Notes under the pieces: model-generated
The model's database searches: none
What the model saw: only the letters and a program-made list of their open reading frames with translations
Told to the model about the DNA's origin: nothing
Source of the DNA: Candidatus Dadabacteria bacterium
Lineage (GTDB): Bacteria > Desulfobacterota_D > UBA1144 > Nemesobacterales > Nemesobacteraceae
Assembly (NCBI GenBank): GCA_022827275.1
Contig: JAJDTG010000020.1
Location: 62,001 to 126,000, forward strand
Direction: 5' to 3'
DNA length: 64,000 nt
Shown: positions 1 through 64,000 of the stretch, piece after piece
Layout of the letters: every line of letters begins with the position of its first letter
Position numbering within the stretch: the first letter of the stretch is position 1
Translations under genes and position numbers: made by a program

Positions 1-582
1 GTAGTCGATAAAGTTTCTGAGAAGATCCTTCCCGCACTCCGTAAGGATGGACTCGGGGTGGAACTGAACGCCCTCAACGGGAAATTCTTTGTGCCTTATC
101 CCCATTATTTCACCCTCCCTGGTCCAGGCGGAAATCTCGAAGTCGGACGGAAGGGACGCTTCTTCCACCAAAAGTGAATGGTATCTCGTAGCCTCGAAGG
201 GATTCGGAAGATCCTTATAGATGGTTTTTCCGTCGTGGGTGACCGGGGAGGTTTTTCCGTGCAGAAGCCTCTCAGCCCGGACTATGTTCGCCCCGTACGC
301 ATAGCCCACCGCCTGGTGACCCAGGCAGACACCGAGAATGGGCTTTTCCCCAACGTACCTTTTTATTATGTCGACCGAAAGCCCCGCCTCCTTGGGCGTG
401 CAGGGCCCGGGAGAAATTACAATTATGTCGGGATTAAGATCATCTACGAAACTGAAATCAAGGCAGTCGTTTCTCTTCACCTCGATCTGCTGGCCAAGTT
501 CCCCCAGGTAGTGGACCAGGTTGTAGGTGAAGGAATCGTAATTATCGATCATCAGAATCATTTTCCTTTTGCTCCCGGTCAT
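1..582 (-). CDS. trpG: Anthranilate/aminodeoxychorismate synthase component II (glutamine amidotransferase), 3' truncated by window edge
   Basis: Reverse-strand translation starts [31 protein letters not shown]...[12 protein letters not shown]...[12 protein letters not shown] (class I GATase motifs); its ATG overlaps the trpE stop as TAATG. Not in the ORF track because the stop lies outside the window. Confidence 0.92.
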
Positions 583-2105
583 TAGAATCCGTCCTCCGCA
601 AGCTCAACCGATTTCACCAGAGCCTTTACCTTGTTAACTGTTTCCTGATACTCGGTTTCAGGATTCGAGTCTGCCACTATGCCAGCTCCCGCCTGGATGT
701 AGACTTTGCCGTCTTTTATCACGAACGTTCTTATGGTTATGCAGCTGTCCATGTTGCCCGAGAAACTGAAGTAGCAAACGCATCCCCCATATGCCCCCCT
801 CGTCGTCGGCTCAGTTTCCTCGATTATCTCCATAGCCCTTACCTTCGGCGCCCCGGAAAGAGTGCCCGCGGGGAAAGTCGCCTTTATGACGTCAAAAGCA
901 TCTGACCCTTCGGCGAGCAGGGCCGTCACGTTTGAAACTATATGCATCACGTGGGAATATCTCTCCACGATCATGAAATCGTTCACTCTCACCGAGCCCG
1001 TGTTGGAAACTCTTCCCAGGTCGTTTCTCGCGAGATCGACGAGCATTATGTGCTCGGCCCTCTCCTTGGGATCCGCAATGAGTTCAGCCGCAAGGGCTTC
1101 GTCCTCGGGAACGGTTTTTCCTCTCGGGCGCGTTCCGGCTATCGGCCGGCTCGCGATTCTTTCCCCTTCGACCCTCACCATTACCTCGGGAGAAGATCCG
1201 GTGAGGATATCTTCACCCATCCGCAGAAAAAACATGTACGGGGAAGGGTTCAGTATCCTGAGCGCCCTGTAGAGATCGAAAGGATCAACCCTCAGATCCG
1301 TCTTCCATCTCTGGGATATCACGGCCTGTATTATGTCCCCTGATTTTATGTATTCCTTGGTCCTTAGGACCGCATCTTTGAAGTGTTCAGGTTCGAAATT
1401 GGACTCGAGTGTGAATTTTTCCTCTCCAACATCTCGAGGAATACCATTGGTAAACCTCTCGTCAAGCGAATTTTTAAGCTTGCTTTTAAGCTTGGCTATT
1501 CTCGCAAGAGACTTTTCATATTCCTCCCTCGCATTTTTAAGGTCGGGAACATAGGCATTTGAAATGATCTTTATCTTGCTCGTAACGTTATCGAATGCCA
1601 AAATGGTATCCATTACCATGTAAACGGAGTCCCAGAGCTTGAGCTCATCAGGAGAGCTGTCGGGAATATCCTCTATAAACCTGACCATGTCATAACCGAA
1701 GTAACCGACCGCTCCGCCGTGAAATCTCGGAAGCTCTTCCGAGGAAACCGGCCTGTATTGTGAAAGCAGGTCCCGCAACGCCAGAATCGGGTCGCCCGTG
1801 AATGTTTCGGTTTCCCTGCCCGAGTGCATTATCTCGATGCTTTGGCCCTTCGAGCGGAACACCACCGAGGGTTCCGCGCCAAGAAAGCTGTAACGCGCCC
1901 ATTTGTCTCCGCCCTCCACGCTTTCGAACAGAAAGGAGTAACCGGGCGAGTCTATCTTCCTGAAAACCGAGACCGGAGTGTCGTAATCGGCCAGAACTTC
2001 CTCCCACACGGGTACGAGATTCCCGTGTTTGAGGTTCTCGAGGAATTGTTCATAGGAGGGAGAAACCATGGAAGGAAATGATAAGACTCGAAAAACTAAA
2101 GTCAA
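582..2105 (-). CDS. trpE: Anthranilate synthase component I (true start may be the internal Met near 2069)
   Basis: Chorismate-binding motifs [52 protein letters not shown]. Confidence 0.95.
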
Positions 2106-2176
2106 GAAGAGCGCCTTTTATAAATCCCCGGGGACATTATAATTAATGGCTTAAAAAACAAAGGAGCACGTTAACG

Positions 2177-3538
2177 TTGATTCTCGATAAAGCTATATTC
2201 AGAGAATACGATATAAGGGGCATAGCGGGGGAAAGCATCACGGAAGAGGTCGTCGAGAGAATCGGAAAAGCTTACGGAACCATGGTGGCCGAGGACGGCG
2301 GGGCGGAGGTTTCCGTTGGATACGACTGCAGGAAGTCCTCTCCGGCATTCCGTGACGCGCTCTGCGAAGGAATAACTTCAACCGGCGTCAGTGTGGTCGA
2401 CATAGGGATGGTAACGACCCCGATGGTTTATTTCTCCACCTTCACCTCGGGCGTTGACGGCGGGGTGATGGTAACCGCCAGCCACAATCCCTCGGAGTAC
2501 AACGGGCTTAAAATGTGCGTCGGCCAGAGCTCCCTTTTCGGCGAAGGCATACAGAAAATAAGAAAATCGGTCGAAGAGGGGAAGTTCAAAACGGGAAGGG
2601 GGAAAAAGAGACAGTCGGAGATAATTGAGAGCTACCTCGAGTTCTTCGAGCAGAACCTTCATATAGAGCCGGGAATAAAAGTCGCGGCCGACGGCGGGAA
2701 CGGAACCGCAGGAGTGACCTGCCCGCAGATACTCAGGAGATTCGGCTGCGAAGTTCATGAACTTTACATGGATCCCGACGGGGCTTTTCCGAACCACCAC
2801 CCGGATCCCACGGTCGAGGAGAATCTCTCCGACATAAAGAAAAAGATCACAGAAGCAGGCCTCGACGTGGGCTTGGCGTTTGACGGGGACGCGGACAGGA
2901 TAGGAATCGTCGATGAGCGGGGAAACTCAATAAGCGGAGACATGCTGCTTCTCATTTACTCACTCGATCTTCTCGAAACGAACCCGGGAGCGACCATAAT
3001 AGGGGACGTCAAGTGTTCGGGAAATCTTTTCTCCAAGATACGGGAGGCCGGCGGGAATCCCATCATGTGGAAGACCGGCCACTCGGTAATCAAGGACAAG
3101 ATGAAAAAGGAGGGTGCCGAACTCGGCGGAGAGATGAGCGGCCACATTTTCTTTAAAAACAGGTTTTTCGGATACGATGACGCCCTTTACGCGGGACTTC
3201 GGCTTCTTGAAATCCTCTCGAAAACGGGAAAGAAGGCCTCGGAACTGCTTACAGGACTACCTAAAACCTTCGCAACCCCGGAGATAAGAATTGACTGTCC
3301 CGATGAGATCAAGTTTCAGGTAACAGAGGCAGTAAAGAAAAAGCTCGGGGAGCAAAACGAAGTGATCGACATAGACGGGGTCAGGGTCGAGTACCCGGAC
3401 GGATGGGGACTTCTCCGCGCATCCAACACCCAGCCGGCCCTGGTGCTTCGTTTTGAAGCCCAGACGGAGCCAAGGCTCGCGGAAATAAGGGAGACGGTAG
3501 AGAGGACACTTAAAAAAACGATCGGCGAGATTTCCTGA
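2177..3538 (+). CDS. Phosphomannomutase/phosphoglucomutase
   Basis: FREYDIRGIAGE N-terminus, TASHNPSEYNG active-site serine loop, DGDADRIG metal loop, GEMSGHIFF; TTG start. Confidence 0.93.
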   Translation: MILDKAIFREYDIRGIAGESITEEVVERIGKAYGTMVAEDGGAEVSVGYDCRKSSPAFRDALCEGITSTGVSVVDIGMVTTPMVYFSTFTSGVDGGVMVTASHNPSEYNGLKMCVGQSSLFGEGIQKIRKSVEEGKFKTGRGKKRQSEIIESYLEFFEQNLHIEPGIKVAADGGNGTAGVTCPQILRRFGCEVHELYMDPDGAFPNHHPDPTVEENLSDIKKKITEAGLDVGLAFDGDADRIGIVDERGNSISGDMLLLIYSLDLLETNPGATIIGDVKCSGNLFSKIREAGGNPIMWKTGHSVIKDKMKKEGAELGGEMSGHIFFKNRFFGYDDALYAGLRLLEILSKTGKKASELLTGLPKTFATPEIRIDCPDEIKFQVTEAVKKKLGEQNEVIDIDGVRVEYPDGWGLLRASNTQPALVLRFEAQTEPRLAEIRETVERTLKKTIGEIS

Positions 3539-3575
3539 GAGATCGATGAACTTCACAGGAAGAGGCTAGATCTGG

Positions 3576-3881
3576 TCAGGGAGATTCATAGCGCTGCACG
3601 CTGATTTCATCTGCGCGGGCTCGCATTTGCGAAGCATCATGCCATGCTTGCATCCGCAATAGCATTTCCATACTTACCCCAAAAGCCTTTTCAATGCGCA
3701 GGGCCATTTCCGGTGATAGGGAAGTTTTACCGTTCAGCAGGTCAGAAAGTGTTGCCCGGCGAACTCCTAGAATCTCGGCCGCTTTAGTCACGGTTAAACC
3801 CACCTCTTCAATGATTTCCGTGCGTACAAAGTCCCCTGGATGGGAAGGGGTCATGTTCACTTTGATGCTTTTGGCTGCCAT
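3576..3881 (-). CDS. HigA-family XRE antitoxin-like protein (orphan, no adjacent HigB)
   Basis: MTPSHPGDFVRTEIIEEVGLTVTKAAEILGVRRATLSDLLNGKTSLSPEMALRIEKAFG, typical HigA/addiction-module antidote HTH. Confidence 0.85.
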   Translation of the reverse strand: MAAKSIKVNMTPSHPGDFVRTEIIEEVGLTVTKAAEILGVRRATLSDLLNGKTSLSPEMALRIEKAFGVSMEMLLRMQAWHDASQMRARADEISVQRYESP

Positions 3882-3939
3882 TGCTGAAGCCGTTTATAGA
3901 TAAACAGTTACAAAGCTTTCAGTAGAAAACGTTAGGACA

Positions 3940-4329
3940 CTAGTGAGAATTAGACATTTTCTCGATCTGCTCTTTGATCCGCATAGGGTTCTTAACACCC
4001 CACCACTTGACTTCAACGCCTGAACTCGCGGCACTTGAAAACTCAAGTACTCCGATATCAAGAAGCCTGCCAACAATCCCTTGTTTCAGGTTGATGTTAC
4101 GTATATCTGCCAGAGCAATTGAACGTATATCTCTCGAAATTATTCCCTTCTGGCTTTCTACACGTTTGTTTTTTACGTAAAAGAGATTGCTTGCCTGTCG
4201 ATAAATTATCACACACAGCAACACCAGAGCGACGGGGATCATTGCCGGATTAGCAGATGCTATTAAGAAAAATACCAGAGTCAGAGTTATGAGGTTAATC
4301 TGAGCTATCAGAGCGGGCCTAATAGTCAT
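3940..4329 (-). CDS. Bacterial PH-domain (DUF304-like) small membrane protein
   Basis: Two hydrophobic segments, then a YVKNKRVESQKGIISRDIRSIALADIRNINLKQGIVGRLLDIGVLEFSSA PH-like repeat. Confidence 0.7.
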   Translation of the reverse strand: MTIRPALIAQINLITLTLVFFLIASANPAMIPVALVLLCVIIYRQASNLFYVKNKRVESQKGIISRDIRSIALADIRNINLKQGIVGRLLDIGVLEFSSAASSGVEVKWWGVKNPMRIKEQIEKMSNSH

Positions 4330-4389
4330 CCTTCTGGACTCCTTGTAAGCATAGAGAGGTCATACTGGAGAGCGTTTCGGTTCTACCGT

Positions 4390-4797
4390 TCAGGAGTTCT
4401 CCCTTGCCGGGATAAACTTGTAGGAACTGATATCCGTTCCGTCTGGCGCCCTCTTTATCACTCCGACCGTAAGGGCCATCTCCTCACCGAACTCAAGAGA
4501 ATCGGGGTCTTCAGTTTCAACCTGCGCCATGACCCTTACGCCTTCCGGAAAATCGACAAGAGCGAGAACATAGGGCACCTTGAATTCCGGCATGCTTCTT
4601 CTCACAACCGTAAAGGAGTGTAGAATGCCTGTTGGGCTGAGAAGTTTCTCTTCAACGTCATCTGAAAAACTCACTGGGTCCGCAAGGTACTTCGGGAAGG
4701 TCCAGTTGTCTGATTCCTTGCAGTAACCCGCAATCAGCCTCACTCTGCCCTCATCGTCGGTTGTAAACAAATCCGGTCTGAAAATATCTTCGCTCAT
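4390..4797 (-). CDS. DUF35-like OB-fold protein
   Basis: Length and composition with ...GILHSFTVVRRSMPEFKVPYVLALVDFPEGVRVMAQVE, typical of DUF35 OB-fold proteins of acyl-CoA metabolism. Confidence 0.65.
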   Translation of the reverse strand: MSEDIFRPDLFTTDDEGRVRLIAGYCKESDNWTFPKYLADPVSFSDDVEEKLLSPTGILHSFTVVRRSMPEFKVPYVLALVDFPEGVRVMAQVETEDPDSLEFGEEMALTVGVIKRAPDGTDISSYKFIPARENS

Positions 4798-4810
4798 GAC
4801 TCTCTCTCCT

Positions 4811-4824
4811 TAAACGATCGTTTA
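4811..4824. promoter_or_regulatory. Perfect 14-nt palindrome TAAACGATCGTTTA, candidate TetR-type operator upstream of the DUF35-like gene
   Basis: Read directly; 13 nt upstream of the ATG at 4797 and just downstream of a TATAAT-like -10 on the minus strand. Confidence 0.6.
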
Positions 4825-4939
4825 GCGTGAAGGGAAATTATATATAACTAAAAATAGTTTTCAATTCCAGTAAAGACCGGCGGCGGAGAGGCTCTTGTCC
4901 GGGTTTGTAAAAAAACAGGTGAATTTGTAGAATCCTTAC

Positions 4940-5734
4940 GTGGCGGAAAAAATTCCAAGAGCGCTTACCGTTGCCGGGTCCGATTCAGGAGGAGGAGCGG
5001 GAATCCAGGCTGACCTTAAGACCTTTACCGCCTTGGGGGTGTACGGTCTTTCCGTGCTTACCTCCGTCACCGCCCAGAACACCCTGGAGGTAAGCGCCAT
5101 TCACGACCTTCCCGAGGAATTCGTGGGGCTGCAGTTTGACGCCGTGATGAGCGACATAGGCTGCGACGCAGCTAAGCTCGGAATGCTTTCCAACGAAAAG
5201 ATCATTGAGACCGTGGCGGAAAAAATAGACCTCTATGGAATTGAAAAGCTCGTTGTCGATCCCGTGATGAGTTCAAAAGGCGGAACTTCTCTTTTAAGGA
5301 ACTCGACGGAACTTCTAAAGAAAGAGATTCTCCCAAGGGCGCTCTTAGTGACTCCGAACATACCCGAGGCGGAAATACTGAGCTCCGTTAGGATAAGCGA
5401 TATAAGCGATATGAGAACCGCCGCCGAGAAGATCCACTTGCTCGGGGCAAAGACGGTTCTTGTAAAGGGCGGTCATCTCACAAAAGATCACCCGGCGGTG
5501 GATCTTTTTTTTGACGGGGAGACATTTGAAGAACTGGTCAGCAAGAGAATCGAAACGAAGAACACCCACGGGACCGGCTGCACCTTTTCGGCGGCCGTGT
5601 GCGCTTTTCTGGCGAAGGGAATGTCACTTCCGGTTTCCCTTGAGAATTCGAAAGCCTTTGTCACTGAAGCGATAAGAGGCTCTCTTGAAATCGGGAAGGG
5701 CCACGGACCCCTTAATCACCTCGGGAAAACCTGA
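4940..5734 (+). CDS. thiD: Hydroxymethylpyrimidine/phosphomethylpyrimidine kinase
   Basis: [42 protein letters not shown]. Confidence 0.95.
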
Positions 5735-5939
5735 AAACCGTCGGCTTCAAGCAATACTATTTCTTGCAAGGCAGTTTCGACAAAATTTTTATTTGGAAAA
5801 GGACTGTAGTCGGCACTGGACGGACAATTTCAGCAGAGAAGTCCAGTTTTTTTGACTATTGTATATAATTTCCCTATTAAAAGTGTCCATCCGGAGCACA
5901 GCACGTTTTTCCAAGACGTGAGACGCTTCGAAGGGTACA

Positions 5940-6716
5940 ATGCGGCGAGTTCTAACGCCGGACTTTTTACGAGGATCAGAACATATGCCCGAAAATCGAA
6001 CCGACCAAGCGCATTCCGAACCCGGGGCGCATCGGGTCCGACTGGCAATTCCGGTAGTGCTGTTCATGGTGCTGGTTATCACAATTCTGACATTGCCGGG
6101 CATTGGCGCACGTTACTGGACCCGCGGGGATTTCAACGTTATTCACGCCCTGCTGATCCTGTTCCTTTCGATTAATCTGGTGATCTGCTATTGGGAGATA
6201 TGCCTGTTCCTCAGACGCGACTATATCAAGCTGCGCATCGAATATTGGCGCAAGCGCTGGCGGGAAACGGGCCGAAAACCAGCTATCGAATTCCTTACTA
6301 CAAAGATTCCGCTGGCGAAAGTCTTGTCGCCGACAGTATGGGCGGATGTCTGGGCGACGTATTCCCAGTTCGACAGTTCCTACGCAGACCGGCGCTCATA
6401 CGGCTACAACGTGGATGTTGCCAACGGCTTCGTAACCCCGATCCCTACATTGACTCTCTACGTCGCCTTCACCTTCGATGTTTTGTCCGCTCCCGTCGCG
6501 GGAATCGTCGGAGTGATACTATTCTGGCAATGGATGTATACGACCTCAGTTTATTGCGGTATGTTCTCGGCCAACCGGCAAGCCCGGATCAGCCGAGGGG
6601 ATATGTACATTTACGTCTGGGCGACAAATTCTCCATGGGTGCTTTTCGCGCTACTGGGACTCTACGTTTCCATTCGTCTGATCGTTAACGGCGACTACAG
6701 CGTTTTGGGTTATTGA
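5940..6716 (+). CDS. Multi-pass membrane protein of unknown function (start possibly MPENRT near 5985)
   Basis: Single ORF with several hydrophobic segments; no family recognised. Confidence 0.6.
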   Translation: MRRVLTPDFLRGSEHMPENRTDQAHSEPGAHRVRLAIPVVLFMVLVITILTLPGIGARYWTRGDFNVIHALLILFLSINLVICYWEICLFLRRDYIKLRIEYWRKRWRETGRKPAIEFLTTKIPLAKVLSPTVWADVWATYSQFDSSYADRRSYGYNVDVANGFVTPIPTLTLYVAFTFDVLSAPVAGIVGVILFWQWMYTTSVYCGMFSANRQARISRGDMYIYVWATNSPWVLFALLGLYVSIRLIVNGDYSVLGY

Positions 6717-6966
6717 TAACGGTTCCCAAGATCCGGCGCTGATAACTGCCAGCTCCAAAAAATAACAGGCTATGTTTAATCAGACCCGGTAAAAGTAGCT
6801 CTCAAACTAAGGAATCGGCCGTACGTGCTATCACCTCGGCAAAGGATACGCAATGCGCACTGTCAAGCCTCATTTTAGCCCAGTCCAATGTGGATTAACC
6901 CGCCGGAGTCGATTATACTAATAATTTTTCCAACCGGCCATCTTTCGAAAAAAAAGGGAACTGAAC

Positions 6967-7824
6967 ATGTCTAAAATTATGGATGGCAAAAAGGTCTCTC
7001 AAGACATTAAAGAATGGATTGTCCGCAGGACCAAGGAGCTTAAAGACCGCACGGGAGTAGTGCCCTGTCTTGCTTCCATTCTGGTCGGCGACGATCCCGC
7101 GTCCGAAATATACGTGAGGAACAAGAGAAGAGCATGCGGAAGATGTGGAATGCTTTCAGAAGAATACAATCTTCCGGAGGAAACCCCGGAAGAGGAGCTT
7201 CTTTCACTGATCGAGCGCCTCAACCTAGATGAAAAGATTCACGGCATACTTGTACAGCTTCCCCTTCCGGCCCATATGACCCCGGCAAAAGTGATAAGAA
7301 CGGTGTCTCCTAGAAAAGATGTCGACGGATTTCATCCCGAGAACACCGGAAAACTGTTCCAGGAAAACCCCAGCGCCATCTCCTGCACCCCGTACGGAAT
7401 AGAAAAACTTCTCGATTACTACGGCATAAAGATACTCGGCAAGCACGTAGTGGTCGTGGGAAAAAGCAACATAGTTGGAAAACCCGCGGCGGCCTTGATG
7501 CTCAACAGGGATGCCACGGTCACCATAGCCCATATCGAAACTGAAAACCTGCAGGCCATAACCACCATGGCGGACATACTGATAGTCGCAATAGGAGATC
7601 CTCAGTTCATAAAGAAAGAGATGATAAAAGACGGAGCCGTAGTGATCGATGTTGGAATCAACAGGAAAGAGAGCGGAAAGATCGTCGGCGACGTTGACTT
7701 TGAGGACGTAAAGGAAAAGGTCTCTTACATAACCCCCGTTCCCGGCGGGGTGGGCCCGATGACCATAACCATGCTTCTTTGGAACACGCTTGAGGCGGCG
7801 GAGCTGTTCGCGCGGGACAAGTAA
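6967..7824 (+). CDS. folD: Methylenetetrahydrofolate dehydrogenase/cyclohydrolase
   Basis: GILVQLPLPAHM, KDVDGFHPEN, VVGKSNIVGKPAA, TPVPGGVGPMTITML. Confidence 0.97.
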   Translation: MSKIMDGKKVSQDIKEWIVRRTKELKDRTGVVPCLASILVGDDPASEIYVRNKRRACGRCGMLSEEYNLPEETPEEELLSLIERLNLDEKIHGILVQLPLPAHMTPAKVIRTVSPRKDVDGFHPENTGKLFQENPSAISCTPYGIEKLLDYYGIKILGKHVVVVGKSNIVGKPAAALMLNRDATVTIAHIETENLQAITTMADILIVAIGDPQFIKKEMIKDGAVVIDVGINRKESGKIVGDVDFEDVKEKVSYITPVPGGVGPMTITMLLWNTLEAAELFARDK

Positions 7825-7838
7825 GCTTCAAACCGGGA

Positions 7839-8393
7839 TTAGAGAAGCACCTCGGGGTCGTCGGTTTTCGAAATCGCCTGCGAATCCCCAAGCCCGGAAC
7901 ATATGTCCCTTACAGCCATGTTCTTTGCGGGATGCCAGGCGGCCGGGTCTATCTCGAGCAGAGGCTCCAGGACAAACCTTCTTTCGTGCGCCCTCGGGTG
8001 AGGAATTACCAAGGAATCTGTGCTTATTACGAGGTCCCCGTAGAAGATTATGTCGAGATCGATCACCCTGGGCCCCCACCTCCTCGTTTTTTCCCTCCCG
8101 ATCTCCTTTTCGATTGTCTTGAGGTAATCGAGGAGCTCAAAAGGGGAGAGCTCCGTTTCCACCTTAACGACAGCGTTTGTGAATTTCGGCTGGTCCTGCG
8201 GCCCCACGGGATCCGATTCGTAAAGAGAAGAGACTGCTACCACACGCGCGCGCTTTTCTATACTCCTCAGCGCACGGATGAAATTCTCGCGCACGGGGCC
8301 GAGATTGGCTCCGACTCCTATGAAAACGGCTGCTTCGGGTCCGCTCAATGGAATACTCCCCCAGTTAATATATAATGAGAAACTATATGGCAC
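7839..8393 (-). CDS. folK: 6-hydroxymethyl-7,8-dihydropterin pyrophosphokinase (start uncertain; likely shorter)
   Basis: FIGVGANLGPVRENF, VSSLYESDPVG, RWGPRVIDLDIIFYGD, IPHPRAHERRFVLEPL. Confidence 0.95.
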   Translation of the reverse strand: MPYSFSLYINWGSIPLSGPEAAVFIGVGANLGPVRENFIRALRSIEKRARVVAVSSLYESDPVGPQDQPKFTNAVVKVETELSPFELLDYLKTIEKEIGREKTRRWGPRVIDLDIIFYGDLVISTDSLVIPHPRAHERRFVLEPLLEIDPAAWHPAKNMAVRDICSGLGDSQAISKTDDPEVLL

Positions 8394-8665
8394 TTTTAAC
8401 CGAAAAAGAAATTTCTTCCGCGCTTGAGGTCCTTCAGGGCTGGCAGAGGAAGGGAGAAGAGATAGAAAAGACGTTTATTCTCAGAAATTTCGTCGATTCC
8501 ATGGGGTTTGTGAACAAGGTCGCGCTTCTTTCCGAAAGGGCAGACCACCACCCCGACATCCTGATACAGTGGAACAAGGTTTCCATCACCCTTTCAACCC
8601 ACAGCGAGGGCGGAATCACGGAAAAAGACATGAGTCTGGCGGGGGAAATAGAAAAGGCGCTCTGA
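8375..8665 (+). CDS. phhB: Pterin-4a-carbinolamine dehydratase-like protein (start 8375 or 8387)
   Basis: LTEKEISSALEVLQGWQRKGEEIEKTFILRNFVDSMGFVNKVALLSERADHHPDI. Confidence 0.9.
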   Translation: MRNYMALLTEKEISSALEVLQGWQRKGEEIEKTFILRNFVDSMGFVNKVALLSERADHHPDILIQWNKVSITLSTHSEGGITEKDMSLAGEIEKAL

Positions 8666-8694
8666 AGCGAGCTCCGAACGCCGCCGGGGGAGAG

Positions 8695-8961
8695 CTAGTC
8701 TACATCCCTTACTTCGTAATCGTCCTCTCCGAGGGTAATAGTATCCCCTCCGGGTCCGTCCACGCGGGGACCAGCTTTTTTGTTCCTGCCCGGAAACAGT
8801 TTTCTCAAAACAGAAGCTCCTGCTCCTAGCACGCCTAGCACAACTAGAGCCAGAACGCCGAAAAACGCAAAAAGGCAGACAGCCACGATCACGAAAAGCG
8901 CAATGAAGGGAAGAGAAAAGAAAGGCATCCTCCCCCTGCGAATGTAGATTTTTCCAGCCAT
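8695..8961 (-). CDS. Small membrane protein of unknown function
   Basis: 88-aa ORF with a strong hydrophobic segment and acidic tail, in the gap between phhB and secA. Confidence 0.5.
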   Translation of the reverse strand: MAGKIYIRRGRMPFFSLPFIALFVIVAVCLFAFFGVLALVVLGVLGAGASVLRKLFPGRNKKAGPRVDGPGGDTITLGEDDYEVRDVD

Positions 8962-8983
8962 TACGACACCTTATTCAATATAA

Positions 8984-11839
8984 TTACCGACCGCAGCACT
9001 TTTTGTATTTCTTGCCGCTGCCACAGGGGCACGGGCTATTCCGACCAACTTTCTTCTGGGTTCTTCTGACCGGGGTCTTGGCCTTTTCCTCCGACCCTTC
9101 TCCCCGCCCGAGCACCATTTTCTTTTCCTCGAGTTCCCTTTTTCTCTCAAGCTCCTCGATCTGCTCTTCGCTCGCAGGCTGTATCCTGAAAAGATTCGAG
9201 CAGACATCCATCCTGAACTTGTCCATCATTAGGGTGAACATGTCGAAACCCTCTTTGGTGTACTCACGAAGGGGGTCTTTCTGGGCGTATCCCCTGAGTC
9301 CGACTCCTTCCCTGAGGTGATCCATGTTAAGAAGATGGTCCTTCCAGAGGTAGTCGATGTGCTGAAGCATGACGTAACGCTCGACCTGCGAGAGATGCTC
9401 AGAGCCTATTTTCTCCTCTTTTTCCTTGTATGCGGCAACCAGCTTTCCGGTGATTTCTTCCGTTATGACTTCCCCGTCCGCCTTGGCGGGGGCTTCTATG
9501 TCGATCTCCGTTCCGAAAATCCTTCCGACAACTTCGGAGAGCTCGGAGAAATCGGATTCCGAGCGGTCGTCCTGCCCCGCCAGGTAACTGCCCACGACTT
9601 CCCGCACAATGTCTTCCGAAGACGAAAAAATTATCTCTCTCAGGCTCTCGCCGCCCTCGAGAATTTCGCGGCGCTGCCTGTAAACGACGTCTCTTTGCGT
9701 GTTGAGAACATCGTCATACCTCAAAAGGTGCTTGCGTATGTCGAAATTTCTTCCCTCGACCTTTTTCTGGGCATTCTCAATCGACTTGCTTATCATCGAG
9801 TGCTCAATCGGCTCCCCTTCCTCCCATCCGAGCTTGTCCATGACACCCGTTATCCTCTCCGAGGCAAAAATACGCATCAGGTCGTCTTCAAGGGAGACAT
9901 AGAACCTTGAAGACCCGTCATCTCCCTGTCTTCCCGCTCTTCCCCTGAACTGGTTGTCTATCCTCCTCGCCTCGTGTCTTTCCACAGAGAGAATATGAAG
10001 ACCGCCCAGCTCCTTAACTTTCTCCTTTTCCGAATCGCAGATTGATTTCGCCTCGAAAAGCGCTTCCTCGTACTGCTTGGACTCTGCTTCCTCGGGCTGG
10101 ACCCTGAACTCCTTCCTGAGAATATCCCTCGCGAGGAACTCGGGGTTTCCGCCGAGCAGTATGTCCGTTCCCCTCCCCGCCATATTGGTCGCTATGGTTA
10201 TGGACCCTATTCTGCCCGCCTGGGCAACGATCTCGGCCTCTTTTCCATGCTGCTTGGCGTTAAGTATGTTGTGGGGAAGACCCATTTTCTCAAGATAGTC
10301 GCTCAGTTTTTCCGATTGCTCAATTGATGAGGTGCCGACAAGCACCGGACGGCCAGCGGAATTCATTTCCTTTATCTCGGCGCACGCAGCGTTGAACTTT
10401 TCTCCCTCGGTCTTGTAGACAACATCTTCGTGATCTTTCCTTATAAGCGGCTTGTGGGTCGGTATCACGGTAACGTCAAGATCATATATGTGCTTGAACT
10501 CAAACGCTTCCGTGTCGGCGGTACCCGTCATCCCGGCAAGTTTTCTGTACATCCTGAAGTAGTTCTGGATGGTTATGGTGGCCATTGTCTGGTTCTCGCT
10601 TTCGATTTCCACCCCTTCCTTGGCCTCAACCGCCTGATGGAGCCCGTCGCTCCACCTGCGCCCCGGCATCAGCCTTCCCGTGAACTCGTCGACTATGACC
10701 ACCTTCCCGTCCTGCATCATGTAGTCAACATCGCGATTGAAAAGGGCATTGGCGCGAAGCGACTGGTTAACGTGGTGGAGAATCTTGAGGTTGATGGGGT
10801 CGTAGAGGTTCGGGACATCAAGGTCCCTCTCCACCCTGGAGACCCCCTCCTCGGTCAGGTCCACCTGTCTCGTCTTCTCGTCCACCGTGTAATCGGTCTC
10901 CCCGGAGAGCGTCTTCACCACTCTGTCCACCGTGTAGTAAAGATCGGTCGAGTCCTCGGAGGGCCCAGAGATTATGAGCGGGGTTCTCGCTTCGTCTATG
11001 AGAATACTGTCGACCTCGTCCACTATGGCGAAATTGTGTCCGCGCTGAACATAGTCCTCAAGAGAAAACTTCATGTTGTCGCGCAGGTAGTCGAAACCGA
11101 ACTCGTTGTTGGTACCGTAGGTAATATCCGCCTGATAGGAATTCTGCCTGGAGGAAGGCTCAAGGCAGGTCTTGAAGGAATTTATGATGTCGAGATTTTT
11201 TTCGGGAAGAACATCGCTTGCCAGATACTCGTTCGGCCACGCGGTCAGGTTTTTCTCCACGGACTCTTCGGCCCGCTTGGGATCCTCCCAGGCAAGAACG
11301 TACGAGGCATCATGATTTATAACTCCCACTTTCATGTCCAGGACCATAAAAATCGGCGACATCCAGGTGGCATCCCTGGCGGCCAGGTAATCGTTTACGG
11401 TGATCAAGTGGGAACCGAGTCCGGTGAGGGCGTTTAGGTAAAGGGGCAGGACGGCGACCAGCGTCTTTCCTTCCCCTGTTCTCATCTCGGCTATTCTGCC
11501 TCTGTGAAGAACCATCCCCCCTATCATCTGCACGTCGAAATGCCTCATGGCTATCGTTCTTCTCGACGCTTCCCTCACGGCGGCGAACGCCTCGGGCAAT
11601 ATCTCCTCGAGAACCCGCTCCATCTCAGCGAAATACTTCTCGTCGGACGGGTTTCCATTTGAGCCGAGGCGGGAGTGTATCAGTTCCCGGAATTGCGCGG
11701 TCTTTGCGCGAAGATCCGCCGTGGGAACCTTAACCAGTGTTTCTTCAAGGGCGTTTATCTGCTCCGCCAGAACACCGAGCCTTTTTACCTCCCTTTCGTT
11801 CTGCGAGCCGACTATTTTTTTCAGGACGTAAGAAATCAT
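8984..11839 (-). CDS. secA: Preprotein translocase ATPase SecA
   Basis: [55 protein letters not shown]-terminal [20 protein letters not shown] zinc motif. Confidence 0.98.
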
Positions 11840-11942
11840 GCGCCGAAGCGGTCTCCTTTGCTAGCCGTTGCCGGAACGCCCGGGAACAGCCCTCCTAAAA
11901 CAGTGTAATAATCCGTGGGAAATAGACAAGGAATTTCTGGCT

Positions 11943-14900
11943 TCAGGCGTCAAGCTTCACGCTTACGACTCTGGAAGCGGCGGTGCCGTCTGTGGTTATT
12001 CCTATAAGCGCGTCGGCCTCGTGCATGGTTTTTCTGTTATGCGTGATGACGGCCACCTGTGAATGAGCCGCTATCTCGCTCAGGATCTTGTTGAATCTCA
12101 CCGTGTTCACTTCATCAAGCGCGGCGTCTATCTCATCCAGGAACACAAAGGGGACGGGCTTTACCAGACATGCGGAGATTATGACCGCTATGGCCGAAAG
12201 CGCCTTCTCCCCTCCCGAGAGCAGGTTTATCGGCTGGAAACGCTTTCCTCCGGGCCTTATCATGACCTCCACTCCGGTTTCAAGCAGGTTTCTGGGATCT
12301 GTAAGCTCAAGGCGAGCCTCTCCGTTCTCAAAGAGCTTGCAGAAGGTTTCAGTGAATTTCCCGTTTACGGTCTCAAACGCCTCCCTGAACCTTGAAATCG
12401 ACTCTCTGTCGAGTTTCCTTATAGCCCCCTCAAGGTAATCAAGCGCCCGGGCAAGGTCATCGGTCTGGCGCTGGAGAAACTCGTTTCTCTCCTCAAGCTG
12501 CTCGTATTCCTCGGGCGCAAGCAGGTTCACGGGACCGAAATTCTCTATGCGCCGCCGAAGCGCCTTAAGCTCCTTATCCGCGTCGGGTATTGAAATACTG
12601 GAGAGATCAGGACTTTGCGAGGTATCGGGGGTACCGTCGCCGAATGTTTCTGCGTACCGCTCACTGAGATACTCAAACTCGTCCTCCGCACGCTCAAGCT
12701 GCGCCTGGGCCGAGGCAAACTGCTCTCTTCGCAAGGAAAGCTCCTGTGACGCTGCCTCGAATTCCTCTTCGCTTCTGCGGAGCTCCTCGGCGTAGCGCGA
12801 CACCCTTTCCCTGAGTTCCCCGAAAGATTCCTCTCTTAAGCCGAGATCACGGCAGATCTTCTCAAACTCCTCTTCCGCCTGACGTCCCGACAGGGTCAGC
12901 GCTTCGCTCTCCTGCTTCTTAAGCTCCCCATCCTTTGTTCTAAGCGAAAGCTTCTCGTTTATAACCGCTTTTATCCTCTCGGCTTCAGATATCTCGTGCT
13001 CAAGGGCCTTTTCCCTTTCAAGAACCCCCGCGTTCTCTATCCTGAGTTTCGTTATCTTCTCCTGAAGCGCTTTTTCCCCCTCCGCAAACCCGAGGGCCCG
13101 CTTTTCGATTTCCCCGTATTTTGACTCAAGTGTGCCTCTCTGGGCGTCAAGCTGCTCTATAAGCGACTCCATCTCCTCGACAGTGCGGTTTTTACTCCCG
13201 AGCTTGCGCTCAAGCTCGTCGCGCTGCACCTCGAGATGCCCGATTCTCGTCCCCAGCTCCTCTACTCTGGTCTCCGAGTTCGAGCGGTCCTTTGCGTTTT
13301 CAACCGAGCTTATCTCGCAACGCCGAAGAAGCTCCTCGACCTGCCCACGGCGACCCTCAAGCGCATCCACCTCCTCTTTAAGCGTCCTGCAGGCAGCCTC
13401 CAGTTTCTCTATGTCGGCCAAAAAGGTCTGTGTCTGCTCCTCAAGCTCCTCGATTTCCCTTTTTCTCTCAAACACCCCCGCCAAAGATTTTCCGCCCGTC
13501 ACCGCTCCGTGGGAATCGACATAGTCTCCCTCCAGGGTGGCGAAGCACGCGCCGTTTCCCGTCCGGCCCTTAAGCCTGATGGCTTCCCGAAGGTCGGAAG
13601 CGACGTAAACTTCCTGCAGCATTGAGTCAACAAGGCTTTTTCCTATCACTTTCACGTCAAGGAGGCTGTTAAGGGAAGTGGCATCCGGCTTGCCGTGTCC
13701 GTTGGCACTGCCGTTTCCGTTGCCTGAACCCTTTGCCGCGAACCGGTCGGTTGCCGGTATGAAGGTTCCCCTTCCCGCGTCAAACTCCCTTAGGAGCTCA
13801 ACCGCGGCGACCGCCTCCGTGCTCCCTTCGACCACTATCCAGTTGAGCTTTTCCCCGAAGGCCGCCTCGACAGCTCTTTCGTAGTTCCTCGGAACGGAAA
13901 CGAAATCGGAAACGACCCCCAGCACGCCTCTTTGCTTGCGCTCAAGCACGAACTTGCGGGTGGCGTCAGGAAGCCATTCGTAGTTGCTCTGTATTTTGTT
14001 AAGGGCTTCCACCCTGGAAACGCAATCTTTTTTCCTGTTTTCAAGACCCCTTAGTTCGCCGAGTTTCTTCTCATGCTCGACCCTGAGGTCGTAGAGACGC
14101 GAATCAATCTCTTCTTTTTCTTTGGCGGCCGAGGTGAATTCGTCTTTTATTTCCCCTTCCCGGCGGCGAAGCGAGGCAAGCCTTCTCTCGCACTCGAGTT
14201 TTTCAAGCTCCAAGGCGGAAGTCTCCCCCTCGAGCGTCTCCTTTTTCTCCGCAAGCTCCTCAAGTTCCTTTGAGAAGACTCCTATAGTGCTTCCAATCGA
14301 GCTTCTCCTGGTCATCACGTCAGAGACCAGGTCCGCCGTTTCCTCAAGTTCCTTTCTGCTCTGCTCCCATTCGCTTTTCAAAGTCACAAGGTTCTGTTCC
14401 TCGCGCAAAATCTCATCGGAAGCCGAAAGACGGGTGTTTTTAAGTTCCTCGGACTGGCGCCCGGCGCGGCTGCTTTTCTCCTCCATCTCTGAAACTTCGC
14501 GCCCGAGGCTCTCTATCTCGGCTTCAATGTCCCTTACGTAGCTTGAAATCCCGGCAATCTCCCGTTCGATCGAGGCCCTGCGGTACTCGTTTTCCCTTTT
14601 CTGCGCCTGAAGCTCGTAGATCTCCTTCTCAAGGGACCCCAGATCCTGGCCTGAGACAGAGTTTTTTTCCTTCGCCTCTTGAAGCAGCCCGCGCTTTTGC
14701 TCCGCCTCAGCGTCAGCTGAGCGGACGAACTGCTCTGCCTCGAGCTTTTTTTCAAGAAGCGCTTCTTTGCGCTGCTGCGAACTTGCGAGCTTGGTCGTGA
14801 GAATATTAAATTCAAGCGAGCGGGCCCGCCCGGTAAGCTCCTCGTACTGTCTGGCGCGGTTTGCCTGAAGTGCCACGGCCTCAATGCGGTCCGAAACCTC

Positions 14901-15479
14901 GCGCTTCATGTCAAGAACGCGGGAGAGGTTCTCTCTGGTCGACTCTATCCTGCTTCGGGTTTCCTTTCTTCTGAGCTTGTATTTCTCGATTCCCGCGACT
15001 TCCTCTATGAACTTTCTCTTCTCTTCGGGCTTCGACATTATGAAGGATTCGACCTGGCCCTGCTCGACAATCGAATAGGCCCTCGCGCCCACTCCGGTGT
15101 CAAGAAGCATCTCGGTTATGTCCTTGAGGCGGCACTTGACCCCGTTTATGCTGTATTCGCTCTCTCCCGAGCGGTAAAGTTTCCTCCGGATTCTGACTTC
15201 CTCGAAACCGAAACCCTCGACCTCCTCAAGAACCAGGGACACGTCGGCCATGCCCAGGGGTTTGAGTTCCGCGCTCCCGTTGGAGATAACGTCTTCCATG
15301 CCCCCCGCGCGCAGTTGTCTCGGGTTACGTTCGCCGATTACCCACCTGATGGCGTCGAGAATGTTGGATTTTCCGCAGCCGTTGGGACCGACTATGGCGG
15401 TTATACCTTCGGACAAGTCTATCCTTGTCTTCAGGTAAAAAGATTTAAAACCTGCTATTTCAAGCGCTTTAATTCTCAT
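11943..15479 (-). CDS. smc: Chromosome segregation protein SMC (ORF open to 15512; start taken at MRIKALEIAGFKSF)
   Basis: Walker A VGPNGCGKSNILDAIRWVIGE, long coiled coils, hinge, LSGGEKALSAIAVIISACLVKPVPFVFLDEIDAALDEVN. Confidence 0.97.
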   Translation of the reverse strand: MRIKALEIAGFKSFYLKTRIDLSEGITAIVGPNGCGKSNILDAIRWVIGERNPRQLRAGGMEDVISNGSAELKPLGMADVSLVLEEVEGFGFEEVRIRRKLYRSGESEYSINGVKCRLKDITEMLLDTGVGARAYSIVEQGQVESFIMSKPEEKRKFIEEVAGIEKYKLRRKETRSRIESTRENLSRVLDMKREVSDRIEAVALQANRARQYEELTGRARSLEFNILTTKLASSQQRKEALLEKKLEAEQFVRSADAEAEQKRGLLQEAKEKNSVSGQDLGSLEKEIYELQAQKRENEYRRASIEREIAGISSYVRDIEAEIESLGREVSEMEEKSSRAGRQSEELKNTRLSASDEILREEQNLVTLKSEWEQSRKELEETADLVSDVMTRRSSIGSTIGVFSKELEELAEKKETLEGETSALELEKLECERRLASLRRREGEIKDEFTSAAKEKEEIDSRLYDLRVEHEKKLGELRGLENRKKDCVSRVEALNKIQSNYEWLPDATRKFVLERKQRGVLGVVSDFVSVPRNYERAVEAAFGEKLNWIVVEGSTEAVAAVELLREFDAGRGTFIPATDRFAAKGSGNGNGSANGHGKPDATSLNSLLDVKVIGKSLVDSMLQEVYVASDLREAIRLKGRTGNGACFATLEGDYVDSHGAVTGGKSLAGVFERKREIEELEEQTQTFLADIEKLEAACRTLKEEVDALEGRRGQVEELLRRCEISSVENAKDRSNSETRVEELGTRIGHLEVQRDELERKLGSKNRTVEEMESLIEQLDAQRGTLESKYGEIEKRALGFAEGEKALQEKITKLRIENAGVLEREKALEHEISEAERIKAVINEKLSLRTKDGELKKQESEALTLSGRQAEEEFEKICRDLGLREESFGELRERVSRYAEELRRSEEEFEAASQELSLRREQFASAQAQLERAEDEFEYLSERYAETFGDGTPDTSQSPDLSSISIPDADKELKALRRRIENFGPVNLLAPEEYEQLEERNEFLQRQTDDLARALDYLEGAIRKLDRESISRFREAFETVNGKFTETFCKLFENGEARLELTDPRNLLETGVEVMIRPGGKRFQPINLLSGGEKALSAIAVIISACLVKPVPFVFLDEIDAALDEVNTVRFNKILSEIAAHSQVAVITHNRKTMHEADALIGITTDGTAASRVVSVKLDA

Positions 15480-15735
15480 GGGAGAACCGCGGCCCGGCAC
15501 CGTTGCGTTCACGTGCGCCGACGCCCGTTTTACGCAAAACCCCTCGCCGTAACCGGGAAAGTTAAAGCTCCCGTATGCATATATAGAAGCCCTGAAGGGG
15601 CCAGAATCCTGAAGAAAGCTGCCGAGATGATGCTTCCGGCAGTAGGTGAAAAAGATTCCTTATCAATCAAGGCCTTCCGGTCAATGTGAATTATACCACA
15701 ATATGTAGAGGATTTCCAACTTCCCGGTCGGGAAG

Positions 15736-17325
15736 TCACCCTCCCTGGGAAAGAAGGTTCTTGTTGTGTGAGATCTTGGAGCTTTCTCTCAGGTTCTCAA
15801 GCAGGCGTTCGATCACAAGCACCTTTCGCGCTGAGATCTCCTGGCGCCTAAGAGAATCCTTCTCAACCCCGAAGTACCCGCTGTCGGCGGGCTTTGTCTT
15901 CGCAAGCGACACTATGTAGAAAGTCTCCCCCGATTTGTAAACACGATTCGGGGTAGGCCTGTTGCTTCTCAACCCGAAGACGTCTGAGATGAAATCCCCT
16001 GATTCGACGTCCAGAGGATCATCGGACCTTGAGAAAAAACCGGTGCGCTTCACCGAAAGACCCATGGACTTGGCCGCAGCCGCGAAACCTTTGCCCGAGG
16101 CCGTTATTTTCGCAAGATTTTCTCCGGCGGATTCCCCGGCCCGCTCGACGGCTTTTTCCCCCTTGAGGGCCTCGACAATCTCCCCGCGCACGGACTCAAT
16201 CCCCGATCGCTTTGAGGATTGAACCCCGGTTACCTCGAAAAACCAGGTGAAGTCCTGAAGCACCACGCTTGCGAGCCTGTTTTTCTTTACCGAAAAGGCC
16301 TCTCTTCTTATGGCGCCGGGAACGTCCCCGCTCACGCCTCCGAGCGTAAACTCCGCGGTTTCCCGCACCTCAAGTGAGCTTTTTTCAGAAAGAAGGTCCG
16401 AGAAGGAGCGTTTCTGGAGGAACTCCTCAAGGAACCGGCTGTAGAGAAGCTTGGACTTGCCCTCTACAAGCTGCTTTTTTATCTCCCCCTTTACATCGTC
16501 AAACGGTTTCGGGACTCCTCCAGAAGCAAATTCCTCCGGGTAAGTCGTGTAGTAGGCCTCGACTTCCTCGTCGGAAACCCCGGCATCCTCGGCGAAATCC
16601 CCCGGAGTGAGTTTTACGTAGCGCGCCACGCGTTTCTCGGGCTCCCAGAAAAGATCGGTATTGTTTCTGTAATAGCGGGCGATTTCCTCTTCGCTCGGCT
16701 TCTGGCCCTCCGTGTAGTCCCAGGGCGCAAACGAAACGTAGTGAAGATCGATTTTCTCCTCGCGCGCTCTGTAGACGCTTAAAAGCTCCTCGTCACTTGC
16801 CGTTACGGAACTGTCAAGAACCGAAACGAGCTTTGCCACAAGAAGGTCTTCCTTGTAGGAATCCTCGAAATCCTTCACGGTGCGGTTAAGCCCCCTTGAA
16901 ATAAAGTCCTGGTAGCGTTCAAACCCCACGAAAGCGCCGTCCACCTGGAATCCCGGGTCGTTTCTTATTGCGTCAGAAAGTTCCTCCTGGCTTACCCTGA
17001 TCCCCAGTTCTTCGGCCTTCTGGGCAAGCAGCTTCTTGTTAACCAGTGAGTCGATCACGGAAAAATTCACGTATTCGAAAAGCTCGTCCGAGATCTGCTG
17101 GTCGCTTCGGCGCAAGCGGTCAAGCATCGAGTCCCTAAGGTTATAGAACTCCGCAAGGGAAACCTTGTCCCCGTTTACCTCGACCGCAGCTCCGCCGCTG
17201 GGGCCTCTGCCTCCTATGCTTATTCCCCCCACGTATCCGAAACCGATAACGAAGGTAAAGGCGAGCAGCAGAAGTAGGGCCTTAGTGAGAAGGCTCCGCT
17301 TGTCTTTTATGATATCGAATGCCAA
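15736..17325 (-). CDS. SurA/PpiD-like periplasmic chaperone or peptidyl-prolyl isomerase
   Basis: N-terminal TM anchor, SurA_N-like segment NKKLLAQKAEELGIRVSQEELSDAIRNDPGFQVDGAFVGFERYQDFI. Confidence 0.85.
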   Translation of the reverse strand: MAFDIIKDKRSLLTKALLLLLAFTFVIGFGYVGGISIGGRGPSGGAAVEVNGDKVSLAEFYNLRDSMLDRLRRSDQQISDELFEYVNFSVIDSLVNKKLLAQKAEELGIRVSQEELSDAIRNDPGFQVDGAFVGFERYQDFISRGLNRTVKDFEDSYKEDLLVAKLVSVLDSSVTASDEELLSVYRAREEKIDLHYVSFAPWDYTEGQKPSEEEIARYYRNNTDLFWEPEKRVARYVKLTPGDFAEDAGVSDEEVEAYYTTYPEEFASGGVPKPFDDVKGEIKKQLVEGKSKLLYSRFLEEFLQKRSFSDLLSEKSSLEVRETAEFTLGGVSGDVPGAIRREAFSVKKNRLASVVLQDFTWFFEVTGVQSSKRSGIESVRGEIVEALKGEKAVERAGESAGENLAKITASGKGFAAAAKSMGLSVKRTGFFSRSDDPLDVESGDFISDVFGLRSNRPTPNRVYKSGETFYIVSLAKTKPADSGYFGVEKDSLRRQEISARKVLVIERLLENLRESSKISHNKNLLSQGG

Positions 17326-17476
17326 CGGGATTTTCCTTGAAAAGACGAACTAAACTCTATATGAGCCGATACCAACTTTCAAGCCGCCGGAGGGGACCGC
17401 ACCGCCCCCGGCTTGACACTGATAAGGCGCTCAAATAGCTTACAGGTGAAATATCCGGGAGCACGGAGAAACTCAG

Positions 17477-18424
17477 ATGATAACTGCGCTTGGCGGCGGA
17501 AGCGGAGCCGCAAAATTCCTTAAGGGACTCACGGGGATAATCCCCCCGTCAGAACTCACCGTAATAGTGAACACTGCGGATGACATGGATCTCTATGGAA
17601 TGAGAGTCTCTCCGGACATAGACACCATAATCTACAGGCTCTCGGGAAGTATAGACGAAAAAAAAGGGTGGGGGCTCCGCGGCGACACGTTTGAGTTCCT
17701 GCGCGCCGCCGCAAGGTTCGGTTTTCCGACGTGGTTCGGTCTCGGGGACAGGGATCTAGCCACTCACCTGTTCAGAAAAGCCGTCATCGACGCCGGGGGG
17801 ACTCTCAGCGAATCCACTTCGAAGATAGCGCAGCGCTTCGGTCTCGGGGAAATGCGCATACTGCCCATGAGCGACGACAGGGTCGAGACATGGATAGAAA
17901 CGGATACGGGCGAGATGCATTTCCAGGAATACTACATAAAGCACGCGATGCGCCCCGAGGTGCGCGGAGTCAAGATAAAGGGCGCGCGCGAGGCTTCTCC
18001 GGCCCCGCTGGTTCTTGACTCGATAGACGGCGCCGGCCTGGTCATCATATGCCCGAGCAACCCCATAATCAGCATAGGGCCCATACTCGAGATAAAGGAA
18101 ATAAGGGAGAGGCTTGTCGGCACGCCGGGAGTAAAGGTCGCCGTGAGCCCCCTTATGCGCGGAAAACCCCTTAAGGGTCCGGCGGACAAGCTCATGAGGG
18201 GGCTCGGAATGGAAGCTTCTTCAACCCAGGTGGCCAGGCTTTACGCCGATTTTCTGGACGTGCTCGTGATTGACCGCTCGGATGCGGGAGAGGCGGCCGC
18301 CATAGAGGCTCTGGGGATAAGCGTTTTAGTCACAGACACCGTAATCCCAGACGAGCAAAGCTCAATGCGTCTATCGCGGGAAATTCTTGACTTTACAGAA
18401 TCTCTGGGACAGCGGCGCGCTTAA
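17477..18424 (+). CDS. cofD: LPPG:Fo 2-phospho-L-lactate transferase (F420 biosynthesis)
   Basis: MITALGGGSGAAKFLKGL, NTADDMDLYGMRVSPDIDTIIYRLSG, GLGDRDLATHL, CPSNPIISIGPIL. Confidence 0.95.
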   Translation: MITALGGGSGAAKFLKGLTGIIPPSELTVIVNTADDMDLYGMRVSPDIDTIIYRLSGSIDEKKGWGLRGDTFEFLRAAARFGFPTWFGLGDRDLATHLFRKAVIDAGGTLSESTSKIAQRFGLGEMRILPMSDDRVETWIETDTGEMHFQEYYIKHAMRPEVRGVKIKGAREASPAPLVLDSIDGAGLVIICPSNPIISIGPILEIKEIRERLVGTPGVKVAVSPLMRGKPLKGPADKLMRGLGMEASSTQVARLYADFLDVLVIDRSDAGEAAAIEALGISVLVTDTVIPDEQSSMRLSREILDFTESLGQRRA

Positions 18425-18437
18425 CCCTAGGGAGCGA

Positions 18438-19373
18438 TCAGGAATCCTCTTCTTCCTTCTTCTGAGGCTCGTAGGGTACGATGCTGTAGAAAAAGAACTG
18501 AGGCATGCCCTTTACTTCCTGTGAATCGCAGCTTGTCCGGAGCTTTACGCTATGGTTCATAACCACCGTGCCTATGGCGTAAACCGTGGTTTCCCCCTCA
18601 ACTCCGAACTCAACCGCGGTATAATCCTCGTTGTCTTTCTCGAATTCCCATCTTATATCGTAAATGCCGAGTTTTTCCAGCTCTTTCCTCAAGAAATAGT
18701 CGGAAACCTGCGAAGTCTGGGAAAAACACGACCTCCCCCTGTAGCAGTCAAGAAATATCTCGCCGCGAAGGTGAGAGGAAACGACATCATCGAGATTTTC
18801 GCTGTTCACCCTTCCGTAATATATGCCCTCTGGAAGCATGACGAGGTTGGCGGCGAAGCGATGGCCCCCGACATGGGTGGTTCTCCACGCGGAAACCCCT
18901 TCTTTTTTCAGAAGTTCCTTGTAAACCCCCGATCCTGCGACCGCGCAGCATCCGTCGCGGGCCCCGTGGGTGCAGACCAGAACGAGACTTTCTTCGCAGG
19001 AGAATTTTTCTATTTCCCCCGAGCTGACAAGCTCGGGAAGATCTATCGAGAGGAGATCTTCGTATGTTTTTATCTCGAACCTGTAGAGTTTCGGGGAGAA
19101 TTCAGAAGAATGGGCGTAGTAAAAAGCGAGATTCCCCTTGCTTGGTCCCGGTCCCCCTATCAGCTGAATCCTGGAGTCCTCAAAAGACGAGAGAAATCCT
19201 CCAAGGTGGTCCTTTACCTCTTCCGGCAGGGCACTTTCCGGGAAAGCATCCCTTTTCCATACTCTGGAATGCTCAAGCAGAAACCAGTTCTTCACCTCGA
19301 GGGCGGTTCCGTAGAGATGTTCTCCGCTAAGAGAGGACATCTGGGAACATTTAAGTGTTTTTTCGTCGGTCAT
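18438..19373 (-). CDS. Sucrase/ferredoxin-like family protein
   Basis: LVCTHGARDGCCAVAG...WRTTHVGGHRFAANLVMLPEGIYYGRV. Confidence 0.85.
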   Translation of the reverse strand: MTDEKTLKCSQMSSLSGEHLYGTALEVKNWFLLEHSRVWKRDAFPESALPEEVKDHLGGFLSSFEDSRIQLIGGPGPSKGNLAFYYAHSSEFSPKLYRFEIKTYEDLLSIDLPELVSSGEIEKFSCEESLVLVCTHGARDGCCAVAGSGVYKELLKKEGVSAWRTTHVGGHRFAANLVMLPEGIYYGRVNSENLDDVVSSHLRGEIFLDCYRGRSCFSQTSQVSDYFLRKELEKLGIYDIRWEFEKDNEDYTAVEFGVEGETTVYAIGTVVMNHSVKLRTSCDSQEVKGMPQFFFYSIVPYEPQKKEEEDS

Positions 19374-19374
19374 C

Positions 19375-20667
19375 TCATCCTCCTGGGCTCTGCCCGCCGC
19401 TTTTTTCCCTAAGCACCTTAAGGAATTCCCCCTTCGGCACCAGATAGAAAAATTTTCCCCAGTTTTTCATCACACCCGCGTGCCGCGAGGCGTCTTTTCC
19501 CTCTCCCCAGAAAAGGTCGACGCGCCGTGCCCCTTTTATAGCTCCTCCGCTGTCGTGGTTAACGACAAAGCGGGAAACCGGTTCCCACTGCGAGGGCTCG
19601 ACCGAAGAAGGGGTTTCGAAAACCGGTCTCTCAAACTCCATGAACGCCAGAGCCCCTCTGGGGAAAAAAGCCTTGTCGGTGGCTATGGTCCTGCCGTCGA
19701 CAACTTCTGTTCCGAAAGAAGTCTCGGGTTTGCCCGGAAGTCCGCGGAAGAAGATGTAACTCGGGTTTTTGTAAAGGATATTCATCCTCTCCGCGTAGGA
19801 GAGGGATCTCAGGTGGTTTTCTATGGCCCAGAGGCTCATTTTTTCCTTCGGAATCCACTCGAAGAGAAATTTCCCTATTGCTACGTAATCGTGTCCGTTC
19901 TGGGCGGCGTAACCAACAATCCGCTCCTCCCCGTCCGCGAACCTTATTTTACCCGAGCCCTGTATCTGGAGAAAAAACGCGTCGACAGAGTCTACCCACG
20001 CGATCTCGAGCCTCTTCCCCCTGAGCCTTCCCCCGGAGTCTATCTCGCTTCGCGAGTAATAGGGAACCAGTTCGGAGGTTCTGCCATGACCTCCGGAGGC
20101 GACCCTGCCGTAAAGGGTCTGAAGCTTTCCCCGGGCAATCTTGTCGTCCTCGAGAAACGAAAATCTCTCGAACCGCTCGACGAACCTGTCTATCCTCAAG
20201 CGCACCAGGTCGTCGGGAATCCCATAGAGCGGCTGGGTGTGCTGCGGTGTCCTAGTCCGGGAAGCGGAAAGCACCGGGGAGAAGTAAGAGGTTATAAAAA
20301 CCTTGCCCCAAGGTTTTCCCGGAAAGCCGTAGAAATCGAAATTCTTCCTTACGTCCTTTATGAAATCATCCTTGGTAACGCCCGCTTCAAGCCTGTCGAG
20401 AAGATAACCGAGTGCGAGCGCGTAGTCCCCCGCGGAGACGGCTTTCTGTCCGAAAACGAGCTGGGAATCTTTTTTCTGCGAAAGTTTCTCGACGCTTGCG
20501 CCGATGGATTCCTTCAGTCCCTTAGGGAAAAGGTCGTCGTCCATCTCGGGGAACACGGGAACCTCCCGCATGGACTCGGGGCCCGGAATCTCTGGGGGTC
20601 TTTCACAGGAAAGGTAGAGAAAGAGCGAAAAGACAGCCAAGAGAATCCCTGCGGTTTTTTGATCCAT
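19375..20667 (-). CDS. mltA: Membrane-bound lytic murein transglycosylase A
   Basis: ITSYFSPVLSASRTRTPQHTQPLYGIP, DAFFLQIQGSGKIRFADGE, NPSYIFFRG, VVNHDSGGAIKGARRVDLFWG. Confidence 0.93.
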   Translation of the reverse strand: MDQKTAGILLAVFSLFLYLSCERPPEIPGPESMREVPVFPEMDDDLFPKGLKESIGASVEKLSQKKDSQLVFGQKAVSAGDYALALGYLLDRLEAGVTKDDFIKDVRKNFDFYGFPGKPWGKVFITSYFSPVLSASRTRTPQHTQPLYGIPDDLVRLRIDRFVERFERFSFLEDDKIARGKLQTLYGRVASGGHGRTSELVPYYSRSEIDSGGRLRGKRLEIAWVDSVDAFFLQIQGSGKIRFADGEERIVGYAAQNGHDYVAIGKFLFEWIPKEKMSLWAIENHLRSLSYAERMNILYKNPSYIFFRGLPGKPETSFGTEVVDGRTIATDKAFFPRGALAFMEFERPVFETPSSVEPSQWEPVSRFVVNHDSGGAIKGARRVDLFWGEGKDASRHAGVMKNWGKFFYLVPKGEFLKVLREKSGGQSPGG

Positions 20668-20693
20668 TTCAACCTGTCAGCTTGTCTTAAGAC

Positions 20694-21842
20694 TCATGCC
20701 GTGTACTTGACTGCCTGTTCGTTGCCTCGAATTTTTAAAGAGCCCTCTCTATCAGCACGGACTTGGATATGACCAATTTTATTCTTAATTACGGAGCGCC
20801 CTCTAGCAACACTATCCATTTCCCGTTCTACCATTCTGTCCCGTTTAGAAGACTTAGGAGCCCTTGATTTCCTGCTTACCCAGAATTCAGACGCCAATCC
20901 CCGAATTCTCTCTATATCTTGTTCCGTTGGCAACCCTCTACCACGATAAAATGGTGTCGTGATTGCCAGAGGTTTATTATCAAGTAAAAGACTCCAAACA
21001 TAATCATTATGCCCGTTAGCACTACCGTGATGAGGAACTTTAAATAACTCTGCTGGTTCAAGGCTTAGGGTTTCTTGCATTCCACTATTTATGATGGCAG
21101 ACCAGCCAGTGTTTGGATTTCCGGTTTCCTCAAGATCAGAACCGAATATTGCACTAAAGGGACCAAACTCAAAATACATCACAACCGCGTTTAGATTCTC
21201 AGATTGCCCGATAACGTGCCTGTTTCTGGAATCACCAACATTTGGAATCAGTTCGAAAAGATTAGCTGTAGATTGAGTAACTGCTTGGGGGCTTGGCGAT
21301 AAAGCCAATAATCTTATTTTAAGTGGAGTGGTTTTTTGGCAAATAGTGTGGCTAGCTTGAACCGGATTCGCCCTTGAGTACTCTTCTCGACTACGCAAGT
21401 ATTCTATAATTTGCCCAAACTCTCTAATTTCTGTATCGGTGGAGGCAAAAGGATCTTTTTTATAAAGCTTGCTTAGTCTAATCGCTTCTTTTTTCAGAAG
21501 AGCAGCAGAAAAATAAATTTGTGCACTGTTGCACTCGTTAACAAGATCAAAGGCACCGTCAATGTGATCTTTGTGCCAATGAGTGATCAGTATACCTTCA
21601 ACCTGGGTTGATACTTCTACTCCAAGTTCCTCTAGATATTTAATTGCAATTGGTTTCTTAGTCGAAGGACAACGACAACTATCTATGACAAACCATTTGT
21701 CAGCGCCAAGATGTATGACGATACATTCTCCGATTCCAGGGCCAAACAATGAAACTTCTGAAACATCTTTCGCTGGTTTTTCGCCGCTAATCACCCTTAA
21801 AAAATTTCGCATATTCTTCCGCAATTTTCTTAGAAGATTCAA
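20694..21842 (-). CDS. ComEC/Rec2-like MBL-fold hydrolase (start probably internal, MRNFLRVISGEKP or later)
   Basis: LITHWHKDHIDGAFDLV (HxHxDH), FGSDLEETG, VPHHGSANGHNDYVWSLL. Confidence 0.85.
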   Translation of the reverse strand: MNLLRKLRKNMRNFLRVISGEKPAKDVSEVSLFGPGIGECIVIHLGADKWFVIDSCRCPSTKKPIAIKYLEELGVEVSTQVEGILITHWHKDHIDGAFDLVNECNSAQIYFSAALLKKEAIRLSKLYKKDPFASTDTEIREFGQIIEYLRSREEYSRANPVQASHTICQKTTPLKIRLLALSPSPQAVTQSTANLFELIPNVGDSRNRHVIGQSENLNAVVMYFEFGPFSAIFGSDLEETGNPNTGWSAIINSGMQETLSLEPAELFKVPHHGSANGHNDYVWSLLLDNKPLAITTPFYRGRGLPTEQDIERIRGLASEFWVSRKSRAPKSSKRDRMVEREMDSVARGRSVIKNKIGHIQVRADREGSLKIRGNEQAVKYTA

Positions 21843-22311
21843 GTTCGTCTTTTGTCCATTGCGGTAATCTTCGGAATCTTATTATAGAAAATCTCTGCCT
21901 TGAGATCTTGTGACCTTGTTTGTAACCGATATGCCAGTAAAATTGTGCCCCTAATTCAACAAGATAAAGTTCCCTTTCATCAATCTCATTAATGTCGAAT
22001 GCGATTTCTTCATCAGGCTTCGAAGAGTCAGTAATATCAGAAATTCTAGCGGTTATTCCATACTCTCCAATATTCGTAACAAAGCCAGCAAAGATTTGCC
22101 TTACATCCTCCACAAGATTTTGTTCTTGTGATAAAGGAGTAATTACCCGCGGCAACTCTTTTTTGACTTTTTCTTCTATGAATGCACTGGACTTTGTATC
22201 TTGATCATCAATTGAAACAGTATCTTCAGGTACAGTCGTTTTATAACCCTTAGTTGGTTCTTCGAATTCTCCGAAAACCAAGTCGCTGATTTCAAGAGCC
22301 AAGTTGTTCAT
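21787..22311 (-). CDS. Hypothetical protein, middle gene of a 3-gene cassette
   Basis: Tightly spaced (3 bp after upstream gene) and overlapping the MBL ORF; AT-rich compared with flanks. Confidence 0.65.
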   Translation of the reverse strand: MNNLALEISDLVFGEFEEPTKGYKTTVPEDTVSIDDQDTKSSAFIEEKVKKELPRVITPLSQEQNLVEDVRQIFAGFVTNIGEYGITARISDITDSSKPDEEIAFDINEIDERELYLVELGAQFYWHIGYKQGHKISRQRFSIIRFRRLPQWTKDELESSKKIAEEYAKFFKGD

Positions 22312-22314
22312 TTT

Positions 22315-23004
22315 TCAACCCTCTAATTGATTATTCATCATGTTCTCGATCAGTTGCTCCGCTATCGGTAAAGACTTTTTCCAATGTTCTGAAAGAATCT
22401 TCATTGCTTCCGGCGTTTCCACTTGGTCGAGCTCAACGTGATTATTTATACTGAAAGCGAGTGTTCTATCTTCAGAACTCGCAACCTCGATTTTAGGACG
22501 AAGAAAGCCATTTAGCTCATCAGGCCTAGGAAAATGCATCGTTATTGACCAAAGACCTATCTCTTTTTCCTGATCATCCGTTAATTCAGACTGCAAATAT
22601 AAGCAAGCTTCCTTCCAAGGTGAAATAGGTGCAAAATTTTTGCCGAAATTTCTCCAAGATCCCTGATCTCTTAAATGAATAGTAGCTGAATAGTTCATGC
22701 CAAGCTTTTCCAGTGGCGTTTCTGGTAATCTAACAAATATATTTGTTACTAGATCAGCTAACGCAAGATTATTGCTAGCTAGAGTTGACTCCAAAATAAA
22801 TCTGTTGATATAAACGGTTAAAGTTCGACTATCGGGCAGATGTATTTGAGTAAAATCTGGTACACAGATTATTGACTCATCATTATAATTCCAAGAATCT
22901 ACAATCTGGCGATTTATAAGCCATTCCGGATGAAAAATTCTTGGATTAAAGCTACCTAATAAAACTATAGAAGCTTTATCCCCTACGACTTCCCATTTTT
23001 TCAT
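22315..23004 (-). CDS. Hypothetical protein, first gene of a 3-gene cassette
   Basis: 229-aa ORF MKKWEVVGDKASIVLLGSFNPRIFHPEWL...; no family confidently recognised. Confidence 0.65.
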   Translation of the reverse strand: MKKWEVVGDKASIVLLGSFNPRIFHPEWLINRQIVDSWNYNDESIICVPDFTQIHLPDSRTLTVYINRFILESTLASNNLALADLVTNIFVRLPETPLEKLGMNYSATIHLRDQGSWRNFGKNFAPISPWKEACLYLQSELTDDQEKEIGLWSITMHFPRPDELNGFLRPKIEVASSEDRTLAFSINNHVELDQVETPEAMKILSEHWKKSLPIAEQLIENMMNNQLEG

Positions 23005-23262
23005 GTTTTTCGCCTTTACTTGCTCGGCTAATTCTATTTAACAAAAATTCCCATTTCAAGAAAAATCTATACGTAGTTTACGGATTTCCGGCGCTAATTG
23101 GTAACAGTGGTACTGTCTCGCACGGAAACACATTTAAAAATATCTCTAAAAAATATTTAATTTCATAATATTAACGTAAAACGGCAATTACGGGGTAAAA
23201 TAAAAGTTCTTGAACAACTTGGCTAAAACCTCCCGCAGTTTTTCACAATTTAGAAACAAAAA

Positions 23263-24207
23263 ATGAAGCGGAAATTCCTTGGCATAGACATAGGGGGAAC
23301 CAACATCAGGGGAAAAATCATCTCCGAGGAGGGAAACACGCTCGGGGAGAGAAAAACCCTCTCGGACGCCCGTATGGGCATTTCCAGGCTCATGGAGAAC
23401 TTGGCCGGCCTCATAGAAGGATTCGCCGGGGAGGGGATATCCGCAATCGGGATAGGAATACCGGGAACCGTTGACCGCGCAAGCGGCACCCTCGTCCAGG
23501 CTCCAAATATAGCCAACACCAGAAATTTCCCTTTTACAGAAATCCTTTCGGAGAAAATCGGATCCGCAACGCCCGTTTTTATAGAAAACGACGCTTCCTG
23601 CGCGGCTCTCGGAGAATACCGTGCGGGGGCGGGCAGAGGCTCAAACTCGATAGTGATGATAACCCTGGGAACCGGATTCGGGGGCGGAATAATCCTAGAC
23701 GGCAGGCTCTGGTCGGGGGAAAACGGCTTTGCCGGAGAGGTGGGGCACATGACGATTAACCCGTCAGGACCCCTCTGCGCCTGCGGAGCGAGGGGCTGCA
23801 TTGAAACCTACGTTTCGCAGGTGGCGATAAAAAGAATCGTCAGCGAGCACGCAGAACTCAGTGAAAAGCTCGCCGGCACCGAAGAATCGGCCCTCCCTGA
23901 GAGCCTGGCGGAACTTGCGCGCGAAAAAGACCAAGCAGCCATATCGGTATGGAACGGTTTCGGGGCGAACCTCGGGGTGGGAATATCAATTCTCGTAAAC
24001 ATCCTGGACGTAAAAACGGTGGTAGTGGGCGGGGGGCTTTCGGGGGCCTGGGAACTTTTTATCGGGAAAACGCTTGAGGAAGCTGAAAGAAGGTGTCTTG
24101 GGGGAATGCAAAGGGGACTTCAGGTAAAAAGAGCTGCTCTGGGAGACGATGCGGGGGTGCTGGGAGCGTGCTACGTGGCCGAAACCGGGCTCGGGGAGAG
24201 CTGCTAG
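23263..24207 (+). CDS. ROK-family sugar kinase (glucokinase-like)
   Basis: GIDIGGTNIRGKII, ENDASCAALGEY, GTGFGGGIILDGRLWSG, GEVGHMTINPSGPLCACGARGCIETY. Confidence 0.95.
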   Translation: MKRKFLGIDIGGTNIRGKIISEEGNTLGERKTLSDARMGISRLMENLAGLIEGFAGEGISAIGIGIPGTVDRASGTLVQAPNIANTRNFPFTEILSEKIGSATPVFIENDASCAALGEYRAGAGRGSNSIVMITLGTGFGGGIILDGRLWSGENGFAGEVGHMTINPSGPLCACGARGCIETYVSQVAIKRIVSEHAELSEKLAGTEESALPESLAELAREKDQAAISVWNGFGANLGVGISILVNILDVKTVVVGGGLSGAWELFIGKTLEEAERRCLGGMQRGLQVKRAALGDDAGVLGACYVAETGLGESC

Positions 24208-24304
24208 TACGGCATTGCATATAAGTCCCAAGATTTTTTTCTGCCAGACAATTTGTAACAGCGTCCACAATCTGACAACTTCATGAGTTCCGAAGCAAAC
24301 TGCT

Positions 24305-24652
24305 TTAATCAGGCCCGGCAACTGATTTTAAGTAGCCCTTAATCCTGCTAAAGTCTTCGTTTTTTTTATTTCCCTTGTAATAGATTTCAATGAATTCAAT
24401 CTTCTCTTCGTATTCAACATATGCGTAAATAATTCGAAGAGACCTGTTACGAAGAGAGCGACACGCCATACGCGCTTTTACTATTTTGACAACTTCAGTT
24501 GAATGGATAACTGTAAAATTCTTTCCGAAACCAGCAGGAGAAATTGAAAGAACCTGTTTGAATGTTTCTAAATCGCCGTCAAGAGTGCCGTATTTTTTAG
24601 AGAGTTTTTTTAATTCCCCCTTGAATTCAGGCAGGGAATTAAAGTTCTTCAT
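24305..24652 (-). CDS. RelE-like toxin of a type II TA system
   Basis: Small basic protein with RelE-like spacing (KELKKLSKKYGTLDGDLE ... SLRNRSLRIIYAYVEYEEKIEFIEIYYKGNK); overlaps the antitoxin ORF by 14 nt. Confidence 0.75.
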   Translation of the reverse strand: MKNFNSLPEFKGELKKLSKKYGTLDGDLETFKQVLSISPAGFGKNFTVIHSTEVVKIVKARMACRSLRNRSLRIIYAYVEYEEKIEFIEIYYKGNKKNEDFSRIKGYLKSVAGPD

Positions 24653-25418
24653 ATTCTCTGACGGAAGTCAGTCCAGGACGGTAGAACACATGTTCATACT
24701 CAAGGTGCTCCTTGTCTTCGGCCGCAATCCAAGGAGTATCAAGATGCGACAATTCGCTGATTTGCGTAGCAGTCATATGGCCTAACCTCCGTATTTCCCA
24801 GTTGATATGTTCAAGTTCTTTGGATGAAAGAGACGATAGATCCAGTTCCTTTGAATTGACTAAGTATTTCACTTGGTCATAGTTGTGGAACTTGGCTTTT
24901 ACTTCTTTGATCTTATTTTCTTCCTCAAGTTCTTCAATGATTCTGGCGAACATTAGAGGGCTGGGTCCATAAGTATTTTTAATATACTTCGCACCGATTA
25001 GCTGCTCCTCGTATTTTTCATAGTAATCAAAGTCAATAAAATAGAGAATCTTATAAAGCACTGTCTGGCCTATATTTGGTTGGGCACCTATTTGAGCCAG
25101 AATATACAAAAGAACCTGTTTGAACTTCTCTGCTTTTTCCTGAGGAACGCTGATACGGACATTGTGTTTTTCAGCTGGTTTTTTCTTCCCTGATTTTTTA
25201 ATCTCAATATCTGGAGACGGCTGTTCCTCCTCATTAAGAAAATCCTCAAGAGACATGTCAAAAACTTCAGCGAGTTTTCTGGCTTCACTTACCTTAAGCT
25301 CACGCTTTCCAAGCTCAATCTGCACGTAAGTGGCACGAGATACACCGAGTTCTGAAGCAAGCTCTCCCTGCCCAATACGGCGCTTTTTCCGTTGTTCACG
25401 TATGAAATTTCCAAGCAT
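24639..25418 (-). CDS. XRE HTH + Panacea (DUF4065) domain antitoxin
   Basis: N-terminal HTH_3 (IREQRKKRRIGQGELASELGVSRATYVQIELGKRELKVSEARKLAEVF) followed by LLYILAQIGAQPNIGQTVLYKILYFIDFDYYEKYEEQLIGAKYIKNTYGPSP... Confidence 0.88.
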   Translation of the reverse strand: MLGNFIREQRKKRRIGQGELASELGVSRATYVQIELGKRELKVSEARKLAEVFDMSLEDFLNEEEQPSPDIEIKKSGKKKPAEKHNVRISVPQEKAEKFKQVLLYILAQIGAQPNIGQTVLYKILYFIDFDYYEKYEEQLIGAKYIKNTYGPSPLMFARIIEELEEENKIKEVKAKFHNYDQVKYLVNSKELDLSSLSSKELEHINWEIRRLGHMTATQISELSHLDTPWIAAEDKEHLEYEHVFYRPGLTSVREYEEL

Positions 25419-25485
25419 TCTTTAGTCACCCCACGATAAAATCTCCTAACATCTCACTATAATATAAAAATGTTTGTTTTTTTGT

Positions 25486-25521
25486 CAATAGAAATGTATG
25501 GAATTTAATACATTTCTATTG
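25486..25521. promoter_or_regulatory. 14-bp perfect inverted repeat CAATAGAAATGTAT-N8-ATACATTTCTATTG overlapping the TA promoter -35 (TTGACA on minus strand)
   Basis: Read directly; arms 25486-25499 and 25508-25521. Minus-strand TTGACA followed by TATATT/TATTAT with 16-18 nt spacing. Confidence 0.85.
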
Positions 25522-25526
25522 CTATG

Positions 25527-26942
25527 CTAGGACTTCCGGGAATTTTTTATCGCAAGGTCAAGCAGCTTCTGCGAAGAGCCGCAAATCTTTAACCTGAGCC
25601 ACGGACCCTTCGTCTCATCCGCTTTGAACCTGTTATCCATCCTTAAACCACCCACCCAGATTATTCCATCGCGGGTTTCGAAAACCGGCACTTTTTTTCT
25701 AAGAAATCTCGGTATTTTCTCGTCGATGAAAAAGTCCTTAAGCTTCTTGGCCCCCCGCATTCCGAGCGGAACGAACCTGTCTCCCTCGGAAAAACTTCTG
25801 AGCGTTACGGGAAAATCGATTTTTTCGGGCGAAAAATACCCGACGTCGGCAGTGCCCCAGAGAGAGACGTCGTCTGTAAGCTCAACCGTGACCTCAAGAT
25901 CCTGGGAGACCTGGTGGGTTCCATGACTTTTTATCTCCGTCGGCGGAAACTCGCGGAACTTCTCCTCACGCACAAAAAAGAAAACCCCGTGTCCCGCGTG
26001 AAAAACGACTCGACCGGGAAGGTTGACCTCCGAAGAGGGCTCCCCGGAGCGCAGCACCTCGTCAATCGAGAAAAGATGATTGGCGGAAACCGAGTTCAGG
26101 TCTCCTTTTACGGCCAGAATCGATTTCCTCATCACCGAGAACCTGATTGCCGGGGGCTCGCGAAGAAGCTTTTCCGTGTCTCCGAGCACGCCCGCTGCAA
26201 CAACACGGGCAATTTTCCTGAATCTTTTCTCGGCTTCGGCAGAAATGAAATCCGCTTCCGCAGCACAGACCGCCGCCACTCGGGAGAGAACCTGCTCGAC
26301 GGCCGGATTATAGCTCTCAAGCAGGGGGATAAGCTCATTTCTTACCCTGTTTCTTAGAAATTCATCCGAACTGTTGGTCGAATCCTCCCTCCAGGGCTCT
26401 CCTTTTGACCGGAGGTACTCGATGGCTTCATGCTTTGTTACGTTTATGAGCGGACGTATTATGTTGCCGCTTGAGGGTCTTATCCCGGCAAGCCCCTGGG
26501 AACCGCTTCCTCTTATGAGCCTCATTATGACCGTCTCCGCCTGATCGTTAAGCGTGTGCGCCGTGGCTATCCTCTGGGCGGAATGTTTGGTCAGAATATC
26601 GTTGAAAAAGCCGTAGCGAAGCTCCCTGGCTGCGTCCTCGAGGGAGAGTCCGTGTTTTTTTCTGAAGCTCTCCGTGTCTACCTGCACGCACTCAAACGGA
26701 AATCCGAGGCGGCGGGCCGCTTCCCTGACGAACTCGGCGTCTTCATCCGACTCGGCGCCCCTTAACCCGTGATTGACGTGGGAAACGATCACATCCGTGC
26801 CCGGATAAAACTCCCGCAGGTCACAAAGAGCAAAGAGAAGCGCCATGGAGTCTGATCCCCCGGATACTCCCGCGACAACCACGTCCCCGGGAGCAATCAT
26901 CCCGAAGGAATCAACCGTTTTTCTTATCTTGCCCAGAAACAT
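25527..26942 (-). CDS. tilS: tRNA(Ile)-lysidine synthase
   Basis: VVAGVSGGSDSMALLFAL PP-loop, VSHVNHGLRGAESDEDAEFV, ATAHTLNDQAETVIMRLIRGSG. Confidence 0.95.
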   Translation of the reverse strand: MFLGKIRKTVDSFGMIAPGDVVVAGVSGGSDSMALLFALCDLREFYPGTDVIVSHVNHGLRGAESDEDAEFVREAARRLGFPFECVQVDTESFRKKHGLSLEDAARELRYGFFNDILTKHSAQRIATAHTLNDQAETVIMRLIRGSGSQGLAGIRPSSGNIIRPLINVTKHEAIEYLRSKGEPWREDSTNSSDEFLRNRVRNELIPLLESYNPAVEQVLSRVAAVCAAEADFISAEAEKRFRKIARVVAAGVLGDTEKLLREPPAIRFSVMRKSILAVKGDLNSVSANHLFSIDEVLRSGEPSSEVNLPGRVVFHAGHGVFFFVREEKFREFPPTEIKSHGTHQVSQDLEVTVELTDDVSLWGTADVGYFSPEKIDFPVTLRSFSEGDRFVPLGMRGAKKLKDFFIDEKIPRFLRKKVPVFETRDGIIWVGGLRMDNRFKADETKGPWLRLKICGSSQKLLDLAIKNSRKS

Positions 26943-27612
26943 CGGAGTCGCTCTGAGAAATCCCGGCGGAAACTATAAGCCGAAACGCGTCTTCTACGGA
27001 AATATCCAGTTCCTGCAGGTCCTCTTCCGGAACCATAATGTAAATGCCGCTTGTCGGATTCGGCGTCGTGGGGACAAACAGGCTGACAAGCTTATGGTCC
27101 GTCGTGTTATGGCCTCTCCTTGGCTCCGTAACTCCCGTCACGAAAGCTATGGCATGAATCCCTTTTCTCGGGTATTCAACCATCACTACCCTACTCATGC
27201 TCTGCATCTGGGAGGTGAAAAAAAGCGTCTGCACGACCTGCTTCACGCTCACGTAGAAAGTTCTCGCAAGCGGAATCTTCGAGATAAGAGACTCGCCGAA
27301 CAGAAGCATCCTCCTGCCAACGAAGTTCCTGGTGACGGCTCCTAAGAAAATGATCAGCAGCAGCGTGGCCAGGATCCCTATGACGAAAGAGAGCCCCTGA
27401 AACACGTAAGGCGGAACGTCTATGAAGTGGCGGAGTATCCCGGCGGGGCCGGTGCTGAAAAAGAAAAGCATCCACTTTATCAGCTTGTAGAGGACGAAAA
27501 TGGTCACCCCGAAAGGGACGATAATCAGGATGCCGGCAATGAAGCTCTGCTTGAAAAAAGAGGATTGAGGAGGTTTTGAGTCTGGTATTTTAATCCCCCC
27601 GTTTCTGGTCAA
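26911..27612 (-). CDS. DUF502 family membrane protein
   Basis: GILIIVPFGVTIFVLYKLIKWM, FVGRRMLLFGESLISKIPLARTFYVSVKQVVQTL, VMVEYPRKGIHAIAFVTG. Confidence 0.9.
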   Translation of the reverse strand: MTRNGGIKIPDSKPPQSSFFKQSFIAGILIIVPFGVTIFVLYKLIKWMLFFFSTGPAGILRHFIDVPPYVFQGLSFVIGILATLLLIIFLGAVTRNFVGRRMLLFGESLISKIPLARTFYVSVKQVVQTLFFTSQMQSMSRVVMVEYPRKGIHAIAFVTGVTEPRRGHNTTDHKLVSLFVPTTPNPTSGIYIMVPEEDLQELDISVEDAFRLIVSAGISQSDSDVSGQDKKNG

Positions 27613-27877
27613 TCTTTTTCCTGAGAAACCTGCTCGGCTTGAAAACGACCGTGAGGCGGGAAGGTATGTCTACTTCCTCCCCGGTGGAAGGGTTTCTTCC
27701 TATCCGGGACTTCCTTCTCGTGACCCTGAAGGTCCCGAACCCCGGGAGTTTCACTTCTTCACCGGCTATAAGCTGCTCTCTCATCAAGTCGAAAAAGAAA
27801 TTTACTATTTCAGCGGATTCCCTTCTCGAAAACCCTATTTCCTCATACAAAACGCCTGCCAGATCCTTCTTTGTCAT
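27590..27877 (-). CDS. ihfA: Integration host factor alpha / HU-family DNA-binding protein
   Basis: MTKKDLAGVLYEEIGFSRRESAEIVNFFFDLMREQL...VKLPGFGTFRVTRRKSRIGRNPSTGEEVDIPSRLTVVFKPS; downstream of pheT. Confidence 0.93.
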   Translation of the reverse strand: MTKKDLAGVLYEEIGFSRRESAEIVNFFFDLMREQLIAGEEVKLPGFGTFRVTRRKSRIGRNPSTGEEVDIPSRLTVVFKPSRFLRKKIDQKRGD

Positions 27878-27892
27878 GAAAAGCCCCCCTTT

Positions 27893-30307
27893 TTAAATCG
27901 AACGCAATTCGGCCCCTATTGTTTTTTCCAAACTCTTAAGAACATTCTGCTGAACCCTGTTCGCATCCTCGTCGGTAAGGGTCCTTTCCCTGTTTCGAAG
28001 AATAAGGGAAAGAGCAACGCTCTTTTTTCCTTCCTCAAGGGAATCTCCCTTGTAAACGTCAAACACCCAAGCGTTTTCTATTATACCGGAATCCGCCTTT
28101 TTTATAACCGAAAGAATTTCCCGCACCGGAACAGCATCATCAACCACAAGAGCTATGTCGCGACGCAGGGAAGGGAATTTGGGAAGCGGGGAGAATTTCC
28201 TCTTGAAACTCGTGTAGACGACCGAGAGGAGCGAGAGGTCGAGTTCAAGCACGTAAACGTTTTCGCTTATCTCGAGTCTTTCCAGAAGATGGGGATGAAG
28301 CTCCCCTACCATTCCCAGAACGTTTCCGTCAACCAGCACGGCGGAAGATTTTCCGGGCCAGAGGAATCCATGATCAGAGGAAACGGACTCAAACTCTATC
28401 CTTGAATCCACCGAAAGGACCTCCAGGCTTCTTTCAAGCACGCTTTTTATGTCAAAGAAGTCGAATTTTTCCCCATCCCATATCTCAGGCGCCCTTTTCC
28501 CGGTCGCAATCGCCGCGAACTTCTTCACTTCGTTTGGCAGCTGGTCCATGTCCTTGGGGTAAAAAACCTTCGCGGCCTCGAAAAGTCTTACGTCCTGGTT
28601 CTGCCTTGAGAGGTTGAGTCTCACGTTTTTCACCAGAGAAGGAAGAAGGCTTGTTCTCATCTCCGAAAGCTCCCGCGATATAGGGTTCATAATGCGGATC
28701 GACTCCTCAAGGCCGAACGTTCTGAGAAGTTCGGGAGACTCGAAGCTGTAGTTTATAGCCTCAAGAAAACCGTAGGAGACGAAAATGTCCCTGAGTCTTT
28801 TCTCCATGACGGTTATCACGTTGGTTTTCCTGGCTACCATGGGAACCTCCGGCAGGACGGAGGGAATGTTGTCGTAACCCAGAAGGCGGGCGACTTCCTC
28901 GACTATATCCACCTCGCGCTCTATATCCACCCTGAAAGTCGGAACCCGAAGCAAAAGCTCCTCGGCCGAGATGCTTAGAACCTCAAATCCAAGACTCTCG
29001 AGAAGTTCCGCTATTTCCTGGGAATCGGTGGATATGCCGACCAGATTGCAGACCTTGTCGACCGACATGGAGATCTCCCTTGGGCTCACCGGGTCGGGAT
29101 ACACGTCGATAATCCCCTTGGCGACTGTTCCTCCGGATAAGCGGGTTATAAGCTCGGCGGCGCGGTCAAGCGCGAACGAAACGTTGTCTATATCAATGCC
29201 TTTTTCAAACCTGCTGGAGGATTCGCTCTTGAGGCCAGTTCGTTTGGAGGTTTTCCTTATGCCCATTGGAGAAAAGTAAGCGGCTTCAAGCAGAACATTG
29301 CTCGTTGTGTCCTCTATTTCGGTGCCGGACCCGCCCATGACTCCGGCAAGCGCGACGGGACGATCCCCGCTGCAGATGACCAGATCGTCGGCAAGCAGTT
29401 TTCTTTCGACCTCGTCAAGCGTTTCTATTATCTCTCCGTTCCTAGCTTTTCTGACGGAGATCTGGCCCCGATCAAGTTTGTCGTAATCAAAAGCGTGAAG
29501 CGGCTGTCCCTGCTCAAGCAAAACGAAGTTCGTAACGTCAACGACATTGTTAACGGAGCGGATTCCGCAGTACTCAAGCCTTTCCTGAAGCCACGCGGGA
29601 GAAGCACCGATTCTGACTCCTTCAATAAGCCTGCAGCAGTATCTGGGGCATGACTCCGTGTCCTCAACATCTACAGAAGCCTTTTCCGAAATGTCCGCCC
29701 CCTGCTCTTTTAAGGAGAAATTCGGTTTCTGAAGATTCTCGCCCAGTATTGCCGAGACTTCTCTAGCGATCCCGAAAATACTCATGCAGTCAGGACGGTT
29801 AGGGGTAATTCCTACCTCGAAGATAACGCCGTTGTAGCCGATCTGCTCGTTCATGCTGGTTCCAAGCTCGGCCTTGGGGGAAAGAATCATTATCCCGTCT
29901 TCGTCGCCCGAGAGGCCCATTTCATCCGCAGAACACAGCATCCCCTCGGAATTCTCTCCACGGATCTTGGAACGTTTTATCTTGAGGCCTTCCGGAAACT
30001 TCAAGGTAGCGGGAAGAACGGTTCCAGCCTTGGCGAAAGCGACCTTGTCCCCTTTTTTCATATTGTCCGCACCGCAGACAACCATATAAGGGGTTTCTCC
30101 ATCCGTAACCTCGCAGATGCTCAGCCTGTCGGCGTTGGGATGCTTCTCGATTCTGTCTATCTGGGCGACGCAGACATCGGCAAGGGCTTTGCCCTTGTCT
30201 TCGAGGGCTTCAAGCTCCAGGCCCGCCATGGTGAGCATTTCTCCCAGTTCTTCTGGAGAAACGTCAATTTTGAGGTAGTCGGTAAGCCATCCAAGAGGAA
30301 AAATCAT
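27893..30307 (-). CDS. pheT: Phenylalanyl-tRNA synthetase beta subunit
   Basis: MIFPLGWLTDYLKIDVSPEELGEMLTMAGLE, ITPNRPDCMSIFGIAREV, GQPLHAFDYDKL, RFEKGID. Confidence 0.97.
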   Translation of the reverse strand: MIFPLGWLTDYLKIDVSPEELGEMLTMAGLELEALEDKGKALADVCVAQIDRIEKHPNADRLSICEVTDGETPYMVVCGADNMKKGDKVAFAKAGTVLPATLKFPEGLKIKRSKIRGENSEGMLCSADEMGLSGDEDGIMILSPKAELGTSMNEQIGYNGVIFEVGITPNRPDCMSIFGIAREVSAILGENLQKPNFSLKEQGADISEKASVDVEDTESCPRYCCRLIEGVRIGASPAWLQERLEYCGIRSVNNVVDVTNFVLLEQGQPLHAFDYDKLDRGQISVRKARNGEIIETLDEVERKLLADDLVICSGDRPVALAGVMGGSGTEIEDTTSNVLLEAAYFSPMGIRKTSKRTGLKSESSSRFEKGIDIDNVSFALDRAAELITRLSGGTVAKGIIDVYPDPVSPREISMSVDKVCNLVGISTDSQEIAELLESLGFEVLSISAEELLLRVPTFRVDIEREVDIVEEVARLLGYDNIPSVLPEVPMVARKTNVITVMEKRLRDIFVSYGFLEAINYSFESPELLRTFGLEESIRIMNPISRELSEMRTSLLPSLVKNVRLNLSRQNQDVRLFEAAKVFYPKDMDQLPNEVKKFAAIATGKRAPEIWDGEKFDFFDIKSVLERSLEVLSVDSRIEFESVSSDHGFLWPGKSSAVLVDGNVLGMVGELHPHLLERLEISENVYVLELDLSLLSVVYTSFKRKFSPLPKFPSLRRDIALVVDDAVPVREILSVIKKADSGIIENAWVFDVYKGDSLEEGKKSVALSLILRNRERTLTDEDANRVQQNVLKSLEKTIGAELRSI

Positions 30308-30961
30308 AAATTCACCCGGCGAGTTAGGTTACACGGTATAAAAAACTGGTCAACAGTTAACCTGCTGAAAACAAAAGATTATTTAAGAAATTAAAAATAA
30401 TCTCCAAACAACTACGACCAAATCCGGGCGACCCTGGAACCGGTCCCGCAAATGGGTGGGCATTTTAACCGGGTGAAGAGAAAAAACGCGGTTCCCGAGA
30501 CGGGCAAAGAAGCGTGGGGAGCGGTAAAATTTTCGGGGAACTTTTCAATTGTTAACAAATTATTAAAATTTCGTTTGGAGTTTCTTAATTCACTGATATG
30601 AAACACTTTTTCTTGTCGATAGATTGTGAATGGAATTCTCGGAGCTCCGCAGGTTGTATTCTAACCACCTTAAATAATTGAATAATCTTCCGAACGGTCC
30701 AGTCCTTCTCACTCATTCCTCAGAGTGCCCTGTGAAATGTTTGCGAATTACCAAGTTAGGTTGACGAAATCTTTTTGTGTATTAATTGTTCGGCGCTTCG
30801 GTACAAGTCTTCGGTGAACCGTCTTCGTTCTTGAGATATTCAGAATACGCTTCCGCTTCACAACCATCTTCTTCCGCCATATCCGCCGGAACCATTATGT
30901 AAGGACAAACAACAGATGGGTTGCCTTCTGGGCGTGAAGCTCCGCCACCCCAGAATCCAAC

Positions 30962-31339
30962 CTATATATCCCCTTTCTTCCTGAGGTAAAGAACACCGGG
31001 ATTGACAAGGTCGCCTTCCTTTGTTGACGTTACGTAAGAAACAGCTATATGGCTTCCTGTCTTTACACCTATATATGCGAATACCGCTTCATCAAAGGCT
31101 TCACCCGCACCTACTGCCGTAATGTTGGTATGGCCCACAACCAACTCATCTTCCACCCTTAGAGTCAGGTCCTCGCTCTGACAGTCGTTCATGTTGTTCT
31201 CATCAATGCTGGCGAAAAACCCTTTCATCTGCACTGATGTCGGTTCCGACTCCATCTCCACATTGTCATTATCGTTATCATCACAACCAAGAAATACCGC
31301 TAAAACCAAAACCATGAAAACAAGACTAAATTTCTTCAT
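30962..31339 (-). CDS. Small putative lipoprotein, with in-frame TAG then 59 further open codons (to 30782)
   Basis: MKKFSLVFMVLVLAVFLGCDDNDND signal peptide + lipobox (AVFLGC); in-frame downstream reading VGFWGGGASRPEGNPSVVCPYIMVPADMAEEDGCEAEAYSEYLKNEDGSPKTCTEAPNN*. Confidence 0.65.
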   Translation of the reverse strand: MKKFSLVFMVLVLAVFLGCDDNDNDNVEMESEPTSVQMKGFFASIDENNMNDCQSEDLTLRVEDELVVGHTNITAVGAGEAFDEAVFAYIGVKTGSHIAVSYVTSTKEGDLVNPGVLYLRKKGDI

Positions 31340-31350
31340 TATTCATCCCC

Positions 31351-31452
31351 TTAACTGTCTTTGGATTTCTTATTTTCTCCTTCGTAAATCACGACCTTTT
31401 CCACTTCGGGAGGAAGGCCAAGCAGAATACTCACCACGTCTTCGAATCCCAT
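31351..31452 (-). CDS. Tiny ORF MGFEDVVSILLGLPPEVEKVVIYEGENKKSKDS
   Basis: 33 aa, 11 bp upstream of the lipoprotein ORF; motif F-x(6)-LLG[LV]PP shared with the 32658-32801 ORF in the IS. Confidence 0.3.
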   Translation of the reverse strand: MGFEDVVSILLGLPPEVEKVVIYEGENKKSKDS

Positions 31453-31781
31453 CCAGAATATTAAGGAATGGTCTTTTCCCTTTCCGTTGCTTTGTCCATG
31501 ACGATCTTTCTGCTCTGTTTATACAATTATATTGTAGGAACAGCTGCAAGTGTCAACATTACTAGAGAATCCGCTCCGTCGGGTCTCCGTGGAATATAAT
31601 ACCCGTCCGGGAAACGAGCGGAACTTCAAAATCTTTTGAATGTTGACAGGACCCGGCACCCCTAGACCATTCTGGGAACCTGTTACCCATTTTAGGAGAA
31701 AATCGTGAGAAGGTTTATTGTGTTGACTTCGGGGGCTGTTCTTTTTTAGAGAATTACCAACTTAACTTGGCAATTCCCCGG

Positions 31782-31797
31782 TGTTTCACGTGAAACA
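31782..31797. promoter_or_regulatory. parS: parS site 1, perfect TGTTTCACGTGAAACA
   Basis: Exact match to the canonical chromosomal ParB-binding palindrome; oriC-proximal and originally just downstream of mnmE. Confidence 0.92.
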
Positions 31798-32202
31798 TTC
31801 GGAACTTATATATTTAAGTTGACACCTGCCAACCTATAGGATAATCTTAAACCTGTTATAAAAAAGTCCGGTGTATCAAGAATGACTTAACACATCGAAC
31901 TAGGTTCTAGAACCCCGTAAAGCAACTTGGCTATTTAGAGCAACCAAGCAAGGGCCTTAACTTTTGGTATCCCCGTCACAGTTATTTAGGAGATTAACCA
32001 ATGAGAGTTTTAAATTATGGTTTCTCCCTTGTCAAAAGGTGCGTTCTATTTTGCCTAAAAGCCAGAATAGAAGACCATCTTTTCTAAGGTGAGTTTGAGG
32101 GCGGTGGTTCCTCATCGCCCTTTCTTCTAACTCAATAATCAGCAGGCCAAGTAGTCCACCATAAAATGAATCCTACTACTATTACAAAAAGTATTGTTCC
32201 CA

Positions 32203-32562
32203 TTATCTAAAGTAATCTGAAATGTCTCTTGTGTTAGGATCAACACTCTTTCTAATGTCCTCTTCATCAAATTTCTTGCTCTCATAAAAATCTAAGTTTA
32301 GGGATGTATGACCTTGTATAATTGCTTCCTTTAAAGCTTCTATGCAAGCTTCTGGACTATAACGGTTTAATTTATCAGCAATTAGCCTTACTGCTGTTTC
32401 TCTTAGTGGTCTTCCCCATTCTATCCTGCATCTGATGTATTCCTCTAACAGTTCCCAGAACATCTCAACCTTCCAAGGTATTTCCATTTCTACATAGTAG
32501 TCAGGAACAGAATACTCGATCAATTCTTTCTTGAAGACCTCCATCACTTCTTTGAAATCCAT
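32203..32562 (-). CDS. Hypothetical IS passenger protein
   Basis: 119-aa ORF inside the IS boundaries, same strand as the transposase. Confidence 0.55.
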   Translation of the reverse strand: MDFKEVMEVFKKELIEYSVPDYYVEMEIPWKVEMFWELLEEYIRCRIEWGRPLRETAVRLIADKLNRYSPEACIEALKEAIIQGHTSLNLDFYESKKFDEEDIRKSVDPNTRDISDYFR

Positions 32563-32618
32563 AACAATTCTCCTGCTAGGAATGTTGACTTTCGGATTGT
32601 ATCAAAGCAGGATGAAAA

Positions 32619-32801
32619 TTGCTATATGTTTTTCCTAATGGTAATGTAAGTGGCGGAATGAATGACGAGAAAGATATTCCCGACATTTCCGAAGTAGATT
32701 TTGATACTAGGCTGAAAGTACTACTTGGCGTTCCTCCAGCGAAAGAAGAGGAAGAGCAGCCCGTTACTTCCCCTTCTACTGAATCAGATCCTGATAAGTA
32801 A
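32619..32801 (+). CDS. Small acidic protein in the IS (likely start 32658, MNDEKDIPDISEVDFDTRLKVLLGVPPAKEEEEQ...)
   Basis: Short ORF convergent with and slightly overlapping the transposase 3' end; contains FDTRLKVLLGVPP. Confidence 0.4.
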   Translation: MLYVFPNGNVSGGMNDEKDIPDISEVDFDTRLKVLLGVPPAKEEEEQPVTSPSTESDPDK

Positions 32802-33702
32802 GCCTTTTTCCTACCAGTCCTTTTAAAGTAAGGTTTATCTGGTCTATGGTATCCATAGGACGAACGTTTGCACGGTTGGCAAACTCGTTGATATACTTCT
32901 GAAGGTGCTTTACTGACATCCTGTGATATATCCCGTAGTAACCTCGTTTCAGCAAAGCCCAGAAGGATTCCACTCCATTTGTTGAAGCTTCACCCCTGAC
33001 ATATTCTCCCGCCTTGTGGTTAACGGTGCTGTGTTCATATCCCAGGTATTTGACGATTTGATACATACCTGCTTCATCCGTGTGGATGTTTGTACCACGA
33101 GCGACATTCTCAATAATCATCTTGGCTGTCGTTGCCTGGTCTGTACTGTCAAGAACCATAGCCTTGACCTTCTTGCTCTTTCTTTCCTTCATAGCCATGA
33201 CAGGCTTCTTTCCGACCGAACCCCGCCCTTGCTTGAGTTTCTTGCTCTTGTGCTTGTTTTTCTCAATTCCGCCAAGATATGTTTCGTCTACCTCAACCTG
33301 TCCAAAGAACTGCCTGGCATTTTCATCCCAGGCTTGCCTTATGCGGTGAGAGAGAAACCATGCTGATTTCTGCGTAATGCCGAGGTCGCTTGCGAGCTTG
33401 GTACTGGATACACCCTTGAGAGAAGTTCCCATTAGGTATATGGCAGTCAGCCACTTTCGATATGGCAACCTGCTTTCTTCCATCAAGGTTCCGGTGCGGA
33501 CACTGAAATACTTGCGACAGGAAGGACACCAGTAAGGCATCTTCTTATGAGAGGCTTCAGAAGTCTCTGTATATCCGCAGTATGGACAACATCTGTTCCC
33601 TTCCCATCGTACCGCTTCTATATGTTTCATAGCTTTCTCTTCTGTATCGAAGTGTTCCAGAAGTTCGTAAAGAGAAAGCTTTTGTCTTTTTTGCTTAGGC
33701 AT
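32776..33702 (-). CDS. IS1595 family transposase (ISXO2-like)
   Basis: N-terminal zinc ribbon CPYCGYTETSEASHKKMPYWCPSCRKYFSVRTGTLMEESRLPYRKW; VEVDETYLGGIEKNKH; IHTDEAGMYQIVKYLGYEHSTVNHKAGEYVRGEASTNGVESFWALLKRGYYGIYHRMS. Confidence 0.95.
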   Translation of the reverse strand: MPKQKRQKLSLYELLEHFDTEEKAMKHIEAVRWEGNRCCPYCGYTETSEASHKKMPYWCPSCRKYFSVRTGTLMEESRLPYRKWLTAIYLMGTSLKGVSSTKLASDLGITQKSAWFLSHRIRQAWDENARQFFGQVEVDETYLGGIEKNKHKSKKLKQGRGSVGKKPVMAMKERKSKKVKAMVLDSTDQATTAKMIIENVARGTNIHTDEAGMYQIVKYLGYEHSTVNHKAGEYVRGEASTNGVESFWALLKRGYYGIYHRMSVKHLQKYINEFANRANVRPMDTIDQINLTLKGLVGKRLTYQDLIQ

Positions 33703-33791
33703 TCATAACCCTCCTTAACTATTATAAAACTACCTGTTTTTGGAAGGTTTGTCAACTTAAGTATATAATTCCCAAACATTCCGCCCTTCTT

Positions 33792-35186
33792 TTACTTTCC
33801 AATGCAGAATCTGGAGAAAATTCTGCCCAGAATATCTTCCGTGGTCACTTCTCCCGTAATCTCGCCGAGCGAATTCATTGAGTTTCGCAATTCTATCGAG
33901 AGGATCTCCGGATACTCGTTCCGCTCAAGAAGCTCAAGGAACATGCGCAGCTGGTCGCGGGACTCCTCCATGGATTTTTTGTGACGAAGGTTTGTCAGGA
34001 CCAGTTCCGAGGCATCCGAGACACTAGGCGAGCCCGAAAGAGTCTCGAACATGGCCTGCCTGAGCTGTTCTATCCCCTCTTTTGCAAGCGCCGAGGTTTC
34101 AACCGGCTTTTTTCGCCCAAGAATCCGTCGCAGCTTCGGTCTTTCTAGGTTTTCCTCAAGATCTATCTTGTTGATTACGACAAGATGTTTCTTCTTAACG
34201 GCAGTCTTGAGGATTTTTCTGTCCAGAGCATCAAGTTCCGTGCTCTGGTCCAAAACGACGAGCACGAACTCGGATTCCTCGGCTTTTTTGAGGGAAAGTT
34301 CCACCCCGAGCCTTTCTATCCGGTCCTCCGTGTCCCTTATACCGGCTGTATCCGTTATCACGAGGGGAATTCCCCCGACATTTATTCTCTCTTCGATAAA
34401 ATCCCTCGTAGTTCCGGCTATCGGACTCACTATAGCCCTCTGAGTCTCAAGCAGGCAGTTAAGTATGCTCGATTTCCCCACGTTAGGCTTGCCTAGTATT
34501 ACCATCGTCACCCCGTCTCTGAACATTCTGCCCGTGTCGTAGCTATCGATGAGCGCAGAAAGTTCTTTTTCCACGGATCCAGAGGCTTCCTTGAGGCGTT
34601 TTTTCGCAATTGGGTCTATATCTTCCTCGGGAAAATCGAGATTCGCCTCTATTTCCGCCAGAACGTCAAGAATTCGATCCTTAAGTTCGTTAACCTTGCC
34701 CGAAAGGGTCCCTTCAAGCTGGGCCTCGGCGTACCGGAGGCTCTGTTCGGTCTGGGCGCTTATAACGTCGGAAACCGCCTCGGCCTGCGCCAAGTCCATT
34801 TTCCCGTTAAGAAACGCCCTCTGGGTAAACTCGCCCGGGGCAGCCAGGGTCGCCCCGAGGCCGATCAGAATCTCAAGTATCTTCCGGGGAACCATATGCC
34901 CCCCGTGAGAGTGTATTTCGGCTACGTCCTCCCCAGTATAGGTATCGGGGGAACTCATAACTACGCACAGGACTTCATCCACCGTTCCGCCTGTTTCGGG
35001 GTCGACTATCTTCCCGAAACAGAGTTTTCTCTCGGAAAAACCCGAGTTCCCCGCAGGAACGAAAATTTTTCTCGCAATCGAGTGAGATTCACCGCCGCTT
35101 AAGCGGATTACGGCTACTCCCCCCTCTCCAAGTGGGGTGGAAATGGCGGCTATGGTGCTTTCGCGCTCAGGCACAATCGACGACAT
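33792..35186 (-). CDS. mnmE: tRNA uridine-5-carboxymethylaminomethyl modification GTPase MnmE
   Basis: TIAAISTPLGEGGVAVIRLSG, GKPNVGKSSILNCLLETQRAIVSPIAGTTRDFIEE, DTAGIRDTEDRIERLGV, C-terminal IFSRFCIGK. Confidence 0.97.
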   Translation of the reverse strand: MSSIVPERESTIAAISTPLGEGGVAVIRLSGGESHSIARKIFVPAGNSGFSERKLCFGKIVDPETGGTVDEVLCVVMSSPDTYTGEDVAEIHSHGGHMVPRKILEILIGLGATLAAPGEFTQRAFLNGKMDLAQAEAVSDVISAQTEQSLRYAEAQLEGTLSGKVNELKDRILDVLAEIEANLDFPEEDIDPIAKKRLKEASGSVEKELSALIDSYDTGRMFRDGVTMVILGKPNVGKSSILNCLLETQRAIVSPIAGTTRDFIEERINVGGIPLVITDTAGIRDTEDRIERLGVELSLKKAEESEFVLVVLDQSTELDALDRKILKTAVKKKHLVVINKIDLEENLERPKLRRILGRKKPVETSALAKEGIEQLRQAMFETLSGSPSVSDASELVLTNLRHKKSMEESRDQLRMFLELLERNEYPEILSIELRNSMNSLGEITGEVTTEDILGRIFSRFCIGK

Positions 35187-35242
35187 GAAAGAGAATCTAC
35201 CATATAAAGCCGCATTCGGTCAGAGAAAAAAGGCGAAAAAAA

Positions 35243-35274
35243 GCCCTGAATGTTTCACGTGAAACATTCAGGGC
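35243..35274 (-). terminator. parS: 32-nt perfect palindrome GCCCTGAATGTTTCACGTGAAACATTCAGGGC followed by T7 on the minus strand; contains parS site 2 (35251-35266)
   Basis: Read directly; the minus strand continues GGGCTTTTTTTCGCC after the stem, downstream of the AhpD-like gene stop (35308). Confidence 0.88.
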
Positions 35275-35307
35275 AAATGAGGAGGATTTCCGAAGAAACC
35301 GTTAAAA

Positions 35308-35991
35308 CTACTTCTCGAGACTCTTAAGCGTGTCCATGGCAATGCTGGTGTGCGCGTAACAGGAACCGGCAGTCATGACCATGGCAACGTTTATGGCCTC
35401 AGCCATCTGCTCAGCAGTTACGCCGTCGGTATGCGCGTCCTTAACGGTTCCCCTTATACAATAAGGACATTTAGTCGCATGAGCACAGGCAAGACCTATT
35501 ATGCCTCTCTTCATTTTTTTGCTGAGGGCTCCGTCGGCAAAGATTTTCTTGTGAAGCTCCATGAAATGGGGAGAAATATCGCCGCTGCACTCCCTAAAAC
35601 TGGCAATTTCCTTCGCTATGTCCTTTTTGAAGAAATGCCCCTCGGTAAGCGGGATGCCGCTTTCGAGGGTGTCCCAGGCTTCAAAAGCCAGGCTTGAGAA
35701 CGCGAAAGGGCCTCCCATGTTGAGCCTGAGCCCCACATATATCGATTCGACTATTTCCTGGTCGCTCGCTCCCTCTTTTTTGCTGGCGCGGACCCTTGAC
35801 CTTATACAGTAGGGGCAAGCCGTAATATGCGCTACTGCTACCGCAATAAGCTGTTTTTCCTTTGCGCTAAGTGCCCCATCGGTAAATACCGAATCATGAT
35901 AAGCCATCCAAGAATCATAAAGATCCGGGTTCAGCTTTCTGAGATGAGCTATATCCCCACCGATCTGGGCCTTCATTATAGTATCAGACAT
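35308..35991 (-). CDS. Tandem-domain carboxymuconolactone decarboxylase/AhpD-like protein
   Basis: Two AhpD-type CxxC motifs: ITACPYCIRSRVRASKKEG and ATKCPYCIRGTVKDAHTDG. Confidence 0.88.
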   Translation of the reverse strand: MSDTIMKAQIGGDIAHLRKLNPDLYDSWMAYHDSVFTDGALSAKEKQLIAVAVAHITACPYCIRSRVRASKKEGASDQEIVESIYVGLRLNMGGPFAFSSLAFEAWDTLESGIPLTEGHFFKKDIAKEIASFRECSGDISPHFMELHKKIFADGALSKKMKRGIIGLACAHATKCPYCIRGTVKDAHTDGVTAEQMAEAINVAMVMTAGSCYAHTSIAMDTLKSLEK

Positions 35992-36162
35992 ACCGGTTAT
36001 ACCTCTCCTTGATCATTTTTTCCCCGTCTTTTAAAGAACTGCGCTTGGGTAAAGCGCACAAATCCAAGTCCTCAGAGGTAAAGTAACCGCCTCGGACCGG
36101 AAAATCAACAGGCCGAGCCTCCATGGAGATCAGGTTTTGCGCAGACGGCGGGGGGATGCAGG

Positions 36163-36792
36163 CTAGATTTCGTCGATTAAGGCCATCCACTCGTCGGCTA
36201 AGTGCGCCCACTCGTCTTTAAGAAGAAGCTTTTTCCCCTGTACGATTACATCTTTTATAGGAGAAAGAGATTTCTTGGCTTTAGTCAGAAGTATAGCTCC
36301 TTCGAAGTGAGAAACAAAATATCTGGCCAATTCCTTCGGATTAAGATCTTCGTAAAAAAAACCCTGTTCTATTCCCCTTGATAGACATCCTTCAACCAAG
36401 GCTTCGCATTCTTGGTAATACTCATCCAGAACGGAACGGAATTTTTCGTTGATGGAACTCTGTTCCAAGGTAATGTTTCCGAAAAAAGAGCCCGGGTATA
36501 TAGGCTGCTCGAAAAGATTATGATAGGAAGAAAATGCCTTCTTGTAACAGTTCAGAAACTGTTCAACAGGATTGGTGCCGGCTTGCATAATTTCCGATAT
36601 TTCACGGACCTGCTTCTCGGCAAGCTTTTCGAGAACATTCAACCCCAGCTCTTCTTTGCCCTCGAAATAGTAGTAGAAATTGCTCTTGGAAACGCCCGCT
36701 TTCTTTATGAGCATATCTATGGAAGTTCCATCATACCCATAGAGATGGAAAAGCTCGGTGGCGGCATCCATAATTTTATCTTTGTTGCTCAT
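36163..36792 (-). CDS. TetR/AcrR family transcriptional regulator
   Basis: KIMDAATELFHLYGYDGTSIDMLIKKAGVSKSNFYYYFEGKEELGLNVLEK. Confidence 0.93.
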   Translation of the reverse strand: MSNKDKIMDAATELFHLYGYDGTSIDMLIKKAGVSKSNFYYYFEGKEELGLNVLEKLAEKQVREISEIMQAGTNPVEQFLNCYKKAFSSYHNLFEQPIYPGSFFGNITLEQSSINEKFRSVLDEYYQECEALVEGCLSRGIEQGFFYEDLNPKELARYFVSHFEGAILLTKAKKSLSPIKDVIVQGKKLLLKDEWAHLADEWMALIDEI

Positions 36793-36808
36793 AAGGTTTA
36801 ATCACCTC

Positions 36809-36825
36809 TAGTACCAAAAGTACTA
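36809..36825. promoter_or_regulatory. Inverted repeat TAGTAC-CAAAA-GTACTA, candidate TetR self-operator
   Basis: Read directly; 17 bp upstream of the TetR ATG. Confidence 0.6.
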
Positions 36826-36877
36826 AACCTTTAAAAGAATTCGTTGTCAAGTGCGTTTTGGAGAAATTGAGAAATGA

Positions 36878-38005
36878 TTACAATATGATACGGAACGGTC
36901 GGTCCTTATCGAGACCTGAAAGTTCTTCGGGTGAAAAGCCCTTTGACTGGAGCAGAACCTTGAACTTTCTCCCCATGAATTCAGGCATAAACAGCGTCTT
37001 GGCCGCAAGACGGTCTCCCTGGTTCTGGGGTTTGTCGTATGTCTTGAAAATTTCGAGGATCCCCCAGTCAACAAGAAACTGCCCCTGGGTTGTATACTTG
37101 ACGGTGGCAAGACCCAGGGCATTTCCGACCCTCATAAGTTCGGAAAAATTAACGTCAGCTGTTATATCCTGCTCTCCAACTCTCATGTAGGGGTCGGAAC
37201 TCAGTTCATGGCGATAAAAACACCTGAAAGTGCCTTTTCGTCTTCCGGGGGAGTAAAGCTCGGGAGCGAGGGATCCATAGTCAATGCATAGAACAAACCC
37301 TTTTTGAAGCGCCCCTCCCACCTCGGCAAGCCATTTCCCCGCCAGCAGACAAGCTTCCGCCTCTTCGCCTTGGGCGTATCCTTCCAGATATCGTTTTGAA
37401 AAGTCATAAATCTCTTCCGCCTCGGGACCCCGCAGAACTTCCTCGATTTCCCCGTTGCGAAGGGAGAGAAAAACCTCCCGGACTTCCTCTCCGTTCAACC
37501 TAAGTCTGTGAAAGGGCAGGGAATCCAGAAATTCGTTGGCGATCACCACTCCGCGGAATCCGCCTTTTCCGATCTCCTGAAGATCGTCTATCCACCGAAC
37601 CTTTCCGCGGTGCCCCTTGAGCTTTTCCCTAGCCGCCAGAACCGCTGCCGGGCTCGCTTCGCTCATCACGTAGTCGGTCTTTGAGTAAAGCCCGGGGTGG
37701 TTCCTGCTAAGGTCCTCAAGTATATCAAGGGCAAGCTGCCCCCCAGAGGCCCCGAATTCCACGACGGTGAAACTCTCCCCTTCCAGCAGAAGCGACGCCT
37801 CGGCAAGGAACCGCGAGATAGTCTCCCCGAAAGAGCGGTGAACCGATGGAGCGGTGTAAAAATCACCCTTTTTTCCGATCCTTGCCTTCCCCGATGAGTA
37901 ATATCCGTGCCCCGGGTGAAAAAGCGACAGTTCGACAAATCTGCGGAAGGAAATCGGGCCGGATTCCCGTATTTCCTCTTTTATGATTTCCAAAAGAGTA
38001 TGCAT
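36878..38005 (-). CDS. MidA/NDUFAF7-family SAM-dependent methyltransferase
   Basis: GPISFRRFVELSLFHPGHGYYSSGKARIGKKGDFYTAPSVHRSFGETISRFL; FTVVEFGASGGQLALDIL. Confidence 0.9.
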   Translation of the reverse strand: MHTLLEIIKEEIRESGPISFRRFVELSLFHPGHGYYSSGKARIGKKGDFYTAPSVHRSFGETISRFLAEASLLLEGESFTVVEFGASGGQLALDILEDLSRNHPGLYSKTDYVMSEASPAAVLAAREKLKGHRGKVRWIDDLQEIGKGGFRGVVIANEFLDSLPFHRLRLNGEEVREVFLSLRNGEIEEVLRGPEAEEIYDFSKRYLEGYAQGEEAEACLLAGKWLAEVGGALQKGFVLCIDYGSLAPELYSPGRRKGTFRCFYRHELSSDPYMRVGEQDITADVNFSELMRVGNALGLATVKYTTQGQFLVDWGILEIFKTYDKPQNQGDRLAAKTLFMPEFMGRKFKVLLQSKGFSPEELSGLDKDRPFRIIL

Positions 38006-38446
38006 TTTTCCTCCTTAATGGAAAATAACATTTCGGAGATAAAATTACACAGGTTTTTCACGCTTTAAAAACAAGGTGAACCCCTTCCCGGGTGAGCGAA
38101 AAACAAGGCAAAAGAGCACTTTACGACATACAAGAAAGATTTAGTACCGGCTAACAGCATTTCACACAGGGCTAAAAGAAGCCCTTGCGGATCGCAAAAA
38201 AATATCAAGTAATTTCAGGCAATTAAACCTAGCAGAGCCATATTCTATTAAAAAATCTAACAATCCATCAACAGGAAAAAATTATTTGATTTCAAGGAAT
38301 TACGAAAATCTCTGGCTTTTCGGGGCTCCCGGCGCAAAAAAATTTTGGGAAGGATATAGGGAGTGGGCTTTCGTTAATTATCAGCCGGGGAATACAGGGC
38401 AAGTTGTGCCCGAAAAACAGAAGTTAATCCGGGGTTTTACGCCGGT

Positions 38447-39322
38447 TTACTTGCTCGAGAACCTTTTGCCGATGCTGGCAAAGGCGTTGTGGCTGTGAAT
38501 GCTTTCGTAGTTAAGAACCCTGAGCTCATAAGAGTCGAAACTGGGGTTGCCGTGGAGTTCTGAAGCTATGTTTCTCACAACATCCTCAACAAAGCACGGC
38601 TTGTTGTAGGCGCTCATGGTAACGTGGCGCTCATCTTCCCTTTTTAAAAGCGGATAAAGCGGGGAAGAGGCCCCTCTTTCCGCGATCCCTATTATTTCTT
38701 CAAGACATATGTCTATCGGATCGTTTTCCTTCTTTTTCTCGTGCGTGATGGTTATGAAAACCTTGGAACGCTGGTTGTGAGCCCCGTAATCGCTTATCTC
38801 CTTGCTGCAGGGACAAAGGGTCTTGACCGGAACCACTACGCTCTGGGTGAGACGAATGCCCTCGGGGTGCATTTCACCGTGGTAAGTGCATTTGTAAGGT
38901 TGTGGAGATATCTTGCCGCTTACCGGAGCATGCCGGTTGAAAAAGTAATCAAACTCTATTTTGACGTCGGAATCTTCAGAACCCTGCCTGTCGCAGAGAG
39001 CAATCAGGAAAGAAGCCATATTCTCCAAGGAGAAGTATCCGTTGAAATCAAGGGCGGTCTCAAGCAGCCGGCTCATGTGGATTCCCTTCTGGTCGGGACC
39101 GAGGTTAACGCTCAGGCTCAGGGAAGCCTGAATGCTCTGGTCCTTCTCAGAATCGATCTCGCACCCTTTTATCTTAAGCGGGATCTTGAGGTCGCAGACG
39201 CCGACTCTGTCTATGGAGATATTCCTGTAGTCCTTTCTCGCCTGTATGTCTTCAATTGGCTTTTCTTCAAGTTTCATTTTCAAAGCATTTTTCCTCTTTA
39301 TTCGATAGAGAAACCGCCGCAA
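38447..39322 (-). CDS. folE2: GTP cyclohydrolase FolE2
   Basis: ISIDRVGVCDLKIPL, GIHMSRLLE, TLCPCSKEISDYGAHNQRSKVFITI, YNKPCFVEDVVRNIA. Confidence 0.95.
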   Translation of the reverse strand: MRRFLYRIKRKNALKMKLEEKPIEDIQARKDYRNISIDRVGVCDLKIPLKIKGCEIDSEKDQSIQASLSLSVNLGPDQKGIHMSRLLETALDFNGYFSLENMASFLIALCDRQGSEDSDVKIEFDYFFNRHAPVSGKISPQPYKCTYHGEMHPEGIRLTQSVVVPVKTLCPCSKEISDYGAHNQRSKVFITITHEKKKENDPIDICLEEIIGIAERGASSPLYPLLKREDERHVTMSAYNKPCFVEDVVRNIASELHGNPSFDSYELRVLNYESIHSHNAFASIGKRFSSK

Positions 39323-39404
39323 ATCAAAGGCGGATTCTTCTCAGGACGGGGAAGGATACCACAATGAAAGCCCTTTGCAACAACCAGAGCCCGCTACTGA
39401 GTCT

Positions 39405-39743
39405 TCAGCGAAGTTTGGGGTTTTCCGTGTGCCGCCTCCCGTCTCTCCGTGTTTTCTTCTCAAAATTCTTTCTCAAAACCTCCGTAAGATCAACTCCCGT
39501 CTGGTTCGCTATGCATGTTAAGACGAAAAAGACGTCGGCAAGCTCGTCTCCGAGTTCCCGGCGGTTTTCATCTCCTTTGAAACTCTGCTCCCCATATGTT
39601 CTGGACATAATTCTCGCGACCTCGCCCACCTCCTCGACAAGCTGCGCAAGGTTGGTAAGTTCGGAGAAGTACCGCACTCCCACTTTCCTTATCCACTCGT
39701 CAACTTCCCGCTGATACTCCCTGACCGTTATCTCGCCAGACAT
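39405..39743 (-). CDS. MazG-like nucleotide pyrophosphohydrolase
   Basis: LAQLVEEVGEVARIMSRTYGEQSFKGDENRRELGDELADVFFVLTCIANQTGVDL. Confidence 0.88.
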   Translation of the reverse strand: MSGEITVREYQREVDEWIRKVGVRYFSELTNLAQLVEEVGEVARIMSRTYGEQSFKGDENRRELGDELADVFFVLTCIANQTGVDLTEVLRKNFEKKTRRDGRRHTENPKLR

Positions 39744-39776
39744 AAAACCACCCTAGGTCTCTCCGTCCCCTTAACT

Positions 39777-40586
39777 CTACCACCCGAACTCTGAAAGAAG
39801 CGATTCCCTCATAACTTCGTAACTCCGAGGAACAGAAGACATTGTGTCGCCGTCCACCCCGCTTACATAAACAATACCCGCAACGGCGTTGGTAAGAAAA
39901 GCGTAATCGCTTGAGATAAGCTCCTCAAGGATAAAATTTCCGCAGACGGGCTCATAGCCAAACCTCCTGGCCGAACGCAAAACGATTTCTCTGGTCACCC
40001 CAGGCAAAACCGGGCACTCAGAGGACGGAGTGAAAAGACTTTTCCCTTTTGCCCAGAAAACATTGTGGCACGAGGTCTCGGCCACCCCGCCGTCGGTATC
40101 AAGAAAAAGGGCTTCGTCAAATCCCCTCTCTATAGCTTCCCTCTTCGCCACGACATTTCCCAAGTAGTTAAGCGTCTTGTACGAAAAAAGACTGTTCTGC
40201 CGGGGTCTTCTCTCCCCGCAGACCCAGAGAGAGAGAGCATCCGGACTCTCCAGGCGGGGTCTTACGGACACAAGAAGCGATCCCCCAAGGGGCCGTGAGT
40301 GATAAAGCGCGTCCCCCTGGGCGAGAAGACAGGCTTTTACGTGCAGGTCGCCCCCTGGGGCTGTTTCTGCGGCATCCTCGATCCTGGACCTCACCTGGGA
40401 TTCCGGGGGAAAGGGGATGCCGAGAAAATCGGCTCCCTTTCTCATTCTCTCAAGATGCATGGAGAGGAAAACAGGCGGGGAGCCCTTCCACCTGAAGCTC
40501 TCGAAAACCCCTTCTCCGTAAAAAAGAGCGCGAAGCGCGGGCACATCTTCGAGCCTTTTTCCGTCAAGAAAGAAAAGTTCCTTCAT
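39777..40586 (-). CDS. pabC: Aminotransferase class IV, probable 4-amino-4-deoxychorismate lyase
   Basis: RALFYGEGVFESFRW, TLNYLGNVVAKREAIERGFDEALFLDTDGGVAETSCHNVFWAKG; next to pabB. Confidence 0.87.
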   Translation of the reverse strand: MKELFFLDGKRLEDVPALRALFYGEGVFESFRWKGSPPVFLSMHLERMRKGADFLGIPFPPESQVRSRIEDAAETAPGGDLHVKACLLAQGDALYHSRPLGGSLLVSVRPRLESPDALSLWVCGERRPRQNSLFSYKTLNYLGNVVAKREAIERGFDEALFLDTDGGVAETSCHNVFWAKGKSLFTPSSECPVLPGVTREIVLRSARRFGYEPVCGNFILEELISSDYAFLTNAVAGIVYVSGVDGDTMSSVPRSYEVMRESLLSEFGW

Positions 40587-40596
40587 AATCCCTCAA

Positions 40597-41820
40597 TTAT
40601 AGCATCCGGAGGGACGCAACCGATGTAAGTGCCTTTGCCTTGAGTTCCGTCTCCCCGTATTCCTCGTCCGCTTTCGAATCCCACACGATTCCGCCTCCGA
40701 ACCAGAAATCCGCACCCTCGGAGCTGTTCACCCCAGTGCGGATCGCGACGCTCATGGTGAAATCCCCGTCCGGAGGGAACAGACAGATTGCCCCGCAGTA
40801 AGGGCCCCTCTTGTGGGGCTCAAGGCTGTCTATTATGCGAATAGCTTCCCTTTTCGGAGCCCCGGTAACGGATCCGGGGGGAAAGGTGCTGGCAATTATC
40901 TGAGAGAGTCCAACTCCGGAGCGAAGGCGCCCCGAGATTTCGGATTCCATCTGAAAAAGGGTGCTGTAGGGCCTGACCGTGAAAAGCTCCCTCACCCCTA
41001 TGGAACCGTACCCGCATATTCTCCCGAGGTCGTTTCTCATCAGATCAACTATCATGAGGTTCTCGGCCCGCTCCTTGGGTTTTTTCCCGAGCGCCTCGGC
41101 AAGTTCCCTGTCGCGCCGCGGATCGGGGTCCCTGCGGACGGTCCCTTTTATGGGTCTCGTGGTAATGATGTCGCCCCTTTTCTTAAGAAAAAGCTCCATA
41201 GAGCCGCTTACAAGCTCAAAACCCGGAAAACCGATAAAGGCGGCAAAGGGAACAGGCTGGGCACGGTAAAAATCCAGAAACCACGAAAGTGGCTCGCCCA
41301 GAGGCTCGAAGCGGAACTTTCGCGAAAGGTTCACCTGATAAACGTCGCCTGCCGCTATATGGTCCTTTATCGCCGAAATCTTCCGGGCGTACTCTTCCCT
41401 CTCAGTGTTCGAGTGGGGAGGGAGCCCGGGACTTGTCCCATGCTGCGGGACGGCAGAGAGAACTTCCTCCCAGGGGGCTGTGCAAAACCCGTCTTTTTCG
41501 TAAAAATGGAAAAAAAGGAAAGGCAGTCTGTCTCCCTGCTTTGCGTCTGAGGTCGCAATCCCGGGGGTCGTGTAGCTCAGGTAGTCGTAGCTTATGTAGC
41601 CAAGGGCGGTGTATCCGTCGGCGGCCAGCTTCTCGACCAAGCTGAGAGGATCTTCTGAGAAAGTCTCCTCACCGGAGTCGGAAAACACTCTGGTCCCGTC
41701 GCCCGAGAAGCAGAGAGTAAAGGCGGGATCGCCGAAAATCCCGGCCGTGGCAGAGCAATTCGAGTCGAACCATCCTCCGCCCGAGTCTATCAAAAGGGAT
41801 CTTGGTCTATCAAGCTTCAT
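40597..41820 (-). CDS. pabB: Aminodeoxychorismate synthase component I
   Basis: [59 protein letters not shown]. Confidence 0.92.
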
Positions 41821-41867
41821 CTCCTCCCCCTGAGACTCAAAGCCCGGTCGGGCACTTGGGAAGACGC

Positions 41868-43886
41868 TTACGACGGGGGAGGCGCATCAGTTTTAACCGA
41901 GCGGTTAAGGATTTCGGCTATGTCCTGGATGCCGATATCCTCTTCCTTGCCCTTAAAGCGCGCGGCGTCGTCAAACATCGTGTTGCAGAAGTAGCACGCC
42001 GTCGCCAGGGTGTCGGGGTTAATTTCCGCGGCCTCGTCAAAGCGGTTCCAGTTAACCCTGGGAGCCTCTTCCTCCATCCATATCTTTCCGCCTCCGGCCC
42101 CGCAGCAGAAACTCTTTGTCCTGTTCCTTTTCATCTCCACGAGATCGATCCCCGGAATGCTTTTCAGTATCTCCCTCGGGGAGTCGTAAACGTTGTTGTA
42201 GCGGCCGATGTAGCAGGAATCGTGGTATGTTATCTTCTCCTCGATCGGAGCGTCGGGGTTAAGCTTGCCTTCCTGGATGAGCTGGAGGAGAAAATCGGTG
42301 TGGTGAACAACCTCGTAGTGCCCGCCGAACTCCGGATACTCGTTCTTCATGGTGTTGAAGCAGTGGGGGCAGTTTGCGAGAATCTTCTTCACCTTCAATT
42401 CATTCAGAGTCTCGATGTTCTGGACGGCGAGCATCTGGTAGAGAGCCTCTTCTCCGAGCCTTCTCGCGGGATCTCCCGTGCAGGTCTCCCCGGGACCCAT
42501 GACGGCGAAATTAACCCCCGCAATCTTAAGCAGGGTCACTATCGCCTTTGAAACTTCCTGGCCCCTCGGGTCATAGCCCCCAAAGCACCCGGTCCAGTAA
42601 ATCACGTCGAATTCGCTTGCGTTCTCGGCCGAGACTCCGAGAATGGGAACTTCCATCTCGGAAAGCCAGGCGCCGCGGTCGGCCTCCGGGAATCCCCAGG
42701 GGTTTCCGTTGTTCTGAAGCTTCTGAAGGGTCCTCGTGGCGGTTCCGCTCATGCTGCCCTCAAGGGTAAGGAACCTCCTCATGTCCATTATCTTGCCCAT
42801 CTGGTCAATGAAAAGCGGGCACTGCTCAACGCACGCGTTGCACGTGGTGCACGCCCAAAGCTCCTCGGGCGTCACCCACTCGGTGTCGGGAAGATCGGGC
42901 TGCTCTTCCTGGGGCTTTCCGGCGAGTATGTCCTTCCCTTCGCTTGAGACGTAGTGGCGGAGTTTAACGACGATGTCCCTCGGAGAGAGCACCTTCTCGG
43001 TGTTCCACGCCGGGCAGTTGTCCGTGCACCTTCCGCACTCGGTGCAGGTATAGGCGTCGAGTATGTCCTTCCAGCTGAAATCGGCTATCTTCGAGGAACC
43101 GAAGTGGTCAAGGTCTTCGGGAATGTCCTCGAAATCGAGCTTGGAGAGCTGCCCGCGGGGCTTGAGGCTCTGGAAAAAAACATTGAAAACGGCCGTCAGA
43201 ACATGGCTGTGCTTGGAGTAGGGAAGGTAATTGAGAAAGGAAAGCACTATCAATATATGGAACCACCAGAAAAACTCCTTCCAGAAAAAGGTGCTCCCGG
43301 TGCTCATGCCTTCATAAAGCCCGGAGAATGCCCCGGACACCGGCAGCATCGCGGGACTCGTCTCGGCAAGCGCTATCTTCGCCCCCGTGGTGAGAAAGGC
43401 GGTGATCATGAGGCCGAATATAAGACCCAGTATCACGACCGCGTCGGGTCCGTTGACCTCCCTTCTTCTTCCTATGGTGAGCCTGTTTATTATGCCCATA
43501 CCTATGGCCACAAGAACCAGGGCCTGCACCACGTCAAGAACCAGTTCGTAGATTTTCCCCAGGGATCCCGGGAAGAAATGAAACCCGGGAGCGACGCCGC
43601 TTACCAGCATCTCCACCGTGCCCACCGTTATTATTACGAAGCCCCAGAAGATCATTGCGTGCTCTATGCCGGCGAAACGGTACTTGAAAAGCCTTCTCTG
43701 CCCGAACACGTAGATGATGACTTTCCTTATCCTCTCGGGAATGTTGTCAAACCTGTTGTCTTCCTTTTTACCGAGAGTGACAAGTCTTAAGAGAAGATAG
43801 ATGTTGTAGGCGAAAAAACCGAAGGCCGCCAGAAGCAGCAGAAGCATTATCGCGGATTTGGGGTTCATCTGGTTTCTCCTGAGCAA
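41868..43886 (-). CDS. Heterodisulfide reductase-related membrane Fe-S oxidoreductase (NarI-like TM + 4Fe-4S + CCG domains)
   Basis: CTECGRCTDNCPAWNTEK, CTTCNACVEQCPLFIDQ, CCGAGGGKIWMEE, multiple TM helices. Confidence 0.9.
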   Translation of the reverse strand: MLRRNQMNPKSAIMLLLLLAAFGFFAYNIYLLLRLVTLGKKEDNRFDNIPERIRKVIIYVFGQRRLFKYRFAGIEHAMIFWGFVIITVGTVEMLVSGVAPGFHFFPGSLGKIYELVLDVVQALVLVAIGMGIINRLTIGRRREVNGPDAVVILGLIFGLMITAFLTTGAKIALAETSPAMLPVSGAFSGLYEGMSTGSTFFWKEFFWWFHILIVLSFLNYLPYSKHSHVLTAVFNVFFQSLKPRGQLSKLDFEDIPEDLDHFGSSKIADFSWKDILDAYTCTECGRCTDNCPAWNTEKVLSPRDIVVKLRHYVSSEGKDILAGKPQEEQPDLPDTEWVTPEELWACTTCNACVEQCPLFIDQMGKIMDMRRFLTLEGSMSGTATRTLQKLQNNGNPWGFPEADRGAWLSEMEVPILGVSAENASEFDVIYWTGCFGGYDPRGQEVSKAIVTLLKIAGVNFAVMGPGETCTGDPARRLGEEALYQMLAVQNIETLNELKVKKILANCPHCFNTMKNEYPEFGGHYEVVHHTDFLLQLIQEGKLNPDAPIEEKITYHDSCYIGRYNNVYDSPREILKSIPGIDLVEMKRNRTKSFCCGAGGGKIWMEEEAPRVNWNRFDEAAEINPDTLATACYFCNTMFDDAARFKGKEEDIGIQDIAEILNRSVKTDAPPPS

Positions 43887-44104
43887 GACATGGAAAAAGC
43901 GGTGTAAATTATATTGAATCCGAGGGGTTTAATCAAGCCGGAAGCAGAGCGCCGACCCTATAGCTGTTTGAGCGCAAAGACATTCCCGCCGGGGGAAAAA
44001 CCGTTCTTTTCATTCAGAGAATGAGGCAGTACTTGACTCTATCCGCCAAAAAACAGATTCCTGCCCCGCTCCCCGCGGTGTGCCTTCTCAGGCAAGGCTG
44101 CTCC

Positions 44105-45568
44105 TTACCGGTGCCTGTCCTTCCGCCACGCCCGCAGACCCCTGGTCGGAAGCTTTTCGTCCGGGCGGCCCTTCCCCGAGGTCGCCAGAAACAACTCCGC
44201 AGCCATCAAAAACAGGGTAAAAGCCGAAGCTTCAAGCTCGTTTCCGCTCCCAGAAGCAATCGCACATCCTCCAGCTCCACCCCCGCTTCCCTGGGGCTTC
44301 GGATAAATGCCGGAACCGAGGATATAGTCGGTATCTCCCCCTATGCCGAAGTCCGTCAGCATGAAGTACCCGCGCTTAACCGATGTGCCGGGGGCCCTGC
44401 CGGGGATAGGCGCTCCCTCGTCGCAGAAAAGCATCTGTTCATCTTCACCCTCACCCCTATCCTCCAAGGGGGACGCAACAGAAACAACTCCAGTCTCCCT
44501 GCAGAGCACCTCGTCACCGTCGACAGACGGATCGTCCCATAGGTAAGTGAGGAAACCCTCGCCCGGGGTATCATCCTGTTTGTGCAGCTCTTGTAGCATG
44601 GCTCGGGGAATGTTGAGGCCGTTGTCGTCTATGAGATGGAATGCCGTATCCTGAGATCTCGGGTTGTGTCCGTTAAAAATCGCGAACCGCTTGTCCGTAT
44701 AAGTGAATATAAAGAAATATATGGATCCTGATTTCCAGGGCCCGTTTTCCTCCCTCCAGCAGGGCATAAGCTCAATCATTCTCTCCAGCGGAGGTCTTCC
44801 CTGCGCGTCATTAAGCTCGCTGGCAATGTGCTCGTTTACCGTTTTCACGTAATTCTCAAGACTCGCGTCGTCACGGACCATATCGGCCCTTGTGCGTGTA
44901 AAGCTTCCTCCGTCGGAGTTTGTTATAAGTTGGCCAAAGTATCCGGAGCCTAGATCAGGGCACCGGACCTTGGAAAAATCCACTTCATCCCGCTCATGAT
45001 TAAAACCGGCAACCTGTATGAAGGAGTTCCGGGCTCCGGATGCGGTCGCGTGGGAATCCTCGACGGCGCAGATATAGCGGCCTTGTTTCCCGGTCCTGTC
45101 GTCTGGAATGCATACCGCTTCCCCATTCGCCTGCTCTACCTCCGTCATAAGTCGTTCAAAAACCGGAATACCCCTCAAAGACCCGCTTCCGGCGGAAGGA
45201 TATTTCCCATGAAAAAACACGATGTCGCCTGATTGAACAGAAGTACCGGTCTGTTGCCCGCTGTCTGCTTTATTAACGGTGATTACGTACATGTCGCCAT
45301 GTCTCCACACTCCGTTGCTGTTCCTCAAGGCATTGCGAAATTCTCTTTGGGCGTCTTCGCTCATGATACGCGCCCGGTGTTCCTTTACGTGCTGCACGAA
45401 ATCCTTCACCGCCCTCTGGGCTTCCTGGTCATCGCTCCCCATATTCGCGTCACTCGCTTCTTTAGCGGTCGTTCTATACATCTCATGCGCGGAAGCGGGA
45501 CGGGCGGCGGAAAAAACCAGTATGAATACACAGAAGAAAAACAGAGTGAGTGCCGCGACTTTTTTCAT
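44105..45568 (-). CDS. Secreted protein, possibly Cache-like, with a Gly-rich/Cys/hydrophobic/basic C-terminal sorting-like tail
   Basis: Signal peptide MKKVAALTLFFFCVFILVFSAARPASAHE; C-terminus GSGGGAGGCAIASGSGNELEASAFTLFLMAAELFLATSGKGRP..RKDRHR. Confidence 0.65.
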   Translation of the reverse strand: MKKVAALTLFFFCVFILVFSAARPASAHEMYRTTAKEASDANMGSDDQEAQRAVKDFVQHVKEHRARIMSEDAQREFRNALRNSNGVWRHGDMYVITVNKADSGQQTGTSVQSGDIVFFHGKYPSAGSGSLRGIPVFERLMTEVEQANGEAVCIPDDRTGKQGRYICAVEDSHATASGARNSFIQVAGFNHERDEVDFSKVRCPDLGSGYFGQLITNSDGGSFTRTRADMVRDDASLENYVKTVNEHIASELNDAQGRPPLERMIELMPCWREENGPWKSGSIYFFIFTYTDKRFAIFNGHNPRSQDTAFHLIDDNGLNIPRAMLQELHKQDDTPGEGFLTYLWDDPSVDGDEVLCRETGVVSVASPLEDRGEGEDEQMLFCDEGAPIPGRAPGTSVKRGYFMLTDFGIGGDTDYILGSGIYPKPQGSGGGAGGCAIASGSGNELEASAFTLFLMAAELFLATSGKGRPDEKLPTRGLRAWRKDRHR

Positions 45569-45861
45569 GACTTAAAATCCCTCCCTTTTTGCCGATCAAA
45601 ACACAAGTTCGAGCTTAACTGCAAATTTTAATTCTTTACCGAATTGATAATACCTAGTTGGTGTTAAAAACGAAATTGGGATAAAATAGCTTTTGTAATT
45701 CGGATTCCTGCCCGATTAGATTCGTGAATGCCGGGGTTTTACAAAGTCCGTTTTTTGCGACGATTTGAGCGGAGCGGGTGTTTACACGCCTGATCAAGGG
45801 TACAGAAACCCTGTTACGGAGGGGTTGCAGAAGTTCAAACGGCAAAAAGGAGTAGCAAAAA

Positions 45862-46791
45862 ATGATTCGTAAATTTTATGAGGCAATTAACCAAGTTGCA
45901 CCCTGGAATATTATTCTCGCACTGCTTGTCCTGGCGACGGGCCACTCCATGGCCTTGGATGCAAGCGCAAAGGAAGGGAGCCTTGTCGGTAATCGACCGT
46001 ATTCCGAAGCTATATCCGGCAGCCTGCACCCCGTGAAAGTTATCACCCGACGGGACATTGAGCTCTCAGGCGTAAAAAGGATAACCGACCTGCTGGGGCG
46101 CTCGGCTTTTAACAATTTCGGTCTTGAAAGGCCGTTCGTTCTCGGAAGTGGCCGCGCCCTGATCCTGGTTAACGGGCGGCGGGTCTCAGACGCCGGGGTT
46201 GACACGGATACCATTCCGATCGCGGCTGTCGAACGCATTGAAATCTTCAGTGACAGCACAAGCGCCCTGCATGGCGGGGAAGCGATCGGCGGCACCATAA
46301 ATATCGTTCTCAAGAAAAACTACGAGGGCCTTGATGTCCAGCTGAACGCCGGGCGTCCCCGCGGTGAGGGCGCCGATTCCGAACATCTAGGCGTTCTCTG
46401 GGGCACAGGCATCGGAGAGGGAAATCTTACTGTCGGCGTGGATATCTTCCGGCGGGACGAGGTACGCGACGCCGACCGAGATTACAGCCGCGCCAGATAT
46501 GAAGCCGGAGGTTCCTTCGCCGACACCGAAGGAGTGTCGCCTCTCGGCAACACGGTTTTCCTGGTAAAAGATGACGGAGGACGGATCTCGGGGCCGCTGG
46601 GCGACTGTGATGAAAGCGTGTATACGGGGGAGCTAACGGATCCCCCGGGCGGATTTTTCGGCACCGTCTGCGGGTTTGCCTACGCGGATGTCGCGTGGAA
46701 CTCGCTGCGCAGGCAGAATGACAGCGTGTTTATGGATTTCAGTTACCCGGTAGGCGATGCGGCCGATATATATATATTGAGGGACGCGTGA
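45862..46791 (+). CDS. TonB-dependent receptor, N-terminal part (plug domain); frameshifted at an (AT)6 tract
   Basis: VITRRDIELSGVKRITDLLGRSAFNNFG...GRALILVNGRRVSDAG..IPIAAVERIEIFSDSTSALHGGEAIGGTINIVLKKNYEG. Confidence 0.9.
   Translation: MIRKFYEAINQVAPWNIILALLVLATGHSMALDASAKEGSLVGNRPYSEAISGSLHPVKVITRRDIELSGVKRITDLLGRSAFNNFGLERPFVLGSGRALILVNGRRVSDAGVDTDTIPIAAVERIEIFSDSTSALHGGEAIGGTINIVLKKNYEGLDVQLNAGRPRGEGADSEHLGVLWGTGIGEGNLTVGVDIFRRDEVRDADRDYSRARYEAGGSFADTEGVSPLGNTVFLVKDDGGRISGPLGDCDESVYTGELTDPPGGFFGTVCGFAYADVAWNSLRRQNDSVFMDFSYPVGDAADIYILRDA
46766..46777. repeat. (AT)6 dinucleotide repeat at the frame break of the TonB receptor
   Basis: GATATATATATATTGAGG; deletion of one AT unit joins ORFs 45862-46791 and 46788-48407 in frame. 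Confidence 0.95.
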
Positions 46792-48407
46792 CCAGGGAAG
46801 AACTAAGGAGCCTGTGGGCGCCGGACCCGAACGTTTTCTCCCTTGCGCCGGACGAGGCGCTGAGAAACAGCCTCATTGAAAGCGGGAGCTTTGAAGGTCT
46901 TGACGAGAGCAATTTCCCCGAGAGTATCACGGTAGGCCACCGTTTTCTGGGGCACGGCAACCGCCTATGGGTTTCAGATCTGAAAGATTATGATATCGCG
47001 CTGGGGCTGCGAGGGGACATTAAAGACAACATAAGATATGACGGCTATATTCACTACAATCGCTACGACTACGGCGTAGATGGCCATACGTTCATTAATG
47101 AACCCGTAATAAACGCCGCTATTGAAAGCGGAGATTACGACATCCAGAATCCGCTTTCCGAAGCCGAAGAGCACAGGGCCGCGATCAGGGAAAGCAGCGT
47201 GCAGAGCAAGAGTAAAAACGAGGAGGAATACCTTGAGGCGGGGGTGGCGCTTGACGGCCCGCTGCTTGAACTTATGGGCAACAAACTTCGCTGGAGCGCC
47301 GGTCTGCAGATTGCTAAAACAGAGGTAAACAATTCCAGAGAATATTTCAATCTTCGTGGTGAACCGGTTGACGCGGAGGATGTCCTGGGGGGATCTTCGC
47401 CGTCGCTTATGGCCGATCGTCGTCGCCTCTCAGCTTTCGGCGATATTCTGGTGCCTATGGGGGATGCAGTGGACGTGTCGTTTGCCGTCCGCCACGATGA
47501 TTTTGACGATGTCGGGGGAGCGTTTTCGCACAGGATAGCGACGCTTTACAGGGTAATACCCAATATCGCGTTGCGCGCATCATGGAGCGGGGGAGCACGC
47601 GCGCCCGGATTTGCAGCCCTGCATGTGGAGGAATTTGTTTATTATCCGTATGTATGTGACGCTGATACGCCGACTCCCGACTGTTCCAGGGACCAGGTGC
47701 GGGTGGTCACAGACGGTAACCCGGAACTGGAACCGGACGAGGCGGAAAGCTTCGGCGCCGGTGTCTCCGCAGGCTGGGGTCCGTTCTCGGCCGACTTCGA
47801 CTGGTTCCGCATTCGTCTTGAGGAAACACCGGCCACTTTGAACACGCAGTTCGTAATCAGCCTTGAGAGAAGCGGGAGGCTTAGCGAGTATCCGGGACTG
47901 AGCGTTACGCGTTCCGACGGCCGATTAACAGAAATCCGCAACCCGCTGACCAACAGCGGAGAGACTGACATGGACGGGTTCACGGCCCGGTTCGGCGGCG
48001 ATCTGAAAACCGACCTGGCGAATTTCATGCTCAATGCCAACTGGATCAGGATAACGAATTACGGCAGGCGCGTAGGAGGGGAAACGCAGCCCGGAGATAT
48101 TCCGCGCAACCGTATTCATGTTCTGCTCCGTGCAGACCGCAATGACCTGACAGCGCAGTGGAACATGCACGTGGTTACGTCCTTCCGGAACGAGACCGAC
48201 ACCAAAACATTCAGAAGGTGGGTAGGACACGATATCGCGCTTAGCTGGAGAAACGCTTTCGGCTTTAACTGGTTCGAGCTCACGGGAGGCGTTCTGAACA
48301 TCGGCAACGAGGGTCAGTCCCGCCCTGATTCCGACGAGGAGCACATATTGTATATGGATTCGATCCTGGGACGCACGTTGTTCCTGACCGCAAAGTTCGA
48401 GATCTGA
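46788..48407 (+). CDS. TonB-dependent receptor, C-terminal beta-barrel part (not an independent gene)
   Basis: Barrel-like sequence ending in LGRTLFLTAKFEI; continuous with the upstream ORF after a -2 correction giving DIYIEGRVTREELRSLWAPDPNVF. Confidence 0.9.
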   Translation: MTREELRSLWAPDPNVFSLAPDEALRNSLIESGSFEGLDESNFPESITVGHRFLGHGNRLWVSDLKDYDIALGLRGDIKDNIRYDGYIHYNRYDYGVDGHTFINEPVINAAIESGDYDIQNPLSEAEEHRAAIRESSVQSKSKNEEEYLEAGVALDGPLLELMGNKLRWSAGLQIAKTEVNNSREYFNLRGEPVDAEDVLGGSSPSLMADRRRLSAFGDILVPMGDAVDVSFAVRHDDFDDVGGAFSHRIATLYRVIPNIALRASWSGGARAPGFAALHVEEFVYYPYVCDADTPTPDCSRDQVRVVTDGNPELEPDEAESFGAGVSAGWGPFSADFDWFRIRLEETPATLNTQFVISLERSGRLSEYPGLSVTRSDGRLTEIRNPLTNSGETDMDGFTARFGGDLKTDLANFMLNANWIRITNYGRRVGGETQPGDIPRNRIHVLLRADRNDLTAQWNMHVVTSFRNETDTKTFRRWVGHDIALSWRNAFGFNWFELTGGVLNIGNEGQSRPDSDEEHILYMDSILGRTLFLTAKFEI

Positions 48408-48467
48408 ATGCGTGCGGCCGCTTTTCGCTGGAAGTGAGATTTCTTCCGCCGCCCGGATCCAGAGCCA

Positions 48468-49160
48468 GTGTGGGAACCATGTCCGGAAGTAAAAAGACCT
48501 GACCCTATATTGAAACCTGTTCTTTCCGAAAAAACCGCGTTCGTGTATTCTTACAGGAACGTGAAGATCTTTCTCTACTACGACTACATCTGCCCCTTCT
48601 GCTTTCTGGCTACCGAGAGGGTGGTTGACCTCGCAAGGGAGTTCAACCTCGAAGCGGAGTGGCTCGGCGTTGAGATTCACCCCGAATACCCGGCCGAGGG
48701 AAAAAGACGGAAAAAAACGGAGAGGACCGTCCGTATCTCGGAAACCCTCGAGAACGTGGCCGCCGAGGCCGGGGTGGAGATAAAGCTCCCGGGATTCGTA
48801 ACCAATTCGAGGCTCTGCCTTGAGGGAGCGGAGTTTGCGAAGGAGAAAAACAGCTTCATGGAGTTTCACAAGGCCTGCTACACGGCCTATTTCTGGGAGG
48901 GAAAGAACATAGGTCTCCTCGAAACCGTTCTCGAGGCGGGCGAGAAAGCGGGTCTCTGCCCCGAAGAACTCTCAGAATCTCTTCGGAAAAGAAGCTTTTC
49001 AGAGAAAATAGAAAAGAACATGGAAAGCGCCCGGGAAAACTTGGTCTTCGGCGTCCCCACCCTTTACCTTGGAGAACTCAGGATACACGGGATCCAGCCG
49101 CTTGAATCATACAGAAAACTGATAGCAAGGGAACTTCTGAGGGAGCAACCCCTTCACTGA
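48468..49160 (+). CDS. DsbA/FrnE-family oxidoreductase
   Basis: VKIFLYYDYICPFCFLATERV; VFGVPTLYLGELRIHGIQPLESYRKLI. Confidence 0.88.
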   Translation: MWEPCPEVKRPDPILKPVLSEKTAFVYSYRNVKIFLYYDYICPFCFLATERVVDLAREFNLEAEWLGVEIHPEYPAEGKRRKKTERTVRISETLENVAAEAGVEIKLPGFVTNSRLCLEGAEFAKEKNSFMEFHKACYTAYFWEGKNIGLLETVLEAGEKAGLCPEELSESLRKRSFSEKIEKNMESARENLVFGVPTLYLGELRIHGIQPLESYRKLIARELLREQPLH

Positions 49161-49234
49161 CCTAAAGGCCCAGGAGCCATCGGCAGACCGGGCTGCAGGA
49201 AAAGGACCGCGAACGCTTTGGCCGGCAGGGGGAG

Positions 49235-50488
49235 CTATTCCCCCGTTCGCAGGTGAACCTCGCTTATCATCCTCGGGGTTGAAGAAACCACCGTGAAAGT
49301 TTTCTTTCCGAAAACTATCACGGTCCCAGGGGCGGGAATCGAGCCGTGGGTGTAAAGGAGAAACCCTGCCAGCGTCTCGTAATCCTCTTCCTCCGGAATG
49401 GCAAGCCCGAGGCCGTCGTTAAGCCGTCCTATCTCGACCGTGGGATCTATGAGATACTGCCCGACGCCGAGCCTTCTCCACGGGGTCTCGCCGGTGTCGT
49501 ACTCATCCTCTATCTCCCCCACCACCTCTTCAATTATGTCCTCGAGGGTTATGATCCCGACCGACCCCCCGTACTCGTCAACCACAACGGCCATTCCGGC
49601 ACGTCCCCCCTTCATCTCGTCCATAAGTTCGTTCACAAGCTTTGATTCCGGAACGTAGAAGGGAGGAAGGGCAAACTGCTCGACGCTCTTGTCAATATCC
49701 TGCTCGCCGAGAACATAAAACGAGTTGAGTATGCCGGTTATGTTGTCGACCCGGTCACTGAAAATCGGAATCCTCGAGTGGCTTTTCTCCGCTATGAGCC
49801 TCCTGACGTCGCGAAGCGTGGACCTTCTCTCAAGCGCGTCCACCCTGACAAGCGGGATCATTATCTCTCCGACCGTGGTCTCGGAGTAGCCGAAAATCCT
49901 GCGAAGAACCCTTCTTTTGTAGTCCGAGCTCGGCTTGTCCTCGTCTTCCTCCATCACGTCCTCAAGCTCCTCGCGGGTTATGGAGCTCATGTTCTTGCCC
50001 GGACGGCTCAGTATCCCCCGGGTAAAGAGATTGACGAAGAAAAGCACCGGGTAGAAAAGCTTGGAGAAAACCCAGAGCGGATAGATGATCCAGAGCACTA
50101 TGGAGTTCCGCTTGCTCTCGAATACCGCCTTGGGAACCACCTGGCCGAAAACGACGATAAGCGGGGAGAGCACTGCCACTGTGTAGAGACCGCTTCGCTG
50201 CCCGAATATCTCCTCGAAATAAAAGGTGAGCACCAGGGTGTTTATTATGAGCGAAAGGTTAACCCCTATCAGGGTGGTGCCGATGAAGCTTTCGATCTTC
50301 GAGTAGGCGTCAAGAACCATCCCCGCGGCGGCGGAGCCCTCATCGGCAAGTGACCTCATCTTTATCTTGTCGCAGGAGATGAGTGCTATTTCCGAGCCGG
50401 CGAAAAACGCCTGCAGAAGCAGAAACAGCAAAATAAGAAGAATCACCAATTCAATTGACATCGCCGCGCGCCTCCTCCTCAACGTCAA
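49235..50488 (-). CDS. CNNM/CorC-family (hemolysin-like) transporter, paralogue 2
   Basis: DUF21 TM domain, CBS pair, VDEYGGSVGIITLEDIIEEVVGEIEDEYD. Confidence 0.93.
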   Translation of the reverse strand: MTLRRRRAAMSIELVILLILLFLLLQAFFAGSEIALISCDKIKMRSLADEGSAAAGMVLDAYSKIESFIGTTLIGVNLSLIINTLVLTFYFEEIFGQRSGLYTVAVLSPLIVVFGQVVPKAVFESKRNSIVLWIIYPLWVFSKLFYPVLFFVNLFTRGILSRPGKNMSSITREELEDVMEEDEDKPSSDYKRRVLRRIFGYSETTVGEIMIPLVRVDALERRSTLRDVRRLIAEKSHSRIPIFSDRVDNITGILNSFYVLGEQDIDKSVEQFALPPFYVPESKLVNELMDEMKGGRAGMAVVVDEYGGSVGIITLEDIIEEVVGEIEDEYDTGETPWRRLGVGQYLIDPTVEIGRLNDGLGLAIPEEEDYETLAGFLLYTHGSIPAPGTVIVFGKKTFTVVSSTPRMISEVHLRTGE

Positions 50489-51791
50489 CCCTTATCTCGG
50501 AAATCCTTTTCCCTTCCCTGCTCCTTACCGTGAAAACCAGTCCGCCGAACCCTATTTTTTCCCCCTCGGCCGGCAGCCTCCCGAAAAGATCAAACACGAA
50601 GCCGCCCATGGTCTCGTTTTCCATCCGAAGCGGGATCACGGCCCTCTCCAGTATGTCCCCCATGTTCTCGAGCCCCGCCGAGCGCGCAACCGAGAAAAGA
50701 TAGTCGTCGTTGAATTCCTCTATCTTCATTCCCCCGGGAATTGTGATTGCTCCTTCGTAGACAGCGGGCGCAATCCTGTCGGGCACCGCCCTTTCATCCT
50801 CTATCTCTCCGAAAAGCTCCTCCAGTATGTCTTCCATGGTCACCAGCCCGTCGAACCTTCCGTACTCGTCGACCACTATCGCTATGTGAATCCTGTGCAT
50901 CTGGAACTCCCGCAGAAGCGCCCCCGCGGGCTTGGAGCGCGGGATGAAGTATGGCTTCCTGAGGCACTCGCTCACGGTGGCCGCAAGGTTGTGCTCGGCA
51001 AAATTCCATTTCAGAAGATCCTTGCCGTAGAGAACGCCAGCTATGTTGTCTTTCTCCTCCTCGTAAACCGGGATCCGGGAGCGGCCCATCTGGCGGACCC
51101 GGCCCACGGCCTCTATCACCTCAATATCGTGGGGAAGCGTGAAGCAGTCTATGGCGGGAGTCATTATCCTGTGGGCGGGCAGGTCCTCGAGCTTGAAAAA
51201 TCCGTCGGCAAGATATTTTTCCACCTCGTTGAGGACCCCCTCGTCCCTCCCCATTCCGACCAGAATTTCAAGCTCGTCGGAGGAAATGTCGTTCCCCTGC
51301 GCGCGGTGTCCCAGATCCGCCCCGAAGGCCCTTATGAAGAAACCGGAGACAAACAGGATCGCCCACCTGACCGGGGTGACCGCGACGTGGAAGAAATAAA
51401 GGGGAAGCGCAACCGCCTTCGAGATGCTCCTTGGGAACTTGACGCCGGCGGTTTTGGGAACGATCTCCCCGAACACAAGGAGCGTGGGAGAAGCTATGGC
51501 CAGGGATATGAGGGCCACTGTCTGCTCAGGGGAATCCTGGAGATATTTTCTCGCCGTGAGACCTATTAAGCTTGAGTAGGCTATGTTGAATATCTCGTCG
51601 GCCAGAAGAACGGTGGTTATGAGCTTGTGGGAATTGGAAAGAAGCTTTCCTATGGCCGCAGAAATCCTGCCTCCCTGCTTCGATATGCTTTCTCTCTGCG
51701 GACGGCTGAGGGAGAAAAGCGCCCCCTCGCTGAAACAGAAAAACGCAGAACAGCACAGCAAAAAAAGAATCAGAATGAAATTTTCGCCCAA
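50451..51791 (-). CDS. CNNM/CorC-family (hemolysin-like) transporter, paralogue 1
   Basis: DUF21 TM domain, CBS pair, VDEYGRFDGLVTMEDILEELFGEIEDE. Confidence 0.93.
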   Translation of the reverse strand: MGENFILILFLLCCSAFFCFSEGALFSLSRPQRESISKQGGRISAAIGKLLSNSHKLITTVLLADEIFNIAYSSLIGLTARKYLQDSPEQTVALISLAIASPTLLVFGEIVPKTAGVKFPRSISKAVALPLYFFHVAVTPVRWAILFVSGFFIRAFGADLGHRAQGNDISSDELEILVGMGRDEGVLNEVEKYLADGFFKLEDLPAHRIMTPAIDCFTLPHDIEVIEAVGRVRQMGRSRIPVYEEEKDNIAGVLYGKDLLKWNFAEHNLAATVSECLRKPYFIPRSKPAGALLREFQMHRIHIAIVVDEYGRFDGLVTMEDILEELFGEIEDERAVPDRIAPAVYEGAITIPGGMKIEEFNDDYLFSVARSAGLENMGDILERAVIPLRMENETMGGFVFDLFGRLPAEGEKIGFGGLVFTVRSREGKRISEIRVDVEEEARGDVN

Positions 51792-51814
51792 AAGATATTA
51801 CCCCCGTGGATGAA

Positions 51815-52792
51815 TCAGCAGAAGTGCTCAAACCCCGCGGTATCGTAAAAAACCTCTTCTCCTTCCTTGTCGAAAAACCTTATTTTCCGCCCGGCGGTAA
51901 CAGAACCGATTCTCGAGATAGCAACCCCGCAGAGACGCGAAACTTCCTCCACCGAAGCGCGGTTCTGCTCAGGAGAGGTAAAAAGAAGCTCGTAGTCCTC
52001 CCCCCCGGAGAGCGCAAGGCGGTAGCCGTCCTCCGAGAACCTGCCGCAGAGGGAGAGAAAACCCGGGGAAAGCGGAAGGCTCCCGAGGCTCACTTCGGCC
52101 CCCAGTCCATACTCGGAAGTCAGCTTCTCAAGGTCGCAGAAAAGCCCATCACTTACGTCTATCATCGAAGAGGCTATCCCGCGCCTTGCGACCATCCTGC
52201 CAACCTGAAGACGCGGCGTGGGCTCTATATGCCTCGAAACAGCGCCCTCATATCCGACAATCCCGCAATCGCCCGAGAGGACCCTCAGGCCCAAGGCGGA
52301 ATCCCCCAACGTTCCGGTCACGTATATGTCGTCTCCCTCAGAAGCCCCCGAGCGCAGGACGATATCGTCCCTCGACACCTCCCCAAGTGCCGTCATGTTT
52401 ATGAAAACGGTTTGGGATTCCGAGAGATTCCCCCCTATAAGGCAGACGTCAAACTCCCGGCAGCTCTCCTCCACTCCTTCCGAGAGAGCCTCTATGAACT
52501 CCATTGAGTCCGCGCTCCGACAGCCGAGGGAGCAGAGAAGGTACCTCGGCACCGCCCCCATCGCCCCTATGTCGCTTACGGCAACGCAGACCGCCTTACT
52601 GCCGAGCTGCCTCGGGGTCTGAGTTCCCAGGCGGAAGTGAACGCCTTCGACCAGAGTGTCGGTCGAGGCGACAAGGCATGATTTGTCTCTGATTTTTACA
52701 ACAGCGGAATCGTCCCCTATCCCCGTCAAAACTTCTTTCTGAGTAGCCTTGAACCTGTCGGCTAAAAATCTCAAGGCGTCTTCTTCACCCAT
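51815..52792 (-). CDS. thiL: Thiamine-monophosphate kinase
   Basis: GIGDDSAVVKI, STDTLVEGVHFRLG, VSDIGAMGAVPRYLLCSLG, MIDVSDGLFCDLEKL, ALSGGEDYELLFT. Confidence 0.95.
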   Translation of the reverse strand: MGEEDALRFLADRFKATQKEVLTGIGDDSAVVKIRDKSCLVASTDTLVEGVHFRLGTQTPRQLGSKAVCVAVSDIGAMGAVPRYLLCSLGCRSADSMEFIEALSEGVEESCREFDVCLIGGNLSESQTVFINMTALGEVSRDDIVLRSGASEGDDIYVTGTLGDSALGLRVLSGDCGIVGYEGAVSRHIEPTPRLQVGRMVARRGIASSMIDVSDGLFCDLEKLTSEYGLGAEVSLGSLPLSPGFLSLCGRFSEDGYRLALSGGEDYELLFTSPEQNRASVEEVSRLCGVAISRIGSVTAGRKIRFFDKEGEEVFYDTAGFEHFC

Positions 52793-52919
52793 TTGCAGTT
52801 AAAAATTGTATTGTAAACGCAGTTGCGTGTCAATTGAGCCGGTGTGTCCGAGAAAAAAATTTTTCCCCGTCCACAGGCGCGAAACCGAGGATCTCGGGGT
52901 GGTGGAAAACTGTTTTTTC

Positions 52920-52949
52920 TTGACACCAAAAACCGATGCAAGTTAGAAT
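52920..52949 (+). promoter_or_regulatory. Candidate dnaA promoter TTGACA-N18-TAGAAT
   Basis: Read directly, upstream of the dnaA start. Confidence 0.5.
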
Positions 52950-53034
52950 TAATTTCACTTTCCGAAGGGTGGGTCGGTGTTTTTTCTGAAGTGTCCGTTT
53001 TAAGGTTGTTCTTTGCTTTTCAGGAGAAGAGCTG

Positions 53035-54456
53035 TTGAAAAAAACAGAGGAAGTTGCGCACAGCGACCCGGCTGCTGAAAACTACAAATCAGAACAGAAA
53101 ACAGAATTTGACTGGGACGCCGTTCTCGACGGCGTGAAGAAAGACCTTTATTTTCCTCCTTCCTGGCTGTTTTCCATAAAAGTCGCGAAAATCGAGGGGA
53201 AAACGGTCACGCTCGAAGCAAAAACCCACTTCCAGGCCCTCTGGGTGAAAAACCACTACCTGCAACTGATAAACGACACCTCCCGCAACCTCTACGGAAA
53301 AGACGGTTTCGAAGTGATCATAGATGCAAACGAGGAGAATTCCGGAGCCGGGGAAACAAAAAAAAACAGGGCTCAGGAAAACGGGAGGAGCGCAGAATCG
53401 CACGACCCCCAGACGGCAAGCTTTTTCAGCTCATCCAACACCTTTGACAACTTCATCGTCGGGCCCAGCAACCAGTTTGCCCACGCCGCGTCCTACGCTA
53501 TAGCGGAAAATCCGGGAATGGCCTACAATCCTCTTTTCATACACAGCGGAGTGGGCCTGGGGAAAACCCACCTCCTCCACTCCATAGGGAACTACATACT
53601 CAAAAAGAACGGAACCCGTCTCAACACCTTCTGCATCTCCGCAGAGCATTTCACAAACGGGGTGGTGCAGAGCATAAAAACAGGCTCGATGGACAAGTTC
53701 AGGAACCTCTACAGGCTGAACTGCGACGTCCTGCTCATAGACGACATACAGTTCATCGCCGGGAAGGACAGCACGCAGGAAGAGTTCTTCCACACGTTTA
53801 ACTCTCTTTACACCGCGAAAAAGCAGATAGTGATAACAAGCGACAAGCCCCCGAGCGTGATGAAGAACTTCGAGGAGCGCCTGAAATCCAGGTTCGAGTG
53901 GGGACTGACGGCCGACATACAGCCGCCGGAAGTGGAAACCAAGATAGCCATCATAGAGAAAAAGGCCGAAGAGGAAAAAATCGAGATCCCGGCCGACGTG
54001 GCTTCGTTTGTGGCCCAGAACGTCCTCTCCAACATAAGGGAGCTTGAGGGCTCGGTGAACAAGCTCTTTGCCTACTCCAAGATGTTCAGGGAGAGAATAA
54101 CCCTGGAGCTGGCAAAACAGCTTCTAAGCAACCTGGTAAAAAAGGAAACCCCCAAGATAATAACGATAGACCTCATCCAGAAAGAGGTAAGCTCCTTTTT
54201 CGACCTCACCGTAAAGGATCTGAAGTCAAACCAGAAGCAGAAGAAGGTCTCAGAACCCAGACAGATAGCAATGTTTCTTTCAAGAAAGTACACTTCCTCG
54301 TCGTTCCCGGAAATAGGGAGCAAGTTCGGCGGCAAGAACCACTCCACCGTGGTCCATGCGGTAAAAAACGTTGAGAAAAAGATCGTAAGGGACTCTTCAG
54401 TCTCAAGCGCGGTCTTGGCAATCTCAACCATCCTTGAGAAGTTCATCACATCCTGA
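53035..54456 (+). CDS. dnaA: Chromosomal replication initiator DnaA (TTG start)
   Basis: FVVGPSNQFAHAASYAIAE-type region, HSGVGLGKTHLLHSIGNYI, LLIDDIQFIAGKDSTQEEFFHTFN, C-terminal KFGGKNHSTVVHAVKNVEKKI. Confidence 0.98.
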   Translation: MKKTEEVAHSDPAAENYKSEQKTEFDWDAVLDGVKKDLYFPPSWLFSIKVAKIEGKTVTLEAKTHFQALWVKNHYLQLINDTSRNLYGKDGFEVIIDANEENSGAGETKKNRAQENGRSAESHDPQTASFFSSSNTFDNFIVGPSNQFAHAASYAIAENPGMAYNPLFIHSGVGLGKTHLLHSIGNYILKKNGTRLNTFCISAEHFTNGVVQSIKTGSMDKFRNLYRLNCDVLLIDDIQFIAGKDSTQEEFFHTFNSLYTAKKQIVITSDKPPSVMKNFEERLKSRFEWGLTADIQPPEVETKIAIIEKKAEEEKIEIPADVASFVAQNVLSNIRELEGSVNKLFAYSKMFRERITLELAKQLLSNLVKKETPKIITIDLIQKEVSSFFDLTVKDLKSNQKQKKVSEPRQIAMFLSRKYTSSSFPEIGSKFGGKNHSTVVHAVKNVEKKIVRDSSVSSAVLAISTILEKFITS

Positions 54457-54840
54457 ACCAGACAAAAGACAACCTGTCAGAGAAAACTGAAAAGGCTGTG
54501 CAAGAACCGTTGTTTTCGCACAGGTGCGGCACAAGCAGCAGAAGGGAGTGTGAATACTTGTTGGGAAAAAGAAAAGTTATGAACATCTCTGGAACCCAAA
54601 AGCATAGGTGTTTCAGGCAATTTCACTGATTTCACCTTTTTCACAGCAATTACTACTACGGCTACTATAAAAGCTTTAAAATTTATTAAGAATAGAAGAG
54701 ATAGTGGAAAAACACCGAGACTTGCAGTTTGTGGTTTTGTGGGGGAAAAATGGTTATTATCATATGAATAACATGTTTACACACACCGGAAAAAGAGAGG
54801 TTTTCCTGTTTTTTCCAGAACCGGAGGTTTTGTTCTCAAG
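54457..54840. other. oriC: Candidate oriC between dnaA and dnaN
   Basis: One TTWTNCACA DnaA box (54637-54645 TTTTTCACA) plus five one-mismatch boxes; downstream CTA CTA CGG CTA CTA TAA (DnaA-trio-like) leading into an AT-rich stretch. Confidence 0.7.
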
Positions 54841-56001
54841 ATGATGTTTAAAATCAAAGGCGGAGAATTTTCAAGGAAGCTGGGAATGATTCAGGGGGTC
54901 GTGGAGAAGAGAACGACCATGCCGATTCTCTCGCACGTTCTTATGAGTTCTACGGAGAAGGGTTTATTTCTGGAAGCAACAGATCTTGAAAACACGGCCA
55001 CGGTTTTCTGCGATGCTGAAACCGATGGGGAATTCAAGATGGCGGTTCCCGCGGGAATCCTTTCGGACCTTGTCAGGGAAATCAGGGAAGAGGAGGAAAT
55101 TTCGGTTACAGCTACCGAGAACAACTGGATAGAGGTTGTTACCAGCTCGGGCTCTTTTAAGATAGCCGGGCTTGCGGCCGACGATTTCCCCAGGATACCC
55201 GAGATCTCGTCTGAGAACCTTTTCCAGGTTTCTTCCGAGAGGCTTGAGGAGATGATATCCAAGACGGTTTTTTCCGTGTCCGACGATGAAATGAGAAGAA
55301 GCCTCTCCGGAGTGTTTTTCGAAAAAAGAGGAGAGCAAACGCTCAGGCTTGTCGCTACCGACGGTCACAGGCTCAGCTATGTCGATGAAAAAATAGAGAA
55401 TCTTGACCTGCCGAAGGATGTCCTTGTTCCCAAGAAAGCGGTTATGGAGATAAGAAGGCTTCTTCGTCTCTCGAAGGAAGTCAGGATCGGGAGCAGCGGA
55501 AACTTTTTTGTTTTCGAGTTAAACGATGAAAACCTCGTTTTCATTTCTAGGGTGATAGACGCGGAGTTTCCGGACTACATGCAGGTGGTTCCGGTCTCGA
55601 CGAAAAACACGGTCACGGTCGACGCCTCCAAGCTTCTGGTTGCGCTCAGGAGGGTTTCTCTTTTTTCCGCAGACAACGTGAGGGGCGGGGGAAGGTTTGT
55701 GGAAATGGCTTTTGGGGAAGGAAACCTGCTTCTGGGTGCCTATCTGAACACCGGCGAGGGAAAGGAAAGCATACCGGTTGAGTATTCGGGGGAAGAAGTG
55801 AGGCTTGGTTTTAACTTCTCGTACTTTCAGGATGTTCTTGATGCCGTGGGGTCTTCTGAAGTGATAATCGGTTTTTCCGGCCACAAAAACCCGGTTTACG
55901 TGGTTCCGTGCGAGGAAGGAGAAAAGCAGGACGGTTACGTAAATGTAATAATGCCAATGGAACTTGACGCCAAGGCGGCGGAGGGGCAGGCGAGGGGATA
56001 A
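54841..56001 (+). CDS. dnaN: DNA polymerase III beta subunit (sliding clamp)
   Basis: VVEKRTTMPILSHVLMSS, LVATDGHRLSYVDEKI, VIMPMELD C-terminus; directly after dnaA. Confidence 0.97.
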   Translation: MMFKIKGGEFSRKLGMIQGVVEKRTTMPILSHVLMSSTEKGLFLEATDLENTATVFCDAETDGEFKMAVPAGILSDLVREIREEEEISVTATENNWIEVVTSSGSFKIAGLAADDFPRIPEISSENLFQVSSERLEEMISKTVFSVSDDEMRRSLSGVFFEKRGEQTLRLVATDGHRLSYVDEKIENLDLPKDVLVPKKAVMEIRRLLRLSKEVRIGSSGNFFVFELNDENLVFISRVIDAEFPDYMQVVPVSTKNTVTVDASKLLVALRRVSLFSADNVRGGGRFVEMAFGEGNLLLGAYLNTGEGKESIPVEYSGEEVRLGFNFSYFQDVLDAVGSSEVIIGFSGHKNPVYVVPCEEGEKQDGYVNVIMPMELDAKAAEGQARG

Positions 56002-56017
56002 TCCTCGTACCTTTAAG

Positions 56018-57484
56018 ATGCTAGGTGGATTCATCGGAGTCGATTTTTCCGGCGGGAAGGTCAGGACCGTAACTGTAAGAAAGGGGCTCAGGGGAACTGA
56101 AGTCAGAAAAACCTCTTTCACCGGGGAGCTTGGGAGCGGCGACACGTCGGCTTTTCTAAAGGGCGAGATTTCCCTCGGGACCCGGGCCGTTACCGGGATC
56201 TGTTCTTCCCCGCTTCTTCTCAGGGTTCTCAAATTTCCTTTCTCTGATTCAAAGAAGCTAAAAGGGGTTTACCGCTTCGAACTTGAGAACTCGACCGGGT
56301 TTGCCCTAGGGAAGGATGCTCTCTCCGACTACCACGAGGTGAAGAGACCGGAAGGGGCCGAAATCATAGTCCCCGCTTTTGAGAAGAAAGCGTTTGAGGG
56401 CTATCTGGGTTCCCTGCGGGAGTCTGGAGTGGATCCGGATCAGGTGACTTTCACGCCGGTTGCGTTTTCCTCGCTGGGGGAGCTTATTGAAGGGCCGAGG
56501 CCGCTTCTCCTTATAGACGCCGACCAGGACCACCTCAATTTTTCGTTTTTTAACGAGAGCGGGCTCAGCAGGGTAAGGAACTGCGACGACGCCGTCGGGA
56601 GAGTGAAGAAATCCCTTGCCGAAGACATCCTTGACTTGGGCCAGATAAACGGCGACGAGGAGAAGAAAAAGGCCTTTCTTGGAAGCTGCCGCTTCATTGC
56701 AGAAGAGATAAGAAACACCATGCGCTACTTTGAGGGAGAGTCGGGGGAGGAAGTAAAGAGCCTGGTTCTCACCGGAGGGATATGCGAGGTAGATGGAGTT
56801 GCGAGGGAACTTACCGACCAGCTCGGCCGGGAAGTAAAGAGAATTTTCATAGACCAGCTCGGCCACAAAGACTCCCCTTTCTTCGCGAGGGCGTACGCTC
56901 TTGCGCTTTACGGAGGTTCCTCCGGCAAAGGGGGAAGGCTCAACCTGAGAAGAGACGGATACAGGCCGCGGGGGATGGCGAGGGATTTTTTAAAGGAGTT
57001 TCGGGTTCCGGTAGCCCTGTGCGCCACCCTGCTTCTTGTGGTTGTTTTCGGGCGCGTGACGGAAGTGGTCTCCGCTAGGAGCAAGATGAATTCCATACGC
57101 TCCGAGATGGAGACGGATCTTAGGAGAGAGTTTCCAGAGGCTGCGGGGACGCAGGACCCGGTCGCTTTTTACGGAGGAAAGCTTGAAGTCATCAACCGCA
57201 AGCTTGACATACTGAAGCAGGTAAGAGGGGCCCACAGCCCGCTTGAGGTGCTGACGGCGGTTTCCGCCGCCGTTCCGAGGGACGTGAGTTTCTCTGTTGA
57301 CGAAATAAGGATCGAAGACGGGGGCAAGGCCAAGATATGGGGCAGGAGCGATTCCTACGAGGAGATAGCGTCGATAGAGAAAGCCTTCTCGGAGTCCGGC
57401 AGCTTCACCCAGGTGAAGATGGGACAGGTCGGAAAGGCCGTTAACAAAGGTTTGAAATTCGAAATATCAATGGTCGTCAGGTGA
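56018..57484 (+). CDS. GspL/PilM-PilN-like actin-fold and TM protein (ORF open from 55964)
   Basis: MLGGFIGVDFSGGKVRTVTV, LVLTGGICEVDGVARELTDQLGREV, single TM then PilN-like coiled region. Confidence 0.75.
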   Translation: MLGGFIGVDFSGGKVRTVTVRKGLRGTEVRKTSFTGELGSGDTSAFLKGEISLGTRAVTGICSSPLLLRVLKFPFSDSKKLKGVYRFELENSTGFALGKDALSDYHEVKRPEGAEIIVPAFEKKAFEGYLGSLRESGVDPDQVTFTPVAFSSLGELIEGPRPLLLIDADQDHLNFSFFNESGLSRVRNCDDAVGRVKKSLAEDILDLGQINGDEEKKKAFLGSCRFIAEEIRNTMRYFEGESGEEVKSLVLTGGICEVDGVARELTDQLGREVKRIFIDQLGHKDSPFFARAYALALYGGSSGKGGRLNLRRDGYRPRGMARDFLKEFRVPVALCATLLLVVVFGRVTEVVSARSKMNSIRSEMETDLRREFPEAAGTQDPVAFYGGKLEVINRKLDILKQVRGAHSPLEVLTAVSAAVPRDVSFSVDEIRIEDGGKAKIWGRSDSYEEIASIEKAFSESGSFTQVKMGQVGKAVNKGLKFEISMVVR

Positions 57485-58119
57485 GAATGAAGGAGTTAGC
57501 GCAAAGACTGATACAGGGGCTGAAGTTGCTTCTCTCGGCGGTTCTGGAAAGAACCGAACCCTTGGCGCGGAGGGTAAGGGAATTAATAGACAGGGGGGAT
57601 TTCTCCGCGAGGGATGTCCGCGCCCTCAAGATAGCCGTCGCGGCCCTAGCCATTTTCATACTCTTTTCTGTCTACAGGTCGGTTTTCCCCGGGGGTTCTG
57701 CAGTAAAAAACGAGGTCAGCCAGGTGAGACTGCAGCTAAACGAGATGAGGTCCATTAAGGAGGAGTACCGCTACTCGAGGGATCTCCTGGCCGGGTTTAG
57801 CGGTTCGATGAAGGAGGAAAGAGAGGCGCTTATTTCGGTTGCGGAGAAGGCGCTTGTCAGAAACGGCATAGACCGCCGCTCATTTTCCATAAAGGGAACA
57901 AACCCGTCGGTCAGGGGAAGGGGGATAAACCGGGAAAGAGCGGTCCTGATCAAGATAAACAAGGTGCCTATCCCCAGAGTGCTTAACGTTCTTTACACCT
58001 TTCAGAAAAGCAAGAGCATACTCAGGGTCTCGGACCTCAGGATAAAAACCAGGTTCGACAACCCGAACCTGACTGACGTCTCGTTCCGACTGTCCACTTT
58101 TTCTTTCAGTGAATCGTGA
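57481..58119 (+). CDS. GspM-like type II secretion protein
   Basis: N-terminal TM, coiled-coil and ferredoxin-like region; overlaps the GspL-like gene by 4 nt. Confidence 0.6.
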   Translation: MRMKELAQRLIQGLKLLLSAVLERTEPLARRVRELIDRGDFSARDVRALKIAVAALAIFILFSVYRSVFPGGSAVKNEVSQVRLQLNEMRSIKEEYRYSRDLLAGFSGSMKEEREALISVAEKALVRNGIDRRSFSIKGTNPSVRGRGINRERAVLIKINKVPIPRVLNVLYTFQKSKSILRVSDLRIKTRFDNPNLTDVSFRLSTFSFSES

Positions 58120-59036
58120 GCGGAGAAAAGATGAAGATAAAGACCAGAATCAAAATGCCGGAGAAAATCTCCGTCCGCCTTTATATCGGGGTCTTCTTCG
58201 CGTTTCTTCTGCTTTTCCTTCTTTTGGGGTTTCCGCGGGACTCGGTCGAAAGAAGGATCATCTTCGAGATTCAGGACAACTCCCCGGTTCCGGTTCTGAT
58301 AGGGGGCGCGGACCTAAAGGGTCTTTCCTCGATTGAACTCAGGGATGTCCGGGTGATCCTCGGGGAAAGGGAGCCGCTTGTGATTGACAGGGCAAGGGTG
58401 AGCGCCGGGATTTTATCCGTTATTTTTTCCGACGACACCCGGATTTCCTTTTCCGTTGACGCGTACGGCGGGAAGATAGACGGCAAGGTTTCACAGAACA
58501 TGAAGAAAAAAAGTGTCACAAGCGCGGAAGTGGACATAAATTCCGTTGAATCCTCGACCGTTTCACGTCTTTTTCTGGGGGACGGAGGGATTTCTGTCAG
58601 CGGGAAGGTCGACGGAACCGTAAAGCTTCTCGGGGAGGGGGAAAGCGGAGGGATATCAAAGATGGAATACCTTGTGTCTTCACCTTCTCTTTCGATTGCC
58701 GTGGACAAGGTGCAGGGGTTTGATGTGAAGGAGGAGTACAAGAACCTGAGCGTCGTGCTTCGCGGTACTGCCAACCGCTTTGAATCGCGGGTCGAGAAGC
58801 TTTCCCTCACCAACCCGCAGCTGTCCCTGCAGGCGGAGGGGAAAGCCCCGTCTCCGCTTCGGTTAAGAAAGGGAGCCGCCTTGGATCTCTCCGTTACATT
58901 CAGGCCTCCTCCGGAGGATGCGAAGCTTGCTCTTGTCGGCAGTTTTCTGGGCTCTCGGGGGGACGGCAGTTTCTCCGGAAAGATCCTGGGAACGCTTGCG
59001 CAGCCCAGGATTGTAAAGGGAAACGGGGGCAGTTAG
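58116..59036 (+). CDS. GspN-like type II secretion protein
   Basis: N-terminal TM, AsmA/GspN-like beta-rich region; overlaps the GspM-like gene by 4 nt. Confidence 0.65.
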   Translation: MSGEKMKIKTRIKMPEKISVRLYIGVFFAFLLLFLLLGFPRDSVERRIIFEIQDNSPVPVLIGGADLKGLSSIELRDVRVILGEREPLVIDRARVSAGILSVIFSDDTRISFSVDAYGGKIDGKVSQNMKKKSVTSAEVDINSVESSTVSRLFLGDGGISVSGKVDGTVKLLGEGESGGISKMEYLVSSPSLSIAVDKVQGFDVKEEYKNLSVVLRGTANRFESRVEKLSLTNPQLSLQAEGKAPSPLRLRKGAALDLSVTFRPPPEDAKLALVGSFLGSRGDGSFSGKILGTLAQPRIVKGNGGS

Positions 59037-59124
59037 GAGCCCCGTTTTTACCCCCTGCGGGCTATTTGACTTTGCCCTACCCCCTCGCTATCCTTCTCCG
59101 AAATACTCCCCTTAAGACTGGATT

Positions 59125-60210
59125 ATGGATTCCAACAAAGAACTTGCCGCCGTAAGGAAAGAAATAGACGCTCTCGATTCCAAGTTGCTCGAACTTATAA
59201 ACAGGCGGGCTGAGCTTGCGATAGAGGTGAGCGCACTCAAGAAAAAGGATCTCCTGGGGATCTACGACAGGGGCAGGGAAAGCGAGGTAGAGAGCAAGAT
59301 AGCGGAAACCAACCCCGGCCCTCTCTCCAGCGAGGACGTCCTTCTTATTTTCAGGGAGATAATATCGCGCTGCAGGTCCTTTCAGCACCAAGATAAAGTC
59401 GCCTATCTCGGACCCGCGGGCAGCTTCTCAAACCAGGCCGCGTTTCGAAAGTTCGGCGCTTCCTCAGAATTTTTTCCCGCAAACAGCCTTGAGGATGTGT
59501 TCGAGGAAGTGCACAGCCAAAGGGCCGATTTCGGCATAGTGCCCGTCGAGAACTCGGTTGAGGGCTCGGTGGGGGACGTGCTTGACATGCTGGTCCGGTG
59601 GGACCTTGACGTCTCGGCCGAGTGTTTTGAGCGCATTGAACACTTCCTGCTCTCCATTGACGGGGACGTCAGCAAAGTAAGGACCGTGGCCTCGCACCCC
59701 CACGCCCTCGGTCAGTGCAAGAAATGGATTGCCTCAAATCTCTACGGCGTCGCGCTTCTTGAGACCCCGAGCACCGCGGCGGCGGCGAAAATAGCTGCAA
59801 GGGATGAGAGCGTCGCCGCAATCGCAAGCGAGTTCTCAGGGTCGATATACAACCTGAAGACCATACAGAGCTACATAGAGGACAGCCCGCGCAACACGAC
59901 CCGGTTCGTGGTGGTGGGAAGGGAGAGACCTTCCCCGAGCGGGGAAGACAAGACTTCGATCGCCTTTTCCGTTAAGGATGAGCCGGGGGCGCTCCACACG
60001 ACATTTTTTCTCCCCTTTTCTGAATCCGGCATAAATCTCACCAAAATCGAGTCCAGGCCCTCGCGCGACGGGCAGTGGGAGTACGTGTTTTTCGCCGACT
60101 TCTCGGGACACCGCGACGAGGACTTTGTAAGGGATGCTCTCGAGAAGGTGGAAGCCAACTGCGTTTTCCTAAAGGTGCTGGGATCCTATCCCGCCGAAGT
60201 GCCGGGCTGA
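59125..60210 (+). CDS. pheA: Bifunctional chorismate mutase/prephenate dehydratase
   Basis: IDALDSKLLELINRRAELAIEVSALKKK; AYLGPAGSFSNQAAFRKFG; VPVENSVEGSVGDVLDML; NTTRFVVVG; ESRPSRDGQWEYVFFADFSGH. Confidence 0.97.
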   Translation: MDSNKELAAVRKEIDALDSKLLELINRRAELAIEVSALKKKDLLGIYDRGRESEVESKIAETNPGPLSSEDVLLIFREIISRCRSFQHQDKVAYLGPAGSFSNQAAFRKFGASSEFFPANSLEDVFEEVHSQRADFGIVPVENSVEGSVGDVLDMLVRWDLDVSAECFERIEHFLLSIDGDVSKVRTVASHPHALGQCKKWIASNLYGVALLETPSTAAAAKIAARDESVAAIASEFSGSIYNLKTIQSYIEDSPRNTTRFVVVGRERPSPSGEDKTSIAFSVKDEPGALHTTFFLPFSESGINLTKIESRPSRDGQWEYVFFADFSGHRDEDFVRDALEKVEANCVFLKVLGSYPAEVPG

Positions 60211-60236
60211 CGGCGGGCTTGGCGGATGAACCTCCC

Positions 60237-61322
60237 ATGGAACCAAGAGCAAGTGTAAAGAATCTTATTCCCTATGTTCCGGGGAAGCCGATCGAGGAGC
60301 TCGAGCGGGAACTCGGAATCCGGGGCGCGGCCAAGATGGCTTCGAACGAAAATCCCCTCGGTCCCTCCCCGCTTGCGAAAAAAGCGCTTTCAGAGCACAT
60401 CTCTAAGGTCAACCTTTATCCCGACGGGGGCTGCTTTGAGCTCCGCCGGAAACTCTCCGAGAAGCTCGGGGTTCCCGAGGACACGATAGTAATCGGAAAC
60501 GGTTCGAACGAGGTGATAGAGATCGTCGCAAGGACCTTTCTTGAGCCCGGGGACGAGGCCATCTACGGACGCCACGCGTTTATCGTCTACCCGATCGTCA
60601 CCCAGTCGCTCGGGTGCTCGCACGTCGTTTCCGGGATGCCGGATCTTGTGCACGACCTGGAGGACATGGTTTCCCTGGTAACCGAGAAAACGAAAATCAT
60701 CTACATCGCGAATCCGAACAACCCCACCGGGACGATAGTGAGAAGGGACGAGTTCGAGTGGTTCCTCGAGCGGGTTCCCGAGAACGTGGTAATACTTGTG
60801 GACGAGGCCTATTTCGAGTACGTGGACGACCCGGATTATCCGGACACGCTTCGCTATCACTCGGTCCGCGAATCGCTCGTTACGGTGAGGACCTTCTCCA
60901 AGATTTACGGTCTTGCGGGACTCAGGGTCGGCTACGGGGTTGCGTCAAGAGAGGCGGTTTCCTACATGGACCGGGTAAGGGAGCCGTTTAACGTGAACTC
61001 GGCCGCGCAGGCGGCGGCCTGCGCAGCGCTTGACGACGACAGGCACATCGCCCGCTCAAGGAAGCTTAACCGCACGGCAAAGGAGTATTTGCGCGAGAAG
61101 CTGGGCGAACTCGGGGTCAGGTACACGGAGTCTCATACGAATTTTTTTCTCGTGGACCTCGAGAGGGACCCGATGCCGGTTTACGAGGCGCTTCTTCGCG
61201 ACGGGGTCATAACGAGGCCGGTGGGCGGCTACGGGCTTAAAACACACCTGAGGGTAAGTTTCGGCCTCGGGCGGGAAAACGAAAAATTCATTGAATCGCT
61301 TGGGAGAATTCTCAGAAGATGA
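60237..61322 (+). CDS. hisC: Histidinol-phosphate/aromatic aminotransferase (track start 60075 overextends into pheA)
   Basis: MASNENPLGPSPLAKKAL, NPNNPTGTIV, VDEAYFEYV, RTFSKIYGLAGLRVGYG. Confidence 0.93.
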   Translation: MEPRASVKNLIPYVPGKPIEELERELGIRGAAKMASNENPLGPSPLAKKALSEHISKVNLYPDGGCFELRRKLSEKLGVPEDTIVIGNGSNEVIEIVARTFLEPGDEAIYGRHAFIVYPIVTQSLGCSHVVSGMPDLVHDLEDMVSLVTEKTKIIYIANPNNPTGTIVRRDEFEWFLERVPENVVILVDEAYFEYVDDPDYPDTLRYHSVRESLVTVRTFSKIYGLAGLRVGYGVASREAVSYMDRVREPFNVNSAAQAAACAALDDDRHIARSRKLNRTAKEYLREKLGELGVRYTESHTNFFLVDLERDPMPVYEALLRDGVITRPVGGYGLKTHLRVSFGLGRENEKFIESLGRILRR

Positions 61323-62173
61323 CTTTTGAAAAAGTGTCGGTTGTAGGTCTCGGGCTGATAGGAGGTTCCCTAGCGGCTGCCCTTCGCGAATCGGGGGAAG
61401 TCGGGGAAGTCTTCGGGGTCGAGCTGGACACGGAGTCCCTTCGCTTCGCCGTTGAGAACGGGATCACGGACGCGGGCGCTTCCGAAATCGGCCCCGGCAT
61501 TTCGGGCTCTGAAATAGTTGTCGTCGCGACCTACGTCGACTCCATAGCGCGGGTGGCCGAGGAAGTTTCCGGATTCGTTTCCCCCGGCACGGTAGTTTGC
61601 GATGTGGGAAGCGTAAAGGCTTCCATAGCAAGGGAAATGGAAAAGGGCCCCCGGAATATCCGCTTTGTCGGGGCACATCCCATCGCGGGGAAGGAAACAT
61701 CGGGCGCCAGGGAGTCTGATCCGGCTCTTTTCTCAGGGAAAAGATGCGTGGTTACTCCGGTGGAGAGCACAAGCCCCGAAGCCCTCTCCATGGTGAAAAC
61801 GCTTTTTTCGCTTGCGGGAAGCGAGGTGGTCGAGATGGATCCCGAATCCCACGACGAGGTCTTTTCGCTTGTAAGCCATCTTCCCCATGCGGTTGCCTAC
61901 GCGCTTGTGAGCGCGGTGGCTTCGAGGGGAGGAGACAGAAACCTTTTTGATTTTTCGGGCGGGGGCCTTGCCGACTTTACCCGGATCGCCGGCAGTTCCC
62001 CGGAGATGTGGGCCGGTATTTTCATCGAGAACCGCGAGGCGCTGCTTGGCGCCATCCGCGGCTTTGCGGGGCAGCTCGGGGAGATTGAAAAAGCCGTCGC
62101 CTCCGGTAATGTAGAAGAACTGGCAGGGCTTTTGAGGGAGGCCCGGGATTCAAAGAGGAATCTCGGGGAGTGA
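61319..62173 (+). CDS. tyrA: Prephenate dehydrogenase
   Basis: [70 protein letters not shown]. Confidence 0.95.
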
Positions 62174-62180
62174 GCGGATA

Positions 62181-62585
62181 ATGTCCGGAAAGGTAAAGAA
62201 AACCGATGAGCAGTGGCAGGAGCGGCTCTCCCCCGAGGAGTTTCTTGTCACGAGAAAGAAGGGCACCGAGAGAGCCTTTACCGGAAAGTACCACGATCAT
62301 CACGAAAAAGGCATGTATGTCTGCGTCTGCTGCGGGCAGGAGCTTTTCCGTTTCTCAGAGAAATTCGACTCCGGCACGGGATGGCCGAGCTTCTGGGAGC
62401 CTGTCTCCCAGGAGAGCATAAAAGAGAAGTCCGACCATTCCCACGGCATGACGAGAACAGAGGTTCTCTGCTCAAAGTGCGACGCCCACCTGGGACATGT
62501 TTTCCCCGACGGCCCGAAGCCCACAGGGCTTAGGTACTGCATAAATTCCGTCTCTTTGGATTTTGAAGAAGAAAAAGAGGAATAG
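62181..62585 (+). CDS. msrB: Peptide methionine-R-sulfoxide reductase
   Basis: [86 protein letters not shown]. Confidence 0.97.
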
Positions 62586-62590
62586 GGAAG

Positions 62591-62662
62591 TGGCGACGGG
62601 TGGGATCGAACCACCGACACAGGCCTTATGAGAGCCCCGCTCTACCCCTGAGCTACGCCGCC
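62591..62662 (-). tRNA. tRNA with CAU anticodon (Met elongator or Ile2), no encoded CCA
   Basis: GGCGGCG TA GCTCAGGGGTAGAGC G GGGCT CTCATAA GGCCT GTGTC GGTGG TTCGATC CCACC CGTCGCC A folds as a cloverleaf. Confidence 0.93.
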
Positions 62663-62775
62663 CCCGGAAAAAAAAGGCAAATCGAAAAGCAGGAATTATA
62701 CCGGAACTCCGTGAGGATTCAACGCACGGACACGAGGGCTCGGCGGAAACTGGCGCGACCCCGGCTTTGCATGAA

Positions 62776-63450
62776 TCAGCCTGCTGCCGCCCCGTTTTTT
62801 CCCGCTTCTTCCTCTATCAGCCCCAGTTCCAGAAGTTTCCTGTAGGTCTTGGTGTGGGAGCCGTGGTGGGAGAAGGTATCTATGTCCCCGGGCTCGTCGA
62901 TGTCGATGCTGATGTTGAAGTTTCTGTAGATGTCGCAGGGCACGTACCTGCGCTCGGCCTCTTCCCTGTGTTTTCTGAAGCTGTCGTTTCCGAACATCGA
63001 GGGGATGCTGTCGGGAGGCTTTCTCAGTATGGCGTTTGTGCCGAGCTCATCTTCTGAGGGAACGAGGATCACGGACTTGCCCTTCTTCTCTTTCTCAAGG
63101 ACGGAGTCCAGGTCCTCGCCGGTTATGAGGGGGGCGTCGCCCGGGATTACTAGCACGGATTTCGCGCCCATTTTTCTGCAGACCTGGAGAGCCAGGTCGA
63201 CCGATGAGCTCTCCCCGAGCTGGCTCTCCTCCCTTATTACGTCAAACCCCTCCCCAAGGGCCATTTTCTCCGCTTTCCTGTCGAGCGTAACAATCACCTT
63301 GTTATCGGCAAGCTTCGAGTCGCCGACTGCGGAGAACACGTCTTCGAGCATCACGTAGGCAAGTTCGGTTCTCTGCTTGTTGCTGAGCACCGAGGCAAGC
63401 CTTTCGTTTGCCCTTGAAAGATCTTTTACGGGAACCAATATGAATTTCAA
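62776..63450 (-). CDS. cofC: 2-phospho-L-lactate/phosphoenolpyruvate guanylyltransferase (F420 biosynthesis)
   Basis: MKFILVPVKDLSRANERLASVLSNKQRTELAYVMLEDV; SVLVIPGDAPLITGEDLDSVL; FGNDSFRKHREEAE; NISIDIDEPGDI. Confidence 0.92.
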   Translation of the reverse strand: MKFILVPVKDLSRANERLASVLSNKQRTELAYVMLEDVFSAVGDSKLADNKVIVTLDRKAEKMALGEGFDVIREESQLGESSSVDLALQVCRKMGAKSVLVIPGDAPLITGEDLDSVLEKEKKGKSVILVPSEDELGTNAILRKPPDSIPSMFGNDSFRKHREEAERRYVPCDIYRNFNISIDIDEPGDIDTFSHHGSHTKTYRKLLELGLIEEEAGKNGAAAG

Positions 63451-63699
63451 AACTGCTACCTCACAAGGCCACTATTCTATCACAAGTTTGTTCAGGTTCA
63501 CATGCTACTACACGTGATGCTTTTCCATAGCGTACCGGGAAACGTTGGCTTGGGTCCATGCAGAAATATTCATTCAGAACTGCAGCAATTTTCATTCAAA
63601 TTGGAAAAATATTTGACAACAACTTACAATAACTATAACTTAAATAGCGTTACAGGTCGTTTTTGATAAAAAATTGTTTCCCGGCAGGGGATATCGCAG

Positions 63700-63900
63700 A
63701 TGGAAGACAAGCTAGGTGACATTCTTACTATTGAAGAGCTATCTGCTTACCTAAAGATCCCGGAGTCGACTCTCTACAAAATCGTGCGGGAGGGCAAGAT
63801 TCCTTCCAAAAAGGTAGGACGTCATTGGCGTTTCCGAAAAGAAGCAATTGACAATTGGTTGGACCAAATGGGGAGAAAAGAACCGGAACCCGAAAAATGA
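63700..63900 (+). CDS. Excisionase-family (MerR-like) helix-turn-helix DNA-binding protein
   Basis: LGDILTIEELSAYLKIPESTLYKIVREGKIPSKKVGRHWRFRKEAIDNWL. Confidence 0.92.
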   Translation: MEDKLGDILTIEELSAYLKIPESTLYKIVREGKIPSKKVGRHWRFRKEAIDNWLDQMGRKEPEPEK

Positions 63901-63949
63901 GGGATCATCTTCTGTGCGAATTTGACTTGACTGGAGTGAGGCAGAATAA

Positions 63950-64000
63950 ATGAGAGAATGGGAATGGAAGGGTTCGCGTTGGTGGAAGTTTGACTTCCAT
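63950..64000 (+). CDS. Start of a probable PHP-domain/TrlF-like AAA ATPase (truncated by window)
   Basis: ATG-initiated MREWEWKGSRWWKFDFH..., resembling the RWWKFDFHTHTPAS N-terminus of TrlF/PHP-ATPase proteins; only 17 codons visible. Confidence 0.55.
   Translation, partial: MREWEWKGSRWWKFDFH

Follow-up and report, generated by a model that had tools for sequence, protein, structure and literature searches.

Can the same bases of a bacterial chromosome serve as a partition site and also end a transcript? This question is raised by a short palindrome between an AhpD-like gene and mnmE in the 64-kb stretch of DNA from a Candidatus Dadabacteria MAG analysed here, in the following called the window, for which an earlier note had proposed that a second parS forms the stem of an intrinsic terminator. 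As set out below, it is highly probable that the site is a composite element, i.e., a chromosomal parS that GC-rich arms and a U-tract have turned into the intrinsic terminator of the AhpD-like gene, with two jobs that are most likely independent.

The palindrome, its neighbouring genes and the partition system

Positions 35243-35274 read GCCCTGAATGTTTCACGTGAAACATTCAGGGC, a perfect 32-nt palindrome that carries the exact parS consensus TGTTTCACGTGAAACA at 35251-35266 (no strand assigned) and is followed on the minus strand by T7 (35236-35242, A7 on the plus strand), all as the earlier note had described. On the minus strand the palindrome forms a hairpin with a 14-bp stem and a 4-nt loop, in which parS supplies the inner 6 bp of the stem and the ACGT loop, whereas the outer arms are GCCCTGAA and TTCAGGGC. 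Folded as RNA, the 48-nt stretch reaches -24.2 kcal/mol (z = -7.8) with the 14-bp stem and the ACGT loop, and with its 14 pairs and 4-nt loop this hairpin is the strongest terminator-like site between 30 and 42 kb. Similar to Rho-independent terminators, it has a GC-rich outer stem, a 4-nt loop and a U-tract directly after the stem, and it lies on the gene strand 33 nt past the stop codon of the AhpD-like gene (35308-35991, minus strand; two stretches match the CMD family PF02627), the transcript of which would end at the predicted terminator. Rfam returned no known RNA family over 35100-35400, the only matches being far below the gathering scores. Ahead of the terminator lie a small UUCG-capped hairpin (GGTTTC-TTCG-GAAATC, 35284-35300 of the window, minus strand) and a TCCTCCTC stretch, conserved in most members of the genus.

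On the other side, mnmE (33792-35186, minus strand; MnmE_helical, TrmE_N and MMR_HSR1 domains) starts 57 nt after the hairpin. The claimed location just downstream of the AhpD-like gene and upstream of mnmE is confirmed, with both genes on the minus strand. The interval contains a candidate mnmE promoter (35194-35223, minus strand), a consensus match consisting of CTGACC and TAGATT with 18 nt in between, which is conserved in 13 genomes of the genus; TGG directly before the second hexamer resembles an extended -10, and the ATG follows 7 nt on. Both the genus and several other families have a TATGGTAGATT-like motif ahead of mnmE, which also resembles an extended -10.

With up to three mismatches the window contains two parS matches vs. 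0.17 expected, a number reached in 0 of 100 shuffles, and both are the only parS sites (exact or with one or two mismatches) of the whole 1.77-Mb genome, so that the designation "second parS" was appropriate. The ParA-ParB operon is intact and located on another contig, and its ParB has the N-terminal, HTH and C-terminal domains, as is expected for the cognate ParA and ParB of a chromosomal parS. Chromosomal parS sites also cluster near the replication origin, and here dnaA (53035) and dnaN (54841) lie 18-20 kb from the palindrome and the cumulative GC skew of the window has its minimum near 52.5-54 kb. No DnaA boxes TTATNCACA were found within the 64-kb window. The exact TGTTTCACGTGAAACA, the low copy number, the vicinity of oriC-type genes (dnaA at 18 kb) and the ParA-ParB operon therefore all resemble chromosomal parS of ParABS systems (Spo0J/ParB family). 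However, the literature found treats parS as bare 16-bp sites in or between genes, whereas here it is built into a predicted RNA hairpin. A full-text literature search, with the matches screened by title and abstract, yielded no description of a parS inside a terminator, which is not proof of novelty. For the stability module of plasmid RA3, a tested terminator is described downstream of orf11, which in the list of genes comes last ahead of parS (PMC7414963). This is similar in that a terminator belongs to a partition module, but as far as this description goes, terminator and parS are apparently separate there.

Conservation and covariation within the genus

The hairpin and its T-rich U-tract are present upstream of mnmE, on the AhpD-to-mnmE strand, in all 13 readable genomes of the genus (G008 was left out of the count, as its contig starts inside mnmE). 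The parS core and the three pairs flanking it (GAA/TTC) never vary among these genomes, even though their mnmE identity goes down to 76.7%. The outer pairs do change, with T-A/C-G once, C-G/T-A twice and G-C/C-G/A-T once, giving four pairs in which both sides are altered, and on the mnmE tree parsimony requires at least 12 outer-pair changes, nearly all of which are retained as standard pairs. Among the 10 haplotypes 99.3% of the cells are paired vs. 94.2% after shuffling, and the covariation score is 0.195 vs. 0.087, in both cases with 0 of 500 shuffles reaching the observed value. The pairing of the RNA is therefore conserved by covariation, as in intrinsic terminators, and the alignment of orthologous loci that the earlier note had proposed as a check of its arms speaks for it. 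A difference to Rho-independent terminators is that the upper stem and loop are invariant here and only the outer pairs evolve, which is expected if the upper part is also a DNA site bound by a protein.

The other parS of the genome (31782-31797, no strand assigned), situated just after mnmE in relatives, serves as an internal control. Most members of the genus have mnmE flanked by two parS sites, and the downstream one has at most three flanking pairs and no T-tract, neither arms nor T-tract being present in the genome studied here. Since this control parS does without arms or T-tract, the arms are dispensable for a parS.

These data bear directly on two other explanations. As parS sites are common and T-tracts short, both could have come to lie next to each other by chance, but this is refuted by the covariation, and the genus-wide conservation, the fold (z = -7.8) and a recurrence in other bacteria far above the re-pairing expectation leave it a practically negligible probability. 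Alternatively, the long palindrome could be a DNA element, either a cruciform or an extended site for ParB binding, and its T-tract incidental. The inner GAA/TTC flanks are indeed invariant and their GAA side is largely common to the armless downstream parS, which means that some of the extension may reflect a ParB preference. As an account of the whole palindrome this is nevertheless very improbable, because the downstream parS has no outer arms, the T-tract is always on the gene-sense strand, the arm sequence is free to vary provided that pairing is kept, and G.U or U.G pairs in several genus genomes break the DNA palindrome while the RNA stem is kept. These wobbles would fit selection on RNA. 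Judged from the alignment, one 32-bp sequence appears to be under two constraints, one on the DNA (centromere) and the other on the RNA (terminator), which can be told apart column by column.

That a terminator and a predicted ParB site occupy the same bases, as the earlier note had suggested, is therefore well supported at the sequence level, by the covariation together with the armless parS as internal control. As double-stranded DNA the parS core would load ParB, and as RNA the same bases would fold into the terminator hairpin, which would release RNA polymerase shortly ahead of the candidate mnmE promoter. ParB recognises double-stranded DNA, and the driver of intrinsic termination is the RNA; the two functions need not interact, therefore, and would most likely be independent as they act on different molecules. 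The simplest reading is that one sequence does two independent jobs.

Origin, recurrence in other bacteria and possible coupling

This Dadabacteria genus presumably inherited the composite element from its ancestor, in which a parS had been turned into a terminator. In the sister genus (G014) a separate terminator, CCCAATAAT...ATTATTGGG-TTTTTT, is located immediately 5' of an armless parS, and hence the fusion looks derived. Another family of the order has parS-free hairpins between AhpD and mnmE (L066, L068, L070, L071; read by eye). A terminator seems to be wanted at this position to separate two transcription units, and we infer that it was built from parS in this genus. With TGTTTC-ACGT-GAAACA, parS already provides half a hairpin, so that a T-tract and a few additional base pairs are sufficient to make a terminator out of it.

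Such fusions are not unique to this genus. When 85,462 species genomes were scanned for a parS with GC and T6 behind it, at least 120 stretches were obtained, at least 80 of which yielded loci. Among the matches listed, the arms of parS-N-SS-T6 sites are paired up to the T-tract in 60 of 88 cases vs. approximately 7 expected from random re-pairing of the arms. Paired sites between genes, again among the matches listed and based on simple long-ORF gene calls, follow a gene reading into the T-tract in 45 of 49 cases vs. 5 of 17 for unpaired ones (p = 1.6e-6), and without Burkholderiaceae in 28 of 31 cases (p = 2.6e-5). Predicted parS-cored terminators after gene ends occur, among the matches listed, in Paraburkholderia, Methylotenera, Leuconostoc, Clostridia and others, several of them being two-way between convergent genes (Methylotenera, Leuconostoc). 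All 31 Paraburkholderia genomes contain two parS sites approximately 1.55 kb apart, in P. fungorum one inside mnmG and the other just upstream of it (gene names by sequence resemblance only); 29 of the 31 have a terminator-like sequence at the upstream-type site, with arms that again covary. One Methylotenera genome yielded a single parS, which is such a predicted terminator and adjoins mnmE. These distributions indicate that the fusion arose separately in other phyla, in unrelated bacteria. It is a minority arrangement: among an even sample of 299 Pseudomonadota genomes, a T-tract was present in 22 vs. an A-tract as control in 9 (p = 0.03), with clear terminators in approximately 5 of the 22 and none of the 9, and thus only about 2% of the genomes have a clear case. 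That parS of Methylophilaceae is generally terminator-borne was considered as well and rejected, with 4 of 41 sites.

The recurrence also bears on a possible mutual influence between parS-bound ParB and the RNA polymerase at the terminator, in which a ParB roadblock would aid termination or polymerase release would keep parS and its surroundings free for ParB loading. The same bases serve both functions, at least three lineages have parS-terminators close to mnmE or mnmG in the origin region, and in other species an effect of ParB on nearby promoters has been reported (PMC7022226). However, the majority of parS sites do not form terminators, also in those clades in which parS-terminators occur, as the Methylophilaceae count illustrates, the polymerase must cross parS before it is released, and the second parS of this genome has no terminator. 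Such mutual influence is therefore rather unlikely. It is likewise doubtful, and slightly more so, that termination is tuned by ParB occupancy, or ParB loading by polymerase release, so that the segregation state would show in the AhpD/mnmE region, and that parS-terminators near mnmE or mnmG are a repeatedly evolved regulatory device. Since the fusion recurs in culturable genera (Paraburkholderia, Leuconostoc), a mutual influence of the segregation complex and transcription termination is directly testable with natural sites. Independently of this, altering some parS sites would alter a terminator, too.

The parS downstream of mnmE and an IS1595-family element

An IS1595-family element (31801-33773, no strand assigned; ends read from the sequence) lies between mnmE and the other parS, and its insertion is the reason for the parS spacing of 3.47 kb here instead of approximately 1.49 kb. 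The 8-bp repeat AAACATTC flanks the element at 31793-31800 and 33774-33781 and overlaps a parS arm, so that parS was split by the insertion and then made whole again through the duplication. In 6 of 14 genomes of the genus, elements with similar ends adjoin this downstream parS, in either of its arms, with AAACATTT as the flanking sequence on the other side of parS (loci examined: L036, L040, L043, L044, L045 and L321-L335). Each genome contains no more than 2-4 sequences that match the element end. Possibly, the IS1595-family element targets parS; the terminator-parS carries an insertion of it in none of the 13 genus genomes.

Several families elsewhere in the order have a DnaA-box-like palindrome, TCCACA...TGTGGATAA, after the parS that lies just 3' of mnmE (L048, L050, L053, L054 and L056-L072), which suggests that oriC adjoins the mnmE-downstream parS in those families. 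A second, variant parS TGTTGCACGTGAAACA is located approximately 1.7 kb after mnmE in L048, L053, L058, L061, L065 and L072.
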